A stretch of 64,000 bases of DNA from positions 102,124-166,123 of the forward strand of contig NZ_JAOTIF010000012.1 in assembly GCF_025628885.1 (NCBI RefSeq), read 5' to 3'. Below are positions 1-64,000 of this stretch, in pieces (the first letter of the stretch is position 1; each line of letters opens with the position of its first letter). Source of the DNA: Paraflavisolibacter caeni (GTDB lineage: Bacteria > Bacteroidota > Bacteroidia > Chitinophagales > Chitinophagaceae). Made by a program: the position numbers and the translations under genes. The notes beneath the pieces are model-generated. The model worked only from the letters and a program-made list of their open reading frames with translations, was not told the origin of the DNA and made no database searches.

Positions 1-2027
1 TTGATCTTTACTCCTCGCTGGTCGATGCCGATGGCTGGTTAGATGCCCGGTACACTAATGACGGCCTGCATCTCACCGGTGAAGGTTATATGTTATGGAA
101 GCACCTTATTTATCCTTATGTGTATGACAGGCCAAAGCAAGCATCTTTAATACCATTACCACAAAATATAGAATGGAAAAAGGAAAAGTTTCCTTTATAC
201 GCAAGTAACGCAATCGTGATCAATGATAAGGCAATACTAAAAGAGGCTCGTTTGCTACAGCATGAAATGCAGCGAATAGGCAAAACGTTGCAAATAATTG
301 ACAGGGCTGTTGCTACTGATCCGCAAATTGAATTAAAGCTGGGTAAGGTAGATGCACCTCAATCATCAGAAGCTTACCATTTAATAGTAAATGCTTCAAA
401 GATCACCCTGACCGCCAATACTGCTCATGGTATCTTTAATGGTCTGCAAACATTGTTTCAATGCATGAGGAGTGGTGTCATGGTCGATGGCTGTGAAATT
501 AAAGACTGGCCTCAATTCTCCTGGCGGGGATACATGGTTGATGTTGGCAGGAATTATCAATCCATGGATCTCCTGAAGCAGCAGATTGAAATAATGTCTC
601 ACTACAAGCTGAATATCTTTCATTTCCACCTGACGGAGGATGTTGCCTGGCGGCTTGCTTTCAGGCAATACCCAAAATTAACCGCTCCACAAAACATGCT
701 GAGAGATAAAGGCTTGTATTATTCTGAAAATGAGTTGAATGAACTCATAGCCTTCTGTAAAGAAAGATACATCACTTTGATCCCTGAAATTGATATGCCT
801 GGCCATAGTGCAGCTTTTACAAGGGCTTTTGGCTTCGATATGCAAAGTGACAGCGGCCTGGCCATTGTAAAGAACATTCTGAAAGAATTTTGTGCAACAT
901 ACGATGTGCCTTATTTGCATATTGGCGGAGATGAAGTGAAGATCACTAATAAGAACTTTCTTCCTGAAATAACAGCATTGATTCACCGCCATAACAAGAA
1001 AACCATAGGCTGGGATCCTGGCGGCAACCTGGATAAAAAGACCATACGGCAATTGTGGATGAAAGATGGAGCCGTGGATAAAGCATGTACCTATATTGAT
1101 TCGCGTCATCTTTACCTGAACCACATGGACCCATTGGAAAGCGTAGTTACCATTTTTCATAGACAACTGGGTGACAGAATGAAAGAGGATAAAAATATAT
1201 CAGGAGGAACGCTCTGCATTTGGCACGACAGAAGAGTAGCAAAAGAAGATGATTTCTTGAAAATGAACCCCGTTTATCCTGGCATGTTGGCTTTTTCAGA
1301 AAGAAGCTGGCGCGGTGGTGGTTATCAGGGATGGATCACCAATTTTATTCAGTCAAAAGCAGATACTGCCTTTACTCAATTTGAACAGCGGCTGATGGAG
1401 CACCGTGATCAATATTTTTGTGGTCTGCCTTTCCCTTACGTTAAGCAATCTTTTACAGTTTGGAACTTGTATGGGCCTTATGAAAATAGCGGTAATCTCT
1501 CTAAATGCTTTGAACCGGAAAATAAATCATTCAATGAAAGTAAATCAGTTTCATCACTGTATGTAACGGGTGGTACAATTGTATTACGCCATTGGTGGCA
1601 TCCTCTGGTACAAGGCGTTATAATGAACCCTAAAGAAAATACAACCTGGTACGCCACAACCAGGCTATGGAGCGATGAAGACGGATTTAAAGATTTTTGG
1701 ATTGGTTTCAACAATCTTTCCCGGTCACCTGCTACTGATACTCCGCCTGTTGGCAAGTGGGATGAAAAAGAAAGTGCTGTTTGGGTAAATGGAAAACCTG
1801 TATCACCTCCTGTCTGGAAGAGAGGTGGACAAAAAGGCGATTCAGAAATTCCGTTGCAGGATGAAGGATATGAGTACAGGGCACCTACAAAGATCTATTT
1901 GGAAAAAGGCTGGAATAGCGTATTGATAAAAGCACCTGTTGGTACCTTCAAAGGCGCAGACTGGCAAAACCCGGTAAAATGGATGTTTACGTTTATACCT
2001 GCTGATGGTGTAAGCACCATGGAATAA
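1..2027 (+). CDS. SGNH/GDSL esterase - GH20 beta-N-acetylhexosaminidase fusion (5' end outside window)
   Basis: The frame is open from base 3 to the left edge, so the Met at 90 is internal. The first ~35 codons read as the end of an SGNH/GDSL hydrolase, including the terminal Asp-x-x-His block (NDGLHLTGEGY). The GH20 part follows after a short linker: an accessory domain at about residues 20-135 (counted from the Met at 90), then the TIM barrel with FSWRGYMVDVGRN, FHFHLTEDVAWRL, EIDMPGHS and the catalytic Asp-Glu pair in HIGGDE (D281/E282). GH20 enzymes remove terminal beta-GlcNAc or GalNAc by substrate-assisted catalysis; the esterase part would remove O-acyl groups, so the fusion suits decorated glycans (inference). 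No signal peptide is visible because the N-terminus is missing. A decayed nagA lies 53 bp downstream, which fits a former GlcNAc-use operon. Confidence 0.88.
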   Translation, partial: DLYSSLVDADGWLDARYTNDGLHLTGEGYMLWKHLIYPYVYDRPKQASLIPLPQNIEWKKEKFPLYASNAIVINDKAILKEARLLQHEMQRIGKTLQIIDRAVATDPQIELKLGKVDAPQSSEAYHLIVNASKITLTANTAHGIFNGLQTLFQCMRSGVMVDGCEIKDWPQFSWRGYMVDVGRNYQSMDLLKQQIEIMSHYKLNIFHFHLTEDVAWRLAFRQYPKLTAPQNMLRDKGLYYSENELNELIAFCKERYITLIPEIDMPGHSAAFTRAFGFDMQSDSGLAIVKNILKEFCATYDVPYLHIGGDEVKITNKNFLPEITALIHRHNKKTIGWDPGGNLDKKTIRQLWMKDGAVDKACTYIDSRHLYLNHMDPLESVVTIFHRQLGDRMKEDKNISGGTLCIWHDRRVAKEDDFLKMNPVYPGMLAFSERSWRGGGYQGWITNFIQSKADTAFTQFEQRLMEHRDQYFCGLPFPYVKQSFTVWNLYGPYENSGNLSKCFEPENKSFNESKSVSSLYVTGGTIVLRHWWHPLVQGVIMNPKENTTWYATTRLWSDEDGFKDFWIGFNNLSRSPATDTPPVGKWDEKESAVWVNGKPVSPPVWKRGGQKGDSEIPLQDEGYEYRAPTKIYLEKGWNSVLIKAPVGTFKGADWQNPVKWMFTFIPADGVSTME

Positions 2028-2080
2028 GACAATAATATTGCCTGCTATTTCTTTCATCAGGATTTTTATAATATAAAAGC

Positions 2081-2784
2081 ATGAGGACAGCTATCGTTAA
2101 TGGAAAGGTCTTTACAGGCGAAAAGGTAATAGATAATGTCATAATCGTTATTGAGAACGGCAGGGTCTGCGCTATAGAAGACAGCATACCCGGTGATGCA
2201 AGGGTGATAAACCTGGAAGGATGGAATATTGCACCGGGTTTTATTGATATCCAGATAAACGGTGGTTCTAAGCATTATTTTTTTAAAGGCATCTCACTCG
2301 TTACGCATCTTTATAATGCCATGACGTAAATGGGACATCGCGAACCTGGAATTGTGGGGCCGTTTTTGACAACGAAGATGTATTTGCACCAGTCATTCTT
2401 GATGGAGCGCATTGCCATTATGCAGCTGCAAGGATTGCTTATAAATTGAAAAGAGAAAAACTATTTTTAATCACTGATTCCAGTTTCCTGGGCAGGAAGC
2501 TCAAGGAATTTGAATGGGAATTTATTGATGCGAAACTAATTGACGGCTTTTATCGCAATAAAGAAGGCAACCTTGCCGGCGCCTCTATTTCTATGGTTGA
2601 AGCAGTACAAAATGCAATACAATATTTGAACGTGACGGTTGAAGAAGCCGTTAGCATGGCCACCTTACGGGTTGCGAAAGCCATTAAGATGGATCATAAT
2701 TTAGGTGCTATAAAAGTGGGCTATCCAGCCAGTTTTATAAAGTTCAGCAATGACTTTAAGCAATACGAAACAATGATTTTTTAA
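2081..2784 (+). pseudogene. nagA: nagA (N-acetylglucosamine-6-phosphate deacetylase), decayed
   Basis: The N-terminal part (2081-2329) reads as the start of NagA, up to APGFIDIQINGG. It then jumps straight to the GISLVTHLYNAMT motif that belongs about 140 residues later, so an internal deletion removed most of the metal-binding barrel. An in-frame TAA (2327-2329) follows that motif. The next codons (MGHREPGIVG) continue the family sequence, then a frameshift in the G-run at 2356-2359 moves the reading to another frame. That frame runs to 2784 through VILDGAHCHY, ITDSSFLGRK and the C-terminal ASFIKF. Three independent lesions mean no active enzyme is made here. NagA converts GlcNAc-6-P to GlcN-6-P, so a working copy must lie elsewhere if the cell uses GlcNAc by this route. 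Confidence 0.9.
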
Positions 2785-2839
2785 ATTATAAATAGATAAC
2801 GCATTTTCTTTAAGACCCAATCCGGTATAAAGCAATCAC

Positions 2840-2866
2840 TTGATAGGCCAACATATCTTATCTTTG
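2840..2866 (+). promoter_or_regulatory. Bacteroidota-type promoter for tRNA-Val
   Basis: TTG at 2840-2842 and TATCTTTG at 2859-2866 match the Bacteroidota -33/-7 pattern (TTG, spacer, TAnnTTTG), with 16 bases between them. It lies about 93 bp before the tRNA-Val gene. Confidence 0.55.
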
Positions 2867-2958
2867 AACTAAATTGTAAAAGCCGTTAATGACTTTAGAT
2901 TTCGATTACTATATAACAATTGGATCGCTGAAAATAAGATAAAAAGCATTAGCATTTC

Positions 2959-3033
2959 GGGCTGTTAGCTCAGTTGGTTTAGAGCATTACCTTGACAGGG
3001 TAGGGGTCACTGGTTCGAATCCAGTACAGCCCA
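2959..3033 (+). tRNA. tRNA-Val (anticodon GAC)
   Basis: A 75-nt cloverleaf. The acceptor stem GGGCTGT (2959-2965) pairs with ACAGCCC (3026-3032), followed by discriminator A. The D-loop is TAGCTCAGTTGG, the anticodon loop TTGACAG gives anticodon GAC, and the T-arm is GGTTCGAATCC. The 3' CCA is not encoded. Confidence 0.96.
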
Positions 3034-3172
3034 CAAGTTTTGAAGTCATTAGGCGGCAAATCCCCCACTACTGCCCATGACTATTGAAAGCAAACGAGCC
3101 GAATTCTCTAGTTCAGAACAAAGTCGGTTTACTATTTCTATGTTATCTTGCGCAGAAAATAATTTTTTCATC

Positions 3173-3799
3173 ATGAATGAGCTAACAGGCTGTTATTTAG
3201 ATGCATCTGTAATTTCAAAAATGAATCCTCTCTTTGTGTTTGCACTTTCATCTGAAGCCGCTGAGGAATTTAAAGAGTTCAATAAACTGTTTGTTGGGAT
3301 CGGGAAAATAAATGCAGTATTTAATTTAACGAAAGCAATTCAGGAGCGGAAACCAGGTCTAATCGTGAATCTAGGTTCAGCAGGCAGTAATAAATTCAAG
3401 CGGGGCGAAGTGATTTGCTGCAACAGGTTTATTCAACGTGATATGGATGTCAGAGGACTTGGCTTTAGATTGTATGAAACACCATTTTCTGGTTTGGAAC
3501 CTGTGTTGGAGTATGGATTGAAAATTGAAGGGCTGAAAGAAGGCACATGCGGAACGGGGGATAGTTTTGAGATGAATCATACTGCATCAGAATATGATGT
3601 AATCGATATGGAGGCTTATTCATTAGCCTTAGTTGCTATGAAGGAACAGATTCCATTTTTATGTTTGAAATATATTTCAGACGGTGCAGATGGTACAGCT
3701 GCAGAAGAATGGCATGTACAGGTTCATAATACTGCAGCAGCCTTCAAAAGGATCCTGTCTGTAGACTCTATTGTAGAGAAGCTTAGTGATGGACTATAA
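3173..3799 (+). CDS. Phosphorylase-superfamily nucleosidase (MTA/SAH nucleosidase-like)
   Basis: A 208-residue single-domain protein of the PNP/UDP phosphorylase fold. It shows a first strand followed by ALSSEAAEEF, the turn LVNLGSAGS, the purine/ribose block VIDMEAYSLA (equivalent of the MEG..A motif of MTA/SAH nucleosidase) and the catalytic Asp in ISDGAD. Family members cleave 5'-methylthioadenosine, S-adenosylhomocysteine or related nucleosides; the exact substrate is not readable. The frame is open from an ATG at 3077, but those residues do not look like the family. ATG 3173 sits about 23 bp after a TATCTTG element (3144-3150), and ATG 3221 is also possible. It stands alone between tRNA-Val and an HxlR remnant. 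Confidence 0.78.
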   Translation: MNELTGCYLDASVISKMNPLFVFALSSEAAEEFKEFNKLFVGIGKINAVFNLTKAIQERKPGLIVNLGSAGSNKFKRGEVICCNRFIQRDMDVRGLGFRLYETPFSGLEPVLEYGLKIEGLKEGTCGTGDSFEMNHTASEYDVIDMEAYSLALVAMKEQIPFLCLKYISDGADGTAAEEWHVQVHNTAAAFKRILSVDSIVEKLSDGL

Positions 3800-3845
3800 G
3801 ATTTAGCTTTTGTCGAAGTACTAAGCAAGAGCCTTCCTTATTTCC

Positions 3846-4132
3846 CTATTTTGATTCTCCAATAATCTGTTTTCGGTGTTTCATCCCCCATTTGTGCATG
3901 GCGATAATCACCTCTGAAAGCGTTTCGCTGAAAGGCGTAAGGGTGTATTCTACTGTAACAGGTTTGCTATCCTGAACCTTACGGATTACCAAACCGTTCA
4001 TTTCCAGTTCCTTCAACTCTTTTGATAAAATCCGAGGGGTAATGCCTGCTTCTCTTGACAATTCCCTGAATCTTTTTTTCTTATCCCTCAAATAGAAATC
4101 AAAACCAATTTCCATTTTCCTCCCACTACATC
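3846..4132 (-). pseudogene. HxlR-family transcriptional regulator, frameshifted and N-terminally degraded
   Basis: The main frame (3846-4115) encodes an HxlR winged helix from LRDKKKRFRELSREAGITPR through VEYTLTPF to the terminal amphipathic helix. Its apparent start is false: the bases just upstream, read in the neighbouring frame, give DVVGGKWKLVLISI, the conserved HxlR block that normally runs directly into LRD. One missing base in the T-run near 4089-4093 (ATTTGAGG instead of ATTTTGAGG) breaks the two apart. Above DVVGG two stop codons appear and the usual N-terminal Cys segment cannot be found. HxlR proteins normally respond to aldehydes, quinones or oxidants. This copy is probably dead unless the single-base loss is a sequencing error, which would not explain the missing N-terminus. 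Confidence 0.75.
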
Positions 4133-4661
4133 TTATTATTCTTTACCAGTTTTCGGTGTTCAAAGTTCTGCTGACAAAGCAAAAAGGCCTGCCTTGCAAC
4201 AATCTCCCAGATTCCTAGGAATAACCCAGTATTGTTTGAAAAGCATTTGCAATTTTATTTTTTGGAAAATAAAATATAGCTTTGCCAGCCAATTCCTTAT
4301 TTCATCACTCTAAAACAAAAGGAATTATGCTTGAACTTATCTACATATCGCCCCTCTTGATTCAGGCCTAACATGGCAGGTTGAACGCACGCTAACATTT
4401 TTTTATGGATTGATGCAATGTTATTGGTAAATACATTGTACTCACCTTTACTTGCCTGCACTATAATTCTGGGTTAGGCTTCTACCGGGCATCAATCATG
4501 GGCACTATTTTCATGGTAAAGACGCATAACGACATGCCGCAATCATCAGTGCATGGTTGCATGCTGTCATATGTGTTATTCTATTAAGTATCACTATTTG
4601 CAAGATTCATTGCATCACCTACATGGTGTATTCAATGGCAACAACTTCAGACACTCCTTTT
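4133..4661. other. Intergenic region with no recognisable gene
   Basis: 529 bp between the HxlR remnant and rtcB. An open frame extends upstream of rtcB to an ATG at 4557, but the added residues are not family-like. No TAnnTTTG promoter, strong hairpin or RNA motif was recognised. Confidence 0.5.
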
Positions 4662-6062
4662 ATGGGAAATATAAAAACAAAAGAACTAAGTAAGTTAGGC
4701 TATACCAATGATCAAACAAGAAGTTTGGTAATTAACATTCTATCCAAACACTTCAAACATCATGAAAAGGCCGATCTGATAAAGCTATTAACAAACATTA
4801 AAGCTAATCCTTCAGCATATTTGCAGGATATCGTAGTTGGTAAAATAGCTGAAACATTTATTGAGAAAGAAGAAGTACCTGTTTTTAAAACTTTCTCTTT
4901 ATTAGAAGAAACAGGCAAACTCAAAATTTATGGTGGAAAAGAAATTGAAGCAAGCGCCAAGCGGCAAATGGAACTTGCTATGGCACTGCCTGTAACGGTA
5001 CAGGGCGCTTTAATGCCAGATGCTCATACAGGCTATGGGCTCCCTATTGGCGGTGTATTGGCAACATACAATGCGATTGTTCCTTATGCAGTCGGTGTGG
5101 ATATTGGATGTCGTATGGCTTTAACAATTATAGATGAAAGTGATAGCTATTTAAAAAGGTATACACACCAATTAAAAGTAGCTTTAAAAGAGTATACGCA
5201 TTTTGGAACAGAAGGTGGACTGGAATTAAAACAGGAACATGAAGTTTTGGACAGCCCTCTTTTTAACAAAACAGAACTATTGAAACGATTGCAGGGAAAA
5301 GCAGCAAGACAATTGGGCTCATCAGGCAGCGGAAACCACTTTGTTGAATTTGGTACAATAGAGTTATTTCCAGGCAACGTACTTAAACTACCTCCTAAAA
5401 GATACCTGGCATTGCTTTCCCATTCTGGTAGTCGCGGTTTAGGCGCAAACATTGCCCAGCACTACACGAAAATTGCCATGGATACTTGCAAGCTACCTAG
5501 AGAGGCGCAACAGTTAGCTTGGTTAGATATGGATAGTGAGGCTGGCCAGGAGTACTGGTTAAGCATGAACCTGGCAGGAGATTATGCAAAAGCCTGTCAC
5601 GAAACCATACACGCTAATTTATTAAAAGTACTGGGGTTACAAGGTGTGGCTTTAGTAGAAAATCACCACAATTTCGCCTGGCAGGATACACTTGCGGATG
5701 GGAGCAATGTGATCATCCACCGCAAAGGTGCAACACCTGCTCATAAAGGTGAGTTGGGAATTATTCCTGGTAGTATGACCAGCGCAGCTTATCTGGTGTC
5801 AGGGAAAGGTGTGGAGCAGGCCTTGTATTCCGCCTCACATGGAGCTGGCAGGGCTATGAGTAGAAAAAGAGCAAAAGAAAGTACAACGGTTTCTGACCTG
5901 AAAAAAATGCTATCTAATGCAGGCGTAACACTGGTTGGAGGCAGTATTGAGGAGAATCCTTTGGCTTACAAGAACATAGAAAAAGTTATGAATTCACAAC
6001 AGGACCTGGTACAAATAGAAGGCAGGTTTTTGCCAAAAGTTGTTCGGATGAACAAAGAATAA
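4662..6062 (+). CDS. rtcB: RtcB-family RNA ligase (PrfH-associated type)
   Basis: 466 residues from ATG 4662. RtcB joins RNA 2',3'-cyclic phosphate or 3'-phosphate ends to 5'-OH ends using GTP and Mn2+. All core motifs are present: PDAHTGYGLPIGG, GVDIGCRM with metal Cys150, GSGNHF (about 222-227), LSHSGSRG (about 252-259), VENHHNF (about 332-338), HRKGATPAH and GIIPGSM, and SHGAGR with H393, the expected guanylylated histidine. The longer frame from 4557 adds a hydrophobic stretch not seen in the family, so 4662 is preferred. The gene lies 10 bp ahead of prfH. This pairing is known in bacteria, where the ligase re-seals RNA in ribosomes cut by toxins. No archease-like gene is adjacent. Confidence 0.92.
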   Translation: MGNIKTKELSKLGYTNDQTRSLVINILSKHFKHHEKADLIKLLTNIKANPSAYLQDIVVGKIAETFIEKEEVPVFKTFSLLEETGKLKIYGGKEIEASAKRQMELAMALPVTVQGALMPDAHTGYGLPIGGVLATYNAIVPYAVGVDIGCRMALTIIDESDSYLKRYTHQLKVALKEYTHFGTEGGLELKQEHEVLDSPLFNKTELLKRLQGKAARQLGSSGSGNHFVEFGTIELFPGNVLKLPPKRYLALLSHSGSRGLGANIAQHYTKIAMDTCKLPREAQQLAWLDMDSEAGQEYWLSMNLAGDYAKACHETIHANLLKVLGLQGVALVENHHNFAWQDTLADGSNVIIHRKGATPAHKGELGIIPGSMTSAAYLVSGKGVEQALYSASHGAGRAMSRKRAKESTTVSDLKKMLSNAGVTLVGGSIEENPLAYKNIEKVMNSQQDLVQIEGRFLPKVVRMNKE

Positions 6063-6072
6063 AATTAAACAA

Positions 6073-6687
6073 ATGGAAAAGATTATTATACAGATAACTT
6101 CGGGAAGAGGTCCCGTTGAATGTTGCAGAGTGGTGGCTAAAGTAGCAGAAATGATGTTGGAAAAAGCCCGGAAAAAAGGTATTGGAATGGAAGTGTTGGA
6201 AAATAAAAAAGGTGATTTGAATGGCACGTTACTTTCCTCCACTATAATGGCAAAAGGCATAGACCTCGAAGAGTTTTCAAAGGAGTGGTGCGGTACTATC
6301 CAATGGATCGCACAAAGTCCTTACCGGAAATTTTATAAAAGGAAAAATTGGTTTGTGGGTGTTGCTATTTTTAATGTTGAAAAGCAGATGAATTGGGATG
6401 CTAAAGATGTAGTTTTTGAAACGTGTAGAGCATCCGGTCCAGGTGGTCAGCATGTAAATAAAGTGGAAACAGCAGTTAGAGGTACGCATACACCAACAGG
6501 CATACAGGTATTAGCCTCTGATCATCGTTCCCAATTACAAAATAAAAAAGCATGTTTGGAAAGATTAGAAGCAAAAGTACTGGCTTGGCAAACGGCGCAA
6601 TTAATGGCTCAGCAGCAAAGTCACTGGCTGGAGCATAATTCATTGGAAAGAGGAAATGCCGTAAAAACAATCATAGAAAAGCTATGA
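6073..6687 (+). CDS. prfH: Peptide chain release factor H (ribosome rescue)
   Basis: 204 residues, the usual PrfH length. It lacks the long N-terminal codon-recognition domains of RF1/RF2 but keeps the peptidyl-tRNA hydrolysis domain: CRASGPGGQHVNKVETAVR with the GGQ at 124-126, followed by GIQVLASDHRSQLQNK. The N-terminus (IIIQITSGRGPVECCRVVAKV) is typical of PrfH. The known role is to release nascent chains from ribosomes damaged in the decoding region, so that the partner RtcB can repair the rRNA. The 10-bp gap to rtcB and shared strand indicate one transcript. Confidence 0.93.
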   Translation: MEKIIIQITSGRGPVECCRVVAKVAEMMLEKARKKGIGMEVLENKKGDLNGTLLSSTIMAKGIDLEEFSKEWCGTIQWIAQSPYRKFYKRKNWFVGVAIFNVEKQMNWDAKDVVFETCRASGPGGQHVNKVETAVRGTHTPTGIQVLASDHRSQLQNKKACLERLEAKVLAWQTAQLMAQQQSHWLEHNSLERGNAVKTIIEKL

Positions 6688-7170
6688 ATTTGCAGTTATC
6701 TTCAGAAGGTTCAACCTTTGAGTTCCTTCAAACTAAAAGATAAGACAACTGTAAGCTCTTCAACCAATTTTTCCAGGCATGGTGGCATATACCATACTTA
6801 TGAATAAGAGAGATGCAGGGTTTGTCAAATGATTTTGACAACTTCTTATTTGCCACATAGTTTAAGTAAATATTGGAATACAAACTGGCTTTAAATTACA
6901 AGCCAGTTTGTATTCCAACATACTAACTTGCCGTCAAATAATTTTAATACTTAGGATCATAAGTCAACTAGCGAGATCCAGGCATTATCGGTTATATCTG
7001 GTTTTGCACCTTTTTGAATGTAGATAATATCCTGATTTTGCATAGTGTTTTCTTGATTAAGTATAACATATCACCTTCCTTTCTTCCTAATTTTACAAAG
7101 AATTGATTACAGGCTTAACTGTCTTTATTCAATAAACGATACGAAAACAATAACGATAAATTGCTTTGCC
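6688..7170. other. Intergenic region carrying a perfect long hairpin
   Basis: 483 bp between prfH and the GH3 gene. The only clear structure is the inverted repeat at 6873-6918, listed separately. A small AAGGTT-c-AACCTT palindrome lies just after prfH near 6703. No coding region or clear promoter was seen. Confidence 0.5.
6873..6918. repeat. Perfect 19-bp inverted repeat, 8-nt loop
   Basis: TTGGAATACAAACTGGCTT (6873-6891) and its exact reverse complement (6900-6918) flank TAAATTAC. There is no U-run on either side, so it is not a standard intrinsic terminator. It could be a transcript-stabilising hairpin, a dispersed palindromic element or a recombination footprint. Confidence 0.85.
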
Positions 7171-9258
7171 ATGACATCAACTTCATTCAAGGGTGTCCAT
7201 AAGACTTTGCATTTTAAAATATTTACCCATTCTCTTACTTCAATTGCAATTATTTTACTTCTGTACAATCATACAAGTGCTCAATTAAACGGGAAAACAA
7301 AAGACCAACAACCTTTATTGGGTTATAGAACAGCAAAAATCCTTACTGTAAACGGGCTGAAATTCAAAGATTTAAATAAAAATGGAAGGTTGGACAGGTA
7401 TGAAGACTGGCGATTATCCAATGAGGAAAGAAGCCAGGATTTGCTTTCTAAAATGTCGCTGGAAGAGAAAGTTGGCTTTATGTTGATTAGCACCACAAGA
7501 TTGAAAAATGATTGGTCTTTTGAAGCACCTAAAAATAAGGAGCCAATTACAAGCGATTTTAATGAAGAGGATTTGGTGACTACAACAAACATGTTTACTC
7601 ATAAATCTCTACCCGTGCCCATCATGACAGCAGCAGGCACTACAAAAGCTGTTACACAATTTCATCTTCGTCATTTTATCCTGCGGGCAAATGTTAGTGC
7701 AAGAATTTTAGCTGAATGGGGAAATAAACTCCAGGCACTTTGTGAAAGTGATGGTTTAGGTATTCCTGCTATTGTTGCTTCAAATCCACGCAACCATATT
7801 ACAAAGGATGCCTCCATTGGATTAAGTGTCGGTAAAACAGCCTTCTCTACCTGGCCCGGTGAATTGGGTTTATCTGCCATGCGGGATTTAGGACTTGTCA
7901 GGGAGTTTGCAAATATTGCCCGCCAGGAGTGGGCGGCTACGGGTTTGCGAAAAGGTTATATGTACATGGCCGACCTTTCCACCGAACCCCGCTGGCAAAG
8001 GATTGAAGGAACCTTTGGAGAAAATGCAGAATGGGTGGCTAAAATGACGACAGAAATTGTTATTGGATTCCAGGGTGCAAAGTTGAATCCTACCTCTGTA
8101 GCTTTGACTACAAAGCATTTCCCGGGTGGTGGTGCTGGCGAAGGAGGACAAGACCCTCACTTTGAATGGGGTAAATACGAAACCTTTCCAGGGGGTATGT
8201 TCGAGAACAACCTGATTCCTTTTAAAGCAGCCATCAAAGCAGGTACATCCTCTATCATGCCCTATTATTCTGTTCCAAAAGACACCAAATATGAAAAGAT
8301 CGCCTATGCTTATAACAAAGTGGTGATCCGTGATTTGTTGAGAGATAAACTTGGTTTTGAAGGTATTATCAACTCAGATACGGGGCCCATTGAAATGATG
8401 CCTTGGGGTGCCGAGAATTTATCGATCACAGAAAGGTATAAAAGAACCTTGGAAGCAGGTGTAAACTTGTACTCCGGTACGGCTGATCCTGCAAAGCTTT
8501 TGGAAACGGTAAAAAGCGGTCTCGTAAATAGAAAACTCATTGATGAATCAGTACACAAGTTGTTGATTGAAAAATTTGCATTAGGCCTTTTTGAAAATCC
8601 ATATGTGGATGAAGAAGCAGCCGAAAGGATTGCTGGCAATGCAAAATTCCAGGAAAGGGCCAGCCTTGCTATGCGTAAATCAATAGTGCTGTTGCGCAAC
8701 GAAACAAAAGTGCTTCCACTAAAACCAAGAACAAAAGTTTATTTTGAAACTTATTTGCAAAGGAAAGGTATTCCAAGCCCTGGTAATATTTATTCGGCAA
8801 ATGCTGATAACTACAACGTTCAATTTGTAAATAAACCTGAAGAGGCAGATGTGATTCTGCTATGGATCACTCCAGGCACAAAATCCTTGTTTGAATCAGA
8901 CGGCTCACCACTGTACCTTTCTTTATCAAAGAATGCGGTTGATGTTGGTTATGTAAATAGCTTAACTGCAAAGAAGCCCACTATTCTGGCCATCAATTAC
9001 ACCAATCCCTGGGTGATCGACGAAATTTACAATGATGCAATGAAGTCTAATATCAAAGGTGTTCTAGCCACCTTTGGCACTTCCACAGATGCTCTTTTAG
9101 ATGTTGTTACAGGTAAATTCAATCCAACGGGGAAGATGCCCTTCACTACACCTGTTTCAGAAAAAGCTGTACAAACACAAAAGACTGACGTGCCAGGCTA
9201 TATGGAAGGGCCAAACTATGGTTTGTTTCAATACGACGAAGGATTAAGTTATGAATGA
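7171..9258 (+). CDS. Glycoside hydrolase family 3 protein (beta-glucosidase-like), secreted
   Basis: 695 residues. An N-terminal hydrophobic signal segment (about 15-38) ends near SAQ. A Ca-binding-like loop DLNKNGRLDRYEDWR (about 67-82) follows, a common lead-in of Bacteroidota GH3 enzymes. Then come MSLEEKVGFML, TKHFPGGGAGEGGQDPH and the nucleophile region FEGIINSDTGP with D403 as the predicted nucleophile, followed by the GH3 C-terminal alpha/beta domain (ILLWITPG, LATFGTSTDALLDVVTGKFNPTGKMPF). The protein ends soon after YDEGLSYE and has no terminal FN3 domain, as in the shorter GH3 form. The expected role is exo-acting beta-glycoside hydrolysis in the periplasm or outside the cell; the substrate cannot be read. 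No polysaccharide genes lie close on either side. Confidence 0.9.
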   Translation: MTSTSFKGVHKTLHFKIFTHSLTSIAIILLLYNHTSAQLNGKTKDQQPLLGYRTAKILTVNGLKFKDLNKNGRLDRYEDWRLSNEERSQDLLSKMSLEEKVGFMLISTTRLKNDWSFEAPKNKEPITSDFNEEDLVTTTNMFTHKSLPVPIMTAAGTTKAVTQFHLRHFILRANVSARILAEWGNKLQALCESDGLGIPAIVASNPRNHITKDASIGLSVGKTAFSTWPGELGLSAMRDLGLVREFANIARQEWAATGLRKGYMYMADLSTEPRWQRIEGTFGENAEWVAKMTTEIVIGFQGAKLNPTSVALTTKHFPGGGAGEGGQDPHFEWGKYETFPGGMFENNLIPFKAAIKAGTSSIMPYYSVPKDTKYEKIAYAYNKVVIRDLLRDKLGFEGIINSDTGPIEMMPWGAENLSITERYKRTLEAGVNLYSGTADPAKLLETVKSGLVNRKLIDESVHKLLIEKFALGLFENPYVDEEAAERIAGNAKFQERASLAMRKSIVLLRNETKVLPLKPRTKVYFETYLQRKGIPSPGNIYSANADNYNVQFVNKPEEADVILLWITPGTKSLFESDGSPLYLSLSKNAVDVGYVNSLTAKKPTILAINYTNPWVIDEIYNDAMKSNIKGVLATFGTSTDALLDVVTGKFNPTGKMPFTTPVSEKAVQTQKTDVPGYMEGPNYGLFQYDEGLSYE

Positions 9259-9295
9259 AGATTACTGTATCGAGTTTAACAAGTTTTGATTTAAT

Positions 9296-9952
9296 ATGGA
9301 AGATATTACCAATTCAAAACGGTTATTGGATCCAATGGATAGGGCCGAAGGGATCTTATTCGGATTAATAATGGCACTCAGTTTTACCTGTTCAATCAGT
9401 ATTGCCAATACCCACCGGGCGGAAATCAGGCAATTACTAGTTGGAGCCATTAGTTGTAACCTTGCTTGGGGGCTTGTCGATGCTGTCATGTATCTTATTG
9501 GGGTTTTGGCCCAAAAAAACAGGAATAAAGTAATATTTGATGCGATTCAAAATTCTTCAGAAACAGACAAGGTTAGAAAGTACATCTCTGATGCCTTGCC
9601 GCCAATTGTAGCATCGGTAATCGGAACAGAAGGGCTCGAGCAAATAAGAAATAAATTGATGAACCTGCCGGAAGTAAACAGGAGTGTACGTCTCACTGGT
9701 CATGATATAAAAAAAGCCCTGGCTATTTTTTTACTGGTATTTATTTCGACATTTCCCGTTGTGGTACCATTTGTATTGATACACGATACAATGGTTGCGT
9801 TAAGATTTTCTAACCTGGTTGCCATAGTGATGATGTTCTTATGTGGGTGGTCAGTTGCCAAATATGTGGGATTTAATAAATGGAAAATGAGTATTTCAAT
9901 GATTTTAATCGGAATAATACTGGTGGCAATAACAATCGCATTAGGAGGATAA
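9296..9952 (+). CDS. VIT1/CCC1-like integral membrane protein
   Basis: 218 residues with about four to five membrane segments (about 20-40, 47-70, 143-165, 170-190, 195-216). The N-terminal DRAEGILFGLIMALSF and the following helix GAISCNLAWGLVDAVMYLIG resemble VIT1/CCC1-type iron/manganese transporters, though the stretch of acidic and Met ligands known from well-studied members is not obvious. A soluble segment of about 70 residues separates helix pairs. It lies two bases before the next gene, whose Shine-Dalgarno site (AGGAGG) is inside the end of this gene, so the two are probably co-translated. Transport function is inferred from family resemblance only. Confidence 0.65.
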   Translation: MEDITNSKRLLDPMDRAEGILFGLIMALSFTCSISIANTHRAEIRQLLVGAISCNLAWGLVDAVMYLIGVLAQKNRNKVIFDAIQNSSETDKVRKYISDALPPIVASVIGTEGLEQIRNKLMNLPEVNRSVRLTGHDIKKALAIFLLVFISTFPVVVPFVLIHDTMVALRFSNLVAIVMMFLCGWSVAKYVGFNKWKMSISMILIGIILVAITIALGG

Positions 9953-9954
9953 AC

Positions 9955-10578
9955 ATGAAAAAATATTTATTGCTATTAATTGGCTTTGCCTCATTAAAAT
10001 TATTTGCACAGGAAAACCAAATAGATTCAACAAGCGCTCGCTGGCGTTTTTCAGCCTGGGCAGAAATGTTTTTCATTCCCGGTGAGGAAGATTTTTTTAA
10101 TCCAACTTTTTACGCCCGTCACAAAACACTACACCTGGAAGGCCGCTATAATTATGAAGACCGGAACACCACATCACTTTGGGCAGGACGAAGATTCAAA
10201 TTTGGTAAACCTGTGGAGTTTGTGATTGTTCCCATGGCTGCCATTGTTTTCGGAAATACGAATGGCATGGCACCTGGTCTTGAAACAGAGATCATGTATA
10301 AGAAATTTGATTTCTATTCTGAAAGTGAATACCTGTTTGATTTTAAAACGCAAGAAAATAACTTCTTTTATTTGTATTCGGAACTGGCAATTAGACCGAT
10401 CAAGCCAATACGTACCGGGATTATGGCTCAAAGAACAAAATTGTTTGAATCAGAACTTGAACTCCAACGTGGCATATTTGCAGAATATTATTTCGGAAGA
10501 TGTAGGGCAGGCGTTTTTTATTTCAGCCCGTTTAGTTCAGATAATTTTTGGATCGCATCTTTTAGTGTGGATTTCTGA
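9955..10578 (+). CDS. Small outer-membrane beta-barrel-like exported protein
   Basis: 207 residues from ATG 9955, preceded by AGGAGG at 9943-9948, an unusually strong Shine-Dalgarno site for this phylum that decides the start. A signal peptide (MKKYLLLLIGFASLKLFAQ) is followed by alternating aromatic strands (WRFSAWAEMFFIPG, LHLEGRYNYEDRNT, IMYKKFDFYSESEYLF) and a C-terminal aromatic end (ASFSVDF) typical of outer-membrane barrels. No named family is recognised. Tight coupling to the VIT1-like gene suggests a shared job, perhaps ion handling, but that is inference. Confidence 0.72.
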   Translation: MKKYLLLLIGFASLKLFAQENQIDSTSARWRFSAWAEMFFIPGEEDFFNPTFYARHKTLHLEGRYNYEDRNTTSLWAGRRFKFGKPVEFVIVPMAAIVFGNTNGMAPGLETEIMYKKFDFYSESEYLFDFKTQENNFFYLYSELAIRPIKPIRTGIMAQRTKLFESELELQRGIFAEYYFGRCRAGVFYFSPFSSDNFWIASFSVDF

Positions 10579-10619
10579 CCCCTTGTCAACAGGTATGTAA
10601 AACCGAAAATTTTATTTAC

Positions 10620-10631
10620 GCAAACGTTTGC
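10620..10631. promoter_or_regulatory. LacI-family operator palindrome
   Basis: GCAAACGTTTGC is a perfect 12-bp palindrome with the central CG typical of LacI/PurR-family operators. An almost identical site lies at 26610-26623 ahead of the fecI/fecR/susCD locus. Confidence 0.6.
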
Positions 10632-10712
10632 ATAAATAATTAGGGTTGAACAGGACAGATCAGGACAGTGTTTCTGGGGCAATAACTATTTTTAATCCGC
10701 GATTGAATGAAT

Positions 10713-10730
10713 CAACTGATTGATCAGTTG
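10713..10730. promoter_or_regulatory. Palindrome CAACTGAT-TG-ATCAGTTG, possible operator
   Basis: Perfect 8-bp inverted repeat with a 2-bp spacer, 200 bp before the giant gene. Size and position suit a dimeric regulator, but the family is unknown. Confidence 0.35.
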
Positions 10731-10930
10731 TAATATAGTGAACAGTTAATTTCAAAACTTTGTTCTTGCATATGAAACTCAAAGTTCTACACTATTCTTT
10801 TTCTTCTCAAAATCATGCTGTAAAGTCACAATTACTTAAAACGACACCCCCAAAAAAAGCGGTTATACTATAACGCTAAATAACGATTGTAAACATTTTA
10901 TTTAATCAATTTTATTATTGTCGGACTGCT

Positions 10931-13900
10931 ATGAAGAAAAATTACACTTGCTGGGGTAATGGTATGACCATTATTGCCCTGATCCTCTCTTTGTTTTGCA
11001 TTCAACAGATCCATGCACAAACCCTGGCTTTCCCAGGTGCCGAAGGTTTTGGTAAGTATGCCACTGGTGGCCGATACGGCTCAGTGTATCATGTTACCAA
11101 CTTGAACAATTCAGGACCAGGCTCCCTTCGTGACGCCGTGAGTGCTCCCAACCGGATCGTGGTATTTGATGTAGCCGGTGTGATCCGGATCACAGAACGG
11201 ATGATCGTATCCAGTAACATTTACCTGGCTGGCCAGACCGCTCCAGGTGAAGGCATTACCGTTTACGGTAACGGTTGGTCTTTCTCAAATGCCCACAACA
11301 CCATCTGCCGCTATATAAAGATCAGGATGGGGATTGTCGGAAGCAGCGGGGTAGACGCTAACGGCCTCGCCAGCGGCCATGATATTATTTTTGACCACTG
11401 TTCCGTTTCCTGGGGCAGGGATGAAAACTTTTCTATCAACTCCACCACTGCTCAAAACATCACAATTCAAAACAGTATCATTTCTCAGGGCCTGCTGACG
11501 CATTCAGCGGGTGGCCTGATGCAATGTGATGGCGGCATCACACTGTACCGGAACCTGTATGCGGACAATGGTACCCGCAACAACAAAGTAAAGGGTGTAA
11601 ATCAGTATGTCAATAACATTGTATACAACTGGAGTGCCGGTGCCTATATCATGGGAGGCGAATCCAGCGGGGAGTCATTTACTAATGTGGCCAATAACTG
11701 TTTTATACAGGGGCCGGTGGATGGAGTCCAGCCGCTTAGCCTGGGTAATTCGCTGTTCCATATTTATGCTACGGACAATATTTACGACAACAACCGGAAT
11801 GGTGTGTTCGACCCATATACGATCCCTCAAAACGAATATGAAGGTCCCCCGGACTTCCAGGCCTCTCCATATGCCTATCCTTCACTGCCCACAGTGCCTG
11901 CGCAAAACCTGCTCACGGAACTGTTGCCTACAGTGGGGGCAAGCCTGCCTTACCGGGACTATGCGGATTATTATGTGATCAACGAAGTGAAATCGTTAGG
12001 CCAAAAAGGGGAGCTGATTGGAAGCGAAAGCGTTTTGCCTTTCGGTGCGCCGACCTCATGGAATTTGTGGGCGGGCACAGCAAGAACGGATACCGACAAC
12101 GATGGTATGCCTGATGCCTGGGAAACGACTCACGGTACTAACCCGAACGTGAATGATGCTATGGTGATTACGGCTTCAGGTTATACCAACATCGAAAATT
12201 ATATTAACAGCATTACCGCCAACAACTCCCAGGAATATTTAAGGGCGCCGATGAAGTTGAAATTAGAATCCGCAACTTCCAACAGTCTGACACTTTCCTG
12301 GTTAGATTATACTGAAAAAGAACAGGGGTATATAGTGGAAAGAAAAGTGGGTGCAGTATGGGAACAAATTGGTACTACTGGCGTTAATGTTAACTATTAT
12401 ACTATAAATGGTTTGCAACCCGAAGAAACAGGAACATTCCGGGTGAAGGCATACAACGCCACCACTCAATCGGGTTACACCAACGAATTAATAGCCAAAG
12501 CAAAACCGGTGGAAGTGCCGGTCCTGGACCCCAACAACTTTACACCTGATCTAACCTGGACGGGATCTGTAAACCAGGATTGGGATAAAACTACCAATAA
12601 CTGGCTCAACCAGGCCAATACCGCTGTGGCCTTTACCGACAACAGCAAACTCCTGTTTCCCGAAGCAGGCACGGCCGGTAAAACCGTTAACCTCACCGGC
12701 ACAATGGGGGCAGATGAAATATTATTGAACAGCAACGGTAACTATACTTTTTCAGGTCCCGGGTACATTGCTGGCAGCAAATCCTTGAACAAGACAGGCT
12801 TCGGCACATTAGCCCTTTTAAACAATAATACTTATACAGGTGCCACCGTATTAAGGAACGGCACCATAGAATTCAACAAACTTGCCAATGGAGGTGCGCC
12901 CTCTTCCATCGGTGCGTCTGCTAACTACGGCTTTAACTGGGTGTGGAAAGGCGGTAAGTGGACTTACACCGGCGGCAGCGTTAGTACTGACCGGAACGCC
13001 ATTATTGATGCAACGACTGAGTTCAATGTGAGTAATAGCAGCAGCACAGTCACCTTTACCGGTGTCCTGAGCGGTGATGGGGGATTGACTAAGTCCGGAC
13101 CGGGCAAGTTGGTATTGAAAAGTGCCAACCCATATGCCGGTGAAACCACCATCAATGGCGGTACGATCGAGGTGATGCCTGTTAGTAGTGCGACAGAGGC
13201 AGAGGACATTATCGACAATGGTCAGGGGATCGGGACCTCCAACATTTTACGCTTGCATAATGGCACGTACAAAACCTCCAATGGCAGCACCACTATTATG
13301 GAGAACTATCCCATGCAATTGTACGTGGATGAGAACACTGTAAATGGTTTTGAACCCTTCCGGAATGCCAATCTATCGATGACCGTTCATGGCAAGGGTA
13401 CCCTGAACTATGCTATTCCTTATTTAAGGGAACTGATCCAGGGTGACTGGAGCGACTTTACCGGTACCCTGGTAGCCAACGGCGTCAACACGACAGACGG
13501 AAGCATCCTGATGATCGATAACGGCGTGGGCTTTCCCAGCAACCGGATCGTCACCACCGGTAACACTAAAATTGCAACCTATCAGAATAACAACAACATT
13601 TATCTAGGTGGCCTGTCGGGAAATGCCGGCACCATGCTTTCCTGCGGCGGAACGAAGTCGCCCAGTTTTGGCCATGGTTTTACTACTTATATCGTAGGGG
13701 GCGCAGGAACCGATGAAACGTTTAACGGTGTTATCAACAACTATCTTTATGGCAATTCGGCCGATGGCGATGGCACAACCACTATCGTTAAAGAAGGGGA
13801 GGGCTTGTGGCGCCTGAACGGAAACAACACCTATATCGGTACCACAACCGTTACCAGAGGGAAACTGATCATCAATGGTAATAACGCTGGTGCCGGTAAG

Positions 13901-16900
13901 GTAACTGTTGATGAAGACGCAACATTAGCCGGCAAAGGAAGCATAACCGGGGAAGTGGATGTTACCGGTATGCTTGAACCTGGTGATGGTTCTATAGGTA
14001 CCCTCACGCTTAAAGACAAACTGACGCTTCAAGCTACGTCAACAACTTCTATTGACATTGATAAAACCGGCAATGCCTGGGACAAGATTTCAGTTACCAG
14101 CAACATCACATACGGTGGCACACTGAAAATCAACTTTACCGGCACGCCTGCTTCCGGTGATGTATTCAAGATATTCAGCACACCAGCTGCGATCTCTGGC
14201 ACAATTACGCAATTCGAACCAGCCACACCAGGGCCCGGACTGCTTTGGGTATTTAAGCAGGCAACAGGTGAACTGGCTATTCAAACCCCCAACTTTGTAG
14301 AAGCTCCTTCCAACCTTAATCTGAATGCTCCAGTGGCAAAAGCTGGATCACCCAGCACCGTTAACTTCAGCTGGACAGACAATTCCGACAACGAAGATTA
14401 TTTCATCTTAGAACGCAGCACAGATAATGTGAATTTTGTAGACGTGGGCCATAGTGCTGCGAACACAACAACATATACTGATGGTGGTTTACAATCAGGC
14501 GTTAAATATTACTACCGTATCAAGGCACATAGCCCGTTAAACGAGTCTATCTACAGCCCGGTTGCATCCGTAACTACGCCGGCCGAAGGCACGTTACCTA
14601 CTGTGACCGCCAATCTTTCCCCATCAAACAATGCAAGCAATTTGTTTCTGGATAACAATACCATTTCTTTGAGCTGGAGCGGCAATTACGCAGATGTTTA
14701 TGAAGTGTACCTGGGAACCAGCAGTAATAGCTTAACCAAAGTGGCTGATGTGCCCGCAGGAACATCCACGTATGCGCCTCCGTCACTGGATCCCAATACA
14801 AAATACTACTGGAGGATCGATGGCAAAAATGACAATGGCACCACCACCGGTACCATCTGGAATTTCCAAACAGCCAATATTCCGGTTACAGTAGCGGGTG
14901 ATTACCGGTCCGCCGAAAGCGGCAACTGGGGAACTTCTTCAGTGGCTACGGATATATGGGAAGTTTACGACGGGACTAATTGGAATGCCACTACGACGCT
15001 TCCTTCAAGTTCAACTCCTACGGTGTCCATTAGAACGGGGCATACCGTTCGGTTAAATGCCACCACAACAGCCAACAACCTGGTTATAGAAAGCGGGGCG
15101 ACACTGATTTCCGGAGCAAGTGATGGGGCCAGCGGAACGGTTACCCAAAGGAATATCCGGGTGATCAGCAGCATCAACAATTTTGGTACGGTTGGTTCCA
15201 GTTCCACAGCCACCAACCGGTTAAACTTTGAAGGCTATCGAAAAAGTGGTACAGTCTACATTACCGGTACCAGTACCTACTATCTGAATACGTTCACAGT
15301 TAATAGCATTGCCCAGAATACGGAAGTGGAGATTGATGCCAACCTCAACCTGGCCAGTTACATGCGGGCTAATTATTCCACGGCCACAACCTTGCCATGG
15401 ACATCTGATCCTCAAAATGATGACAACATTAGCATCACCCTCAATGAAGGAAAAACGGTGACGATGAGCAGTTCTGGTTACCTGCAGGCCGGTAGCAGCC
15501 CGACGACCAATACCATCGCGGAATTCGGGAATTATACATTCAATATCAACGGTACGCTCGACATGCGTTCCACCGGTACTTCCTGTATTGTTGGTCATGC
15601 TACCCGGGCAAGTGTGACGACCATCAATGTAAACGGAACCTGGCTGATGGGCAATGCCATCCGCTTCATACCTTCCGGCAGTGCGGCACCTGTGGGTTCT
15701 GTGGCACTGAACATTGGGGCGAACGGTGTGGTTGATGCCGGAGCAAGAACGATCAATTCAAGCAACACTGCTACCAATATCGTGGTGACCAACACCAGTT
15801 TTAACCAGACCGTGTTCTTCAACATTTCTGGTGGAGGTTTGTTGAAATCCCGGGTCAGCACTTCTGAAGTATTGTTCCCGGTAGGCTCAGGCAATACATA
15901 TAGTCCGGTCAAATTGACCAATACCGGAACAGCCAATATTATTGGAGTAGGAGTAAAAACGGGCTTAGATTACCCTATAGGTGATCCATCTAAAGTGATC
16001 AACAAACAATACAGTGTGATACCCAGTACGGCAGCAGGCGTTAACCTGGCCATCAGTTTGGGCTGGTTGACAGCCAACCAGGGTGCCAACTTCAATCCTT
16101 CTGGCGCTTCAGTGCAAGGTCGGTACAACAGCAACTCCTGGTCAGAATCTGCCGCCACTATAACGGGTGCGGGTACTATAACCAGTCCGTACTATGCCAA
16201 AGTATCGGGATACACAGACTTTGGAACCTTTGCGGTTGGCCAGGCAGGCTCCGTGAATGACGTGGAAGCACCCACCGCACAGTGCAAGCCGGTTGAGGTA
16301 ACCCTGGGCCTGGACGGCACCGTGGCCATCACCGCTGAGCAGGTAAATAACGGGTCGTCGGACAAGAGCGGCGTGGTAAACCTGAGTGTCTCCCCTAGTA
16401 ATTTTACAGCAGCGCAGGTGGGAGCCAACACAGTCACACTTACCGTTACAGATGCCAGTGGCAATAAAGCAGAGTGCTCCTCAATTGTCACAGTGAAGAA
16501 ACGTCCTGTTACCCTGGTGTATACAGGAGCTGGTTCAGCGCAATATTCAGACCAGCAATCCCTGACCGCTACACTTACCGATCAGGCAACAGGAACAGTG
16601 CTTTCAGGTAAGACCATACGTTTTGATATCGGGGCACAAACAAAAAGCGGTACAACTGATGCAACCGGGGTTGCCAGCGTTGACCTGGTGATCAATCAGG
16701 ATCCGGCTGCTGCGTACAGTGTGAAATCGGAATTTGCCGGCGACGAGCTGTTCCTGCCAGCTTCAGAGGAAGATCCTTTCGACATTCTGCAGGAAGATGC
16801 CAGGGCTTATTACACTGGTACCTTGTTCGCTTCGACAGGTGCGGGTTCAACTACCACCGTTACCCTGAGCGCAACCATACGGGACATCACCGCTGAAACC

Positions 16901-17998
16901 GGGGATGCTTCAACGGATGCTTTTGAAGGGAATATTCAGAATGCGACAGTGACCTTCATCGACCGGACCACTAATACCGTCATTGCAACGGTTCCAGTGG
17001 GATTGGTGAACCTTGGAGATAAAAAGGTAGGAACGGCCACATACAACTGGAGTGTAGACATTGGGAATAACAACGCTAAGGATTATACCATTGGCATCCA
17101 GGTGAGCAATTATTACCAACGCAATGTTTCTGAGGAAAATACGATCATTACAGTTTCCAAATCTCTGGACGACTTTATTACCGGTGGCGGCTACCTCAAA
17201 TTGGTTCGTCCTTCCGGGCAAAAGGCAGGTGATGTGGATAGCAGGAATAACTTCGGGTTCAGTGTCAAGTTCAACAAGAGCAAGACCAACCTGCAGGGCA
17301 ATATCAACACGATCGTTCGCCGTACAGAATCTGATGGTGTACATGTATACCAGGTCAAAGGAAATGTCTTGACATCACTATCGACTACCTCGGCAACGGG
17401 AACTACGCAGGGTAAGGCCACCTTCAATGGCAAAGCAAGCATACAGGATATCACCAATCCGATGTCCCCCGTATCTGTAGATGGCAATGCTACCATACAG
17501 GTTGAAATGACTGACCGTGGCGAGCTAGGGACCGGGGATGCGATTGGCATTACGATCTGGAATAAGGCAGGGGGTGTATGGTTTGCCAGCAATTGGGACG
17601 GTATCCGCACTCAGGAGCAGGTGTTGGCCGGTGGAAATATCAAGATCAATAACGGCATCGTTCAAACAGTAGCACTAAGCAGTATATCTGCAACGACGGC
17701 TAACATGCAGGCAATGGCTGTTGCAGAGGATAATAATCAAGGGGATTTACTGGAAGTGTCGGTATCGCCCAATCCAACTACTTCCTTTACCAAACTTACG
17801 ATCCAGGGCCGTCCTGCTGAAGGCAATGTACGTTTAAGTGTGATGGACCTCTCTGGCCGGTTGATCGAATTAAAAGAGATCGTCCCGTCACGAGCAACCA
17901 TTCAACTCGGTGAAGCTTACAGGCCAGGTATATACCTGATCGAAGTAAGGCAGGGCCGGGAAAGAAAGGTGGTGAAATTGATCAAATTAGCTGAGTAA
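10931..17998 (+). CDS. Giant multidomain T9SS-secreted pectate-lyase-like protein
   Basis: 2355 residues. Signal peptide 1-30. A pectate-lyase-like parallel beta-helix (about 31-350: FPGAEGFGKYATGGRYGSVY, GSLRDAVS, HCSVSWGRDENFS) is followed by an EF-hand/thrombospondin-3-like Ca site DTDNDGMPDAWE (about 386) and an FN3 domain (about 440-525). Autotransporter-type beta-helix repeats (PATR; GDGGLTKSGPGKLVL, NTYIGTTTVTRGKLIINGN) span about 540-1110. A second FN3 (about 1120-1220) and an FN3-like domain lead to another beta-rich region (about 1318-1770), an HYR-like domain (about 1775-1856), an Ig-like domain (about 1857-1955) and a post-Ig segment. The T9SS type A sorting domain (about 2272-2355, SVSPNPTTSFTKL to VVKLIKL) ends the protein. 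It should be anchored on or released from the cell surface to bind or cleave polyuronide. Terminator follows. Confidence 0.88.
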   Translation: MKKNYTCWGNGMTIIALILSLFCIQQIHAQTLAFPGAEGFGKYATGGRYGSVYHVTNLNNSGPGSLRDAVSAPNRIVVFDVAGVIRITERMIVSSNIYLAGQTAPGEGITVYGNGWSFSNAHNTICRYIKIRMGIVGSSGVDANGLASGHDIIFDHCSVSWGRDENFSINSTTAQNITIQNSIISQGLLTHSAGGLMQCDGGITLYRNLYADNGTRNNKVKGVNQYVNNIVYNWSAGAYIMGGESSGESFTNVANNCFIQGPVDGVQPLSLGNSLFHIYATDNIYDNNRNGVFDPYTIPQNEYEGPPDFQASPYAYPSLPTVPAQNLLTELLPTVGASLPYRDYADYYVINEVKSLGQKGELIGSESVLPFGAPTSWNLWAGTARTDTDNDGMPDAWETTHGTNPNVNDAMVITASGYTNIENYINSITANNSQEYLRAPMKLKLESATSNSLTLSWLDYTEKEQGYIVERKVGAVWEQIGTTGVNVNYYTINGLQPEETGTFRVKAYNATTQSGYTNELIAKAKPVEVPVLDPNNFTPDLTWTGSVNQDWDKTTNNWLNQANTAVAFTDNSKLLFPEAGTAGKTVNLTGTMGADEILLNSNGNYTFSGPGYIAGSKSLNKTGFGTLALLNNNTYTGATVLRNGTIEFNKLANGGAPSSIGASANYGFNWVWKGGKWTYTGGSVSTDRNAIIDATTEFNVSNSSSTVTFTGVLSGDGGLTKSGPGKLVLKSANPYAGETTINGGTIEVMPVSSATEAEDIIDNGQGIGTSNILRLHNGTYKTSNGSTTIMENYPMQLYVDENTVNGFEPFRNANLSMTVHGKGTLNYAIPYLRELIQGDWSDFTGTLVANGVNTTDGSILMIDNGVGFPSNRIVTTGNTKIATYQNNNNIYLGGLSGNAGTMLSCGGTKSPSFGHGFTTYIVGGAGTDETFNGVINNYLYGNSADGDGTTTIVKEGEGLWRLNGNNTYIGTTTVTRGKLIINGNNAGAGKVTVDEDATLAGKGSITGEVDVTGMLEPGDGSIGTLTLKDKLTLQATSTTSIDIDKTGNAWDKISVTSNITYGGTLKINFTGTPASGDVFKIFSTPAAISGTITQFEPATPGPGLLWVFKQATGELAIQTPNFVEAPSNLNLNAPVAKAGSPSTVNFSWTDNSDNEDYFILERSTDNVNFVDVGHSAANTTTYTDGGLQSGVKYYYRIKAHSPLNESIYSPVASVTTPAEGTLPTVTANLSPSNNASNLFLDNNTISLSWSGNYADVYEVYLGTSSNSLTKVADVPAGTSTYAPPSLDPNTKYYWRIDGKNDNGTTTGTIWNFQTANIPVTVAGDYRSAESGNWGTSSVATDIWEVYDGTNWNATTTLPSSSTPTVSIRTGHTVRLNATTTANNLVIESGATLISGASDGASGTVTQRNIRVISSINNFGTVGSSSTATNRLNFEGYRKSGTVYITGTSTYYLNTFTVNSIAQNTEVEIDANLNLASYMRANYSTATTLPWTSDPQNDDNISITLNEGKTVTMSSSGYLQAGSSPTTNTIAEFGNYTFNINGTLDMRSTGTSCIVGHATRASVTTINVNGTWLMGNAIRFIPSGSAAPVGSVALNIGANGVVDAGARTINSSNTATNIVVTNTSFNQTVFFNISGGGLLKSRVSTSEVLFPVGSGNTYSPVKLTNTGTANIIGVGVKTGLDYPIGDPSKVINKQYSVIPSTAAGVNLAISLGWLTANQGANFNPSGASVQGRYNSNSWSESAATITGAGTITSPYYAKVSGYTDFGTFAVGQAGSVNDVEAPTAQCKPVEVTLGLDGTVAITAEQVNNGSSDKSGVVNLSVSPSNFTAAQVGANTVTLTVTDASGNKAECSSIVTVKKRPVTLVYTGAGSAQYSDQQSLTATLTDQATGTVLSGKTIRFDIGAQTKSGTTDATGVASVDLVINQDPAAAYSVKSEFAGDELFLPASEEDPFDILQEDARAYYTGTLFASTGAGSTTTVTLSATIRDITAETGDASTDAFEGNIQNATVTFIDRTTNTVIATVPVGLVNLGDKKVGTATYNWSVDIGNNNAKDYTIGIQVSNYYQRNVSEENTIITVSKSLDDFITGGGYLKLVRPSGQKAGDVDSRNNFGFSVKFNKSKTNLQGNINTIVRRTESDGVHVYQVKGNVLTSLSTTSATGTTQGKATFNGKASIQDITNPMSPVSVDGNATIQVEMTDRGELGTGDAIGITIWNKAGGVWFASNWDGIRTQEQVLAGGNIKINNGIVQTVALSSISATTANMQAMAVAEDNNQGDLLEVSVSPNPTTSFTKLTIQGRPAEGNVRLSVMDLSGRLIELKEIVPSRATIQLGEAYRPGIYLIEVRQGRERKVVKLIKLAE

Positions 17999-18011
17999 AG
18001 TTTGATGCATC

Positions 18012-18043
18012 AAAAAAGCCACCCCTCGCCGGGTGGCTTTTTT
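18012..18043. terminator. Intrinsic terminator, usable from both strands
   Basis: AAAAAAGCCACCC - CTCGCC - GGGTGGCTTTTTT: a perfect stem with A-tract and U-tract. It lies between the convergent giant T9SS gene and the ferredoxin-reductase-like gene. Confidence 0.93.
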
Positions 18044-18079
18044 ACTTCAGCAATATCTTCCTGTTGCAAAAGGATCATT

Positions 18080-18745
18080 TTATTTTTCAAACACCACGGC
18101 TTCGGGGAAAGCTCCAAGTTTTACTAAACAATCTTGTACATTTTCAATCATCTTCGGAGGCCCGCACAAGTAAAAGTGTTTAGTTAAATCATCAATATTG
18201 TCTTTCAGGAACTGCTCGTTGATATAACCATGCTGATACCTTTCGCTTTGCTCGTCAGTGATGATGAAAATAGCGTTTGGTCCAAGCATTGAAGTCAATT
18301 CGTCTTTCAGGATGATATCCCGGTCGGTTTTGTTGGAAAAAAATAGTTTGTTGCCTTCCAGTTTGTTTTCCTTGTTTAACTGCCTGAGTATAGCAATAAA
18401 AGGAGTGATGCCTGCCCCTCCTGCAATGAAATACCCGGGTCCTTTATATTCAATAGTGCCCCAAACATCCCGGATGATCAATTCATCCCCTGGTGTAAGC
18501 GTATTTAATTCGTTAGTAACCCCTGGATGATCACTATATATTTTGATCGTGAATTCCAGGTAAGGAGCTTCATTCAATGCAGTAAAAGTAAAAGGCCTCC
18601 TTTCTTCTTGCCATCCTTCTTTATTAATGGAAACTTCTGTTGCCTGGCCTGGATTAAAATGAAAACCTGGAGGCTTTTCAAATCGAAATCGTTTAACATT
18701 ATGAGTAACCTGTTCAATCGTTATGATCTTGACGGTCTGTTCCAT
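18080..18745 (-). CDS. FAD/NAD(P)-binding oxidoreductase (ferredoxin-NADP reductase type)
   Basis: 221 residues with the complete FNR-type module: an FAD-binding barrel with RRPFTFTAL (flavin motif RxxS/T-like), then the nucleotide domain with YFIAGGAGITPFIAIL and FYLCGPPKMI. No 2Fe-2S domain or globin is fused, so it needs a separate electron partner such as ferredoxin, flavodoxin or a Rieske protein. The protein is cytosolic, without a signal peptide. It stands alone, divergent from ppsA with a 297-bp gap, and converges on the giant T9SS gene across a shared terminator. The physiological partner cannot be read. Confidence 0.88.
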   Translation of the reverse strand: MEQTVKIITIEQVTHNVKRFRFEKPPGFHFNPGQATEVSINKEGWQEERRPFTFTALNEAPYLEFTIKIYSDHPGVTNELNTLTPGDELIIRDVWGTIEYKGPGYFIAGGAGITPFIAILRQLNKENKLEGNKLFFSNKTDRDIILKDELTSMLGPNAIFIITDEQSERYQHGYINEQFLKDNIDDLTKHFYLCGPPKMIENVQDCLVKLGAFPEAVVFEK

Positions 18746-19042
18746 TTTTTTCCCATTTTTCTATTTCATGAAAATACATAAAGTATTGTCTGATCAACGA
18801 ATGTGCTTACGGTTTTGTTGTTAAAATGGAAATTAAGTGGTAACTTTTGATTAAGAAGATTTAATGATAATGTAATACAAAGCATCCGCTTTTTCGCATA
18901 TACTTACATCATAGCGTTCTCAGAACAGCAATAATCCTGGAAGAACATATTAGAATTATTATTGGACAGATTTCTGTTCAATATGGGCTTCTTATACAAT
19001 CTCGTTACCCTGGATTTTGTAAACCATTCAAAACCATAAAAA

Positions 19043-21508
19043 ATGATGAACGAAACCAACTTCATTGTGCCCCTGAACCAGGTGGGACTGGAAGACCTGC
19101 TGTGGGTAGGAGGGAAGAACGCTTCTCTTGGAGAAATGATCCAGCATCTCTCCCCTTTAGGCATCAACATCCCGGGCGGATTTGTGATCACAGTGAGTGC
19201 CTATAAGTATTTCCTGCAGTCTAATGACCTGGAACCTGCCATCAAAAACTATGTACGGGAGATCGATTTTGACAACATTGATTCCTTAAGAAAAGGCGGA
19301 AAGAAGATTCGACAACTGATTCGCAACACAAGGTTCCCCAAAGAGCTAAGTGAGTTGATTATCGAAGCGTATTTGAAGCTGTCGGATTATTACAACATTC
19401 CGGATACAGATGTGGCGGTTCGCTCCTCTGCCACTGCAGAAGATCTGCCGGATGCTTCCTTTGCCGGCCAGCAGGAAACTTATCTCAATGTCAGAGGTCC
19501 CGGTGCACTGATCGATGCCGTAAGAAATTGCTTTGCATCACTTTTTACGGATCGGGCAATTTCTTATAGGGAAAGTTTTGGATATGATCATTTTCAATTA
19601 GGTCTGTCAGTTTGTGTTCAAAAAATGGTGCGTTCGGACCTGGCTTGTTCGGGTGTTGCTTTTTCCCTGGATACGGAAAGTGGTTTCAAAGATGTAGTTG
19701 TGATCAATGGCTCATATGGATTGGGTGAAATGATCGTTCAAGGATCGGTATCACCCGATGAATTTATAGTGTTCAAGCCAACTTTGAACAGTGATTGTAC
19801 CCCCATCATTGAAAAAAAGCTGGGAAACAAAGATGTGATGATGATTTATGGCGATGATCCCGATGAAAGGGTGCGCATCATTCCCACGGAAAAAAACATG
19901 CATGAAAAATTCTGCATACCGGATGAAATGATCCTCCAGTTAGCAAAATGGGTGGTAGAAATAGAAAATTATTACACCCGCAAAAAAGGTTACTGGTGCC
20001 CTATGGATGTGGAGTGGGCTTTAGACGGCAAATCCAACCAGCTCTTTTTGGTACAGGCAAGACCTGAGACCATCCATTCGCAAAAGAAGGATCGTAAACT
20101 GGTTGATTATCATATCAACGACCCGGAAAAAGAACAAAAAATAATTGCAAAAGGTATCGCAGTAGGAGATGAAATTGCTACCGGCAAGGTAAATATTATC
20201 TATTCCTTAGACAGCCGTGTGGCCGATGGAAATTTTTTCCAGGAAGGTGATGTCCTGGTGACAGATATGACCGATCCTGATTGGGAGCCCATCATGAAAA
20301 AGGCGGCGGCTATCATTACCAACAAAGGTGGCAGAACCTGTCATGCCGCCATTGTAGCCCGTGAAATGGGGGTTCCAGCTATTGTAGGTTGTGGCAACGC
20401 AACCTATTGGTTGGCAGAAGGGCAGATCGTCACTGCTTCCTGTGCAGAAGGTGATGTAGGCATCATTTACAACGGGGCCATCGACTTTATCAAATCAGAA
20501 ATCGATCTGGATGATCTGCCCCCGATACAGACACCGTTAATGTTTAATGTGGGTTCGCCCAATATGGCTTTTCAGTATGCACACTTGCCTAATCAAGGCG
20601 TCGGATTGGCAAGGGAAGAATTTATCATCAACAACTACATACAAGTACATCCGCTTGCTTTGCTCAAACATCGCTCGCTCAATGATGGAGAACTTTCTTC
20701 CCAAATCAGGAAGATCATTAAAGGCTTCGATAGTGAAGAGGATTTCTTTATCAAAAAGCTGGCGTATGGCATAGCCAAAATTGCTGCAGCATTTTATCCC
20801 AAGAATGTCATTGTGCGGTTTTCTGACTTTAAAAGCAATGAATATTCCAATTTAATGGGAGGCAATCACTTTGAGCCTGTTGAAGAAAATCCGATGATAG
20901 GGTGGAGAGGAGCATCCAGGTACTACGCTCCTGCATACAAAGAGGCTTTTGGATTGGAATGTAAAGCCATTCGCAAGGTGCGTGAGGAAATGGGTTTAAC
21001 CAATGTGGTGATGATGATCCCCTTCTGCAGGACGGTGGAAGAATTATTGCTGGTTCAGGCGACCATGAAAGAATTCGGCCTGGAAAGAGGACTAAATGGT
21101 TTGCAGATTTATTTGATGGCAGAACTCCCTTCCAATATTGTCATGGCGGAGGAATTTGCTGCACATATTGATGGCTTCTCTATAGGTTCCAATGACCTGA
21201 CACAGCTGACTCTTGGGTTGGATAGGGATTCGTCACTGGTTGCGCATTTATACAATGAACGCAATCCTGCAGTGAAAAAGTTGATTCGTATGTTGATACG
21301 GACAGCCAAAGACGCGAATGTGAAAGTGGGCATCTGCGGACAAGGTCCATCTGACTACCCGGACTTTGCACAATTTCTTGTGGAGCAGAATATTGATAGT
21401 ATCTCTGTTACACCAGACTCCTTAGTGAAAACAGTCAGGGCCATTCACCAGGTAGAACAGGAGTTATTTGAAAAAATCAAATCAACTAATGTAAAACAAT
21501 CGATGTAG
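19043..21508 (+). CDS. ppsA: Phosphoenolpyruvate synthase
   Basis: 821 residues, the normal PpsA length. The enzyme makes PEP, AMP and phosphate from pyruvate and ATP for gluconeogenesis. The N-terminal ATP-grasp domain (VGGKNASLGEM, VAVRSSATAEDLPDASFAGQ) comes first. The mobile phosphohistidine domain follows, with catalytic His in GGRTCHAAIVAREMGVP, and then the C-terminal PEP/pyruvate TIM barrel with SIGSNDLTQLTLGLDRD and the catalytic Cys in VGICGQGPSDYP. Two ATGs occur in a row (19043 and 19046); the first is used here. A 15-bp hairpin terminator follows the gene. The position of the His and Cys motifs separates it from pyruvate phosphate dikinase. Confidence 0.95.
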   Translation: MMNETNFIVPLNQVGLEDLLWVGGKNASLGEMIQHLSPLGINIPGGFVITVSAYKYFLQSNDLEPAIKNYVREIDFDNIDSLRKGGKKIRQLIRNTRFPKELSELIIEAYLKLSDYYNIPDTDVAVRSSATAEDLPDASFAGQQETYLNVRGPGALIDAVRNCFASLFTDRAISYRESFGYDHFQLGLSVCVQKMVRSDLACSGVAFSLDTESGFKDVVVINGSYGLGEMIVQGSVSPDEFIVFKPTLNSDCTPIIEKKLGNKDVMMIYGDDPDERVRIIPTEKNMHEKFCIPDEMILQLAKWVVEIENYYTRKKGYWCPMDVEWALDGKSNQLFLVQARPETIHSQKKDRKLVDYHINDPEKEQKIIAKGIAVGDEIATGKVNIIYSLDSRVADGNFFQEGDVLVTDMTDPDWEPIMKKAAAIITNKGGRTCHAAIVAREMGVPAIVGCGNATYWLAEGQIVTASCAEGDVGIIYNGAIDFIKSEIDLDDLPPIQTPLMFNVGSPNMAFQYAHLPNQGVGLAREEFIINNYIQVHPLALLKHRSLNDGELSSQIRKIIKGFDSEEDFFIKKLAYGIAKIAAAFYPKNVIVRFSDFKSNEYSNLMGGNHFEPVEENPMIGWRGASRYYAPAYKEAFGLECKAIRKVREEMGLTNVVMMIPFCRTVEELLLVQATMKEFGLERGLNGLQIYLMAELPSNIVMAEEFAAHIDGFSIGSNDLTQLTLGLDRDSSLVAHLYNERNPAVKKLIRMLIRTAKDANVKVGICGQGPSDYPDFAQFLVEQNIDSISVTPDSLVKTVRAIHQVEQELFEKIKSTNVKQSM

Positions 21509-21554
21509 TGCCTATCACATTAGCAAGTAATGAAAATGGTAAGATGATATTAGG

Positions 21555-21587
21555 ATCAAACAGCCTCCGCATCGGAGGCTGTTTGAT
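21555..21587. terminator. Intrinsic terminator after ppsA
   Basis: ATCAAACAGCCTCCG - CAT - CGGAGGCTGTTTGAT forms a perfect 15-bp stem. A U-run is weak, but the stem is strong and the location suits termination. Confidence 0.8.
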
Positions 21588-21682
21588 TACAAATTGTTTT
21601 AATAATACAGTTCTAGAGCGGTTTTGGCTGTTTTTCAACATTAGGTGGAAAACAACTTAAGCCTGTCTCGGTAAAGCCATAT

Positions 21683-21689
21683 TATCTTG
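21683..21689 (+). promoter_or_regulatory. Possible -7 element of the riboswitch transcript
   Basis: TATCTTG just ahead of the cobalamin aptamer, one base shorter than the consensus TAnnTTTG. The same heptamer followed by CG occurs at 3144-3150 before the nucleosidase. No clear -33 TTG is seen. Confidence 0.35.
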
Positions 21690-21694
21690 CGACA

Positions 21695-21880
21695 GATTTT
21701 GGTTATGACTCCATTTTATGGATCGTATTAAAAGGGAAGTCCGGTGAAAGTCCGGCGCTATCCCCGTAGCTGTAAGTTCCTTACATGTTGTTCAAACGCT
21801 CTTTAAGCCACTGTCCGCCTGAGGCGGATGGGAAGGCCTAGAACAACGGAACAAGCCAGAAGACCTGCCTGAATCAACTT
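21695..21880 (+). promoter_or_regulatory. Cobalamin (B12) riboswitch upstream of nrdB-nrdA
   Basis: All signature blocks of the adenosylcobalamin aptamer appear in order: AAAAGGGAAGTCCGGTGAAA, CCGGCGCTATCCCCGTAGCTG, GCCACTG, GGGAAGGC and the B12 box AGCCAGAAGACCTGCC (about 21853-21869). A hairpin CCGCC-TGA-GGCGG lies in the variable arm. Between the aptamer and the start codon at 22007, segments GAATCA and TGATTC and CTTAC and GTAAG are complementary and could form the expression platform. It faces the class Ia ribonucleotide reductase, which does not use B12, so B12 should switch these genes off in favour of a B12-dependent enzyme elsewhere. Confidence 0.93.
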
Positions 21881-22006
21881 ACTGTTTCATAGCTTTCGGG
21901 TGAAAGGCATTGAACTGATTCATTACGTAAGAATGCTCTTCTTGCGCTGTATCAGCATCCCTTTGCATCGCTCCGGAAGCATATTGCTCAACGATAAAAC
22001 AATATT

Positions 22007-22978
22007 ATGCAGGCGGAGAACGAAATTCTATTGCAAGAGAACAAGGATCGTTTTGTGATCCTTCCTATCAATTATCCCACCGTATGGGAACACTACAAAA
22101 GGCATGAGGCTAGCTTTTGGACCGCAGAGGAAATTGATGTAAGCAGTGACCTTAAGGATTGGGAAAACCTCAATGATGGTGAGCGACATTTTATTTCACA
22201 TGTACTGGCCTTTTTTGCAGCCAGTGATGGCATTGTAAACGAAAACCTGGCAGTGAACTTCATGAGCGAGGTGCAATTGCCGGAAGCAAGGTGTTTCTAT
22301 GGATTCCAGATCATGATGGAGAATATTCATAGTGAAACCTATGCCTTACTCATTGATACTTATATCAAAGACCCCCACGAGAAACACAAACTTTTTCATG
22401 CCATTGATACAGTGCCAGCAGTGAAACAAAAAGCAGAATGGGCATTGCGGTGGATCTCCAATGGGACCTTTGCACAGCGACTGGTTGCTTTTGCGGCTGT
22501 TGAAGGTATTTTCTTCAGTGGTAGTTTCTGTTCCATCTTCTGGCTCAAGAAAAGAGGATTGATGCCGGGCCTCACCTTCAGTAATGAACTCATCAGCCGC
22601 GATGAAGGACTGCATTGTGAATTTGCCTGCCTGCTTTATAGCATGCTCAGAAACAAATTATCACAGGAAGAAGTGTACGCCATTATTACTGATGCGGTGA
22701 CTATTGAAAAATCATTTATCACTGATGCGTTGCCGGTTGATTTGATTGGTATGAATGCCCGCCTCATGCAACAATACATTGAATATGTGGCTGACCGCTG
22801 GATCAGTGAACTGGGCTATCCGAAGATTTATCATGCTGTCAATCCATTTGATTTTATGGAAATGATATCGCTGCAGGGTAAGACCAACTTTTTTGAAAAG
22901 AGGGTTGGGGATTACCAGAAGGCGGGAGTAATGGCAGCAAAGGAGGGGCAGACCTTTTCATTGGAAGAAGATTTTTGA
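22007..22978 (+). CDS. nrdB: Ribonucleotide reductase class Ia, beta subunit
   Basis: 323 residues. It carries the diiron-tyrosyl radical cofactor that starts nucleotide reduction. Predicted iron ligands D74, E105 and H108 ([10 protein letters not shown]), the radical Tyr112, the second-half Glu in AVEGIFFSG, and the Glu/His of [10 protein letters not shown] are all present, so this is a normal tyrosyl-radical type rather than a Mn/Fe or Tyr-less form. The C-terminal tail ends FSLEEDF, where family members dock on the alpha subunit. The sequence type resembles eukaryote-like R2 proteins. nrdB precedes nrdA by 44 bp and the pair sits under a cobalamin riboswitch. Confidence 0.95.
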
Positions 22979-23022
22979 TTGGAATGTATAAGTATTGAAG
23001 TAAACGAAAACCAATATTATTT

Positions 23023-25362
23023 ATGAGTTACGTCATTAAAAGAAGCGGCAAAACAGAACCTATACAATTTGATAAAGTAACGGCACGCATCAAAAAGCTT
23101 TCGTACGGATTGAGTCCACTGGTAAGTGTGATTGAAGTGGCTAAGAAAACCATTGAAGGTATCTACGAGGGCGTGCATACAACTGACCTGGATAACCTCG
23201 CAGCAGAGGTGGCTGCATCATTAACGGCTAATCATCCGGATTATGCCATTCTGGCTTCACGAATTGTTGTGAGCAATTTGCATAAGAATACAGAAAAATC
23301 TTTCTCTGCTACCATGAGGAAGTTGTATCAGTATACTGATGCCAGCACCGGAAGGCAAATGCCACATATTGCTGATGATGTGATGCAGATCATTGAGGAT
23401 AATGCCGGACTATTGGATAGTGTGATCATCTATGACCGCGATTATGCATTTGATTATTTTGGTTTTAAGACGCTGGAGAAGTCTTACTTGTTGCGGATTA
23501 ATGGCGAAATAGCAGAACGCCCGCAACATATGTATATGAGGGTGGCACTTGGTATTCACAAGCAGGATATTGAAAGTGTTTTGAAAACTTATCAACTAAT
23601 GAGTGAGCATTGGTTTACTCATGCCACACCTACGCTCTTTAATGCGGGTACTCCGAAGCCTCAGATGAGCAGTTGCTTTTTGCTGGCTATGAAGGAAGAT
23701 AGTATTGAAGGTATCTATGATACACTGAAACAAACCGCTAAGATTTCTCAAAGTGCCGGTGGCATCGGATTATCCATACATAATGTTCGTGCAACTGGTA
23801 GTTATATCAGCGGAACTAATGGCACCAGCAATGGAATTATTCCTATGCTGCGTGTTTTCAATGATACTGCTAGGTATGTAGACCAGGGAGGAGGCAAGCG
23901 TAAGGGTGCTTTCGCTATTTACCTGGAGCCATGGCATGCAGATGTACTGGAGTTTCTGGATTTGCGCAAAAATCATGGCAAAGAGGAATTGCGCGCCAGG
24001 GACTTGTTCTATGCCCTTTGGATTCCTGATTTGTTCATGAAGCGCGTTGAGGCTAATGAAGACTGGAGTTTATTTTGTCCCAGCGAAGCGCCTGGACTGC
24101 ACGAATGCTGGGGAAAAGAATTTGAAGAGCTATTTGTTAGATACGAGCAAGAGGGCAGAGCCAGGAAAACCATCAAAGCGCAAGAGCTTTGGTTCAGGAT
24201 CCTGGATGCGCAAATAGAGACAGGCACACCCTACCTGTTGTATAAAGATGCGGCCAACAGCAAGAGCAACCAGCAAAACCTGGGCACGATTAAAAGCAGT
24301 AATCTGTGCACTGAGATAATAGAATATACTTCACCTGGTGAGGTAGCGGTTTGCAACCTGGCATCTATTGCTTTGCCGAAGTTTGTGACAAATGGAACCT
24401 TTGATCATGCGAAGTTATTTGAAGTGACCTACCAGGTTACTAAAAATCTGAATGCCGTTATTGATCATAATTATTATCCTGTGCCGGAAGCAAGAAACGC
24501 TAATCTAAAACACAGGCCGGTAGGATTGGGCGTGCAGGGATTGGCGGATGTGTTCATTAGGTTGCGCCTGCCTTTTGAAAGTGAATTAGCAAAATTGTTG
24601 AACCAAAACATCTTTGAGACGATTTACTTTGCGGCCATGACTGCCAGTAAAGACCTGGCAAAGCAATATGGTGCTTATGAATCCTATGCAGGATCTCCTG
24701 TTTCAAAAGGCATTTTTCAATTTGACATGTGGGGCGTAACGCCAGGTGATCGGTGGGACTGGATTGGACTGAAAGAAGAAGTGAAGAAATATGGCGTTCG
24801 GAATTCGCTATTGGTGGCGCCTATGCCTACAGCTTCTACTTCGCAGATACTTGGTAACAATGAATGCTTTGAGCCTTATACCAGCAATATTTATGTGCGC
24901 AGGGTATTAAGCGGAGAGTTCATTGTTGTGAACAAACATTTGCTCAAAGACCTGGTGACACTTGGCTTGTGGAATCATGATATGAAAAATAAGATCATTG
25001 CAGCCAATGGTTCTATTCAAAACATCAATGGAATACCGGCAGACATTAAAGAGTTGTATAAGACAGTGTGGGAAATCAAACAGCGTTCATTGATCGATAT
25101 GGCAGCAGACAGGGGAGCCTTTATTTGCCAATCACAATCATTGAATTTGTTTGTTGACAATCCCACTACCGCCAAGCTTACTTCTATGCATTTCTATGCA
25201 TGGAAGAGGGGTTTAAAGACGGGTATGTACTACCTGAGAACACAAGCTGCATCGCAGGCAATTCAGTTTACAGTAGAGAAGCAGCCCCGCAGTAATGAAA
25301 CAGATTTTGCTGATGGTGCAGTTTGTACTATGGAGGATGGATGTGTCAGTTGTGGATCATAG
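23023..25362 (+). CDS. nrdA: Ribonucleotide reductase class Ia, alpha subunit
   Basis: 779 residues. An N-terminal ATP cone (about 1-90, starting [18 protein letters not shown]) gives allosteric activity control by ATP/dATP. The catalytic barrel follows, with the active-site cysteines in [11 protein letters not shown] and [13 protein letters not shown], the Asn/Cys/Glu block [10 protein letters not shown], and the phosphate-binding stretch [15 protein letters not shown]. The C-terminal tail [12 protein letters not shown] carries the CxxC pair that passes electrons from thioredoxin or glutaredoxin. Products are deoxyribonucleoside diphosphates. It is co-transcribed with nrdB and followed by a hairpin terminator. 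Confidence 0.96.
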
Positions 25363-25402
25363 CCGCTTTTTGATCATTCATTAAAATCAGTAAATTGCTG
25401 AT

Positions 25403-25421
25403 ACGGGCTGCCCGTTTTTTT
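25403..25421 (+). terminator. Intrinsic terminator after nrdA
   Basis: ACGGG - CTG - CCCGT followed by a run of T. Short stem but classic layout, 40 bp after the nrdA stop. Confidence 0.7.
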
Positions 25422-25446
25422 AATAAAATACAAAACCAACATCATT

Positions 25447-26094
25447 ATGGAATCAAGAGAATCATTACGCTATCTTATTTTCTCTGCCTCAATGAGGTCA
25501 GGATCGCTCAATACACAATTAGCAAAGTTAGCTGCAACTGTTATTCAGGGGCATGGTGCGACAGTCGACTATGCAGATATGCAGGAATTTGATTGTCCAT
25601 CATACAATGGCGATATGGAACAAAAGAGCGGGATTCCTTCGGGAGCTAATGAATTACGCAAAAGATTGGAAGAGAATGATGCCTTTATCATTGCATCTCC
25701 GGAATACAATGCTTCCATGCCTGGGACTTTAAAAAATGTAATTGATTGGGTTTCCAGGTTTCGTCCGCAACCTTTTAATGAGAAACATAGCTTGTTGATG
25801 TCAGCTTCACCATCCATGGTCGGGGGCAACAGGGCGCTCTGGTCGTTGCGCATTCCATTAGAGCATCTTGGTTCCAGGGTGTTCCCGGATATGTTTTCTT
25901 TGGCATCGGCTCATCAGGTGTTCAATGGAGATGGAACGCTCAATAATACAGCTTTGGCGAAGAGGTTTGAAGATAACCTTGTAGCCTTCATGAATCTTGT
26001 TGAAGCAGCCAAGCATTATCCATGTATTAAGAAAGCGTGGGTGGAATTTTTGGGTGAGCGCCCTGATCCTGTTATCGACAGGGTAGAAGCCTAG
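25447..26094 (+). CDS. NAD(P)H-dependent FMN reductase family protein
   Basis: 215 residues with a flavodoxin-like fold. The N-terminal phosphate loop is FSASMRSGSLNTQLAK, and the FMN-contact segment ASPEYNASMPGTLKNVIDW is diagnostic of the NADPH-dependent FMN/quinone/azo reductase family. Such enzymes reduce flavin, quinones, chromate or azo compounds with NAD(P)H; the substrate cannot be read. No signal peptide. It is a single gene between the nrdA terminator and tRNA-Asp. It could supply reduced flavin for cofactor maintenance of the diiron reductase upstream, but that link rests on position only. Confidence 0.87.
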   Translation: MESRESLRYLIFSASMRSGSLNTQLAKLAATVIQGHGATVDYADMQEFDCPSYNGDMEQKSGIPSGANELRKRLEENDAFIIASPEYNASMPGTLKNVIDWVSRFRPQPFNEKHSLLMSASPSMVGGNRALWSLRIPLEHLGSRVFPDMFSLASAHQVFNGDGTLNNTALAKRFEDNLVAFMNLVEAAKHYPCIKKAWVEFLGERPDPVIDRVEA

Positions 26095-26160
26095 CAGGAA
26101 AACTACTCAAAGAATTTCTGATATTTCAGGGGGGAAATTTGTGCATTCAAACTATTTGTT

Positions 26161-26187
26161 TTTGAATGCACAAATCCCCTATTTTTG
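26161..26187 (+). promoter_or_regulatory. Promoter of tRNA-Asp
   Basis: TTTG (26161-26164) and TATTTTTG (26180-26187), 15 bases apart, match the Bacteroidota -33/-7 pattern. Forty-one bases separate it from the tRNA, with a small CACCG/CGGTG hairpin in the leader. Confidence 0.6.
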
Positions 26188-26228
26188 CAACCCCAAAACG
26201 GTACACCGGTAAAACGGTGGACGTTGAA

Positions 26229-26302
26229 GGATCGGTAGTTCAGTTGGTTAGAATGCCGCCCTGTCACGGCGGAGGTCGCGGGTTCGAGTCCCGTCCGGTC
26301 CG
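26229..26302 (+). tRNA. tRNA-Asp (anticodon GTC)
   Basis: A 74-nt cloverleaf. Acceptor GGATCGG (26229-26235) pairs with CCGGTCC (26295-26301, one U-G), discriminator G. D-arm TAGTTCAGTTGGTTAGA, anticodon loop CTGTCAC giving GTC, and T-arm GGTTCGAGTCC. CCA is not encoded. Confidence 0.97.
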
Positions 26303-26306
26303 CTGA

Positions 26307-26340
26307 AAATAAGCCACAAGCAATTGCTTGTGGCTTATTT
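26307..26340 (+). terminator. Terminator after tRNA-Asp
   Basis: AAATAAGCCACAAGCAA followed at once by its reverse complement: a perfect 34-bp palindrome (15-bp stem with AATT loop) followed by CTTTT. It starts five bases after the tRNA. Confidence 0.88.
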
Positions 26341-26847
26341 CTTTTACGGTATTTCTTTCTAAGTTTAGAAATAATGCAATGCAGTTAGTAAAGTTTCAGC
26401 AACAGCCATCCCACCTATTTAATCCGGGCCTTTTGATTACTCCGCCACAGGCATTTCTTCCTTTAAATGGATTCAATTAAATAATCAATTTCATAGAATG
26501 GTCCATTAAAATCATGGGATGCTCTATTTAAATTCTGCATGCTCGGGAAGAACTTTGTCTACATAAAAATAAGCTCTTTCAAACCCGGCAACTCATATCG
26601 CGTATTTTGTGCAAACGTTTGCATGTCAATATTTCAGATTTATTGCCATAATTTTTAAAAAAAGGAAATTTCTGACCCGATAGGGTTTAACAGAAACAAG
26701 TTACTAATGAAACATTGGTCTGGGCCTGAAAATAAAGCGCTTTTACCTCTGAGTTAGTGCAGAAGATTTTAGTGGAGGGTGGGTTGTTCTATATTAGAAA
26801 CTTATGGATTTGAGATTGAAATAATCAGAAAACTAACGCATTGCTAT
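26341..26847. other. Regulatory intergenic region before fecI
   Basis: 507 bp. It contains a perfect LacI-type operator at 26610-26623. A GTG at 26779 opens the sigma-factor frame earlier, but ATG 26848 gives a family-like N-terminus. No other gene seen. Confidence 0.5.
26610..26623. promoter_or_regulatory. LacI-family operator palindrome
   Basis: TGCAAACGTTTGCA, a perfect 14-bp palindrome 238 bp before the fecI start. Same core as the site at 10620-10631. Confidence 0.65.
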
Positions 26848-27447
26848 ATGATCCGTAATCTTTATGATAGAGAAATAATTAATGGATTTCGCAGGGACGA
26901 AAAGCAATCCATTCGTACGCTGTATTTAATGTACTACAGATCCCTATGCTACTTTGCCGAACGGCTTGTTGATGACAAAACGGAAGCAGAAGATATTGCC
27001 CATGAGGCCTTTTTAAGACTGCTTGACAAACAAAGAGATTTTGATCATATCAGTGATATCAAATCATTTTTATTTACGGTTGCCCGCAATATATGCGCAG
27101 ATCACTGGCGTAACAAAAAGCGCAGGGAATCGGGCATACAAGAACTCAAATACCTGGATAGTACTGATGATGTGTTTGCGGAAATAGAAACAGTAAGGGC
27201 TAAGGCGCTTCAGCTTATTTATGAAGAAGTGGAAAATTTGCCTGGGCAGTGTAAAAAAGTATTCAAGTCTGTATTTATAGAAGGAAAAACCACTTCAGAT
27301 ATTGCTGCCGAAATGGGTATCATGCCCCAAACCGTATTAAATCAAAAAGCGAAAGCTTTGCATATTTTGCGTCTTGCACTTGCTCAAAAAAATCATTCAT
27401 TAGCAGCGGCCTCTCTGATCATTTTATCATTTTTCTCCCGTCATTGA
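26848..27447 (+). CDS. FecI-like ECF sigma factor
   Basis: 199 residues from ATG 26848. Sigma region 2 shows LYLMYYRSLCYFAERLV and EDIAHEAFLRLLDK, with FLFTVARNICADHWR completing it. Region 4 (about 120-185) has LPGQCKKVFKSVFIEGKTTSDIAAEMGI and the recognition helix QTVLNQKAKALHILR. Family members in Bacteroidota direct transcription of the adjacent susC/susD genes when released by the FecR anti-sigma factor, which follows here at 27581. A hydrophobic C-terminal tail (LAAASLIILSFF) is present, as in many of this group. A LacI-type operator stands upstream. Confidence 0.92.
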   Translation: MIRNLYDREIINGFRRDEKQSIRTLYLMYYRSLCYFAERLVDDKTEAEDIAHEAFLRLLDKQRDFDHISDIKSFLFTVARNICADHWRNKKRRESGIQELKYLDSTDDVFAEIETVRAKALQLIYEEVENLPGQCKKVFKSVFIEGKTTSDIAAEMGIMPQTVLNQKAKALHILRLALAQKNHSLAAASLIILSFFSRH

Positions 27448-27580
27448 TTTTTTACAGGCCATCGTAAAAATTTTTTTTAAAAATCAGGAAAGCAATGGTT
27501 AAACTATTGCTTTTTGCGACTATATAGTAGTAATAGGCTGTTTTTCAGATTTAGCCGGCCTTACCAAATCAAATAAAGCA

Positions 27581-28753
27581 ATGCTCAATATTAAAATAGA
27601 AGAGATTATTATAAATTTTATCGATGGAACTATAACCTCCGAAGAAGCCTGTTTTTTGAATAAATGGATACAGGAATCGGAGATCAACAAACAGCTATTT
27701 GAGGAATTAACACATCCTGAACTTGTAAGTAAGGAACTGCAAAAGTTTTATACATATGATGAAGAGCTGGGTTGGAACAGGATAGAAACCGAACTGGCGC
27801 ATCGGAAAAAAATAAAACAAACCAATTGGAAATATTGGACTGCCGCGGCTTGCATGTTAGGTGTTATAGTTACCACAGTCGTAATATTTTTTAAGGGTAA
27901 TGATAATATTATAGAAAATAAAGTTGCGACAGTAGTAAAAAACGATGTTGAAGCACCTCAATCAAAAAGGGCTTTTATTCAATTAGCCAATGGAGAAACT
28001 GTTGCTCTTTCCAGTGTTGAAAAAGGTATTTTAACTGAGCAGGGTAGGGTGAATATTGTAAAAAACAGCGAGGGACAGATCGTTTACCAGGGCCATGCAA
28101 CAGAGACTGTTTTTAATACGCTTGTTAATCCTCGTGGTGGTACGGTAGTATCACTGGTATTGAATGATGGCACTAGGGTATGGCTCAATAGTGAGAGTTC
28201 ATTAAAATATCCCAATTCATTTTCCGGAAATGAAAGAATTGTTGAGATTACCGGAGAGGCGTATTTCGAGGTGGCAAAAGATCCTGCAAAAAAATTTATC
28301 GTAAAGGGAAATGGGGTAATCACCGAAGTGTTTGGCACCCATTTCAATGTTAATACCTACAATGATGAGGCAGAGACCAAAGTGACATTGCAGGAAGGGA
28401 GTGTGAGGGTTTTAAAAGGTGCTTCATCGGGCTTCCTAAAACCCGGGCAGCGGGCAGCTTTTAGTAACAAGAGTGATCAAATGGCCATTGATAATACCGA
28501 TGTTGACAAGGTACTGGCATGGGTATATGGGGATTTTAATTTCGATGATGAAACATTGCCTGATATCATGCGGCAGCTTGCAAGGTGGTATGACCTGGAA
28601 GTGAGTTTTGAAGGCAAACCGCCTGCAGATCTTTATTCAGGTATTATCAGCCGCAAGTCATCGCTGGTAACCGTGCTGCAGATATTAAACGCAGCAGAAG
28701 GGATAAAATACAGTATAGAGGGTAAAAAAATAAAAATAGAAAGAACTAAATAA
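27581..28753 (+). CDS. FecR-family anti-sigma factor
   Basis: 390 residues in the standard layout. A cytoplasmic N-terminal part (about 1-84) binds the sigma factor, and one membrane segment (about 86-106, YWTAAACMLGVIVTTVVIFF) follows. The periplasmic FecR domain has VNPRGGTVVSLVLNDGTRVW and ITGEAYFEVAKDP, and a C-terminal STN-like/DUF4974 domain has LPDIMRQLARWYDLEVSFEG. It should contact the STN domain of the SusC protein that follows and pass the substrate signal to the FecI-like sigma factor 134 bp upstream. Confidence 0.93.
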   Translation: MLNIKIEEIIINFIDGTITSEEACFLNKWIQESEINKQLFEELTHPELVSKELQKFYTYDEELGWNRIETELAHRKKIKQTNWKYWTAAACMLGVIVTTVVIFFKGNDNIIENKVATVVKNDVEAPQSKRAFIQLANGETVALSSVEKGILTEQGRVNIVKNSEGQIVYQGHATETVFNTLVNPRGGTVVSLVLNDGTRVWLNSESSLKYPNSFSGNERIVEITGEAYFEVAKDPAKKFIVKGNGVITEVFGTHFNVNTYNDEAETKVTLQEGSVRVLKGASSGFLKPGQRAAFSNKSDQMAIDNTDVDKVLAWVYGDFNFDDETLPDIMRQLARWYDLEVSFEGKPPADLYSGIISRKSSLVTVLQILNAAEGIKYSIEGKKIKIERTK

Positions 28754-28831
28754 AAATTAAATAAACCAACATTATGACATGATTTAAAAAACAGAAACCT
28801 GAACCAAGCCTGAAATTTTGTTATAAAAAAA

Positions 28832-28856
28832 CCGGGGATGGTTGCAACATCCCCGG
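28832..28856 (+). terminator. GC-rich hairpin between fecR and susC (possible attenuator)
   Basis: CCGGGGATG - GTTGCAA - CATCCCCGG: a 9-bp GC-rich stem in the 177-bp gap between fecR and susC. No U-run follows, so partial termination or RNA processing that separates regulator and receptor levels is more likely than full termination. Confidence 0.5.
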
Positions 28857-28930
28857 GCATAATGGGACAAACAGGCATAAATAAGTGATGACATTACACC
28901 AATTGTTTAACCCAAAACTTAAGGAAAATT

Positions 28931-31900
28931 ATGAAAATTAACGATGCTGCCAAAGAGCGGCGGAGCTATGCTTTGTCAAAAATGCTGCGTATTATGAAAT
29001 TGTTTACTGCTTTTATGCTATTGTTTCTTGTTCATGCAAGTGCCAGGACTTCTGCACAAAAAGTATCGCTTGAACTTGAGAATGTAGAACTCTCAAAAGT
29101 ATTCAGGGAAATCCGAATGCAAACCGGATTGAATTTTTTTTACAAATCAGAAGTTCTTAAAAGAGCTGGCAAGGTGTCCATTAAAGTTAAAAATGCTGAG
29201 GTGCAGGAGGTGTTGGCCAAATGTTTTACTGGTAAACAGGTAGAATTCAGAATCACGAGCGGGACGATCATTATTTCTGAAAAGGCCGTTTCCGCAGTTC
29301 CTGTTACACAACAGTCAATTCCGCTTCCTGATTTTGAAGCTTCGGGAGTGGTGACAGATGAGGAAGGAAAACCTTTAGAAGGGGCTTCTGTTAAATTAAA
29401 AGGAACAGACAGGGGAGTTAGCTCCAATGCTTCTGGATTTTTCAGGATTCAGGTTCCCGACCGGGGAGGCATATTGCAAATATCCTATGTTGGCTACGAA
29501 ACCACTGAAGTTAGCGCAACAAAAGCTACGCCAATCAATATACGACTGAAAATTAAAATAGAAAGTGCAGAGCAGGTAGTGGTTGTTGGTTACGGCACAC
29601 AAAAGAAAGTAAACGTATCTGGTTCGGTGGCTTCGGTTTCGGGCAACACTTTAAACCAAAGCCCTGCCCCTAGGTTAAATAATTTATTGGAAGGGCAGAT
29701 AGCAGGTTTAACTGTTGTGCAGCCCACAGGTGAGCCGGGCAGGGATGCGGGTTCTTTGCAGATAAGAGGTAAGGGGTCTTATGGCGCTTCTTCCGCGCCC
29801 TTAGTTTTGGTAGATGGTATTGTTTCTAGCCTCTCCAACCTTTCCCCGGATGATGTAGAAAGTATATCAGTATTGAAAGATGCTGCATCGGCCTCTATTT
29901 ATGGATCTCGTAGCGCCAATGGTGTAATATTGATCTCCACCAAAAAGGGAAAGAAGGGACAATCAAGAATAGACTTCAGCACCGATTTTGGAACTACCAG
30001 CGCCACAGTGCTTCCTAAGCTTATTACCAACTCGGTCCAGTACATGGAGATGTTCAATGCAGCGCGTCAGCGCAGCGGCCAGCCCGCCGCATATACCCAG
30101 GCTCAGATCGATGCTTATAAAAACAATGCAGGCAATCCTCAATACCCTAACACCGACTGGTTAAAATATTATTTCCATAACGGGCCAATCGCATCAACCA
30201 GCTTATCCCTTTCCGGAGGAAATGATCTGTCCACTTACTATGTTTCGGCAGGACATCAAAAGCAAAAAGGTATTATTGATCTATACGATTATGACAGGTA
30301 TAATGCTGTGCTGGATTATAATACAAAGGTGAAAAAATGGATTAAGGTTGGTACCAATATCAATATGTCCTATGAGGACGTTTTAGCTCCGGTCTTCACC
30401 AACGATGGGTTGATCCTTCTAATGTATGCACAGGCACCTACCTATTCTCCCTACCTTTTGAATGGAAGTGGCAGGCGTGCGAACAGGGATTATTCAACCA
30501 ACGGCAACGTGAACCGTACTGGTGATGAAGTATTTAATATGGGTGCGCAATCCACCAAAAACTATAACATGATCGGGCAGGGGTATATAGATATTAATAT
30601 CATGAAGGGCCTTAGCTGGAAAAACACAGGGGCGCTTGTTTTCTTTAACCAGGATAATAAGAACCGTTCCTATCCCACAGAACAATCCTCTTATGCGTTC
30701 CAGCCTGATGCAAGCGGAAACTATATAAAAACCGGAAACGGGAACCCTCCTTTTACCGGGCTGCAACAAACTTCAGCGAGAAACCTTACATTAACAGTAA
30801 ACAGCGTACTTAATTATACAAAAGATTTTGGAACCGATCATCATTTTAATGCGCTGGCCGGATACGAACAGATAAGCAACAGGAATACTTCTTTAGGCGG
30901 AAACCGTTATAATTTTATCAGCAATTCAATTAACGAATTAAATGGCGGCCCTACAACCGGATGGGAGAACTCCGGCAGTGCAAGCGAATATGCATTGCAA
31001 TCCTTGTTTGGCAGGGCCAACTATAATTACCAGGGAAAATATTTTGTGGAAGGCGATATCAGGTATGATGGTACTTCAAGGGTGGACCCCAGGTACCGTT
31101 GGGGAACTTTTGGAGGCGCTTCTGCAGCATGGAGAGTATCAGAAGAAAAATTTATTAAAGGCAATGTTCCCTGGCTTACAGACTTAAAATTGCGGGCTTC
31201 TTACGGCGTATTAGGTAACCAGGAAATTGGTAACTATCCTTACCAGGCCGTATTTGCTAACACTGCTTATCCTTTTGCTGGCTCCCTCAGCCCCGGCGTT
31301 TTAGTTACGGACTTATATATGGCAAATTTACATTGGGAGAAAACAGCTACTACCGATTTTGGTTTGGATCTGAATATATTAAGAGGTCTTTTGGGCCTTA
31401 CTTTCGATTGGTACAAAAAGAACACATCCGATATTCTGGCGCCTCAATTGGATGTGCCGGCAAGTTTAGGGCTTGGGGCTCCTGTAATTAATGCCGGCGC
31501 CATGGAAAACAAAGGGGTTGAACTGAGCCTTTCACATCAAAATCATATTGAAGAATTCACCTACGGCGTTAACTTTTTAATTGCTGCCAACCACAATAAA
31601 GTTACCAAAGTACTGGCTACTACTAAAGGCGTGTTTGCAGAAGGGCTCCCCTACAACAGCTACTACATATATCAGATGGATGGTATTTTCCAGAGCCAAG
31701 ATGAAATTAGTAAATCTCCGGCCCAACCCAATTCCGGTAACCTGAAGCCCGGCGACATAAAAATTAAAGATATGACTGGCGATAACAAAATTACGCCCGA
31801 TGACAGGGTAAGCTTCAGTCCATATCCTAATTACAACTACTCTTTTGGCGCGAATGCAGGCTGGAAAGGATTCAATTTGAGCGCATTTTTCCAGGGTGTA

Positions 31901-32302
31901 GAAGGCCAGAAATTTCTTGTATCAAATTGGGGCATTGATCCGTTTTTCCAGGGTGCGGCGCCAACAACCGAGTTCTTAAATGCGTGGACCCCGCAAAACC
32001 ACAGCAATACGATACCTGCTGTTTATCAAAGGGGCTATGCCGGTGTGAGCGGATATCAATCTACTTACTATTTGAAAGATGCTTCTTACCTGCGGTTAAA
32101 AAGTATCAATTTATCATACACATTTTCACAAAAGCTGATAAAAGCTGACTGGTTAAAGCAGCTTACGCTATATGTCGCAGGAAGCAATCTGTTTACATGG
32201 ACAAAATATCCGGGTGCTGATCCTGAACGTTCTGGGTCGGGCAATTATGCCCAATTTCCACAAGTGAAGATATTTAGCGGAGGTTTAAAAGTTTCCTTAT
32301 AA
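28931..32302 (+). CDS. SusC/RagA-type TonB-dependent receptor with STN domain
   Basis: 1123 residues. Signal region (about 15-42) with FLVHASARTSAQ, an STN signalling domain (about 45-110, VSLELENVELSKVFREI to GTIIISEK), a carboxypeptidase-D-like domain (about 135-212, ASGVVTDEEGKPLEGASVKL), TonB box-like VVVVGYGTQKK and plug (about 215-345, LVDGIVSSLSNLSPDDVESI), then a long beta-barrel ending VKIFSGGLKVSL. The STN domain identifies it as a transducing receptor that talks to the adjacent FecR. It imports an oligosaccharide with the SusD partner 15 bp downstream; the glycan is unknown because no intact glycosidase follows. Confidence 0.95.
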   Translation: MKINDAAKERRSYALSKMLRIMKLFTAFMLLFLVHASARTSAQKVSLELENVELSKVFREIRMQTGLNFFYKSEVLKRAGKVSIKVKNAEVQEVLAKCFTGKQVEFRITSGTIIISEKAVSAVPVTQQSIPLPDFEASGVVTDEEGKPLEGASVKLKGTDRGVSSNASGFFRIQVPDRGGILQISYVGYETTEVSATKATPINIRLKIKIESAEQVVVVGYGTQKKVNVSGSVASVSGNTLNQSPAPRLNNLLEGQIAGLTVVQPTGEPGRDAGSLQIRGKGSYGASSAPLVLVDGIVSSLSNLSPDDVESISVLKDAASASIYGSRSANGVILISTKKGKKGQSRIDFSTDFGTTSATVLPKLITNSVQYMEMFNAARQRSGQPAAYTQAQIDAYKNNAGNPQYPNTDWLKYYFHNGPIASTSLSLSGGNDLSTYYVSAGHQKQKGIIDLYDYDRYNAVLDYNTKVKKWIKVGTNINMSYEDVLAPVFTNDGLILLMYAQAPTYSPYLLNGSGRRANRDYSTNGNVNRTGDEVFNMGAQSTKNYNMIGQGYIDINIMKGLSWKNTGALVFFNQDNKNRSYPTEQSSYAFQPDASGNYIKTGNGNPPFTGLQQTSARNLTLTVNSVLNYTKDFGTDHHFNALAGYEQISNRNTSLGGNRYNFISNSINELNGGPTTGWENSGSASEYALQSLFGRANYNYQGKYFVEGDIRYDGTSRVDPRYRWGTFGGASAAWRVSEEKFIKGNVPWLTDLKLRASYGVLGNQEIGNYPYQAVFANTAYPFAGSLSPGVLVTDLYMANLHWEKTATTDFGLDLNILRGLLGLTFDWYKKNTSDILAPQLDVPASLGLGAPVINAGAMENKGVELSLSHQNHIEEFTYGVNFLIAANHNKVTKVLATTKGVFAEGLPYNSYYIYQMDGIFQSQDEISKSPAQPNSGNLKPGDIKIKDMTGDNKITPDDRVSFSPYPNYNYSFGANAGWKGFNLSAFFQGVEGQKFLVSNWGIDPFFQGAAPTTEFLNAWTPQNHSNTIPAVYQRGYAGVSGYQSTYYLKDASYLRLKSINLSYTFSQKLIKADWLKQLTLYVAGSNLFTWTKYPGADPERSGSGNYAQFPQVKIFSGGLKVSL

Positions 32303-32317
32303 TTAAAACAGCACAAA

Positions 32318-33823
32318 ATGAAAACGAAATTCATAAGCATACTTATATTTTCAGTCTTTATAGCACAGGTATTTACGTCCTGCAAAAAAGATTTTCTGGA
32401 TAAAGAACCATTGGATAAACTTTCAAGCAGCACTTTCTGGAAATCAGAAGCGGATGTACAGATGGCGCTTAGCGGTGTGTACGCAAGATTACAAAGCGGT
32501 TTTTACAGTCAATATAAAGTATGGCTGGATGCCTATTCCGATAATGCTTGGGACAGGTTTGATTATTTCGGGTTTAAAGCAACAACCCAGGGCATAATAA
32601 ACCCCACCAGTGTTAATACTACGTTTTATAATACACCTTATCGCGGCATTTCCGCCTGCAATTACTTTTTGGACAACATTGGCAAGGCGCCTATTTCAGA
32701 TGCTGCCAAAAACAGCTATTCAGCAGAAGTCAAATTTTTAAGGGGTATGTATTATTTTGACCTGGTGCAGTCTTTTGGCGGGGTCGTTTTATATAAAACA
32801 TCACCGCCCGATGTAGCCAGTTCAAAAATTGCGCAAAGTTCAAAAGAAGATGTATTGGCCTTTGTTAAAGAAGACCTTGATTTTGCAATAGCGAATCTTC
32901 CTGATCAGCCTTATAACGGGCATGTGGTGAAAGGTAGTGCATTAGCCGTAAGGGCAAGAGTGGCTTTGTATGAAAAGAACTGGCAAAAGGCGGTGGACTT
33001 AACCAGCCAGATTATGAACAGTGGAAAGTTCAGCATTGCACAGGATTATAGTGGCCTGTTTCAAACAGCTACACAGCAGGGGAACCCGGAAATTATGTTT
33101 TCTACTAAATACCTGGCGCCAAACAACAACCAGGGAGGTTATGCCGGCTTTGATATTGAAGTTGGCTGGTGGGGAGCCGTACAGCCTTATCAAAATTTAG
33201 TGGATGAATATGAAATGACAAATGGTAAAATGATCACTGACCCTACTTCGGGTTATAATCCCTCCAGCCCTTACACAAATAGGGACCCTCGTTTACAAAT
33301 GTCAATAGAATTACCAATAGACCCCACGTATCCCAATAGTGCACATGATAATAATACCACAGAGACTGGTTACCGGATGAAAAAATATACCAACCCCAGT
33401 AACTTTAGTTATACCAAAATGCAGAATACCGATCAAAATGTGGTGTATATCCGATATGCGGAGGTTTTGTTGATGTATGCAGAGGCAAAAAATGAATTAA
33501 GCGGTCCGGATGCAAGTATCTATACTGCCCTAAACCAGATCAGGCAAAGAGCAAGTGTGAATTTGCCGCCTGTAAATGTAATAGTGAATAATACACAAAG
33601 TTCATTGCGTGATTTTATTCGGCATGAAAGGAGAGTGGAACTTGCACTGGAAGGTCACCGGTATTATGATCTCAAGCGCTGGAACCTAATGGATGCAAAA
33701 TTATCAGCATTAAAAAACCCTGGTGGTGTTCAGATGAAGTTTGGTGAAAAGAATAATGTGCTGCCCTTCCCGCAAAGTGAACTTGATAAGAATTTTAAAT
33801 TGAAACAAAATACCGGATATTAA
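32318..33823 (+). CDS. SusD/RagB-type surface glycan-binding lipoprotein
   Basis: 501 residues with a lipoprotein signal (lipobox around Cys21 in VFTSCKKDFLDKEP). Family features include the N-terminal SSSTFWKSEADVQMALSGVY, the TPR segments VKFLRGMYYFDLVQSFGGV and KGSALAVRARVALYEKNW, and the C-terminal domain with VVYIRYAEVLLMYAEAKNEL, IRHERRVELALEGHRYYDLKRW and LPFPQSELDKNFKLKQN. It caps the SusC barrel and captures glycans at the cell surface. It is the last intact gene of the fecI-fecR-susC-susD unit; only degraded hydrolase fragments follow. Confidence 0.95.
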   Translation: MKTKFISILIFSVFIAQVFTSCKKDFLDKEPLDKLSSSTFWKSEADVQMALSGVYARLQSGFYSQYKVWLDAYSDNAWDRFDYFGFKATTQGIINPTSVNTTFYNTPYRGISACNYFLDNIGKAPISDAAKNSYSAEVKFLRGMYYFDLVQSFGGVVLYKTSPPDVASSKIAQSSKEDVLAFVKEDLDFAIANLPDQPYNGHVVKGSALAVRARVALYEKNWQKAVDLTSQIMNSGKFSIAQDYSGLFQTATQQGNPEIMFSTKYLAPNNNQGGYAGFDIEVGWWGAVQPYQNLVDEYEMTNGKMITDPTSGYNPSSPYTNRDPRLQMSIELPIDPTYPNSAHDNNTTETGYRMKKYTNPSNFSYTKMQNTDQNVVYIRYAEVLLMYAEAKNELSGPDASIYTALNQIRQRASVNLPPVNVIVNNTQSSLRDFIRHERRVELALEGHRYYDLKRWNLMDAKLSALKNPGGVQMKFGEKNNVLPFPQSELDKNFKLKQNTGY

Positions 33824-33840
33824 TTAGCAGGCAAAGGCTC

Positions 33841-34005
33841 TGCTATCTGCTTAACAAATATGCAGGAATATGCCCGAACGTTGAATGTCACATTAAGCTT
33901 CCGAGCGGTAAAATCTCTGTTTCTGCAAAAGCAGATGGATTAACCGGAGATTCAATTGAAATCACCATTAAAAAGAAAGCCGATGATACCGGCAGTACAG
34001 TATAA
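33841..34005 (+). pseudogene. C-terminal remnant of a carbohydrate-active enzyme
   Basis: An open stretch without start codon ends HIKLPSGKISVSAKADGLTG...TIKKKAD before a stop at 34003-34005. The pattern PSGKISVSAKADGL followed by a short strand resembles the Ig-like tail of GH2-type glycosidases in susCD loci. Only this tail survives, directly after susD, where the locus hydrolase would be expected. The family call is weak. Confidence 0.42.
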
Positions 34006-34207
34006 GCAAAAGTGAATAATAAAAGTTGAACAGTATTAGGCAAGCAATCGTTATGCGCCCTGTGTCTACAGGGGGCTATTATCAAACTTATTATAAATAG
34101 TTCCTCAATTGTATACAGAAATATGAAACCAAATGTTAACCATACGAAAACCATTTTAATCATAGAAAAAACAAAGCTGCAGGTAGGAAAGGATATGAAC
34201 CTTCTAG

Positions 34208-34330
34208 GTGTTACTACTGTATGGAGGAGGGGATAATGTAAAAATCGGTGCCTCCAGCCAGGACATCAAGCTCACCCAACCATTCACCTTGGCAAAAGAC
34301 ATCATGGTAGAAAGTGAACAAAGCACTTGT
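34208..34330 (+). pseudogene. Possible C-terminal remnant of a GH3 beta-glucosidase
   Basis: One frame gives NVKIGASSQDIKLTQPFTL, which resembles the end of the GH3 FN3-like domain (a GxSSxDIRL block). Sequence before and after this block is not interpretable, and no start or full domain remains. Bases 34331-34616 hold nothing recognisable. Confidence 0.35.
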
Positions 34331-34616
34331 TCCCCAGGCAAAAATAAATGTGTTGCACCGCATCGACATTATAGTTTTCGATCTGTCTAATCCCTGTAAA
34401 AGGTTCCCGGCGTTGTGTAGTCAATATAACAATACGGTAAAAAGGCAAATACTTCTTTTATTAGCGCCAAAGCTAAAAGAAATAGCATTTATGAAATTTT
34501 TTCTAATGCTTACGACACCAGCTTTTGTATATCATTTTGAACTTCTATTGCGACGCTCTGTTCAACTCTCTGTTTTTCTATTCAACAAATATTTAAACAA
34601 TTAAAGGACTAAAATC

Positions 34617-35063
34617 TTACAATTCCGCCCTGGTCCAGACCTCTGTCCGTCCTACAAGTGCTATTCCGATGTACCCTCTGACTTTCATAGTATTTTTGTC
34701 TTTTAGTGAAAGGTAGCAGCTATAAGTTTTGCCGCTTTCTGGATCATATATCCTGCCATTTTCCCACTCATCGCGTCCATCGAATTGAAATTCCCTCATT
34801 ATTACCATACCCGTTACTGGCTGGTTGCGCTTGTTTTTGTCCGGATTTTTTGTATCCAGCTTTGGCTTGCCGTTGTTTGTTGGATATTTCAGCCAAACAA
34901 TTTTACCATAATATTTTTCACCGGTCCTGTATATCCTAATTTTTGTGGGCTCATTACCCACCGTCATCCAAACCCCTATAATGTCATCGGCCTTCACTTG
35001 CCCACAGGTGCTGTTATTTAAGGAAAACATGAGGAGCACAAGTATTGTCAGACTCTTTCTCAT
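34617..35063 (-). CDS. DUF2147 exported protein
   Basis: 148 residues from the Met at 35063, which begins a signal peptide (RKSLTILVLLMFSLNNSTCGQ, possibly lipid-modified at the Cys). The DUF2147 body shows DDIIGVWMTVGNEPTKIRIY, GEKYYGKIVWLKYP, NGRIYDPESGKTYSCYLSL and GYIGIALVGRTEVWTR. The function of the family is unknown; it is a small periplasmic beta-rich domain. Its start lies 50 bp inside the end of the upstream sterol-desaturase-like gene on the same strand, so the two are probably translationally coupled. Confidence 0.82.
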   Translation of the reverse strand: MRKSLTILVLLMFSLNNSTCGQVKADDIIGVWMTVGNEPTKIRIYRTGEKYYGKIVWLKYPTNNGKPKLDTKNPDKNKRNQPVTGMVIMREFQFDGRDEWENGRIYDPESGKTYSCYLSLKDKNTMKVRGYIGIALVGRTEVWTRAEL

Positions 35064-35841
35064 TATTTTGGGTTTTAGTGTTATCTGTTTTCTTTCTGGA
35101 ACAAACCTCTTCAAACCTCTGATCGTATTCCTGGTTTAGTGTTCCCATTATCCGGTCCCAGATTGTAAAATAAATTCCGTAATTGCCCTTAAAATACTTG
35201 TGGTGCATGTTGTGCGCTACTGAGGTGTTTATCCACTTTCCCAACCAATGTTTGCTGAATCCTTTGGGATACAGTTCAAATCCTAGATGTCCGTACACAT
35301 TATAAATCAAGCTGAACAGGAAAAACAGCATTAAATGAATACTGTGTACCGGAATGGTAAATAAGAAAATGACGAAGATGAGAGATTCCAGGGCTGCTTC
35401 CAAAGGGTGGAAGGCGTAAGCAGCCCAGGGAGAGGGATTATGGGATCGATGATGCACCAGATGGATTCGTTTAAACAATTTTGGATGGTGCATAAGCCTG
35501 TGCGCCCAGTAAAAATAGGTGTCGTGCAGCAAAAGCATTAGTGGGAAAGCCAAAAGGGCATAAAGCCACCCATACTCCGATAGGTCTGAATAGAAAGTAG
35601 TATAAGGCTTTAAAGGAGTATAGAGTAACAACAGTGGAGGAAAAGAGAAAATGATAATGGAAAGGGTAGAGAAAAATATTTCCCTTTGGTAATCGGTCCG
35701 TTTTGGGAAGGTAATTTGAATCTTTTTATAGCTGATCCTTTTTTTTAAAAGCACATAAAAGATCAAAAAAGCGGGTCCAGCAATAAGGAAATATTTATCT
35801 GCATTATCCAACAATAACCAGGTGAATTTTTCCCAATTCAT
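35014..35841 (-). CDS. Fatty acid hydroxylase / sterol desaturase family protein
   Basis: 275 residues with about four to five membrane segments and the complete diiron histidine set: HDTYFYWAHRLMHH, HLVHHRSHN and HNMHHKYF. This superfamily inserts oxygen or double bonds into fatty acids, sphingolipids, sterols or carotenoids. The lysine-rich C-terminal tail after MGTLNQEYDQRFEEV is longer than the core needs and is overlapped by the DUF2147 gene. A Crp-type regulator lies 67 bp upstream on the same strand. A role in membrane lipid adjustment is likely, with the substrate unknown. Confidence 0.85.
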   Translation of the reverse strand: MNWEKFTWLLLDNADKYFLIAGPAFLIFYVLLKKRISYKKIQITFPKRTDYQREIFFSTLSIIIFSFPPLLLLYTPLKPYTTFYSDLSEYGWLYALLAFPLMLLLHDTYFYWAHRLMHHPKLFKRIHLVHHRSHNPSPWAAYAFHPLEAALESLIFVIFLFTIPVHSIHLMLFFLFSLIYNVYGHLGFELYPKGFSKHWLGKWINTSVAHNMHHKYFKGNYGIYFTIWDRIMGTLNQEYDQRFEEVCSRKKTDNTKTQNNEKESDNTCAPHVFLK

Positions 35842-35908
35842 AATTTAAATTTTGGTTATCCGAAACTACAATGAAGTGGGTCAAGGAAAATTAACCCTGG
35901 TTAACTTC

Positions 35909-36484
35909 TTATTTACTGGCCAGCCTTTTTCGCAAACGGCTCAGGCTCGGCGCTTCAATTCCCAGATAGCCGGCAATGTACTTTAAAGGGATACGGTTAA
36001 ACGCATTGGGATAGTCCTTTAAAAAGTTCAGGTATCTTGTTTCTAAAGACTGTATTTTACTAGCTTGTTCTGTCAGCAAAACAATTCTAAGTTCTTCAGC
36101 CAGGATTTGGGTAAACAGTGTTTCAAACTTTGCATTCAAAGAAAAGATCAGGGGCAGTTTTTCTTTACTCAACATCAGCATTTCGCAATCTTCGAGGGCG
36201 ATGAAGTTTTTATGCGAGGGGACATGTTGGCTGATGCCTTCAGTATAGGTAAAAAAGCAACCTTCGAACGTGAAATTGGAAGCAATCTCTTTGCCTTCAC
36301 TAAGTATGGTGCCAACAATAAGTCCTGAATTCAAAAAGCCAATAAACCGGCAGTATTCACCGATCTTAATTAAGTAATCACCCTTTTTATATTGCCGTAC
36401 AGAGCTGTAGCCAAATGCTTTCTCTAAATCCTCTTCGGGAATCTGAATTCTTTGATTAATATACTCTTTTACTTTGGCGAACAT
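35909..36484 (-). CDS. Crp/Fnr-family transcriptional regulator
   Basis: 191 residues. An N-terminal cyclic-nucleotide-binding-like barrel (about 25-115: YKKGDYLIKIGEYCRFIGFLNSG, FEGCFFTYTEG) is followed by the dimer helix and a short winged helix-turn-helix (IPLKYIAGYLGIEAPSLSRLRKRL). The phosphate-binding Arg-Ala signature for cAMP is not obvious and no Fnr-type Cys cluster is present, so the effector is unknown. Such stand-alone Crp proteins are common next to single enzyme genes in Bacteroidota. It probably controls the downstream sterol-desaturase-like and DUF2147 genes. Confidence 0.87.
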   Translation of the reverse strand: MFAKVKEYINQRIQIPEEDLEKAFGYSSVRQYKKGDYLIKIGEYCRFIGFLNSGLIVGTILSEGKEIASNFTFEGCFFTYTEGISQHVPSHKNFIALEDCEMLMLSKEKLPLIFSLNAKFETLFTQILAEELRIVLLTEQASKIQSLETRYLNFLKDYPNAFNRIPLKYIAGYLGIEAPSLSRLRKRLASK

Positions 36485-36509
36485 GGTAGTTTACATTACT
36501 TGAAGATAC

Positions 36510-36704
36510 TCAATGCTGAAGAAAAAGTGCTACTTTAAATGAGACACTATTGGATTGATTCCTCCCTTTATGTGGTTCGTTGCACTCTAATAAATGTGCT
36601 TCCGCATTGTAGCTAACGGTCAATTCCTTTTTTTCATCTGTGTCAATAGTCTTAATCATTTGCTCCTCATTCTTACAGGAAAAAATTAATGTATCCTTCT
36701 GCAT
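36510..36704 (-). CDS. Possible small protein of unknown function
   Basis: 64 codons whose ATG (36704) overlaps the last 19 bases of the upstream methyltransferase gene on the same strand, a layout that suits translational coupling. The sequence (MQKDTLIFSCKNEEQ..., ending SFKVALFLQH) has no recognised family, signal or membrane segment. It may be a chance frame in the 200-bp gap before the Crp-type gene. Confidence 0.3.
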   Translation of the reverse strand: MQKDTLIFSCKNEEQMIKTIDTDEKKELTVSYNAEAHLLECNEPHKGRNQSNSVSFKVALFLQH

Positions 36705-37339
36705 ATGATGTATGAATCTCCATGTTGTAGGACCTCTTCGTATTTGTCAGGTGCGAGACCTTCATAATAATACAGAACTTCAAAATCTGAAAAAACTTCA
36801 CGAAGTCTATTTTTCTCAATGTAATATCTGATCTTACAGCAGTCTTCCTTTTTCCGGAAAGTATTAGGCTCAATCATTGCCTCTGTAGAAATATAATCGG
36901 TAAATTCCGGATCAAGATAATTTCGTAAGGACATAATAATAATACCTGCCGGTTTCACTGTGCGTTTAAGACAATGTAACAAGTATTCAAAATCACTTCG
37001 CCTCATACAGCAGCCTACAAGCAAACAGTTGATTACATCATAAAAATTCTGGCTATAATGGTATCTTATTACATTCCCATTCCTTACTGAAATATTTATA
37101 AGCCTGTTATCTTTTACATATGCACGCAAACGGCCTAAATAATCCTTATTATTGTCTATGGATGTAACTTGGAACCCTTGCCTGGCAAAGAATACACTGT
37201 CTGCACCTTCCCCGCAACCGACGTCAAGTAAACGTTTTCCATCATTTAGATAATGTAAAGCCTTTATGGCCAAAGGATCTGGTTTAAAAGGATTTTCAAA
37301 TCCGTATTTAGTGCTTAATTGAGACGTTGAATAGCTCAT
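36686..37339 (-). CDS. Class I SAM-dependent methyltransferase (TehB-like)
   Basis: 217 residues. The SAM-binding motif LLDVGCGEGADSVFFARQGFQVTSID (first block GCGEG) is followed by the acidic end of strand 2 and later motifs NVIRYHYSQNFYDVINCLLV and LKRTVKPAGIIIMSL. This layout resembles TehB/Tam-type small-molecule methyltransferases, which act on tellurite, selenite, thiols or small acids. The Cys-rich NCLLVGCCM stretch is unusual. It lies 200 bp downstream of the DsbD-alpha gene on the same strand and may or may not be in that operon. Confidence 0.82.
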   Translation of the reverse strand: MSYSTSQLSTKYGFENPFKPDPLAIKALHYLNDGKRLLDVGCGEGADSVFFARQGFQVTSIDNNKDYLGRLRAYVKDNRLINISVRNGNVIRYHYSQNFYDVINCLLVGCCMRRSDFEYLLHCLKRTVKPAGIIIMSLRNYLDPEFTDYISTEAMIEPNTFRKKEDCCKIRYYIEKNRLREVFSDFEVLYYYEGLAPDKYEEVLQHGDSYIICRRIH

Positions 37340-37540
37340 CTTCCTAATTTGCCAGTTAATATTTTATAAAGAAGCAATCAGGCTTTCAAGCCGATTGATC
37401 AATTGGCGGTCATTAGTATTTGTTGAAAGTTGCATGATTTTTGATTTCAGCAATTGTTCAAATTCAATTCTTTCGAAACACGAAGGGCTTAAGCTTCCCT
37501 AATAAGCCCTTTTTAGAAGTATCTTCAATAAGAATAATTG

Positions 37541-38002
37541 TTATTTTACTTCCACCTGAATTGAAAACTCAATTGTTTTCGGCATAAGACACCTTTGGTT
37601 ATCGCATGCCTGATAATTAAGTTTTGCCTGGAGCACATGCCTTTGCCTTTGAATGTTTCTATTTGTTTGTACCGTAATAATTATTGAAAAAACACCATCA
37701 TAAACATCTAAATATGTGTTCGTTCCTTCCAATTGAAATTTGTTAGCCGGAGGAAATACTGTTCTTTCAACTCTTATCCCCTCATAAGTCTTTATTTCGA
37801 GCGTTGTTGGTATAATAAATTCGTCTTTGGTTTTATTAGCCTGAATGTGATAACCATTTTTTACTTCTAATTCAACTTTGATTAAAGAACGTTTACCTGC
37901 ATAAACAATAGCTTCCGGCACCTTGACTTTTACAATATCAGAAACTGTCTGATGTCCCCAAAAAAGTTGAATCGGCAATATGAAAATCCACAAATAAGCC
38001 AT
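37541..38002 (-). CDS. Free-standing DsbD alpha-domain-like periplasmic protein
   Basis: 153 residues with an N-terminal hydrophobic signal (about 2-16), then an immunoglobulin-like domain ending in LNYQACDNQRCLMPKTIEF. That CxxxxxC pair is the redox pair of the N-terminal alpha domain of DsbD, which passes electrons to periplasmic thiol proteins. The membrane core and thioredoxin-like gamma domain of DsbD are absent, so it must take electrons from another partner. The start is two bases after the TlpA stop, so the two are co-translated. Confidence 0.75.
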   Translation of the reverse strand: MAYLWIFILPIQLFWGHQTVSDIVKVKVPEAIVYAGKRSLIKVELEVKNGYHIQANKTKDEFIIPTTLEIKTYEGIRVERTVFPPANKFQLEGTNTYLDVYDGVFSIIITVQTNRNIQRQRHVLQAKLNYQACDNQRCLMPKTIEFSIQVEVK

Positions 38003-38004
38003 AT

Positions 38005-38559
38005 TTATTTTTCATTGCTTAATAGTTCATCTAATTCCTGTTTCAACTTGACCAGCTTTGCATCAAAATTGGTTGTATTGAGTAGCGAATAAAACCGGAT
38101 CTTGCTCTCTTTATCAATGATCAGGTTGGAGGCAATAGGCACTTCATGTCTTGCAAGGTCTGGCTGAACACCTTCAGGTGCATACTTCGTGGAGATAGCG
38201 CCGTTTTCGTCAAGTAAGACCGGAAAGCTAAAATTGAACCGTTGAAGCCACTTTTCTATCAAGTCTCTATCCTCCTTTATATCTATGATCAGCACTTGTA
38301 CACCCTTGTCCCTGTAAGCTTGATGAAGTTGTTCCAGATAAGGAGCCTCTGCATTACAAAATGGACACCAAGTGGTTGCAAAATGTATGACAACATATTT
38401 CCCTTTCAGTTGTTCGAGGGAATATGTTTTTCCATCAAGGCCAGTAAGTGTAAAAGCAGGCGCAATCTGCCCTATCATGGGTTGCTCCTGCTGTGCGTAA
38501 ACTAAGTTTGGTAAGCAGGTTAAGACTATCCAATAAAGTGAGAAAAGTAGTGTTTTCAT
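38005..38559 (-). CDS. TlpA/ResA-type thiol-disulfide oxidoreductase
   Basis: 184 residues with a signal peptide (about 1-22, ending VYAQ) and a thioredoxin fold: PMIGQIAPAFTLTGLDGKTYSL, the active site ATTWCPFCNAEAP (CPFC) and the cis-Pro segment EVPIASNLIID. It reduces disulfides in the periplasm, classically for cytochrome maturation or thiol repair. Its ATG overlaps the stop of the ArsM-like methyltransferase by four bases and its stop is two bases from the DsbD-alpha gene, so all three form one operon. Confidence 0.9.
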   Translation of the reverse strand: MKTLLFSLYWIVLTCLPNLVYAQQEQPMIGQIAPAFTLTGLDGKTYSLEQLKGKYVVIHFATTWCPFCNAEAPYLEQLHQAYRDKGVQVLIIDIKEDRDLIEKWLQRFNFSFPVLLDENGAISTKYAPEGVQPDLARHEVPIASNLIIDKESKIRFYSLLNTTNFDAKLVKLKQELDELLSNEK

Positions 38560-39347
38560 GAATTTCTTTTTTTTATTGCCAATAGAGAAATACTTTTTAC
38601 ACCAAATTGTTGTGAAGCTCCTTTTGCAGATTGGGATAAAAAATGATAGGGCGGGTTGTTTCTGATTTGCGCCAACTGGAATCCATTATTTTCTATTGCG
38701 CTTCTATATTGATCTTTTTGGCTGGCTCCTCCTATACAGGAAGCCCAAAAAGTGGTATTGCTCACAACTGCTGCCGGCAGTTGCTTTTCGCTAATGATAT
38801 CCGCAATTGCCATACGCCCACCGGGTTTTAACACTCGAGCCGCCTCTGCAAACACTTGTTCTTTTTGGGCGCTCAGGTTAATTACCCCATTGCTAATCAC
38901 CACATCAACACTTTGGTTGGGAAAAGGAAGCTGTTCAATATAACCTTTGTAAAAAGAAACATTTTCAAAGCCGGTTTCTTTGCGCAACCGTTCTGCCTTA
39001 TCCAACTGTTCTTCGGTCATATCCACACCCCACACCTGGCCCGTCTTTCCGGTTCTCAAAGCAGCGATAAATACATCCGTACCCGATCCGCTGCCTAGGT
39101 CAAGCACTGTTTCACCTTCTTTGATAGCAGCTAAATCAAAAAAATAGCCTACACCGGCAAAGGATTCTACTGCTGCAGTAGGAATTCGTTCTAAGTCTAT
39201 TAAAAGATAACCAAGATTTTCTGCCAGCTTCCGGCCTATGGAAAAATGGTATTCTTTTTCTGGATGCAGAGCTACATCCCGATACATGCTTTTTACTTTT
39301 TGCTCCAGATCCGTAGTATCGAATTGTTTGTTCTTGGTTGATTCCAT
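38556..39347 (-). CDS. ArsM-like SAM-dependent methyltransferase lacking the usual second Cys
   Basis: 263 residues from the Met at 39347; an upstream Met at 39452 adds an unrelated basic stretch and is rejected. The SAM site is VLDLGSGSGTDVFIAA with VWGVDMTEEQLDKA, then PFPNQSVDVVISNGVINLS, RVLKPGGRMAIADII and FWASCIGGASQ. The whole layout matches arsenite methyltransferases, but the position where ArsM has the As-binding Cys (ISNCVINLS) is Gly154; only Cys204 remains of the C-terminal pair. Canonical arsenite methylation is therefore doubtful. It is divergent from an ArsR-rhodanese gene with a 287-bp shared control region, and is followed in one operon by TlpA and DsbD-alpha. Confidence 0.8.
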   Translation of the reverse strand: MESTKNKQFDTTDLEQKVKSMYRDVALHPEKEYHFSIGRKLAENLGYLLIDLERIPTAAVESFAGVGYFFDLAAIKEGETVLDLGSGSGTDVFIAALRTGKTGQVWGVDMTEEQLDKAERLRKETGFENVSFYKGYIEQLPFPNQSVDVVISNGVINLSAQKEQVFAEAARVLKPGGRMAIADIISEKQLPAAVVSNTTFWASCIGGASQKDQYRSAIENNGFQLAQIRNNPPYHFLSQSAKGASQQFGVKSISLLAIKKRNS

Positions 39348-39572
39348 ATTAATAATTGGGGAGTGTTTATTAAAAAGACGCAAAGCCTTATAAAAAAGTT
39401 CCTGTAATCTAATGGGGCAGTTCTTGATCAGTTTAAATATGGGTATCTCCATTAGCTACTCATCCCAATGCGCTTTAGTCATGAAACAATTATTAATACT
39501 TGTTTTCCTTCATTGTTTATTTGCGTTAGCTGTTATCTTAACAAAAATTTGCTGAGGTATTCTTTTAAAACT

Positions 39573-39600
39573 ATTCAATAATTATATTTAATAGTTGAAT
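39573..39600. promoter_or_regulatory. Imperfect AT-rich palindrome, likely ArsR-type operator
   Basis: ATTCAATAATT and AATAGTTGAAT are nearly reverse complements (9 of 11) and sit just ahead of the -7 box of the arsR-rhodanese gene. Size and AT content suit ArsR-family operators. Confidence 0.5.
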
Positions 39601-39608
39601 CGTTTATC

Positions 39609-39616
39609 TATATTTG
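39609..39616 (+). promoter_or_regulatory. -7 element TATATTTG of the arsR-rhodanese operon
   Basis: Exact TAnnTTTG match. Transcription would start about ten bases before ATG 39635, which also supports that start over the in-frame ATG at 39614 that lies inside the box. Confidence 0.65.
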
Positions 39617-39634
39617 TATTGCAAAACATTGGTT

Positions 39635-40303
39635 ATGGACAAAAGGGAGTTTAAAGACAAGGTATATTCTGTGCTATCGCAAATGGTGAAAGCTATGGCC
39701 AACCCACACCGCCTGGAAATTATAGACCTACTGGGTCAGGGTGAACGGTCAGTAGAGGAAATCGCTAGAGAAACAAATCTCTCTGTTGCCAATGCTTCTC
39801 AGCACCTCCAGGTACTCAGGCAATCAAACTTGTTACAAGTAAAGCGGAAAGGCAATTTTATATACTACAGTCTGGCAGGCGACAATGTATACAAATCCTG
39901 GAAAGACCTTAGAGAAATCGGCTTGGAAAGCTTGGCTGAAATTGATAAGCTGATTAAGGATTTCCGTATACAAAAAAGCAGTTTGGAAGCCATAAGTTTT
40001 GATGAATTGATGACAAGGATGAAGTCGGGGAAGACCATTCTCCTGGACGTACGGCCAGAAGTGGAATTTAATTCTGGACATATTCCCGGTGCTGTCAATA
40101 TACCAATTGAACAATTTTTAGATCGTACAGAAAAATTAAGTAAATCGAAACAATACATCGTCTATTGTCGTGGTCCTTTTTGTGTCTTTGCAGACGAAGC
40201 AGTACAGATCCTTTCTCAAGAAGGTTTTAAAGCAAAGCGTTTACAGGAAGGTTTCCCGGATTGGAAAGCTAATGGACTTCCAGTTTCCTCTATTCAAAAC
40301 TAA
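39635..40303 (+). CDS. ArsR-family regulator fused to a rhodanese domain
   Basis: 222 residues. The ArsR winged helix covers about 8-95 (ANPHRLEIIDLLGQGERSVEEIA, recognition helix SVANASQHLQVLRQ, wing VKRKGNFIYYSL). A rhodanese domain covers about 115-218 (ILLDVRPEVEFNSGHIPGAVNIP, active loop YCRGPFC, GFPDWKANGLPV). The DNA-binding half has no cysteine at all, so it lacks both the ELCVC-type metal site of ArsR and the two-Cys sensor of BigR/SqrR. The only cysteines are C178 (predicted catalytic) and C183 in the rhodanese loop, so that loop is the natural sensor, perhaps by persulfidation (inference). It lies 16 bp ahead of the rhodanese-MBL gene. Confidence 0.92.
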   Translation: MDKREFKDKVYSVLSQMVKAMANPHRLEIIDLLGQGERSVEEIARETNLSVANASQHLQVLRQSNLLQVKRKGNFIYYSLAGDNVYKSWKDLREIGLESLAEIDKLIKDFRIQKSSLEAISFDELMTRMKSGKTILLDVRPEVEFNSGHIPGAVNIPIEQFLDRTEKLSKSKQYIVYCRGPFCVFADEAVQILSQEGFKAKRLQEGFPDWKANGLPVSSIQN

Positions 40304-40319
40304 TAAAATTCATTAAATA

Positions 40320-41426
40320 ATGAATAGTACACCCCTTATCTCCACAGATTTATTAAGGCAAATGCTCAACAAAGGAGAACCCGTCAATGTTATAGATATT
40401 CGACCCATGCAGGAAAGAGCAGAATGGATGATACCAGGAAGTATTCATATAGATGCCTATCATCGGGTAAAGCAGCATGATGCATCCGTTTTTGAGGTTG
40501 TTCATCTTGACAAATCTGTGCCTGTTGTTACCGTTTGTGCAGGAGGTAAAGCAAGTTTAGTAGCAGCCGATATGCTTCGCCAGAGAGGTTATAACGCTTT
40601 TTCATTGCAAGATGGCATGAAGGGATGGAGCCTTGCCTGGAATACAGCCTACAAACAATATGAAGGCTTTGAATTGTGGCAAGTCAGACGCACAGGCAAA
40701 GGCTGCTTATCCTATATTATTGCATCAAACAAAGAAGCTGTCATCATTGATGCTTCCCTTCCTGTTGAGGTATATACTCAATTAGTTAATCAGCATCACC
40801 TCACAGTAAAGTATGTGCTGGAAACCCACATCCATGCCGACCACCTTTCCAGGTCAAGAGAAGTAGCAGCGCATTTTAAAGCGCCGTTGTTTCTGCCGGT
40901 CCCCAATAAAGTGCAGTTTGCTTTTAATCCAATTAAGGAGAATAACACTTTTTTTATTGGTAAATTGGTAATTCAATCTTTACCTACTCCTGGCCATACT
41001 TTGGACAGTTTCAGTTTCTATATTGCTGATAAAATAATATTTACTGGCGATACACTTTTTACTAATGGAGTAGGGCGCCCCGATCTGAAAGCAAACCCTG
41101 AAGAAACCAGGGAAAAAGCAAGGCTTTTATACCATTCATTAAATAAATTGCTTGCACTGCCTGATAGTGTCATTGTACTTCCAGCCCATACCAGTCAACC
41201 AGTGAGTTTTGATGATATGCTCGTGCAAACCACTATAGATGAAGCCAGGAAGAATATTGCACTATTGCAAAGCAGGGAAGAAGAGTTTATCAATTCACTA
41301 CTAAAAAAAATACCTGACACACCACCTAATTTCCTTTCCATCGCAGAGAAAAATCTTTTGGGCAACTATGAAGGTATTAATCCAATTGATCTGGAAGCAG
41401 GTGCTAACCGTTGTGCTGTTTCCTGA
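40320..41426 (+). CDS. Rhodanese - metallo-beta-lactamase fusion (persulfide dioxygenase-like)
   Basis: 368 residues. N-terminal rhodanese domain (about 1-110) with VNVIDIRPMQERAEWMIPGS and active Cys73 in VTVCAGGKAS. The MBL-fold domain (about 116-330) has metal ligands H170, H172, D174 and H175 (ETHIHADHLS), H226 (PTPGHTLDS), D244 (FTGDTLF) and H290 (PAHT), and the GVGRPDL segment seen in ETHE1-type persulfide dioxygenases. Known relatives oxidise glutathione persulfide or pass sulfane sulfur from the dioxygenase to sulfite. Fusion order (rhodanese first) differs from CstB-like proteins. It is cytosolic and belongs to the operon with the ArsR-rhodanese gene. Confidence 0.88.
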   Translation: MNSTPLISTDLLRQMLNKGEPVNVIDIRPMQERAEWMIPGSIHIDAYHRVKQHDASVFEVVHLDKSVPVVTVCAGGKASLVAADMLRQRGYNAFSLQDGMKGWSLAWNTAYKQYEGFELWQVRRTGKGCLSYIIASNKEAVIIDASLPVEVYTQLVNQHHLTVKYVLETHIHADHLSRSREVAAHFKAPLFLPVPNKVQFAFNPIKENNTFFIGKLVIQSLPTPGHTLDSFSFYIADKIIFTGDTLFTNGVGRPDLKANPEETREKARLLYHSLNKLLALPDSVIVLPAHTSQPVSFDDMLVQTTIDEARKNIALLQSREEEFINSLLKKIPDTPPNFLSIAEKNLLGNYEGINPIDLEAGANRCAVS

Positions 41427-41479
41427 TCATAATTGCATTAATACAACACTTATTTAATCAAAAAAAATCAAAGCTCTAA

Positions 41480-41938
41480 ATGAACTCTTTAAGTAAGAAA
41501 ACAATCCGAATCCTTTCATGTGCCTTAGTTATGGCAATATTTATTGTTGCAACAGCTTTTGCACAATTTCAAGATGAACCCTGGAAACCAGAGCAACTTA
41601 TGGCTCCCAGCGTGTTGGCTGAAATGATCAATAAACCCGGTAGTGAGCTCCCGCTCATTATTAGTGTGGGCCCTGCTGGTCTAATAAAAGGTTCTGTAGA
41701 AGCCGGGCCAACGAGTGAAAAACAAAATTTAAAAAAGTTAGAAAAATTGCTTGCAAATGAAAGCAAAAGCAGAAGTATCGTTCTTTACTGCGGATGCTGT
41801 CCTTTCATAAATTGCCCTAATATCCGTCCCGCCTTTTCACTGCTCAATAAAATGGGATTCACCAAACATAAGCTACTGAACTTATCTCGTAATGTAAAAG
41901 CTGATTGGATAGACAAAGGTTATCCGGTAAATAAATAA
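41480..41938 (+). CDS. Exported Cys-rich rhodanese-like protein
   Basis: 152 residues with a signal peptide (about 1-29, ending TAFAQ). The body has rhodanese-like order: an N-terminal helix-strand part (PSVLAEMI...LPLIISVGPAGLIKGSVEAG), then SRSIVLYCGCCPFINCPNIRPAF where the catalytic loop lies, then a terminal WIDKGYPVNK like the rhodanese GWxxxGYPV end. The loop holds four cysteines (C104, C106, C107, C112) instead of one, suggesting disulfide, persulfide or metal chemistry in the periplasm. It lies in the same operon, 53 bp after the rhodanese-MBL gene. Substrate unknown. Confidence 0.75.
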   Translation: MNSLSKKTIRILSCALVMAIFIVATAFAQFQDEPWKPEQLMAPSVLAEMINKPGSELPLIISVGPAGLIKGSVEAGPTSEKQNLKKLEKLLANESKSRSIVLYCGCCPFINCPNIRPAFSLLNKMGFTKHKLLNLSRNVKADWIDKGYPVNK

Positions 41939-42017
41939 TACGGAATGGATGCTAAAAATAGAATAACCAACAATGTCTTTGAATGGTTTTGGTAATACAT
42001 TTTGAAAAGTCGTAAGC

Positions 42018-43259
42018 ATGAAAGAGATACAACTTGGACTAAAAGAGAATTGGAAACAATTTACATTGCTTGTAATCATTAATTCTTTTGTCGGCGGTAT
42101 GGTAGGTTTGGAAAGAAGCATCCTCCCAAAAATTGCAGAGGTAGAATTTCATATTGCAGCCAAAACAGCCATCCTTTCATTCATTGTAGTATTTGGCATT
42201 GTTAAAGCCGTTGCTAATTATTTTACAGGAGCGTTAGCTAATAAAGTCGGAAGAAAAAACCTCCTTATAATTGGTTGGCTCTTTGGCATTCCTGTTCCTT
42301 TTATCTTAATGTTTGCTGAGAACTGGAACTGGATCGTTGCCGCTAATGTTTTACTAGGGATTAACCAAGGGCTAGCGTGGAGCTGCACTGTGGTTATGAA
42401 AATAGATCTCGTTGGCGAAAAGCAAAGAGGATTTGCAATGGGCTTGAATGAATTCGCCGGTTACCTGGCTGTAGCTGTTGTTGCTTTTTTGACTGGTTGG
42501 ATCGCTTCTGAGTATGGCCTGCGTCCCTATCCTTTTTATATCGGTGTAGTCTTGTCATTAATGGGTTTCTTTGGAAGCTTGCTATTGGTAAAGGATACAA
42601 AGCACCACGTTGCTGCAGAAACCGGCAGTAGTAAGATACCAAGACTCAATAACATTTTCTGGCAGACAACCTGGAGGGATAAAAACCTAGGCTCCGTTAC
42701 ACAGGCTGGGCTTATCAACAACCTTAATGATGGGATGACTTGGGGAATCTTTCCAATTTTATTAGCCTCAAAGGGCTTTTCACTTGAACAAATTGGCATC
42801 GTAACAGCCATCTATCCTGCAGTTTGGGGTGTAGGTCAGTTGTTTACCGGCACGATGGCTGATCTTTTCTGTAAAAGAAATATGCTATTCCTTGGCATGC
42901 TGCTACAGGGTATTGTTTTGATAGCTTTATTATTTGCCACAACCATGTTTCATTTTATAGCACTTTCTATACTGCTAGGTTGGGGAACAGCAATGGTGTA
43001 TCCAACCTTTTTAGCCACTGTTGCTGAAAACACACATCCCCAGGATCGCGCAAAAAGCCTGGGCATATTTCGTCTTTGGAGGGACTTGGGCTATGCCATT
43101 GGTGCTATTCTTACAGGTATTATAGCTGACACCTTAGGGCTCTCAGCTTCTATTTTAATTATTGGATTATTAACAATAGCTTCAGCCATGATTATCTTTT
43201 ACCGTATGAAATGCTTTAACCCTGCATCTCTGCATAGCGGTAAACCAATCATTGCATAG
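42018..43259 (+). CDS. Major facilitator superfamily transporter
   Basis: 413 residues with about twelve membrane helices. MFS markers are GALANKVGRKNLLIIGWLFG between helices 2 and 3, the matching GTMADLFCKRNMLFLGMLL in the second half, and the charged loop DLVGEKQRGFAMGLNEFAGY. It resembles export-type members, with no substrate-specific motif recognised. It closes the operon of ArsR-rhodanese, rhodanese-MBL and exported rhodanese genes, 79 bp after the last. By context it may move a sulfur-containing or metalloid compound. A hairpin terminator follows. Confidence 0.88.
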   Translation: MKEIQLGLKENWKQFTLLVIINSFVGGMVGLERSILPKIAEVEFHIAAKTAILSFIVVFGIVKAVANYFTGALANKVGRKNLLIIGWLFGIPVPFILMFAENWNWIVAANVLLGINQGLAWSCTVVMKIDLVGEKQRGFAMGLNEFAGYLAVAVVAFLTGWIASEYGLRPYPFYIGVVLSLMGFFGSLLLVKDTKHHVAAETGSSKIPRLNNIFWQTTWRDKNLGSVTQAGLINNLNDGMTWGIFPILLASKGFSLEQIGIVTAIYPAVWGVGQLFTGTMADLFCKRNMLFLGMLLQGIVLIALLFATTMFHFIALSILLGWGTAMVYPTFLATVAENTHPQDRAKSLGIFRLWRDLGYAIGAILTGIIADTLGLSASILIIGLLTIASAMIIFYRMKCFNPASLHSGKPIIA

Positions 43260-43266
43260 TTGAAAT

Positions 43267-43298
43267 AAAAGAGCATCGCTGCAATGTGACGCTCTTTT
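43267..43298 (+). terminator. Intrinsic terminator after the MFS gene
   Basis: AAAAGAGCATC - loop - GACGCTCTTTT, an 11-bp stem with one G-T pair and a T-tract. It ends the sulfur operon and also serves the convergent gene at 43338. Confidence 0.75.
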
Positions 43299-43337
43299 CC
43301 TTTGGTTCATCTAATTATTTGAGCTAGTTACTAGTTA

Positions 43338-43856
43338 TTAACATGAAATTACAGGGCCATTAGTGCTAAAGAAAAAAGTAACTTCTCCATTTGCATTAAT
43401 GGTAAGATGCCAATCATTCTCTAGATTAAAATTATCTAGGCTGCCGATAGAAATATATTTAATTGTTCCTCTCTGCTGGAAAACTATTTGTTCGTTAATA
43501 AAACTACCGTTATTCGTATAATTAAAGGTCTCCGTGGAAATATATTGCCTACCAGAAGTTAGCCCCACGCCTTTAGCATTTGATGTATTATAATGCAAAG
43601 AGAAGGTCGCTTTATTATCATTAATAACTCCATGGACACTATAGTGTCCTGTACCACTAAATACAACCCATTCACCTGTGCAGTCATTCCATGCATTCCA
43701 TTGTATTGCAAATGTTTCGGCAAAATTAAATGGTGTTCCACTTTGTGCAATGGCGCTTGTATATAGTGTTTGTCCCTCTGCAAATTGTAAGGACTCTTTT
43801 TCGCAAGAGCTAAATGCTATAATAGCAATTGCTGTACAAACAAAAAGCTTTTTCAT
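43338..43856 (-). CDS. Lipoprotein of unknown function
   Basis: 172 residues. Lipobox AFSSC gives a lipid-modified Cys18. The rest is a beta-rich domain with FAIQWNAWNDCTGEWVVFSG, GHYSVHGVINDNKATFSLHYN and a terminal strand ending PVISC, so two more cysteines may pair. No family recognised. It lies 17 bp after the next exported protein gene (43874-44377) on the same strand and is probably co-transcribed. Confidence 0.68.
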   Translation of the reverse strand: MKKLFVCTAIAIIAFSSCEKESLQFAEGQTLYTSAIAQSGTPFNFAETFAIQWNAWNDCTGEWVVFSGTGHYSVHGVINDNKATFSLHYNTSNAKGVGLTSGRQYISTETFNYTNNGSFINEQIVFQQRGTIKYISIGSLDNFNLENDWHLTINANGEVTFFFSTNGPVISC

Positions 43857-43873
43857 ATTTCATTTTTTAAGAA

Positions 43874-44377
43874 TCATAAAGATTTATTGAAACGTTCAAC
43901 TTCTTCAAGCATGTCATCTTCTATCCTGATTAGAATTACATTTTTGTTGTCTTCAAGGTAAGCTACCCAAACGTTTCTATCCTCCTGGTTGATGTATATG
44001 ACATGGGTGATGTTGTAATCAAAATAATCCGGGTGTGTTTTGATCCTTTTCCTGATTTGAGCTGGTAGATGTCTTTCATACCCATGGCTTACATGATATA
44101 ACATGTAACCGTTTTTGTAAAATAATGCGTTGCTTTGCTGATCCTTCATCATGAAGCTTACAAAAAAGTTTTCATCAAGCTTCGTCCAGTTGATGTCTTT
44201 AACATCTTGAAAATAGTGGTAAAATGCATCCAAAACTTTGGGGCTTACTTTTGCATGATTCGTTGTTGCCACCACATCAGGTAACTTAACCATTTGATTT
44301 TCTTGAGCAAGACAGAGACCAGAAAACACTAGTGAAATAAATATTGTTTTAAGAAATAAAAATAGTTTCGGTTTCAT
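43874..44377 (-). CDS. Exported protein of unknown function, PepSY/BLIP-like
   Basis: 167 residues with a signal peptide (about 1-25, ending LCLAQ). The body has the rhythm of small Bacteroidota PepSY-like/BLIP-fold proteins: VLDAFYHYFQDVKDINWTKLDENFFVSF, ALFYKNGYMLYHVSHGYERHLP, then HVIYINQEDRNVWVAYLEDNKNVILIRIEDDMLEEVERF. Such proteins are often targets of two-component systems. A LytTR kinase/regulator pair lies 219 bp away on the same strand. Function unknown. Confidence 0.65.
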   Translation of the reverse strand: MKPKLFLFLKTIFISLVFSGLCLAQENQMVKLPDVVATTNHAKVSPKVLDAFYHYFQDVKDINWTKLDENFFVSFMMKDQQSNALFYKNGYMLYHVSHGYERHLPAQIRKRIKTHPDYFDYNITHVIYINQEDRNVWVAYLEDNKNVILIRIEDDMLEEVERFNKSL

Positions 44378-44596
44378 GGCTTTAATTTTTGAAGGAATCT
44401 ATAACAATTGACTCCAATAAAGGTATATTAGTCTTCCTCCTAAGTCCAGTATCAATGAGTGTTTGAATTGAATGAGTATGCAGTTGGCCTTTAGGGAAAA
44501 TGAATGGCATCCTTATCACTCCGGCAATAAGGATATTGATAGATTTTCTTATTACTTAGAAGGAGTTTCTACATTTTCGACGAACCAAGTACCTGT

Positions 44597-45337
44597 TTAG
44601 AATAATTTTAATAACGAATCTTTACGGCTCTTCGAAACATTTACACTAGAGCCATCACTCATTACCAGGTACCCACCTTCACCTCTTATATACTTACTTA
44701 CTTCGTTGAGGTTTACAATATGAGAATTATGTACTCGTAGAAAGTATCTGAAGTCCTGTATCTGTTCTTGCATTTCTTTTAAGGTGCGACAGGCAGTGAT
44801 CTTCAAATTGTGTTTCAGAAAAATGTGGGTGTAATTATTATCTGCTTCACAACGTATTACCTGATCGGCAAGTATTAATTCGAATCCTTCAGAAGTTGGA
44901 ACAGCAATCTTATTAAAGATTACATCCTTTCCTTGTACCTTCTTCAATAACATTTGGAACTGTTCTGCAAAAGGTAAATGCCGTTGTTCTTTCACTTTCT
45001 TTACTGCATTAACAAGCTCGCCAGGTTCAATTGGTTTCATCAGGTAATCTAAAGCGCTAAAACGGATGGCTTTGATGGCATATTGGTCATAACTGGTGGT
45101 GAAAATAATGGCGAAGGAAATTTCAGGCAGTTGCTCCAACAATTCAAATCCATTCATAAAGGGCATTTCGATATCCAGGAAAATAAGGTCAGGTTTCCAT
45201 TTCTCAATTGCTTTAATACCGTTTTCAGCCGACTGACACTTTTCCAGTACCTGTACTTCCGGACAGTATTCTTTGATCATAAAGTCAAGCGCATTAAGAC
45301 AATGCAATTCATCATCAATCATCACTGCTTTAATCAT
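44597..45337 (-). CDS. LytTR-family response regulator
   Basis: 246 residues. The receiver domain (about 1-120) has acidic pocket DDE, phospho-acceptor D55 (LIFLDIEMPF), Thr/Ser in FTTSYDQ and Lys in YLMKPIEP. The LytTR DNA-binding domain (about 140-246) shows EGFELILADQVIRCEADNNYTHIFL, DFRYFLRVHNSHIVNLNEV and GEGGYLVMSDGSSVNVSK. It overlaps the last 8 bases of the kinase gene upstream, so the pair is co-translated. Likely targets include the small exported proteins downstream (inference). Confidence 0.93.
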   Translation of the reverse strand: MIKAVMIDDELHCLNALDFMIKEYCPEVQVLEKCQSAENGIKAIEKWKPDLIFLDIEMPFMNGFELLEQLPEISFAIIFTTSYDQYAIKAIRFSALDYLMKPIEPGELVNAVKKVKEQRHLPFAEQFQMLLKKVQGKDVIFNKIAVPTSEGFELILADQVIRCEADNNYTHIFLKHNLKITACRTLKEMQEQIQDFRYFLRVHNSHIVNLNEVSKYIRGEGGYLVMSDGSSVNVSKSRKDSLLKLF

Positions 45338-48300
45338 AAACTTCCGGTATTTTCATGATAACTTCCGTACCTCCAGGCGTACCATCAGGAAGTAATAGGT
45401 CAGTAATAGTAATAAAGGTTTCAGCATCTATTTTCTGTTCCAACAGGGCGATACGGTCGGCCGTAATACGCATGCCCATTGATTTATGGGTAGCCGCCGA
45501 TTTGCTTTTCAGTTCTGCCGCTCTTTTTCTACCAATACCATCATCTGTTACCTTACAGTACAAGAAATCATCTTGTCCGAACAATTCGATATCTAAATAA
45601 CCTTTACCTTCTTTATGCATTAAACCATGCCAGATGGCATTTTCTGCGTAGGGTTGTATAATCAGTGGCGGCACTTTCACTGCAGAAATATCCAGATCAT
45701 CATCTACAATAATTTTGAAGTCGAACTTATGATCAAATCTTACCGCTTCCAGTTCAAGGTAGAGCCTTAAAGATTCCAACTCACTTTCTAAAGGAATTAA
45801 TTCAGCCTGTGAGTTTTGCAAAATCAATCTCACTAGTTTTGAGAATTTGGATAGATATTCTGAAGCTTGTATTTTATTGTTTTGTAGAATAAAGTGATTA
45901 ATGGAATTAAGTGAATTAAATATGAAGTGTGGATTCATTTGTGCTCTAAGCGCCTGCATTTCAAGCTCTGTAGTTTTGTGCTGTAATTGAGCCAATTGCT
46001 TTTCTTTTTGTGCCAATAGTTTCTCTTTTTCAGAATGTTCCAATTGCTGGCGAAACTTCTTATGCATGCGCCATTGTATCGTTACATACAATAAAGTTGA
46101 TACCAATGCCACTGCTATTATTTTAAACCACCATGTGCCCCACCATGGAGGCGAGATGGCTATGTCAACGCTCTTTTCAGCCCATATACCTTCGCTGTTG
46201 GCTGCTTTTACACGAAAAACATACTTTCCTGGCGGTACATTAAAATAGGTGGCCTTTCGGGCTATGCTTGCCTCATTCCAGCTGTTATCATAATTTTCCA
46301 GCATAAAGAAGTGCCGATTATCTTCCGGATTGGCGAAATCAATGGCAGCAAAGTTGATTGTAAAGGCATTTTGATTATAATGTAACAAAATATTTTTCGT
46401 TTTTAAAAAGGGCTCCCCACTTGGATTATTCTTCTCGTTATGAAAATTCTTGTTACCTAAATTAAAACTTGAAAAAACTAGACTTGGTGGTTTGTTTGCT
46501 TTTGTCAACTGATCAGGGAGAAAAGTATAGTAGCCGGAGTAAGTCCCGAAAAATAATTTACCATCACTACTTTTATAACTGGAGCGATAACATAAATCAT
46601 CCCCATAGATGCCATAGCCTTTACCAAATATCTGTGTTACAATTCGTTGTTGGTTTAATTTAAAAATCCCATATTCCGTAGCAATCCAAAGATTTCTGTG
46701 ATCATCTTCAACAATGGATCGTATAAAACTGAATCTAGTAAGTGTATTGGAGTCTACATATTGTTCAAAATTCTTTTTTTCTTTACTGTATGTAAATAGG
46801 CCTTCGGCGCCTCCGGTCCAAAATGTGCCTTTTGCATCTTCAAAAAGGCTGGTAATGCCCTTTCCGTTTAGGTAGGTCTCATATTTGCCATTTGCTGTAT
46901 TGAGCTTATGTACATCTCCCACCATCCAGCAACCCACCCATATTTCGCCCTGTTTGTTTTCTAGAACAGATGTAACAATATTCAATCCAAGCGTGCTTGT
47001 ATCTTCAGGATGAAAAATATACCTTGTAAATAAACCAGTCTTGCGGTCCATCCTGTTTAATCCTTTGGTTGTTCCCACCCATAAATCAGACTTTTTATCT
47101 TCATATATCGTCAAAATAAAGTCATTGCTTAAGCTGCTCTTATTTTTAGGATTGTGCCGGTAATGAATAAAACCTTCCTTATTTTCATCCCACAGGTTAA
47201 GGCCTTCTTGGGTACCTACCCAAATTTTCCCTTGTTTATCAGCTTTTATGACCTCGATTGAATTATTGGAGATTGAAGCTGGATTGCCCGGTTCGTGAAC
47301 GAACCACTTTGTTTTGCCATTTCCATGGTAGTTCTGAATCTGTAATCCCTGCTGCGTTCCTGTCCAAAGAGCTCCATCCGGACTCTCATAGAATGAATTG
47401 ACACAACCTGTTAAAGACTCATTAAATGGTATATTTCGGCGCAGTGGATTAATCCGATAAAGATTACCGAACAAAGTACTGATCCATACCACACCTTCCC
47501 TTGAAGTATAAGCCCCCCATACATTTCTGTCAGTAAAAGCTCCTGCAGTATCTTTTGCATTCTCGTAATGCTTTGTTTTTTTCGTTTTAGGATCATAATA
47601 ATTCAATCCTGATTCTGCTGTCCCTATCCAAATCGCTCCAGTAATATCCTCTGTAATAAAAGTTATATAGTCTAAATATGGTTTCTTTTTAAAAGGAGGT
47701 CTGCTTAATTTTTCAGGATGTGCCGGTTCATAAGGGAACCTTTGAAAACTACCCTTTTGCCGATTCATTGTGTGTAAACCATCACCTGAAGTACCCACCC
47801 AGAAAATGCCTTTACTATCTTCATAAATAGCTCTCACCTTGTTATTGATAAGGCTGTGTGGATTCTTTGGATCATGTAAGTATCGGGTAAACTTACCCTC
47901 CTTTCTATCCATTCGATTGAGCCCTCCTTCATCAACACTTCCTGCATAGACGCTGCCTGTTCCAATCCAAAGCTCGTGCTGTCGGTCTTCATAAATAGCC
48001 ACTACAGCGTTATTGCTGATACTAGTTGGGTCATTTGGCTGGTTGCGAAAATGGATAAACTTTCCCGATTTAGGGTTGAAACGGTCTAGTCCATCACCTG
48101 TTCCTACCCAAAGCGTTCCTTTATGATCTACCAAAACAGCCGGTACCCAATCACTACTAATACTTCCGGAATCATTAGGGTTATATTTATAGTGTTGGAA
48201 AATGCCAGTAGTTGGGTCAAATCGTTCTAGCCCTTTACCAAAAGTGGCTATCCAAAAAATGCCTGAAGAATCAATACAAATAGCTTCTAAAGCGTCAGTT

Positions 48301-48548
48301 GTCAAAGAGTTCGTATCTAAAGGGTTGTTATTGAAAACTTTCATATCATACCCGTCATAACGGAAAAGTCCTTTTTTGGTAGCAAACCACATGTATCCAT
48401 CCTTATCCTGAACCATACCAGTCACATGCATAAAAACTTTTCCTTGAGGTGGGCGCACTTTATTGAAAAAAATATTCTGCGTCCAGGCAGAGCAAACCCG
48501 TATTAGTAGTAAGGCAAGAATAAAGAAAAATAGAGCAAACCTTTTCAT
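45330..48548 (-). CDS. Two-component propeller sensor histidine kinase (LytS type)
   Basis: 1072 residues. After a signal segment, two seven-bladed Reg_prop propellers (about 25-720) are built of repeats of the type W(V/I)GT..GL(N/F)xxD and FxHYxxNPxNxxSLSNN. A Y_Y_Y domain (about 745-820, NAFTINFAAIDFANPEDNRHF), one membrane helix (about 828-848) and a coiled coil (KEKQLAQLQHKTTELEMQALRAQ) follow. The LytS-type kinase has the phospho-acceptor H874 in MNPHFIFNSLNSINHF and an ATPase domain with QPYAENAIWHG and DDGIGRKRA. Unlike SusR-like hybrid sensors, it has no fused regulator; the LytTR partner is the next gene. The large periplasmic sensor should bind a glycan or similar ligand. Confidence 0.94.
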   Translation of the reverse strand: MKRFALFFFILALLLIRVCSAWTQNIFFNKVRPPQGKVFMHVTGMVQDKDGYMWFATKKGLFRYDGYDMKVFNNNPLDTNSLTTDALEAICIDSSGIFWIATFGKGLERFDPTTGIFQHYKYNPNDSGSISSDWVPAVLVDHKGTLWVGTGDGLDRFNPKSGKFIHFRNQPNDPTSISNNAVVAIYEDRQHELWIGTGSVYAGSVDEGGLNRMDRKEGKFTRYLHDPKNPHSLINNKVRAIYEDSKGIFWVGTSGDGLHTMNRQKGSFQRFPYEPAHPEKLSRPPFKKKPYLDYITFITEDITGAIWIGTAESGLNYYDPKTKKTKHYENAKDTAGAFTDRNVWGAYTSREGVVWISTLFGNLYRINPLRRNIPFNESLTGCVNSFYESPDGALWTGTQQGLQIQNYHGNGKTKWFVHEPGNPASISNNSIEVIKADKQGKIWVGTQEGLNLWDENKEGFIHYRHNPKNKSSLSNDFILTIYEDKKSDLWVGTTKGLNRMDRKTGLFTRYIFHPEDTSTLGLNIVTSVLENKQGEIWVGCWMVGDVHKLNTANGKYETYLNGKGITSLFEDAKGTFWTGGAEGLFTYSKEKKNFEQYVDSNTLTRFSFIRSIVEDDHRNLWIATEYGIFKLNQQRIVTQIFGKGYGIYGDDLCYRSSYKSSDGKLFFGTYSGYYTFLPDQLTKANKPPSLVFSSFNLGNKNFHNEKNNPSGEPFLKTKNILLHYNQNAFTINFAAIDFANPEDNRHFFMLENYDNSWNEASIARKATYFNVPPGKYVFRVKAANSEGIWAEKSVDIAISPPWWGTWWFKIIAVALVSTLLYVTIQWRMHKKFRQQLEHSEKEKLLAQKEKQLAQLQHKTTELEMQALRAQMNPHFIFNSLNSINHFILQNNKIQASEYLSKFSKLVRLILQNSQAELIPLESELESLRLYLELEAVRFDHKFDFKIIVDDDLDISAVKVPPLIIQPYAENAIWHGLMHKEGKGYLDIELFGQDDFLYCKVTDDGIGRKRAAELKSKSAATHKSMGMRITADRIALLEQKIDAETFITITDLLLPDGTPGGTEVIMKIPEVYD

Positions 48549-49276
48549 TTTACTGCTTGCTTCAAAAAATTAGAAGAAATGTCTTTATCTATATGCTTCT
48601 TATTCACATAGGATCTGTATGAACTAAACTATTAGAGATATTTTTTTCTTCCTGGCTGTTGTATCATTCTGATCAATTTTCATGGGTTGAATTATTTACC
48701 GTATTGGTGGGCAGATTTATTGGCCGTTTATGCCTGTGTTGTTTTCTGGTTAATTCTATTTTCTTCAGGCTGAAAAGGGGAGAAATTCTTAACCTATTGA
48801 AAAAGCCGCTTCGAGTTTTAATTGGTCAAATCGGTAGAATAGAAATGCATGTTTATTTTTAGCTCCCTACTTCAGCAATCATCATTGATAGAGTATAGAT
48901 AAATATGGGTTCAAATAATAGGCTTCGGATATAGAACATCCTATATAAAGTTACTTATACTTATATCTATAAACTAATTAATATTTTACTCAAAATTAAT
49001 TCTGGATTGGCTTATTTGTTATCTCTATTGTGTGGTTGTATGTAATAACAAAGTAGATGGCAGGTTTAAATGAGTAGTTGCTTGTTCCTGTATGTCTAAG
49101 TGATATCAAGCACTACTATTTATCCCTCTTTTTTCTGCAGTATGAACCATTTTCCTAAGCTTCATTCATTGTTCATATCAATGTATTTTGGTCTTTCTTT
49201 GATCATACTCTATAGTACAGCTTCATGCGTGACTTTTGTTACGTTTATATCATAGTTGTTAATTTATTTTTGTATT
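48549..49276. other. Long intergenic region
   Basis: 728 AT-rich bp between the divergent kinase and methyltransferase genes. A 67-codon frame at 48659-48862 reads hydrophobic then basic without family resemblance and was not called. A neighbouring frame near 48680-48760 reads like a membrane helix (LPYWWADLLAVYACVVFWL) and may be a gene remnant. Nothing firm. Confidence 0.4.
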
Positions 49277-49885
49277 ATGAATTGTAAGCAACACTGGGAA
49301 CAAGTTTATAAAACTAAGCAACCCAATGAAGTAAGCTGGGCACAAGAAATACCCTATACTTCACTTGAGTTTATTCATAACTTCAATTTACCTAAAACTG
49401 CTAGTATAATAGATGTTGGAGGTGGTGATAGCAAGCTTGTAGATCATCTTCTTGCTGAAGGCTTTGAATATATTACAGTGTTGGACATATCAGAGGATGC
49501 TTTGAATAGAGCAAAAGAAAGGTTGGGTGAAAAAGCGAGAAAAGTAAAGGGGATAGTTTCGGATGTTAATCAATTTATCCCTAATCAGAAATTTGTCCTT
49601 TGGCATGACAGGGCGACCTTTCATTTTCTCACCACTTCCGAGCAAATAAAAAGATACCTATCTACAGCAAAAGAGTTTGTCTCAGGATATTTAACTATAG
49701 GCACCTTTTCTGAAAAAGGTCCAGCTAAATGCAGCGGATTGCCTGTTCAAATATACTGCGAAGAGGAATTGAACAACGTCCTGTCAATTGGATTTAAGAA
49801 GATCCGCTGTATAAACGAAGACCACATTACACCATTCCATACAAGGCAAAACTTTCTTTTTTGCAGTTTTAAAAGCTACAATTAA
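49277..49885 (+). CDS. Class I SAM-dependent methyltransferase
   Basis: 202 residues from ATG 49277. The N-terminus (HWEQVYKTKQPNEVSWAQE) matches small thiol/thiopurine-type methyltransferases. The SAM site is SIIDVGGGDSKLVDHLL with ITVLDISEDAL, then LWHDRATFHFL and a terminal HITPFHTRQNFLFCSF. The GGGDS loop replaces the usual GxGxG but remains Gly-rich. Cytosolic, single gene. Bases downstream are gene remnants, so no operon can be inferred. Confidence 0.87.
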   Translation: MNCKQHWEQVYKTKQPNEVSWAQEIPYTSLEFIHNFNLPKTASIIDVGGGDSKLVDHLLAEGFEYITVLDISEDALNRAKERLGEKARKVKGIVSDVNQFIPNQKFVLWHDRATFHFLTTSEQIKRYLSTAKEFVSGYLTIGTFSEKGPAKCSGLPVQIYCEEELNNVLSIGFKKIRCINEDHITPFHTRQNFLFCSFKSYN

Positions 49886-49912
49886 AATCCTGCATTTTCT
49901 TTGACTGAATAA

Positions 49913-50326
49913 GTATTTAGTCAGTACAATGCTGCATCCGAAGAAACACGATACATCTATACCGATTTTTATTCTGCAGGGCAGCGACTCAACGGCGCAA
50001 ATGCATACACAGTAACTTTTCAAAAAGGAGAATTACCTCCTGTAAATGGTTTCTGGTCTCTGACTCTATACAATGAGGAACACCTCTTTTCGCCCAATCC
50101 ACTGAACCGGTATTCACTGGGCACCAAGAGCAAGCAACTGAAGTTGGGTGCCGATGGATCATTGACGATTTATGTTCAAAGTGTTGCTCCCGGTACAGAA
50201 AAAGAATCAAATTGGCTTCCTGCTCCAGGAGGAGCCGACTTCTCAATGTACATAAGGGCCTACTGGCCGCAGCAGCCAATTCTCAACGGTTCGTGGATGC
50301 CACCGATGGTAGAGAGACTGAAATAG
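49913..50326 (+). pseudogene. DUF1254/DUF1214 protein, C-terminal remnant
   Basis: An open frame from 49913 to the TAG at 50326 encodes the end of a DUF1214 domain: YIYTDFYSAGQRLNGANAYT, PPVNGFWSLTLYNEEH, NPLNRYSLG, GSLTIYVQS, NWLPAPGGADFSMYIRAYWP and a final W-P-P-M region. A TAA at 49910-49912 closes it upstream and no start is suitable, so the first two thirds of the gene (DUF1254 and the rest) have been lost. It lies 27 bp after a methyltransferase gene. Confidence 0.87.
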
Positions 50327-50426
50327 ATGATGTTGATGAATGTAATAACCCGGTGCAATAGATACCGGGTTCTATTAAGATTGAAGAGAAGCCTTGTTTT
50401 TTTCAATCTTGCTTTCCGGATTATCC

Positions 50427-51080
50427 CCTGCAGATGAAGACAGGTTTTTCCCATATTTGTGCAAAGATCCTTTGACCGCCGAAGAAAAAAAGGCGCGTAG
50501 ATATGTTACTGTGAATATTGATGATTTGTTCGATATGTCTGATCCGACAGGCAGTACCTACAAAGCTGTTACATCAACAAATGGAATCACTCCGTCGAGC
50601 CTTGCCAACCTATTCCCGGCTATGATGAAGTTTAATCACAACTTCGATGGCTCATGGCTGGGTGGTAATTTTCAGCAGAAACTGGGTAATATTATGATCA
50701 TGCGTATGGCTGAAGTCTATTTGATCGCTGCTGAAGCCACCCTTCATTCAAATGGAGATGGAGCCACTGCCGCTCAATATCTGAATGAATTGCGCAGGCG
50801 CGCTTGTCGTAATATTGCAGACTTCAATCCTGGTACTGGAATGCAGTTAACTTCAGCAACGATGAACGATGTTTTTGATGAATATGCCCGTGAGCTTTGT
50901 GGTGAGTATAGCCGTTGGGCTCTCTTGAAACGTAATAAAGCATTTGAAACTCGATTACAAGCTTACAATAAAACAGCTTTTACAAATTTTGTTGCCGCTA
51001 AACACTATAGCCGGCCCATTCCATTCAACTTCTTGAATCAGATCAATAATGCAGATGAATTTGGAACGAATGGTTACTAG
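50427..51080 (+). pseudogene. SusD/RagB family protein, C-terminal remnant
   Basis: The last ~217 codons of a SusD-type protein: RRYVTVNIDDLFDMSDPTGS, LGNIMIMRMAEVYLIAAEAT, AAQYLNELRRRAC, EYARELCGEYSRWALLKRN and the terminal HYSRPIPFNFLNQI. A normal SusD has about 500-600 residues with a lipoprotein signal; both are missing. An ATG at 50394 opens the frame a little earlier but does not restore the domain. No susC gene is adjacent. A strong terminator follows, still in place for the vanished operon. Confidence 0.88.
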
Positions 51081-51146
51081 CGATTAATTACGAATAATAG
51101 TACAGTCCGCATTGCAAGTAGATGCCGGTACATATTAGTTTAGCCG

Positions 51147-51173
51147 GGGCTGACCAAAAAGGTCAGCCCTTTT
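51147..51173 (+). terminator. Intrinsic terminator after the susD remnant
   Basis: GGGCTGACC - AAAAA - GGTCAGCCC followed by TTTT. A perfect 9-bp stem. Confidence 0.9.
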
Positions 51174-51258
51174 CTTTCGGTCTTCCTATTATTCAAATAA
51201 CTTATACCTGGCAGTTAGACTTCCTCTGATATCCAACTGATCACAACTATTCTAATAT

Positions 51259-51837
51259 TCATTGTTTAAAGGACTCATACCTAGGCTCATTCATTTCCTT
51301 TATATAGCTTTTTAAGTATAAACGTGCTTTGAATAAATAGGACTTACAGGTACCAACTGAAATTCCGAGTGCATGGGCTATATCATGGTGTGAATAACCA
51401 TCAATTACATGCATATTGAAAACTATTCTATAAGAAGGAGGCAGTTTTCTTACCAGTTCTATTAATTCTTTATATACAATTTGCTGATCAGTTGCAAAAC
51501 TGGTGCTTTCAATTTCCAATTCATATTTACTGAGGCTTTCAGTTTTGAGTAGCATATGTTGTCTGCGTAACTCATCAATCGCAGTATTTACCATGATTTT
51601 ATTGATCCAACCAATAAACAACTTAAAAGTTTCTCTTTGATCCTTACTTTCAAAGTTTTGAAAGTTTTGAAACAGCTTTACAAATCCATCATTGACAACA
51701 TCCACTGCTTGATCATAGTGGTAAATATATCGGTATACAATTTTAAGGGCATATTTATAAAATCGCTCATAAAGCATCTTTTGATACTTGTAGTTATTAA
51801 TTGTACATCCAATAATTATGGCAAGTAATTCTTCCAA
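51259..51837 (-). CDS. Orphan ECF-type sigma factor
   Basis: 192 residues. Sigma region 2 has RFYKYALKIVYRYIYHYDQAVDVVNDGFVKLFQNF and GWINKIMVNTAIDELRR; region 4 has LPPSYRIVFNMHVIDGYSHHDIAHALGISVGTCKSYLFKARLYLK. This is the RpoE/SigV-like type common in Bacteroidota. No anti-sigma factor, FecR or susC gene is adjacent, so its control is not visible. The start used (51837) gives an N-terminus (MEELLAIIIGCTINNYKYQK) slightly longer than the core needs. Confidence 0.9.
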   Translation of the reverse strand: MEELLAIIIGCTINNYKYQKMLYERFYKYALKIVYRYIYHYDQAVDVVNDGFVKLFQNFQNFESKDQRETFKLFIGWINKIMVNTAIDELRRQHMLLKTESLSKYELEIESTSFATDQQIVYKELIELVRKLPPSYRIVFNMHVIDGYSHHDIAHALGISVGTCKSYLFKARLYLKSYIKEMNEPRYESFKQ

Positions 51838-52225
51838 ATTCTATTGCTGGGTTACAATCATTAATGATTATCTAAGCATTCGTCGATGTTACCATTCGTT
51901 GGTTTTTAAGTTTTGTCAATAAATCTCTGCCTAATGAGCTTAGAATTATTATTTTTCTTGATTATTGCAAATTTGTTGCCCATTTTAATATTAGTTTACT
52001 CTTCGTATGTGTATGTATGCTGAAGTAATAATTAGTATTTCTTATTGCTACCATTCTCCAGCTTTTACAAGTGACAAGAGTCTGTATTTTAAATTGTTAT
52101 CAATCATCGGCATGAGTATTAATAATCCAAAGCTCAACCATTCTCAACCCAAATATGTAAGAGAAATGCATTTAACGATCGCTTTTATGGCATAATTTTT
52201 AATTCTTTAGTGTAAAACGTATTTT
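51838..52225. other. Intergenic region, no gene recognised
   Basis: 388 bp, divergent between the ECF sigma gene and a tiny membrane protein. One 62-codon frame (52007-52195) has no family-like features and was not called. No clear TAnnTTTG promoter was found. Confidence 0.4.
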
Positions 52226-52423
52226 ATGAAAAAAGTTTATTTAACACTGTTAGCGGCTTGGTTCACGATGATAAGCTTTGCACAGGAACATAAGGTTGAT
52301 ATTGATATTAATAAGAACGAAGGTGGAGGTGGCTTTTTCATGTCACCAGTAGTTTGGATTGTAGGAGGCGCTATTTTTATTCTTCTTCTGGTCGCTCTTT
52401 TACGTGGTAGGAGCAGCGACTAA
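52226..52423 (+). CDS. Small exported single-span membrane protein
   Basis: 65 residues: a signal peptide (about 1-19, ending ISFAQ), a short polar stretch with charged residues (EHKVDIDINKNEG), a Gly run (GGGG), then a membrane helix (about 43-60, VVWIVGGAIFILLLVALL) and a basic end RGRSSD. The clean signal peptide, helix and terminator make it a real gene despite its size. No function known. It is divergent from the orphan ECF sigma factor and might be its target. Confidence 0.75.
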   Translation: MKKVYLTLLAAWFTMISFAQEHKVDIDINKNEGGGGFFMSPVVWIVGGAIFILLLVALLRGRSSD

Positions 52424-52448
52424 TTTTTTTATAAAATAATAATGCGCT

Positions 52449-52482
52449 TAAAAGCTTTATGGATCTATCCATAAAGCTTTTA
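52449..52482. terminator. Bidirectional terminator
   Basis: TAAAAGCTTTATGGAT - CT - ATCCATAAAGCTTTTA: a 16-bp perfect stem between the convergent genes ending at 52423 (+) and 52503 (-). Confidence 0.88.
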
Positions 52483-52502
52483 TTATTCAGTTACTTTAAC
52501 CA

Positions 52503-55500
52503 TTATTGATACCAATTGATTGTTTTGCCAATAGTAAAATTGTAAATAGCTCCGTCCTCATTTTTACCAATACTTGCAGAAAGGAAGAACTTCTGATATG
52601 GGAAAAGGTAAATACCTGCGCCATAAGCAGTGTGCCATAATTGCGAGGAGGTATGTTTCGTCCACACTCTGCCTATATCACCGAAGCCCAATAGGCCAAA
52701 GTCGCCCGATAAAAGAAAGGAGTGGAGTGAAGCTGCTTTATAACGAAGTTCCATGCTGCTGTAAAGAAGTGAGTTACCTGTAAATCGGTAGTTTCTAAAT
52801 CCCCGCAGGTTATTTTCAGTGCCTAGGCCAAGTGCCTGGTAAAAATCATATTGCTCACTGAAAATATGCCCGCCACCTACTTTTATCAATGTCACCAATC
52901 TTGATGTATCAATCAGGGGCGAAGCAAGCAAGATATGTGATTGCAGTCGTGCATAAATTGGACTATTGTTTTTCTGCATATTTCTATAGCAGGTGAATTC
53001 GTTTTTCCAGCTTAGGCCTTGTGTGGGGAATAACAGGTTATCCATGTGGTTTACATTCAACAGTACCCTTCCCCCAATATATAGCTTAGTTTCATACATT
53101 GAAGAGGAATCCATTCCAATGTAATCTGGAGACTCTGCTAGCCATTTGCTGTTTTCTTTTGAATTGTTCCAGTAGTAGTAGGCACTAGGGCCAAAGGAAA
53201 AATTGAACTGGTCAAAGTAGTTTTTTGTAACCAACAGATCTACTGCAGCATAGTTGTACTTAATTCTGTAATAAGAAAATGCTTTGTTCTTGTCCTTCTT
53301 AGTTTCATTGCCTATTCCATAAAAGTTTTGAATAGCATTCTTCTGTATTTCACCAGTTGTCAACAAACCCGTTGCAAACCTCCAGCCGTTTAGGATGTTA
53401 GATAATTTTATTCCATAGGAGTTTTGTGATGGTGCATAATGGATGGAAACAGAAGTTTCAGAAGCAAAAGGTTCACGACGGAAATCATATGTCTTTTTAT
53501 TCGCTCCTATGCCAATTTGCAACCCATATTCAGAATTAGCAGCTAGTGAGAATACTGGAAATTGGCCTTTATCTTGATAGGTATAACTATTCAGTTTATA
53601 TTCATTAATTGTGGGGTGATTGCTCATCCTGTTGCGAGTGCTTCTTCCACGGGACAATATATTAGCCTCCGAAGATCTGTCATAAATAAAGTTTTTGCCT
53701 GTACCATTTACTACAAATGTATCCTGTCCTCCTCCACCAACGATGCGTAGGGGAATACTTTTCTGGACCGAACTATCCACCATAAAGTAATCATTTCCAT
53801 TTAGTCCATATAAACGAATCTCCCTCGTAATGGAAGGATCAAAGCTCCTGTAATAGGTAAGCATTGTAGTATCACCTTTCTTCCGTTCATATACCTTTAT
53901 CTGTAGAATATGATTCTTCTGAGCAACTTGAAAATAGTCATTTTGATTACTACCTAAGATATTCACCTGCTCTGAAATGGCTCTATAAAGCTCAAGAGCC
54001 CTTTCCTTCAAAACATTACGTCGGCTTTTTAGTTTTTCCTCTAAATCCTCACCTCGGATGGCGTAGATTTCCGGAGGTAGTTGCTGTACAGACTTTTCTA
54101 TAGCCTGGTCTGTCAAATCATTTTGAAACTTATTTATTACTTGCTTCCATTGTTCTTCGTCCAGGGTATTTAAAAAGGTATGGTCAAATTCATCTGCACT
54201 AAATCCCAGGCCAACAGCATTAGACAGGTCTTTTGTAAAGCCTCTGAAAAGAGATAAATTTTTTCGTGCTAACATGCGAACCAGCAGCCCATCAGAATTA
54301 AAATAAGCGGCATCCCTGTCGTTTGGCACCGGCTCAAATAATTTTCCATTACCTGTATCTTTCCATCCCCAGGTCCATTGTTCCAGGTGTCGGTCAAAAT
54401 CTCCTGTAAGAATATCCAGGAGTCTTGCTCTTAAAACAGATTGCTGATTTACTACATGATCAGCTTTTTCTGTTATACTATTGAGAATGTCATAGCTTCC
54501 TTTAGTGTCTTTATAAGGATAAGGATCTTTTTCTACCAGCATCACCACCTTATTGGCAAATAATGGTCTGTAAAAGCCAAAAGCAGTATCATTAGGCACA
54601 AAGAAGTATTGAGGCTGGGCCTCTGTTACACCAGTGTATTGCGCAATTGCTGCATTCACAAGGGCTCCATATGGATGCTGAGCTGACATATAATCTTTAA
54701 CGAGGCGCTTCGTCAAACCACTTCTTAATGATACCGGTAAAAACTCAACAGGATCTTTATCCACGGTGCGCAACTTGTATCCTCGTCCATTTGCATCTTC
54801 TAGGTGAAGCGATTTACTTTGCTTTCCGCCACCTAATTTTTTGATTGTTAATCCCCCGTTTACTTTTCCAATATCAAATAGAGGTAATAGTATGGGAGTT
54901 TCCCATTCTTTACGATAGTTTTCACCTATCAATTGTTTTTGCAACTTCGTGGGCTTGCTATATTGTAAACTGGCAGCCACCTTTATATTGTCCTGTACCA
55001 GAGGCATCCACTTTGTTGTTGTATCTTTTAGTGCAGGCAGTTTTGAAAAATCATGAATATGCTGTTGGAAGACTAAAGTTGCCTGCTCTCCCTTTATTTC
55101 ATAGAAGCAGAATTTCGCTTTTTGTTTATTATCAACCTCAATGACAGCAAATCCCTTTGATGGACTCGTAAACAAGGATTCTCTACGCCTGGATACACGG
55201 CTGGTCTTACTTGCGCTACCTGATACTATATAAGTGAGTGTTTTATCTTTTAATAGCTGAAGATTTTCTTCATGGCCGCTTATATATACAATATTAGGAT
55301 GAACAGACAGCGTTTTCTTAAGATCGTTAATCATGCTTTCATATGTTGCATTCATAAGGTCCTGCACATTTGGGAAAGCATTTCGAATTATTGGGTAGAT
55401 GGATCCTGCTAATGGTAAGGGAAGATATAAACCGGGACTAAGATCCGTTAAGGGAAACAAATGTTGCTTGAGATCATAACTTCCACCATGGATGCCATTG

Positions 55501-56093
55501 CTCTTCAAAGGATGGTGTGCCGCAATCAAAACTAGTTTGTTGTAATTTTTGCGCAGAATGCTCCCAAGCTCATCATAAACTTGTCTCTTTGATTTGGTCG
55601 GACATCCCGATTCAATATCTGGTTTTTGATACTGGTGAAGCCACCATTGAGTATTTAGGACGATTAAAACTACATCGTCGCTCAGTTTGATTTCTTCAGG
55701 TCCCGGACAACCATCTTTGGGGAGGAAACTTATATTTTTGCATCCTACATTTTCAATATAAGATTGCATCAAAATAACGGAATCCAAACCCGCTTTGCCA
55801 CCTCCGCTCCATTCTTTCTCTCCCGGGATAAACACAGCAGATGCATCACTCTTCTTGATCATTGCCGCTATAGCCTTTACCTGATAAATATCATTATCTC
55901 CAAGAAAGAGTAGGGCTGTTTTTTGATTCAGAGGCACCTTTTCTCTAATAGCTTTAAAGAGTGCTTGTGGGGGCGGACTTCCATACTGCACCCCTCCGAT
56001 TAATACGATCCTGTTTATGATTGAATCTTTACTGAACTGAGTAAACGCGATTAAAGATTTTAAACAAATAAAGATAAAGAGCGCAAATCTCAT
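52503..56093 (-). CDS. Metallophosphoesterase - kinase-like - outer-membrane barrel protein
   Basis: 1196 residues. Signal peptide (about 1-18). A calcineurin-like phosphoesterase domain (about 25-320) has FLGDNDIYQ, NTQWW, AAHHPLKSNG and ISGHEEN; the first Asp-x-His motif is degenerate (VLIGGVQYG). The middle (about 380-800) contains LLDILTGDFDRHLEQWTW and FEPVPNDRDAAYF, a DRH...DRD pattern like HipA/Fam20-type kinase folds, then repeats of YRSFDPSITREIRLYGLNGNDYF type. The last ~370 residues form a BamA/Omp85-like surface-antigen barrel (GLGTENNLRGFRNYRFTGNSLLYSSMELRY, ending IGKTINWYQ). It should sit in the outer membrane with the enzymatic parts on one side. Role unknown. Confidence 0.82.
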   Translation of the reverse strand: MRFALFIFICLKSLIAFTQFSKDSIINRIVLIGGVQYGSPPPQALFKAIREKVPLNQKTALLFLGDNDIYQVKAIAAMIKKSDASAVFIPGEKEWSGGGKAGLDSVILMQSYIENVGCKNISFLPKDGCPGPEEIKLSDDVVLIVLNTQWWLHQYQKPDIESGCPTKSKRQVYDELGSILRKNYNKLVLIAAHHPLKSNGIHGGSYDLKQHLFPLTDLSPGLYLPLPLAGSIYPIIRNAFPNVQDLMNATYESMINDLKKTLSVHPNIVYISGHEENLQLLKDKTLTYIVSGSASKTSRVSRRRESLFTSPSKGFAVIEVDNKQKAKFCFYEIKGEQATLVFQQHIHDFSKLPALKDTTTKWMPLVQDNIKVAASLQYSKPTKLQKQLIGENYRKEWETPILLPLFDIGKVNGGLTIKKLGGGKQSKSLHLEDANGRGYKLRTVDKDPVEFLPVSLRSGLTKRLVKDYMSAQHPYGALVNAAIAQYTGVTEAQPQYFFVPNDTAFGFYRPLFANKVVMLVEKDPYPYKDTKGSYDILNSITEKADHVVNQQSVLRARLLDILTGDFDRHLEQWTWGWKDTGNGKLFEPVPNDRDAAYFNSDGLLVRMLARKNLSLFRGFTKDLSNAVGLGFSADEFDHTFLNTLDEEQWKQVINKFQNDLTDQAIEKSVQQLPPEIYAIRGEDLEEKLKSRRNVLKERALELYRAISEQVNILGSNQNDYFQVAQKNHILQIKVYERKKGDTTMLTYYRSFDPSITREIRLYGLNGNDYFMVDSSVQKSIPLRIVGGGGQDTFVVNGTGKNFIYDRSSEANILSRGRSTRNRMSNHPTINEYKLNSYTYQDKGQFPVFSLAANSEYGLQIGIGANKKTYDFRREPFASETSVSIHYAPSQNSYGIKLSNILNGWRFATGLLTTGEIQKNAIQNFYGIGNETKKDKNKAFSYYRIKYNYAAVDLLVTKNYFDQFNFSFGPSAYYYWNNSKENSKWLAESPDYIGMDSSSMYETKLYIGGRVLLNVNHMDNLLFPTQGLSWKNEFTCYRNMQKNNSPIYARLQSHILLASPLIDTSRLVTLIKVGGGHIFSEQYDFYQALGLGTENNLRGFRNYRFTGNSLLYSSMELRYKAASLHSFLLSGDFGLLGFGDIGRVWTKHTSSQLWHTAYGAGIYLFPYQKFFLSASIGKNEDGAIYNFTIGKTINWYQ

Positions 56094-56212
56094 GGGGTTG
56101 TATGTTATGGATTAACGTATGGGTACGATCAATAGTTTATGCCCTCTTAATTGATCATGTAGAGGTATGGATATTCATAATAAAGCAAAATCTCTACCAT
56201 TTTTCGAATCCA

Positions 56213-57352
56213 TCAAATTCCGGCAGTTGGCATGTCATTCCTCAACTCGCCAAGAGTAATTTTTTTGACTAGGAGTATAAGAATAATAATATAGAATGAA
56301 ATATAAAATCGATCAGAGATTTCAGGAAATAATATAAATCGCAAAAACAAAATAACAGGAATAAATAAGGCAAACAACTTTTCAAACGAAAGCTCTTTAA
56401 CGGGAAAAGGGTTATTTATGTAAAATAAAAGTAATGCCATAAACACAGTTAAGAGGGAATAGTTAATTCCCCCCATTGCCTGCTCGTACATCAGTCTTAT
56501 ATAGCTTTTAAAAGAAGAATGAGCGCCCGAACTAAATGATGGATGAAGCCTGTCAGCGAAATTATTATAGAAGAAAATGCTCCACCCATAATGCTTTGCA
56601 AGTAATCCAATAAAAAGATAACAAATAATAAAACCTCCGGAATAAAGTAAAAAATCCCGGGTTAAGACTCTTTTATTCCATTTTTTACTAAAAAAAATAA
56701 TACCCCAAATTATGATGCAGGTAACTATATTATCCAACCGTGCAAAAACAGATAACAACATTAGGATATAGGCTGACTTTAGATCAGGCTTTTCAATAAT
56801 AAAATAAAAGGAGGTCAACAATAAAAAGGTGGACAAGCAGTCAGGGGTGGCACATTTGGCTATAGAAATCACCGGTGATGATATCATTATTAATAAAGCA
56901 ATACCAAATGCAGTGGGCATACTTAAATAAATGCTCAACCAATGAAAGAGCAAAAATGCGATAAGCAGGTAAGAAATGAAAGAAGGGAGCAAGGTAGCTT
57001 GTGGTAAACCGACTCCTGCCTTATAAAACAAATAGGATATTCCAATATAGAGAGGCTTTACAACATAAAATGGCAGTTGCTCAGTAAAACTCACGGGATC
57101 ATTGAACATAGTGCGCCTGTATAAATGTGAATTATCTGTTAGATTGCGGTAATGTTTATCAGGGATGCTTTCTTTCGCAAGCTTATAAGTAAGAAGATGT
57201 GCTTCCTTTGCATTATAGTGATCCAAATTGAGAATTAAAGCAGTGTAAGGCAACATATCCCAATTATAGAGAGGTCTCTTAAAGCAATAAATTCCTGCAA
57301 GAAGAATGCATAGAAAATAAATTAACCAGTAGGCTCTTTGTTTGATAAACAT
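56213..57352 (-). CDS. Polytopic membrane protein, GT-C glycosyltransferase-like
   Basis: 379 residues with about nine to ten membrane helices. After helix 1 comes a loop with PLYNWDMLPYTALILNLDHYNA, where an Asp near the start of a large periplasmic loop recalls GT-C glycosyltransferases. Later features include SIAKCATPDCLSTFLLL and SVFARLDNIVTCIIIWG, similar to predicted mannosyltransferase-type membrane proteins. No named family is certain. It lies 119 bp upstream of the metallophosphoesterase-barrel gene on the same strand. Alternative: an uncharacterised sugar- or lipid-linked transferase. Confidence 0.6.
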   Translation of the reverse strand: MFIKQRAYWLIYFLCILLAGIYCFKRPLYNWDMLPYTALILNLDHYNAKEAHLLTYKLAKESIPDKHYRNLTDNSHLYRRTMFNDPVSFTEQLPFYVVKPLYIGISYLFYKAGVGLPQATLLPSFISYLLIAFLLFHWLSIYLSMPTAFGIALLIMISSPVISIAKCATPDCLSTFLLLTSFYFIIEKPDLKSAYILMLLSVFARLDNIVTCIIIWGIIFFSKKWNKRVLTRDFLLYSGGFIICYLFIGLLAKHYGWSIFFYNNFADRLHPSFSSGAHSSFKSYIRLMYEQAMGGINYSLLTVFMALLLFYINNPFPVKELSFEKLFALFIPVILFLRFILFPEISDRFYISFYIIILILLVKKITLGELRNDMPTAGI

Positions 57353-57459
57353 TATTATCCGGGCTTTTCTTTAAATTTATTGGAAGAAAATAATTTTTAA
57401 AAGAACAATAGAAGAATTTCTCAGTTAAGAAGGCTCCTCCCTGCCCAGGAATTTAACTC

Positions 57460-57591
57460 TACAGTCCCCTCTTAAACAACAATGACGCACCTTTAGGTAT
57501 TGCATCCATTGGCCCAGCCGTAATAGCTCATGAAGGATCAACATTGGTAGTTGTATTCAACGCGCTTAGGCTTCTTGCTTACAAAAAATAA
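57460..57591 (+). pseudogene. Heavy-metal P-type ATPase, C-terminal remnant
   Basis: A short open frame ends GIASIGPAVIAHEGSTLVVVFNALRLLAYKK before a stop at 57589-57591. The block HEGSTLVVVFNALRLL matches the last two helices of CadA/ZntA/CopA-type P1B ATPases, where this pattern is strongly conserved. Nothing of the pump core remains. It lies beside a DtxR/MntR-type regulator and a metal-uptake-like block. Confidence 0.6.
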
Positions 57592-57626
57592 TCTAAGATT
57601 GGACAAACAAAATAGTAAATTGAAAA

Positions 57627-58289
57627 TTAAACTACTACTAAAATATTACTCGCAGCCTCATTGCTAAGGGTAATTGAACTTTTCTTATGCAACACTTTCA
57701 TTGATCCGTCAAACGCCTCTACCTCTAATACCTCAAGCTTGTCTCCAATTGAAATGCCTGCTTTGTCAAGGTATTTCAAAAATTCATTTGATGAATTGGC
57801 TAAACTGGCCACTGTAACCTTCTTTTTTATGGGCGCATCACTCAAAGGTTGTGTCTTGATCTTCTTAAGTTTTCCATGTTCATCCGGTATCGGGTCTCCA
57901 TGCGGGTCAACTGATGGGAATCCTAAAAATGCTTCCAGGCGTTGAATCAGGTCATCTGACTCTATATGTTCCAGCTGTTCTGCCAAATCATGTACTTCAT
58001 TCCACTTATAGTTGAGCTTATCTACTAAAAACACTTCCCAAAGTCTGTGCTTTCTAATGATCTGCAGCGCTTTTTTTCTTCCCTTATCCGTTAATTGGAT
58101 GGTTTTGTCAGCTAGTAATTCAACCAGTTGTCTTTCTGCCATCTTTCTTACCATTTCCAATACAGTGGCTGGGTTAAGTTCTAATGCCTTAGAAAGAGCA
58201 ATATTGTTGACTTTCTTGACCTTCCCATTTTCCAACTTATATAAAGTCTTTAAATAGTTCTCTTCCGAATGGTGTGTAAAATGCTGCAT
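57627..58289 (-). CDS. DtxR/MntR-family metal-dependent regulator
   Basis: 220 residues. The N-terminal winged helix (about 1-65: HSEENYLKTLYKLENG, IALSKALELNPATVLEMVRKMAERQLV) leads to the dimer/metal-binding region with HRLWEVFLVDKL, EVHDLAEQLEHIESDDLIQRL and FPSVDPHGDPIPDE, the conserved His/Glu ligands of the family. A C-terminal FeoA/SH3-like domain (about 145-220, ISIGDKLEVLEVEAFDGSMKV) follows. Fe2+ or Mn2+ binding would give repression. A -7 box lies right at its ATG, so the mRNA is (nearly) leaderless. It is divergent from the DUF1111 gene and probably controls both directions. Confidence 0.92.
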   Translation of the reverse strand: MQHFTHHSEENYLKTLYKLENGKVKKVNNIALSKALELNPATVLEMVRKMAERQLVELLADKTIQLTDKGRKKALQIIRKHRLWEVFLVDKLNYKWNEVHDLAEQLEHIESDDLIQRLEAFLGFPSVDPHGDPIPDEHGKLKKIKTQPLSDAPIKKKVTVASLANSSNEFLKYLDKAGISIGDKLEVLEVEAFDGSMKVLHKKSSITLSNEAASNILVVV

Positions 58290-58294
58290 ATATT

Positions 58295-58302
58295 CAAAAG
58301 TA
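58295..58302 (-). promoter_or_regulatory. -7 element TACTTTTG of the dtxR-type gene, (nearly) leaderless
   Basis: Exact TAnnTTTG read on the minus strand. Only five bases separate its G from the ATG at 58289, so transcription should begin at or within about two bases of the start codon. Confidence 0.55.
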
Positions 58303-58349
58303 CATGGTTTGACTTAGTTCATAAAATTTGGGATGCCAAATAAAATAAT

Positions 58350-58378
58350 TTTGGATATTCAAACATTTTCTACCTTTG
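58350..58378 (+). promoter_or_regulatory. Promoter of the DUF1111-Rieske-porin operon
   Basis: TTTG (58350-58353) and TACCTTTG (58371-58378), 17 bases apart, match the Bacteroidota consensus well. The ATG at 58396 lies 17 bases after the box. The gap between this promoter and the dtxR-type gene contains TGACTTAGTTCA (58310-58321), an imperfect dyad that could be the regulator site. Confidence 0.65.
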
Positions 58379-58395
58379 AAGCAAATCCCCGATAC

Positions 58396-59595
58396 ATGCG
58401 GAAGAAACTTTTAGTTCTAACAGGCATAGCGGCATCTATGCTTCTTTATCTTTCTTGTAATAAGGTTTTCCCCGATGCGCCTTCTGATGATCAAATACTG
58501 GATGGACCCATAGAAGGCCTCACCCCAGACCAGACAAGAATTTTCTTACAAGGTGATGTCGCTTTTAATGATGAGATATTTACAACAGAGAAAGGTTTAG
58601 GGCCTCTTTTTGTTGCTAATTCCTGCGGCTCCTGCCATGCCGGCGATGGTAAAGGTCATCCATTTACTACCCTGACAAGGTTTGGTCAAACCGATACTAT
58701 AAGTAACCAATTTCTTCATTCTGGTGGTCCTCAACTACAAAACAGGGCTATTGTAGGCTTTCAGCCAGAGCAAATACCAGCCGGTGCTACTTTTTCAAAG
58801 TTCACCCCTCCTGCAAACACTGGCCTCGGATTACTGGAAGCTGTTTCCGATGCTACACTGTTAGCACTTTCAGATCCCAATGATGCAAACGGAGATGGTA
58901 TTTCGGGCCGGCCTAACTGGATCAGCACCCCACAATACTCATTAATCCGTACTGGTGCCGCCATAAAAAATGGTAAATATATCGGCCGCTTTGGCAAAAA
59001 AGCAGCCGTGTACGACCTCATGCAACAAACAGTAAATGCCTACAACCAGGACATGGGGATTAACTCCACTTATGAACATTATGACACTTATAACGGCCAT
59101 GAAGTAAATCCTGAGGTTTCCAATCAAACGGTACTTGCAGTTATATTTTATTTGCAAACCTTAAAAGCTCCCATTCAGCGAAATATCAATGACCAGGATG
59201 TACAGGCCGGCAAGCAATTGTTTATCAATAACGGATGTGCATCCTGTCATACACCGCAAATGCAAACAGGACATTCAAATATTGCAGCCTTGTCCAATAA
59301 AACATTCTTTCCGTTTACAGATCTGTTGCTGCACGACATGGGCGTAGGCCTTGATGATGGCTATACTGAAGGCACCGCACTTACTTCCGAATGGCGCACA
59401 CCTCCATTATGGGGCTTAGGCTTATCTAAAAACTCCCAGGGTGGTCAATATTTCCTGATGCACGATGGTCGGGCAAAAAGCATAGAGGAAGCTATTCTGA
59501 TGCATGGCGGTGAAGGAGGTCAAAGCAAATCAAATTTTCAAAATCTCTCCCAGGTAGAAAAAGCCAGGTTGATCAAATTCTTAGAATCATTATAA
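58396..59595 (+). CDS. Di-heme cytochrome c lipoprotein, DUF1111/di-heme oxidoreductase family
   Basis: 399 residues from ATG 58396; the promoter at 58371-58378 rules out the in-frame ATG at 58333. A lipoprotein signal (lipobox LYLSC, Cys21) anchors it. Two heme c sites are present: CGSCH (77-81) and CASCH (281-285), as in the di-heme thiol oxidoreductase/peroxidase-like family often linked to imelysin or metal transport loci. Other family segments are FGQTDTISNQFLHSGGPQLQNRAI, LGLLEAVSD, DANGDGISGRPNWI and LHDMGVGLDDGYTEG. It probably passes electrons to or from a periplasmic metal complex. Next gene is the Rieske protein. Confidence 0.9.
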   Translation: MRKKLLVLTGIAASMLLYLSCNKVFPDAPSDDQILDGPIEGLTPDQTRIFLQGDVAFNDEIFTTEKGLGPLFVANSCGSCHAGDGKGHPFTTLTRFGQTDTISNQFLHSGGPQLQNRAIVGFQPEQIPAGATFSKFTPPANTGLGLLEAVSDATLLALSDPNDANGDGISGRPNWISTPQYSLIRTGAAIKNGKYIGRFGKKAAVYDLMQQTVNAYNQDMGINSTYEHYDTYNGHEVNPEVSNQTVLAVIFYLQTLKAPIQRNINDQDVQAGKQLFINNGCASCHTPQMQTGHSNIAALSNKTFFPFTDLLLHDMGVGLDDGYTEGTALTSEWRTPPLWGLGLSKNSQGGQYFLMHDGRAKSIEEAILMHGGEGGQSKSNFQNLSQVEKARLIKFLESL

Positions 59596-59608
59596 TTGTT
59601 ATTCGCAG

Positions 59609-60058
59609 ATGAACAGAAGAGATTTCCTCTTGAACAGTTGTGCAGCCTGTTTAGGTGCTGCAGCTTCAGCATCAATTTTTAGTTCTTGTACCTCAACACG
59701 ATACATTTCAGGCACAATAGTCAAAGACGGTCTTACACTTAGCAAAGATGAATTTAAACTGGACCAGAAGGGCAATATTGCATACCGTTCATTTGTCATT
59801 GTACGCAATGAAACGCTCCAGTATCCTATTTGCATTTATCGCTTTAGCGAACAGGAATATACTGCACTGTGGATGCGCTGCACCCATCAAGGCACAGAAT
59901 TGCAAGCTTCTGGCGATGTATTGCAATGCCCTGCTCATGGCAGTGAGTTTAACAACAGGGGAAAAGTAACCAATGGTCCCGCAGATAGGGATCTAAGAAT
60001 ATTTCCCGTAACGGTAAACAACAAAGAACTATTTATTGATCTAAGAAAACAATCATGA
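59609..60058 (+). CDS. Rieske [2Fe-2S] protein, exported (Tat type)
   Basis: 149 residues. The N-terminus NRRDFLLNSCAACLGAAAS is a Tat-like signal with twin Arg, and Cys27 (IFSSC) could be lipidated. The Rieske fold has the ligands C91, H93 (CTHQGTEL) and C107, H110 (CPAHGSEF), so the cluster site is intact. The end (ADRDLRIFPVTVNNKELFIDL) is the usual final strand pair. Co-transcribed with the DUF1111 gene (13 bp) and overlapping the porin gene (ATGA). It is a natural electron partner of the di-heme protein. Confidence 0.92.
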   Translation: MNRRDFLLNSCAACLGAAASASIFSSCTSTRYISGTIVKDGLTLSKDEFKLDQKGNIAYRSFVIVRNETLQYPICIYRFSEQEYTALWMRCTHQGTELQASGDVLQCPAHGSEFNNRGKVTNGPADRDLRIFPVTVNNKELFIDLRKQS

Positions 60059-61281
60059 AACCAAGTTGCCTATTTACTCTTTTTACCCTTCTTTGCATAA
60101 CTGCCTCTGCGCAAATTGATCAAGAATTGCTCAGAAAACCTACTGAAGATACATCAGGTCTTCAACTAAACATGGACGCAGTGTACAACCGACCCTTCAG
60201 GCAGGCAGGCAAACTTCCCGTTGCGTTGGGTGGCTACGTAGAAGCCAATTATCAGTATTTACGGGAAAATGGTATCTCGGAAGGACACCAGTTCCAAATG
60301 CGCAGGCTGACACTCTTTACCTCTTCTTCCATTGCCAAGCGCATCAAGTTCCTTTCTGAAATTGAGTTTGAAGACGGCACCAAAGAAATTAATATTGAGT
60401 TCGCCTCCGTCGATTTTGAATTTGCTCCACTTTTAAATTTCAGAGGTGGTGTAGTAATGAATCCTATAGGAGCTTTCAATCAAAACCATGATGGTCCTAA
60501 ATGGGAGTTTGTAGATAGACCAATTTCAGCAACCCAAATGCTGCCGGCAACCTGGAGCAATGTAGGCTTTGGCTTATTTGGAAAAAAATACAGCAACAAC
60601 TGGGTATATGCATATGAGACTTATCTCACCAATGGCTTTGATGAAAGTATTATTGCCAACGAAGAGAACAAAACTTTTTTACCTGCAGCCAAAGAAAATA
60701 AAGACCGGTTCGAAGAAAGCTCCAATGGAAGTCCTTTGTTCACTGGAAAAGTAGCCATGCGTAATAAGAAAATTGGGGAAATAGGATTGTCCTACATGGG
60801 CGGTGTTTATAACAAGTATAAAGAAGATGGCTTAGTGCTGGATAAAAAGAGAAGACTAAATGTATACGCCATAGATTTTAATACAACGCTGCCAAAGGTT
60901 AAAACCTATATCAATGGAGAATGGGCCTGGATCAATGTAGATATTCCTGAAAACTATACAGAACAGTTTGGGAGGAATCAACAGGGAGGTTTTATAGACT
61001 TTGTACAACCAATCATTAAAAAGCCCATGCTGGGTTATGAAAACGCAGTCCTCAATGCTGCTGTTCGTTTCGAGTATGTAGACTGGAACAATGACCATTT
61101 TAAATCTACAGGAGGCAAGATTTCAGACCACGTCTTTTCTGTTGTTCCAGCCATAAGCTGGCGTCCAATCCCACAAACTGTCATTCGCTTTAACTATCGC
61201 TACAACTGGCAAACAGACCTGTTAGGCAACCCACCTTCAAAGCTGGCCGGTGTACAGGTGGGCATATCAACCTATTTTTAA
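60055..61281 (+). CDS. Outer-membrane porin, OprO/OprP-like
   Basis: 408 residues with a signal peptide (about 1-20, ending ASAQ). The barrel begins LPVALGGYVEANYQYLRENG, followed by FQMRRLTLFTSSSIAKRIKFLSEIEFEDG, which is the typical start of phosphate-selective porin family proteins, and closes with RFNYRYNWQTDLLG..KLAGVQVGISTYF. In this family the pore selects small anions, but it has also been recruited for other solutes. It overlaps the Rieske stop by 4 bp, so it belongs to that operon; what passes through it is unknown. Confidence 0.87.
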   Translation: MKPSCLFTLFTLLCITASAQIDQELLRKPTEDTSGLQLNMDAVYNRPFRQAGKLPVALGGYVEANYQYLRENGISEGHQFQMRRLTLFTSSSIAKRIKFLSEIEFEDGTKEINIEFASVDFEFAPLLNFRGGVVMNPIGAFNQNHDGPKWEFVDRPISATQMLPATWSNVGFGLFGKKYSNNWVYAYETYLTNGFDESIIANEENKTFLPAAKENKDRFEESSNGSPLFTGKVAMRNKKIGEIGLSYMGGVYNKYKEDGLVLDKKRRLNVYAIDFNTTLPKVKTYINGEWAWINVDIPENYTEQFGRNQQGGFIDFVQPIIKKPMLGYENAVLNAAVRFEYVDWNNDHFKSTGGKISDHVFSVVPAISWRPIPQTVIRFNYRYNWQTDLLGNPPSKLAGVQVGISTYF

Positions 61282-61315
61282 GGAAATAACGTAAGCCGGT
61301 ATATTAAAGTTGCTT

Positions 61316-61323
61316 TATTTTTG
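61316..61323 (+). promoter_or_regulatory. -7 element TATTTTTG before the DUF6660-like gene
   Basis: Exact TAnnTTTG four bases ahead of the GTG start at 61328, implying a leaderless or nearly leaderless mRNA and a second promoter for the last two genes. Confidence 0.5.
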
Positions 61324-61327
61324 CGCC

Positions 61328-61630
61328 GTGAAAAAAGCAGCAGCATTCATATTATTACTGATCATTTTTATCAGCGCATTTACGCCCTGCCGCCTTTTAG
61401 ATGATTGTGCTGACGATCAGGTTGCTGCCAGTCATCACCATGAGGAAAAGAAAGACTGTAATTGTTCTCCCTTCTTTACTTGTTCATCCTGTTTGGGTTT
61501 TGTCTGTATATCAAAGCCAGTTTCTCTTCCGGCTTTGATTCCTGAAATAACCATACATTACGAAAAAAAGATCAATATTATTTTATCTTCCTATACTTCT
61601 AAGCTCTTGCACCCTCCCCAAGCGGCATAA
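61328..61630 (+). CDS. Small exported Cys/His-rich protein (DUF6660-like)
   Basis: 100 residues, starting at GTG 61328 (the ATG at 61310 falls before the predicted transcript). A signal segment (about 4-20) is followed by PCRLLDDCADD, a His/Cys-rich stretch ASHHHEEKKDCNCSPFFTCSSCLGF, and a terminal SSYTSKLLHPPQ, matching the DUF6660 pattern of an NCSPF-type Cys cluster and PPQ end. Such genes stand beside TonB receptors in Bacteroidota. The His and Cys cluster suggests metal binding in the periplasm, not demonstrated. Confidence 0.72.
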   Translation: MKKAAAFILLLIIFISAFTPCRLLDDCADDQVAASHHHEEKKDCNCSPFFTCSSCLGFVCISKPVSLPALIPEITIHYEKKINIILSSYTSKLLHPPQAA

Positions 61631-61680
61631 TTATTATTGAGATTTTCTTTTGTTTTATTTTTTAACCTTTTCATTAAAAC

Positions 61681-63837
61681 ATGAAGTTTATACTATCAGT
61701 TTGCCTAATAGCATTGTCTGCTATTAGTGCCCATGCACAACATAAATTAAAGCTATCCATAAAAAACGCCGAAGCCAAAGAACCCCTTGCAGGAGCTACT
61801 GCAACCATCAAATCACTCAATAGAACAGCAATAGCAGACAGTTCAGGCCTGGTATCATTCGATAATCTGAAGGCAGGTAACTATTCTATTGAAATATCTT
61901 ATGTAGGTCATGAAGAGCAGGAAATTGATATAACTGTGCCGCAACCTTCAAACCAGCCCTTTGAAGTATTCCTCGAAGAAGGAGAGGAGCATGAGGAAGA
62001 TGTTGTGGTAATGGCAACAAGAACAAGCAGGTCAATCAGGGATATTCCAACCAGGGTAGAAACCATTTCTGGTGAGGAACTGACAGAAAAAGGAAATATG
62101 AAACCTGGTGACATACGTATGCTTCTGAATGAAAGTACGGGCATACAAACCCAGCAAACCTCTGCCACTTCCTATAATTCAAGCATAAGAATACAAGGCT
62201 TAGACGGCCGCTACACACAAATTTTGCGTGATGGCTTTCCTCTTTATTCAGGTTTCGCCGGTGGGCTTAGTATCATGCAGATAGTACCTTTGGACCTGAA
62301 GCAGGTTGAGGTAATCAAAGGTTCTTCCTCTACTTTATACGGAGGTGGCGCAATAGCAGGGCTCGTTAACCTCGTATCAAAAACACCTACCGCCAAAAGA
62401 GAAATCAGCTTTATGGCAAATGCCACTTCAGCAAAGGGTTTGGACCTAAGTGGCTTCTATAGCCAGCGCTTTAACAAAGTAGGAGTCACTGTATTCGGGT
62501 CAAGAAACACCGGCAGCCCTTATGATCCTGCCGATATCGGACTTACTGCCATCCCCAAATTTGAACGCTACACCATCAATCCACGGCTGTTCATTTATGG
62601 TGAAAAGACGAACGCCAACATTGGCTTTAGTTACATAACCGAAGATCGAATTGGCGGCAGCATGGATTATATTAAGAATGGTTCACAAGGTTATTTTGAA
62701 GAAAATAATACAGACCGTTTTACTACCCAGTTCGATATTAATCATAAGTTGGATAAACATTCAAGCCTCAACTTTAAAAACAGTTATAGCCGTTTCGATA
62801 GGCTTATTCAGATCCCGGATTATGCTTTCAAGGGTTTGCAGCAATCCACCTTTTCAGAGCTAACCTATAACCTGAAAGGTGAAAATACCCAATGGGTAGC
62901 AGGCGCAAATTTGCTAACAGACGATTTTGCAGAGGATAAAATAGCCACCAGCAATCTGCGGGATTATCATTACAATACATTTGGAGGCTTTATTCAAAAC
63001 ACCTGGTCCCCTGTTAGCATCTTTACGCTGGAAACTGGTTTGCGAGGTGATTACGTAGAACAATATGGTTTTGAGTTATTGCCAAGGATCTCAGCTCTGT
63101 TTAAAATAAGCCCAAAACTTACTTCACGTATTGGTGGCGGATTTGGTTATAAAACGCCAACAGTTTTTAATGAAGAATCAGAGAAAATACAGTTTCAGAA
63201 CATTCTACCCATCGATCAGGATCTAACACGAAATGAACGCTCTGTCGGTGGCAGTTTTGACGTTAATTACCGGGCTAAATTAGGTGAAGCAGGTATTGCA
63301 ATAAATCAATTGTTTTTTTACACCAGGTTAAATAAACCCTTAATTCTGACAAGTACTTCATCAGGCGATTTGGCTTTTGTCAATGCCAATGGCTATATAG
63401 ATACAAAAGGCCTGGAAACAAATCTGCGTGTAACTTATAACGACTTCAAGCTATTCATTGGCTATACCTATGCTGATGTGGCCAGTCATTTTGATGGAGA
63501 AGAAAGCTGGTTCCCGCTTACCGCACGCCACCGTTTAAATAATGTCCTGATGTATGAAAAGGAAGAGAAACTAAAGATAGGCCTTGAAGCCTATTACTTT
63601 AGTCCCCAAAAACTATCAGATGGCAGTATAGGGAAACCCTATTGGACTGCAGGTTTCATGGCTGAAAAAATGTGGGAGCATTTCTCAGTATTTGTAAACT
63701 TTGAAAACTTTACAGACACCAGGCAAACCAAGTTTGACACCATATATACCGGTTCTATCAATGATCCGGTGTTTAGAGATATCTATGCCCCTGTAGATGG
63801 TTTTGTAATCAATGGTGGTATCAAAATAAAACTATAA
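61681..63837 (+). CDS. TonB-dependent outer-membrane receptor
   Basis: 718 residues. Signal peptide (about 1-20), carboxypeptidase-D-like domain (about 22-105: AKEPLAGATATIKSL, ADSSGLVSFDNLKAGNYSIEI), then an acidic linker EEGEEHEEDVVVMATRTSR in TonB-box position, plug domain (about 120-230: IRDIPTRVETISGEEL, TQILRDGFPLYSGFAGG, VEVIKGSSSTLYGGGAIAGLVNLVS) and a 22-strand barrel ending VINGGIKIKL. Its size and lack of a SusD partner place it in the metal/siderophore/cobalamin group rather than SusC. It follows the DUF6660-like gene by 50 bp, which indicates metal uptake, ligand unknown. Confidence 0.92.
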   Translation: MKFILSVCLIALSAISAHAQHKLKLSIKNAEAKEPLAGATATIKSLNRTAIADSSGLVSFDNLKAGNYSIEISYVGHEEQEIDITVPQPSNQPFEVFLEEGEEHEEDVVVMATRTSRSIRDIPTRVETISGEELTEKGNMKPGDIRMLLNESTGIQTQQTSATSYNSSIRIQGLDGRYTQILRDGFPLYSGFAGGLSIMQIVPLDLKQVEVIKGSSSTLYGGGAIAGLVNLVSKTPTAKREISFMANATSAKGLDLSGFYSQRFNKVGVTVFGSRNTGSPYDPADIGLTAIPKFERYTINPRLFIYGEKTNANIGFSYITEDRIGGSMDYIKNGSQGYFEENNTDRFTTQFDINHKLDKHSSLNFKNSYSRFDRLIQIPDYAFKGLQQSTFSELTYNLKGENTQWVAGANLLTDDFAEDKIATSNLRDYHYNTFGGFIQNTWSPVSIFTLETGLRGDYVEQYGFELLPRISALFKISPKLTSRIGGGFGYKTPTVFNEESEKIQFQNILPIDQDLTRNERSVGGSFDVNYRAKLGEAGIAINQLFFYTRLNKPLILTSTSSGDLAFVNANGYIDTKGLETNLRVTYNDFKLFIGYTYADVASHFDGEESWFPLTARHRLNNVLMYEKEEKLKIGLEAYYFSPQKLSDGSIGKPYWTAGFMAEKMWEHFSVFVNFENFTDTRQTKFDTIYTGSINDPVFRDIYAPVDGFVINGGIKIKL

Positions 63838-63841
63838 ACAA

Positions 63842-63873
63842 AAAGCCTGGAGCGCTTAACAGCTTTAGGCTTT
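63842..63873 (+). terminator. Likely terminator after the TonB receptor
   Basis: AAAGCCT and AGGCTTT flank an 18-nt internal segment that can extend the stem. Modest strength. Bases 63874-64000 hold no gene. Confidence 0.55.
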
Positions 63874-64000
63874 AAGATCTGCCCTGAAATTCTGAACTGG
63901 TAATTTCTTACTCTATTTTACCAGATGCGACCTTTAGATTAGCGGTTAGAAGTTAAGAAGTTCTTTGAAGATAATGTTTAGATGATAAATTTAGTGGAAG

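Follow-up and report, generated by a model that had tools for sequence, protein, structure and literature searches.

We consider it probable, at roughly 60%, that the divergent gene cluster described here is a local sulfane-sulfur response under an ArsR–rhodanese fusion regulator, in which both arms are repressed via a palindrome and released by persulfide. The cluster lies within a 64,000-nucleotide stretch of DNA (hereafter, the window). Its right arm encodes, in order, the ArsR–rhodanese fusion, a rhodanese–MBL protein, an exported protein with a CGCCPF motif, and an MFS transporter, followed by a hairpin. The divergent left arm encodes an ArsM-like methyltransferase, TlpA, and a DsbD alpha-domain protein, with a TehB-like methyltransferase gene approximately 200 bp beyond (Table 1). 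All genes named in the original prediction were present at the places given, and the terminator said to close the right arm corresponds to the hairpin after the MFS gene. The listed reading frame of the fusion begins at a TTG at 39614. The ArsM-like gene, which overlaps the TlpA gene by 4 bp, likely starts at 39347, a better fit to its 260-aa relative in locus L162.

Table 1. Features of the cluster and its surroundings, with coordinates in the window
Feature	Position	Strand	Remarks
FA_hydroxylase family protein	35014..35841	-	Occasional module neighbour; Pfam FA_hydroxylase
Crp-type regulator	35909..36484	-	Occasional module neighbour; Pfam cNMP_binding
TehB-like methyltransferase	36686..37339	-	Within the span of the original prediction, not a conserved member; Pfam TehB above cut-off
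Stand-alone DsbD alpha-domain protein	37541..38002	-	Cys pair C133/C138; Pfam DsbD_N 33.2 bits
TlpA/ResA-like exported thioredoxin	38005..38559	-	WCPFC motif; Pfam AhpC-TSA/Redoxin
ArsM-like SAM methyltransferase	38556..39452	-	Divergent arm; NF008823 232.6 bits (cut-off 263)
Predicted operator palindrome	39570..39595	.	ACTATTCAATAATTATATTTAATAGT; between divergent arms; counterparts at 21/21 other fusion loci
Predicted -7 promoter box	39609..39616	+	TATATTTG; TAnnTTTG pattern
ArsR–rhodanese fusion regulator, 222 aa	39635..40303	+	Predicted sensor-repressor; Pfam HTH_5/HTH_20 and Rhodanese above cut-off
Rhodanese–MBL protein, persulfide-dioxygenase-like	40320..41426	+	N-terminal rhodanese domain; Pfam Rhodanese and Lactamase_B
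CGCCPF family protein, exported, predicted rhodanese fold	41480..41938	+	Loop YCGCCPFxxCPN(I/V)RPAF
MFS transporter	42018..43259	+	Pfam MFS_1; relatives at 15/22 fusion loci
Terminator-like hairpin, TTTT end	43267..43298	+	Fold -14.7 kcal/mol, z -2.75

Conservation of the gene neighbourhood

The original prediction staked its case on a neighbourhood conserved in other genomes, and such a neighbourhood was found. The partner genes of the fusion recur beside it in other genera and, together with the palindrome common to these loci, show that the grouping exceeds chance. Among 22 fusion loci (the window and 21 others), relatives of the MFS gene were found at 15, those of TlpA and of a methyltransferase at 10 each, those of the rhodanese–MBL gene at 8, and those of DsbD-alpha at 3. 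The CGCCPF and ArsM-like genes, whose co-occurrence with the fusion had been singled out as a check, were found at 13 loci and, in divergent orientation, at 2 loci, respectively. Module membership is therefore loose, and its distribution is patchy: a full-length fusion occurred in 1 of the 18 genomes of the genus, the others having only partial ArsR or rhodanese matches, and in 18 of the 394 genomes of the family (own included), and CGCCPF occurred in 16 of the 392 genomes of a phylum sample.

The MFS relatives share 51–88% identity with the nearest reference member, which is not always the window's own. In L163 (also L046), the MFS protein is 80% identical to that of the window and a divergent TlpA copy is 66% identical; the divergent ArsM-like copy in L162 is 65% identical, and in L160 and L163, the divergently oriented TlpA gene is followed by a DsbD-alpha relative (33–37%).

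The TehB-like gene, which had been counted as part of the system, was ruled out as a module member, since nowhere among the other 21 fusion loci did a gene have it as its best reference match. Its product scored 43.9 bits against Pfam TehB (cut-off 20.4), but far below the cut-offs of three NCBIfam TehB models (48.8/218, 46.5/303, and 30.9/219.5). To its left, beyond the span of the original prediction, lies a Crp/FA_hydroxylase pair (35014–36484). FA_hydroxylase was found at 4 of the 21 other fusion loci (L159–L162) and Crp also at 4 (L159, L160, L162, and, as a 77-aa partial match, L163), with both together at 3.

The palindrome between the arms

The palindrome has the pattern TCTATTCAAT-N6-ATTGAATAGT, and a site was called when at least 16 of the 20 positions matched. 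The window's site matches the consensus at 17 of 20 positions, with one departure in its right half; 200 shuffled versions of the 460-bp region reached 15 at most. Sites were present at all 22 fusion loci, always ahead of module genes, and at 1 of 90 loci without the fusion. These counts include the pre-fusion sites from which the consensus was derived; sites preceding CGCCPF, MFS, and rhodanese–MBL genes were not part of that derivation. The palindrome lies ahead of CGCCPF where the fusion sits behind other module genes (L038, L060, and L166–L169), and extra sites precede the MFS gene in L168 and L170 and the rhodanese–MBL gene in L167. The half-sites hold approximately 1.5 bits per column, compared with 0.12 and 0.24 in the flanks.

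When 22 other genomes, of which 21 encode the fusion, were searched whole, sites with no more than one mismatch were confined to the fusion locus; three sites with two mismatches lay elsewhere, and a reversed-pattern control also gave three. With up to three mismatches, the window's own genome contained nine sites, versus four for the reversed control. A second palindrome in the window (53311–53336) lies inside an open reading frame (52503–56093) and was taken as chance. At 19 of 24 sites, the sequence TAnnTTTG, the Bacteroidota -7 promoter box consensus, follows the palindrome at a distance of up to 39 bp.

That the palindrome separating the arms is conserved suggests a single signal for both. 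At six other loci, the fusion shares its palindrome with a divergent gene, namely TlpA (L160, L163, and L164), the ArsM-like gene (L162), FA_hydroxylase (L161), or a methyltransferase (L175).

The fusion regulator and the sulfur proteins

The fusion contains an ArsR winged-helix DNA-binding domain (HTH_5, HTH_20, and NF033788 all above cut-off) and scores 42.8 bits against the BigR model NF040642, below the cut-off of 155. Its sole cysteines, C178 and C183, lie in the rhodanese loop CRGPFC. The loop cysteines, CRG(P)FC, are conserved in all 120 fusion proteins listed (own included), and no other cysteine is conserved: other alignment columns have Cys in at most 3 of the 120, and the first 110 residues are Cys-free in 115. 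The helix 2/5 cysteine pair of the SqrR/BigR class has no conserved counterpart in residues 1–110 of these 120 proteins. We infer that the sensing site has moved into the fused rhodanese. As in the SqrR/BigR class, sulfur-oxidation or transport genes adjoin the regulator, here behind the predicted operator. By eye, stand-alone ArsRs adjoining CGCCPF (L033, L059, L061, and L178) have C14 and a Cys near 84 in common.

The rhodanese–MBL protein is likely an MBL-fold persulfide dioxygenase-like enzyme: its metal motif HxHxDH is present as THIHADH, the MBL domain is ETHE1/PDO-like, and the PDB matches 4ysb, 4chl (ETHE1), 5ve3 (BpPRF), and 3tp9 comprise PDO-like, ETHE1, and BpPRF chains. Its rhodanese domain is N-terminal, unlike that of BpPRF, which is C-terminal. 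A variant operon in L042 adds an SQR-like (sulfide:quinone-reductase-like) flavoprotein, scoring 234 against the cut-off of 525 of the type III model, and DsrE. Inspection by eye revealed SQR-like and DsrE-like sequences in L173 as well, and in L171 a sequence resembling DsrE. No SQR was found within the span of the original prediction, and a 35% relative is encoded elsewhere in the genome. Because of these SQR-like, DsrE, and persulfide-dioxygenase-like partners, sulfane sulfur or sulfide is favored as the substrate.

The CGCCPF protein had no Pfam match, and its fold was assigned using AF2 and Foldseek. The best PDB match of the AF2 model (pLDDT 89.8) is a rhodanese (3ilm, TMt 0.73), and an hhalign alignment with the fusion places C104 opposite C178 (E 1e-4, probability 57%). 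The protein is thus predicted to have a rhodanese fold with the active Cys loop after a strand. A sequence search of the PDB gave only two chance matches, both with a cilia protein and with E values no better than 0.13, and a search of plasmids gave none. The family comprises 673 proteins found (own included), 468 stretches of species-representative genomes were confirmed to encode a member, and its loop residues are invariant or almost so. On the CGCCPF tree, the 17 rows labeled as near the fusion or near a stand-alone relative of its ArsR (4 stand-alone) were scattered (15 changes; shuffled mean, 16.0), and the fusion-linked proteins did not form a single clade. In Dyadobacter, CGCCPF adjoins SelD and MnmH, which makes a selenium role for the family possible.

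Proposed mechanism, alternatives, and known systems

Under the favored sulfane-sulfur reading, the fusion would bind the palindrome and repress both divergent arms from it, and persulfide would load C178/C183 of the rhodanese loop, upon which the fusion would leave the DNA. The rhodanese–MBL protein would convert cytosolic persulfide to sulfite, and the CGCCPF rhodanese would accept periplasmic sulfane sulfur and hand it to TlpA and DsbD-alpha for reduction. The two least certain roles are those of the methyltransferase, which may cap sulfide or another small thiol, and of the MFS transporter, which may export a product. The original interpretation, taken as a whole, was partly supported: its core, one locus joining a sulfur-type regulator with cytosolic, periplasmic, methylation, and transport parts, is borne out by the conserved palindrome and neighbourhood.

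The two conserved cysteines, five residues apart, would also suit a thiol/peroxide redox sensor that forms a plain disulfide under oxidants and heads a cluster repairing oxidized thiols, not sulfane sulfur. TlpA and DsbD-alpha belong to thiol-reductant families, but sulfur enzymes are represented among the partners (persulfide-dioxygenase-like, SQR-like, and DsrE proteins) and the pair is located in a loop known in its family for sulfur transfer, making such a sensor unlikely. We regard it as highly improbable that the two arms are unrelated and neighbours by accident. Left-arm genes are indeed seldom found with the fusion, as the counts for DsbD-alpha and the divergent ArsM-like gene show, but divergent TlpA or ArsM-like genes sit on the fusion's palindrome at four other loci in four genera.

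Two further readings, both quite improbable, concern other elements. For arsenic or thioarsenical resistance, the ArsM-like enzyme would methylate As(III) and the MFS transporter would export methylated As. This would agree with the NF008823 score and with L069, where a CIC-motif ArsR (by eye), an ArsM above cut-off (354.3), and CGCCPF, TlpA, and MFS relatives stand in a row; in addition, the accessible part of PMC8649762 describes a Thermus ArsM functional with a single Cys. However, alignment to CmArsM gives V, G, and C at positions 72, 174, and 224, so that only C224 of the three aligned As cysteines is retained; the same two are lost, by eye, in the L162 copy, and the criterion in the accessible part of PMC5552862 is at least three of four cysteines. 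The fusion's ArsR domain is Cys-free and hence has no CxC arsenic site. Together, these features disfavor arsenic, including thioarsenic, at this locus. For selenium (or tellurium), CGCCPF and TlpA would reduce or carry Se, and the methyltransferases would volatilize it. CGCCPF lies less than 2 kb from SelD in 20 of the 22 genomes of genus g273 having both, the order MnmH–SelD–methyltransferase–CGCCPF was found twice in G365, and the loop weakly resembles the CxU selenoprotein rhodanese family (NF041203, 17 bits; cut-off 115). Conversely, SelD is missing from 3 of the 25 g273 genomes that contain CGCCPF, CGCCPF adjoins SelD in none of the 17 genomes with CGCCPF of genus g41 (same family), and neither SelD nor MnmH occurred at the 22 fusion loci in the stretches read. 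Selenium use by the organism itself was rejected, as its genome has no SelD or MnmH above cut-off. The list of substrates first proposed thus narrows toward sulfane sulfur or sulfide; thioarsenic is disfavored at this locus, and selenium/tellurium is a possibility for the CGCCPF family.

A wider reading, to which we give somewhat less than even odds, is a new sulfur-sensor class, in which an ArsR without cysteines of its own reads the loading of a fused rhodanese, with CRGPFC as the sensory site. This ArsR would head a swappable Bacteroidota chalcogen-defence module, whose signature CGCCPF rhodanese would also feed selenium use beside SelD/MnmH in other genera. The palindrome could serve directly as a reporter and outlines a regulon that can be tested, and the cluster provides a likely context for the exported CGCCPF rhodanese and for ArsM-resembling methyltransferases without arsenic cysteines, both previously without one. 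The combination had been put forward as unfamiliar, and our searches of openly licensed papers for an ArsR–rhodanese sensor gave no account of it, which does not prove its absence.

Among known systems, the Tso selenoprotein set (TsoR and TsoB) and the CxU rhodanese family NF041203 have named models, in part for an ArsR-type regulator and in part for rhodanese- or DsbD-like proteins (NCBIfam; PMC13188914, accessible part), but scores here are far below cut-off (56.8/115, 50.7/805, and 17/115), and there is no selenocysteine. MddH, MddM1, and MddM2 are UbiE/UbiG-type SAM methyltransferases of H2S/methanethiol with a proposed role in H2S detoxification (PMC12904073, accessible part); the ArsM-like protein, nearest to ArsM models, is likened to them by description only. 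In the bigR operon, BigR is next to the sulfur transferase/dioxygenase Blh (PMC5823870, accessible part), as an ArsR-type regulator is next to a rhodanese–dioxygenase-like protein here, although the Blh model gives the latter 69 bits (cut-off 625). SqrR, BigR, SoxR/sHdrR, and HlyU share the ArsR winged helix with the fusion, and their neighbours also include persulfide dioxygenase, rhodanese, SQR, and transporters (accessible parts of PMC12423496, PMC10509353, and PMC7315123). The published ArsR network excluded sequences of more than 150 residues, and the 222-aa fusions therefore fall outside it (PMC10509353, accessible part). According to the same part, described ArsR persulfide repressors have their sensing cysteines within the DNA-binding domain. 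The SqrR/BigR class has its pair in helices 2 and 5, whereas the only conserved pair of the fusion lies in the loop of a fused, enzyme-like rhodanese domain.

Gene layout and conservation of the cluster

We consider the gene cluster conserved and modular and, with a probability of about 0.6, a response to sulfane sulfur whose predicted repressor is an ArsR–rhodanese fusion. Open reading frames and domain and family model matches in the window bore out the gene list of the original prediction: a single intergenic region gives rise to two divergent arms (table; L numbers denote loci read in other genomes).

Features of the window and of related loci
Feature	Location	Direction	Content
ArsR–rhodanese fusion	39635..40303	+	222 aa
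CGCCPF protein	41480..41938	+	exported, predicted rhodanese fold; loop YCGCCPFINCPN
Palindrome	39570..39595		between the arms
Right arm		rightward (+)	ArsR–rhodanese fusion, rhodanese-MBL, exported YCGCCPFINCPN-loop protein, MFS transporter, hairpin ending in TTTT
Left arm		leftward (−)	ArsM-like methyltransferase, TlpA (4-bp overlap), lone DsbD alpha domain
TehB-like gene	~200 bp beyond left-arm DsbD alpha gene	leftward	
FA_hydroxylase and Crp-type regulator	35014-36484		
Relative of L042 SQR-like protein, window's genome	G000:C1:613127-614161		35% identical
Arsenic-looking set	L069:8570-12300		
CGCCPF–SelD loci	L010, L012, L022, L026, L028, L029, L031, L034, L043, L044, L049, L056, L064, L073		

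A full-length fusion (E < 1e-40) was encoded by 18 of 394 family genomes (own included), representing 12 of 101 genera; at genus level, the window's genome alone among 18 had such a match. We read 17 other family places (~9 kb per side, less at contig ends) and took four more (L036, L038, L042, L060) from the 80 CGCCPF loci, where two further were duplicates, giving 22 fusion places with the window included. Counting genes in the operon or divergent from it, partners were MFS (15), CGCCPF (13), TlpA (10), and a methyltransferase (10), and more rarely rhodanese-MBL (8), DsbD-alpha (3), and a divergent ArsM-like gene (2). The TehB-like gene, formerly counted as a member, was absent from all 21 other places. 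The left arm is not an accidental neighbor, because TlpA followed by DsbD-alpha (L160, L163), TlpA alone (L164), and an ArsM-like gene 65% identical to the window's (L162) recur divergent from the fusion. FA_hydroxylase lay near the fusion at 5 of 22 places. The window's pair of FA_hydroxylase and Crp-type regulator was also near the fusion in L159, L160, and L162; L161 had FA_hydroxylase without Crp, across the palindrome from the fusion, and the Crp match in L163 was only partial. This raises a possible tie of lipid hydroxylation to the sulfur response.

A predicted operator

An inverted repeat upstream of the fusion was common to the first loci read, with the consensus TCTATTCAAT-N6-ATTGAATAGA and T also frequent at the end. 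Scanning 113 loci (2.08 Mb) for matches at 16 or more of 20 positions yielded 26 sites; 25 belonged to fusion loci, and the 90 loci lacking the fusion contributed a single one, in L071. The window palindrome scored 17/20, against 15 for the best of 200 shuffles, and all 22 fusion places, window counted, had a site. In L038, L060, and L166–L169, where the fusion stands behind CGCCPF, the palindrome precedes CGCCPF, with additional sites ahead of rhodanese-MBL (L167) and MFS (L168); in L170 it precedes MFS, and the sequence ahead of the fusion itself reaches just 15/20. It lies between divergently transcribed genes in the window and in L160, L161 (FA_hydroxylase), L162, L163, L164, and L175 (methyltransferase). 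Across 22 other whole genomes, sites with at most one mismatch were all at the fusion locus; two-mismatch sites elsewhere numbered three, as did those of the reversed control. One of these 22 genomes, G102, which has an ArsR without rhodanese beside CGCCPF, had no site. In the window's genome, no site other than that between the arms came within one mismatch of the consensus. Information content was highest in the half-sites (~1.5 bits per column), lower in the spacer (0.78), and lowest in the flanks (0.12 and 0.24). For 19 of 24 sites, a TAnnTTTG box, the Bacteroidota promoter consensus, began or lay no more than 39 bp downstream. This pattern looks like the operator of a local autorepressor, here a predicted site.

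Sulfur, arsenic, or selenium

The original prediction named persulfide/thiosulfate, thioarsenicals, and selenium/tellurium compounds as candidate substrates. Sulfur is favored by the partners at L042, where an SQR-like flavoprotein and DsrE share the fusion's operon, and by similar sequences seen by eye in L173 (SQR-like, DsrE-like) and L171 (DsrE-like). The L042 flavoprotein scored 234 bits against NF049943 (type III; cut-off 525), and FCSD_central exceeded the Pfam cut-off. The window's genome encodes a relative of it elsewhere. PDB matches of rhodanese-MBL, whose rhodanese domain comes first, included ETHE1 and chains of the persulfide-dioxygenase type. Arsenic activity of the window's ArsM-like protein is unlikely, as it retains one of three As cysteines aligned to CmArsM and scores below the ArsM model cut-off; a single-Cys Thermus ArsM, described in excerpts of PMC8649762, leaves some room for it. 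Against a sulfur-only reading stands L069, an arsenic-looking sister of the module: its ArsR bears a CIC motif (by eye), its ArsM passes the cut-off, and these are joined by CGCCPF, TlpA, and an MFS that shares 77% identity with that of the window. Methyltransferases of several kinds occupy the slot at other loci (ArsM-like, a ~213-aa type, and in L162 two further types), a variety that suggests a small common substrate and not a single enzyme family.

Selenium enters through CGCCPF. Among the best 80 of 468 stretches encoding a relative (one genome per species), CGCCPF adjoined SelD in 14, all titled Dyadobacter, 12 of them also with MnmH and in several gene orders, suggesting a selenium role for the exported rhodanese. 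Of 181 genomes sampled from one family, 44 had CGCCPF and 133 had SelD; genus g273 (presumably Dyadobacter) had 25 genomes with CGCCPF, 22 of these with SelD, the two lying within 2 kb in 20 of the 22, versus 0 of 17 in genus g41. In G365, from another family, an MnmH–SelD–methyltransferase–CGCCPF set occurs twice on one contig ~46 kb apart (L176, L177); each copy is followed by a similar 349-aa exported protein, which adjoins the set in L176 and is separated from it by a 415-aa protein in L177. Neither SelD nor MnmH was found at fusion loci within the stretches read.

The window's CGCCPF protein had no Pfam match, and its predicted model (pLDDT 89.8, pTM 0.76) matched rhodaneses (3ilm, TMt 0.73, 20% identity). 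In a profile comparison (E 1e-4, probability 57%), its C104 aligned with the fusion's C178; the three other loop cysteines were invariant in 62 aligned sequences, and C104 was kept in at least 90%. The family comprises 673 matching proteins, own included, and is rare (16 of 392 genomes) in a phylum sample. Crp-type regulators lie near CGCCPF in L023, L072, L083, and, by eye, L009. In the first three, one of 187 aa, different from the window's, occupies the fusion's place ahead of rhodanese-MBL, CGCCPF, and MFS; L083 adds a methyltransferase between the latter two. Since its neighbors are variously sulfur-type, arsenic-looking (L069), and SelD/MnmH, the CGCCPF family would seem to be a general carrier of chalcogens in the periplasm, placed under varied controls, including Crp-type.

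The fusion as a proposed sensor, and known systems

All 120 nearest fusion proteins listed, own included, kept the two rhodanese-loop cysteines C178 and C183; the loop read CRGPFC in 112, no other Cys column exceeded 3/120, and the first 110 residues were Cys-free in 115. L033, L059, L061, and L178 encode stand-alone ArsRs (106–108 aa) in the vicinity of CGCCPF and of a DsrE-like protein of 117 aa; these ArsRs have in common C14 and a second Cys at about position 84, which may form a dithiol sensor of different layout.

UbiE/UbiG-type H2S/MeSH methyltransferases are known from excerpts of PMC12904073. Published ArsR persulfide repressors carry a Cys pair in helices 2 and 5 according to excerpts of PMC10509353, whose ArsR network omitted sequences >150 residues, and those in excerpts of PMC12423496 likewise have two conserved cysteines. 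Because the fusion's only conserved pair is instead in the rhodanese loop, sulfane-sulfur sensing, if any, would run through the fused rhodanese, the bold part of the sulfur reading.
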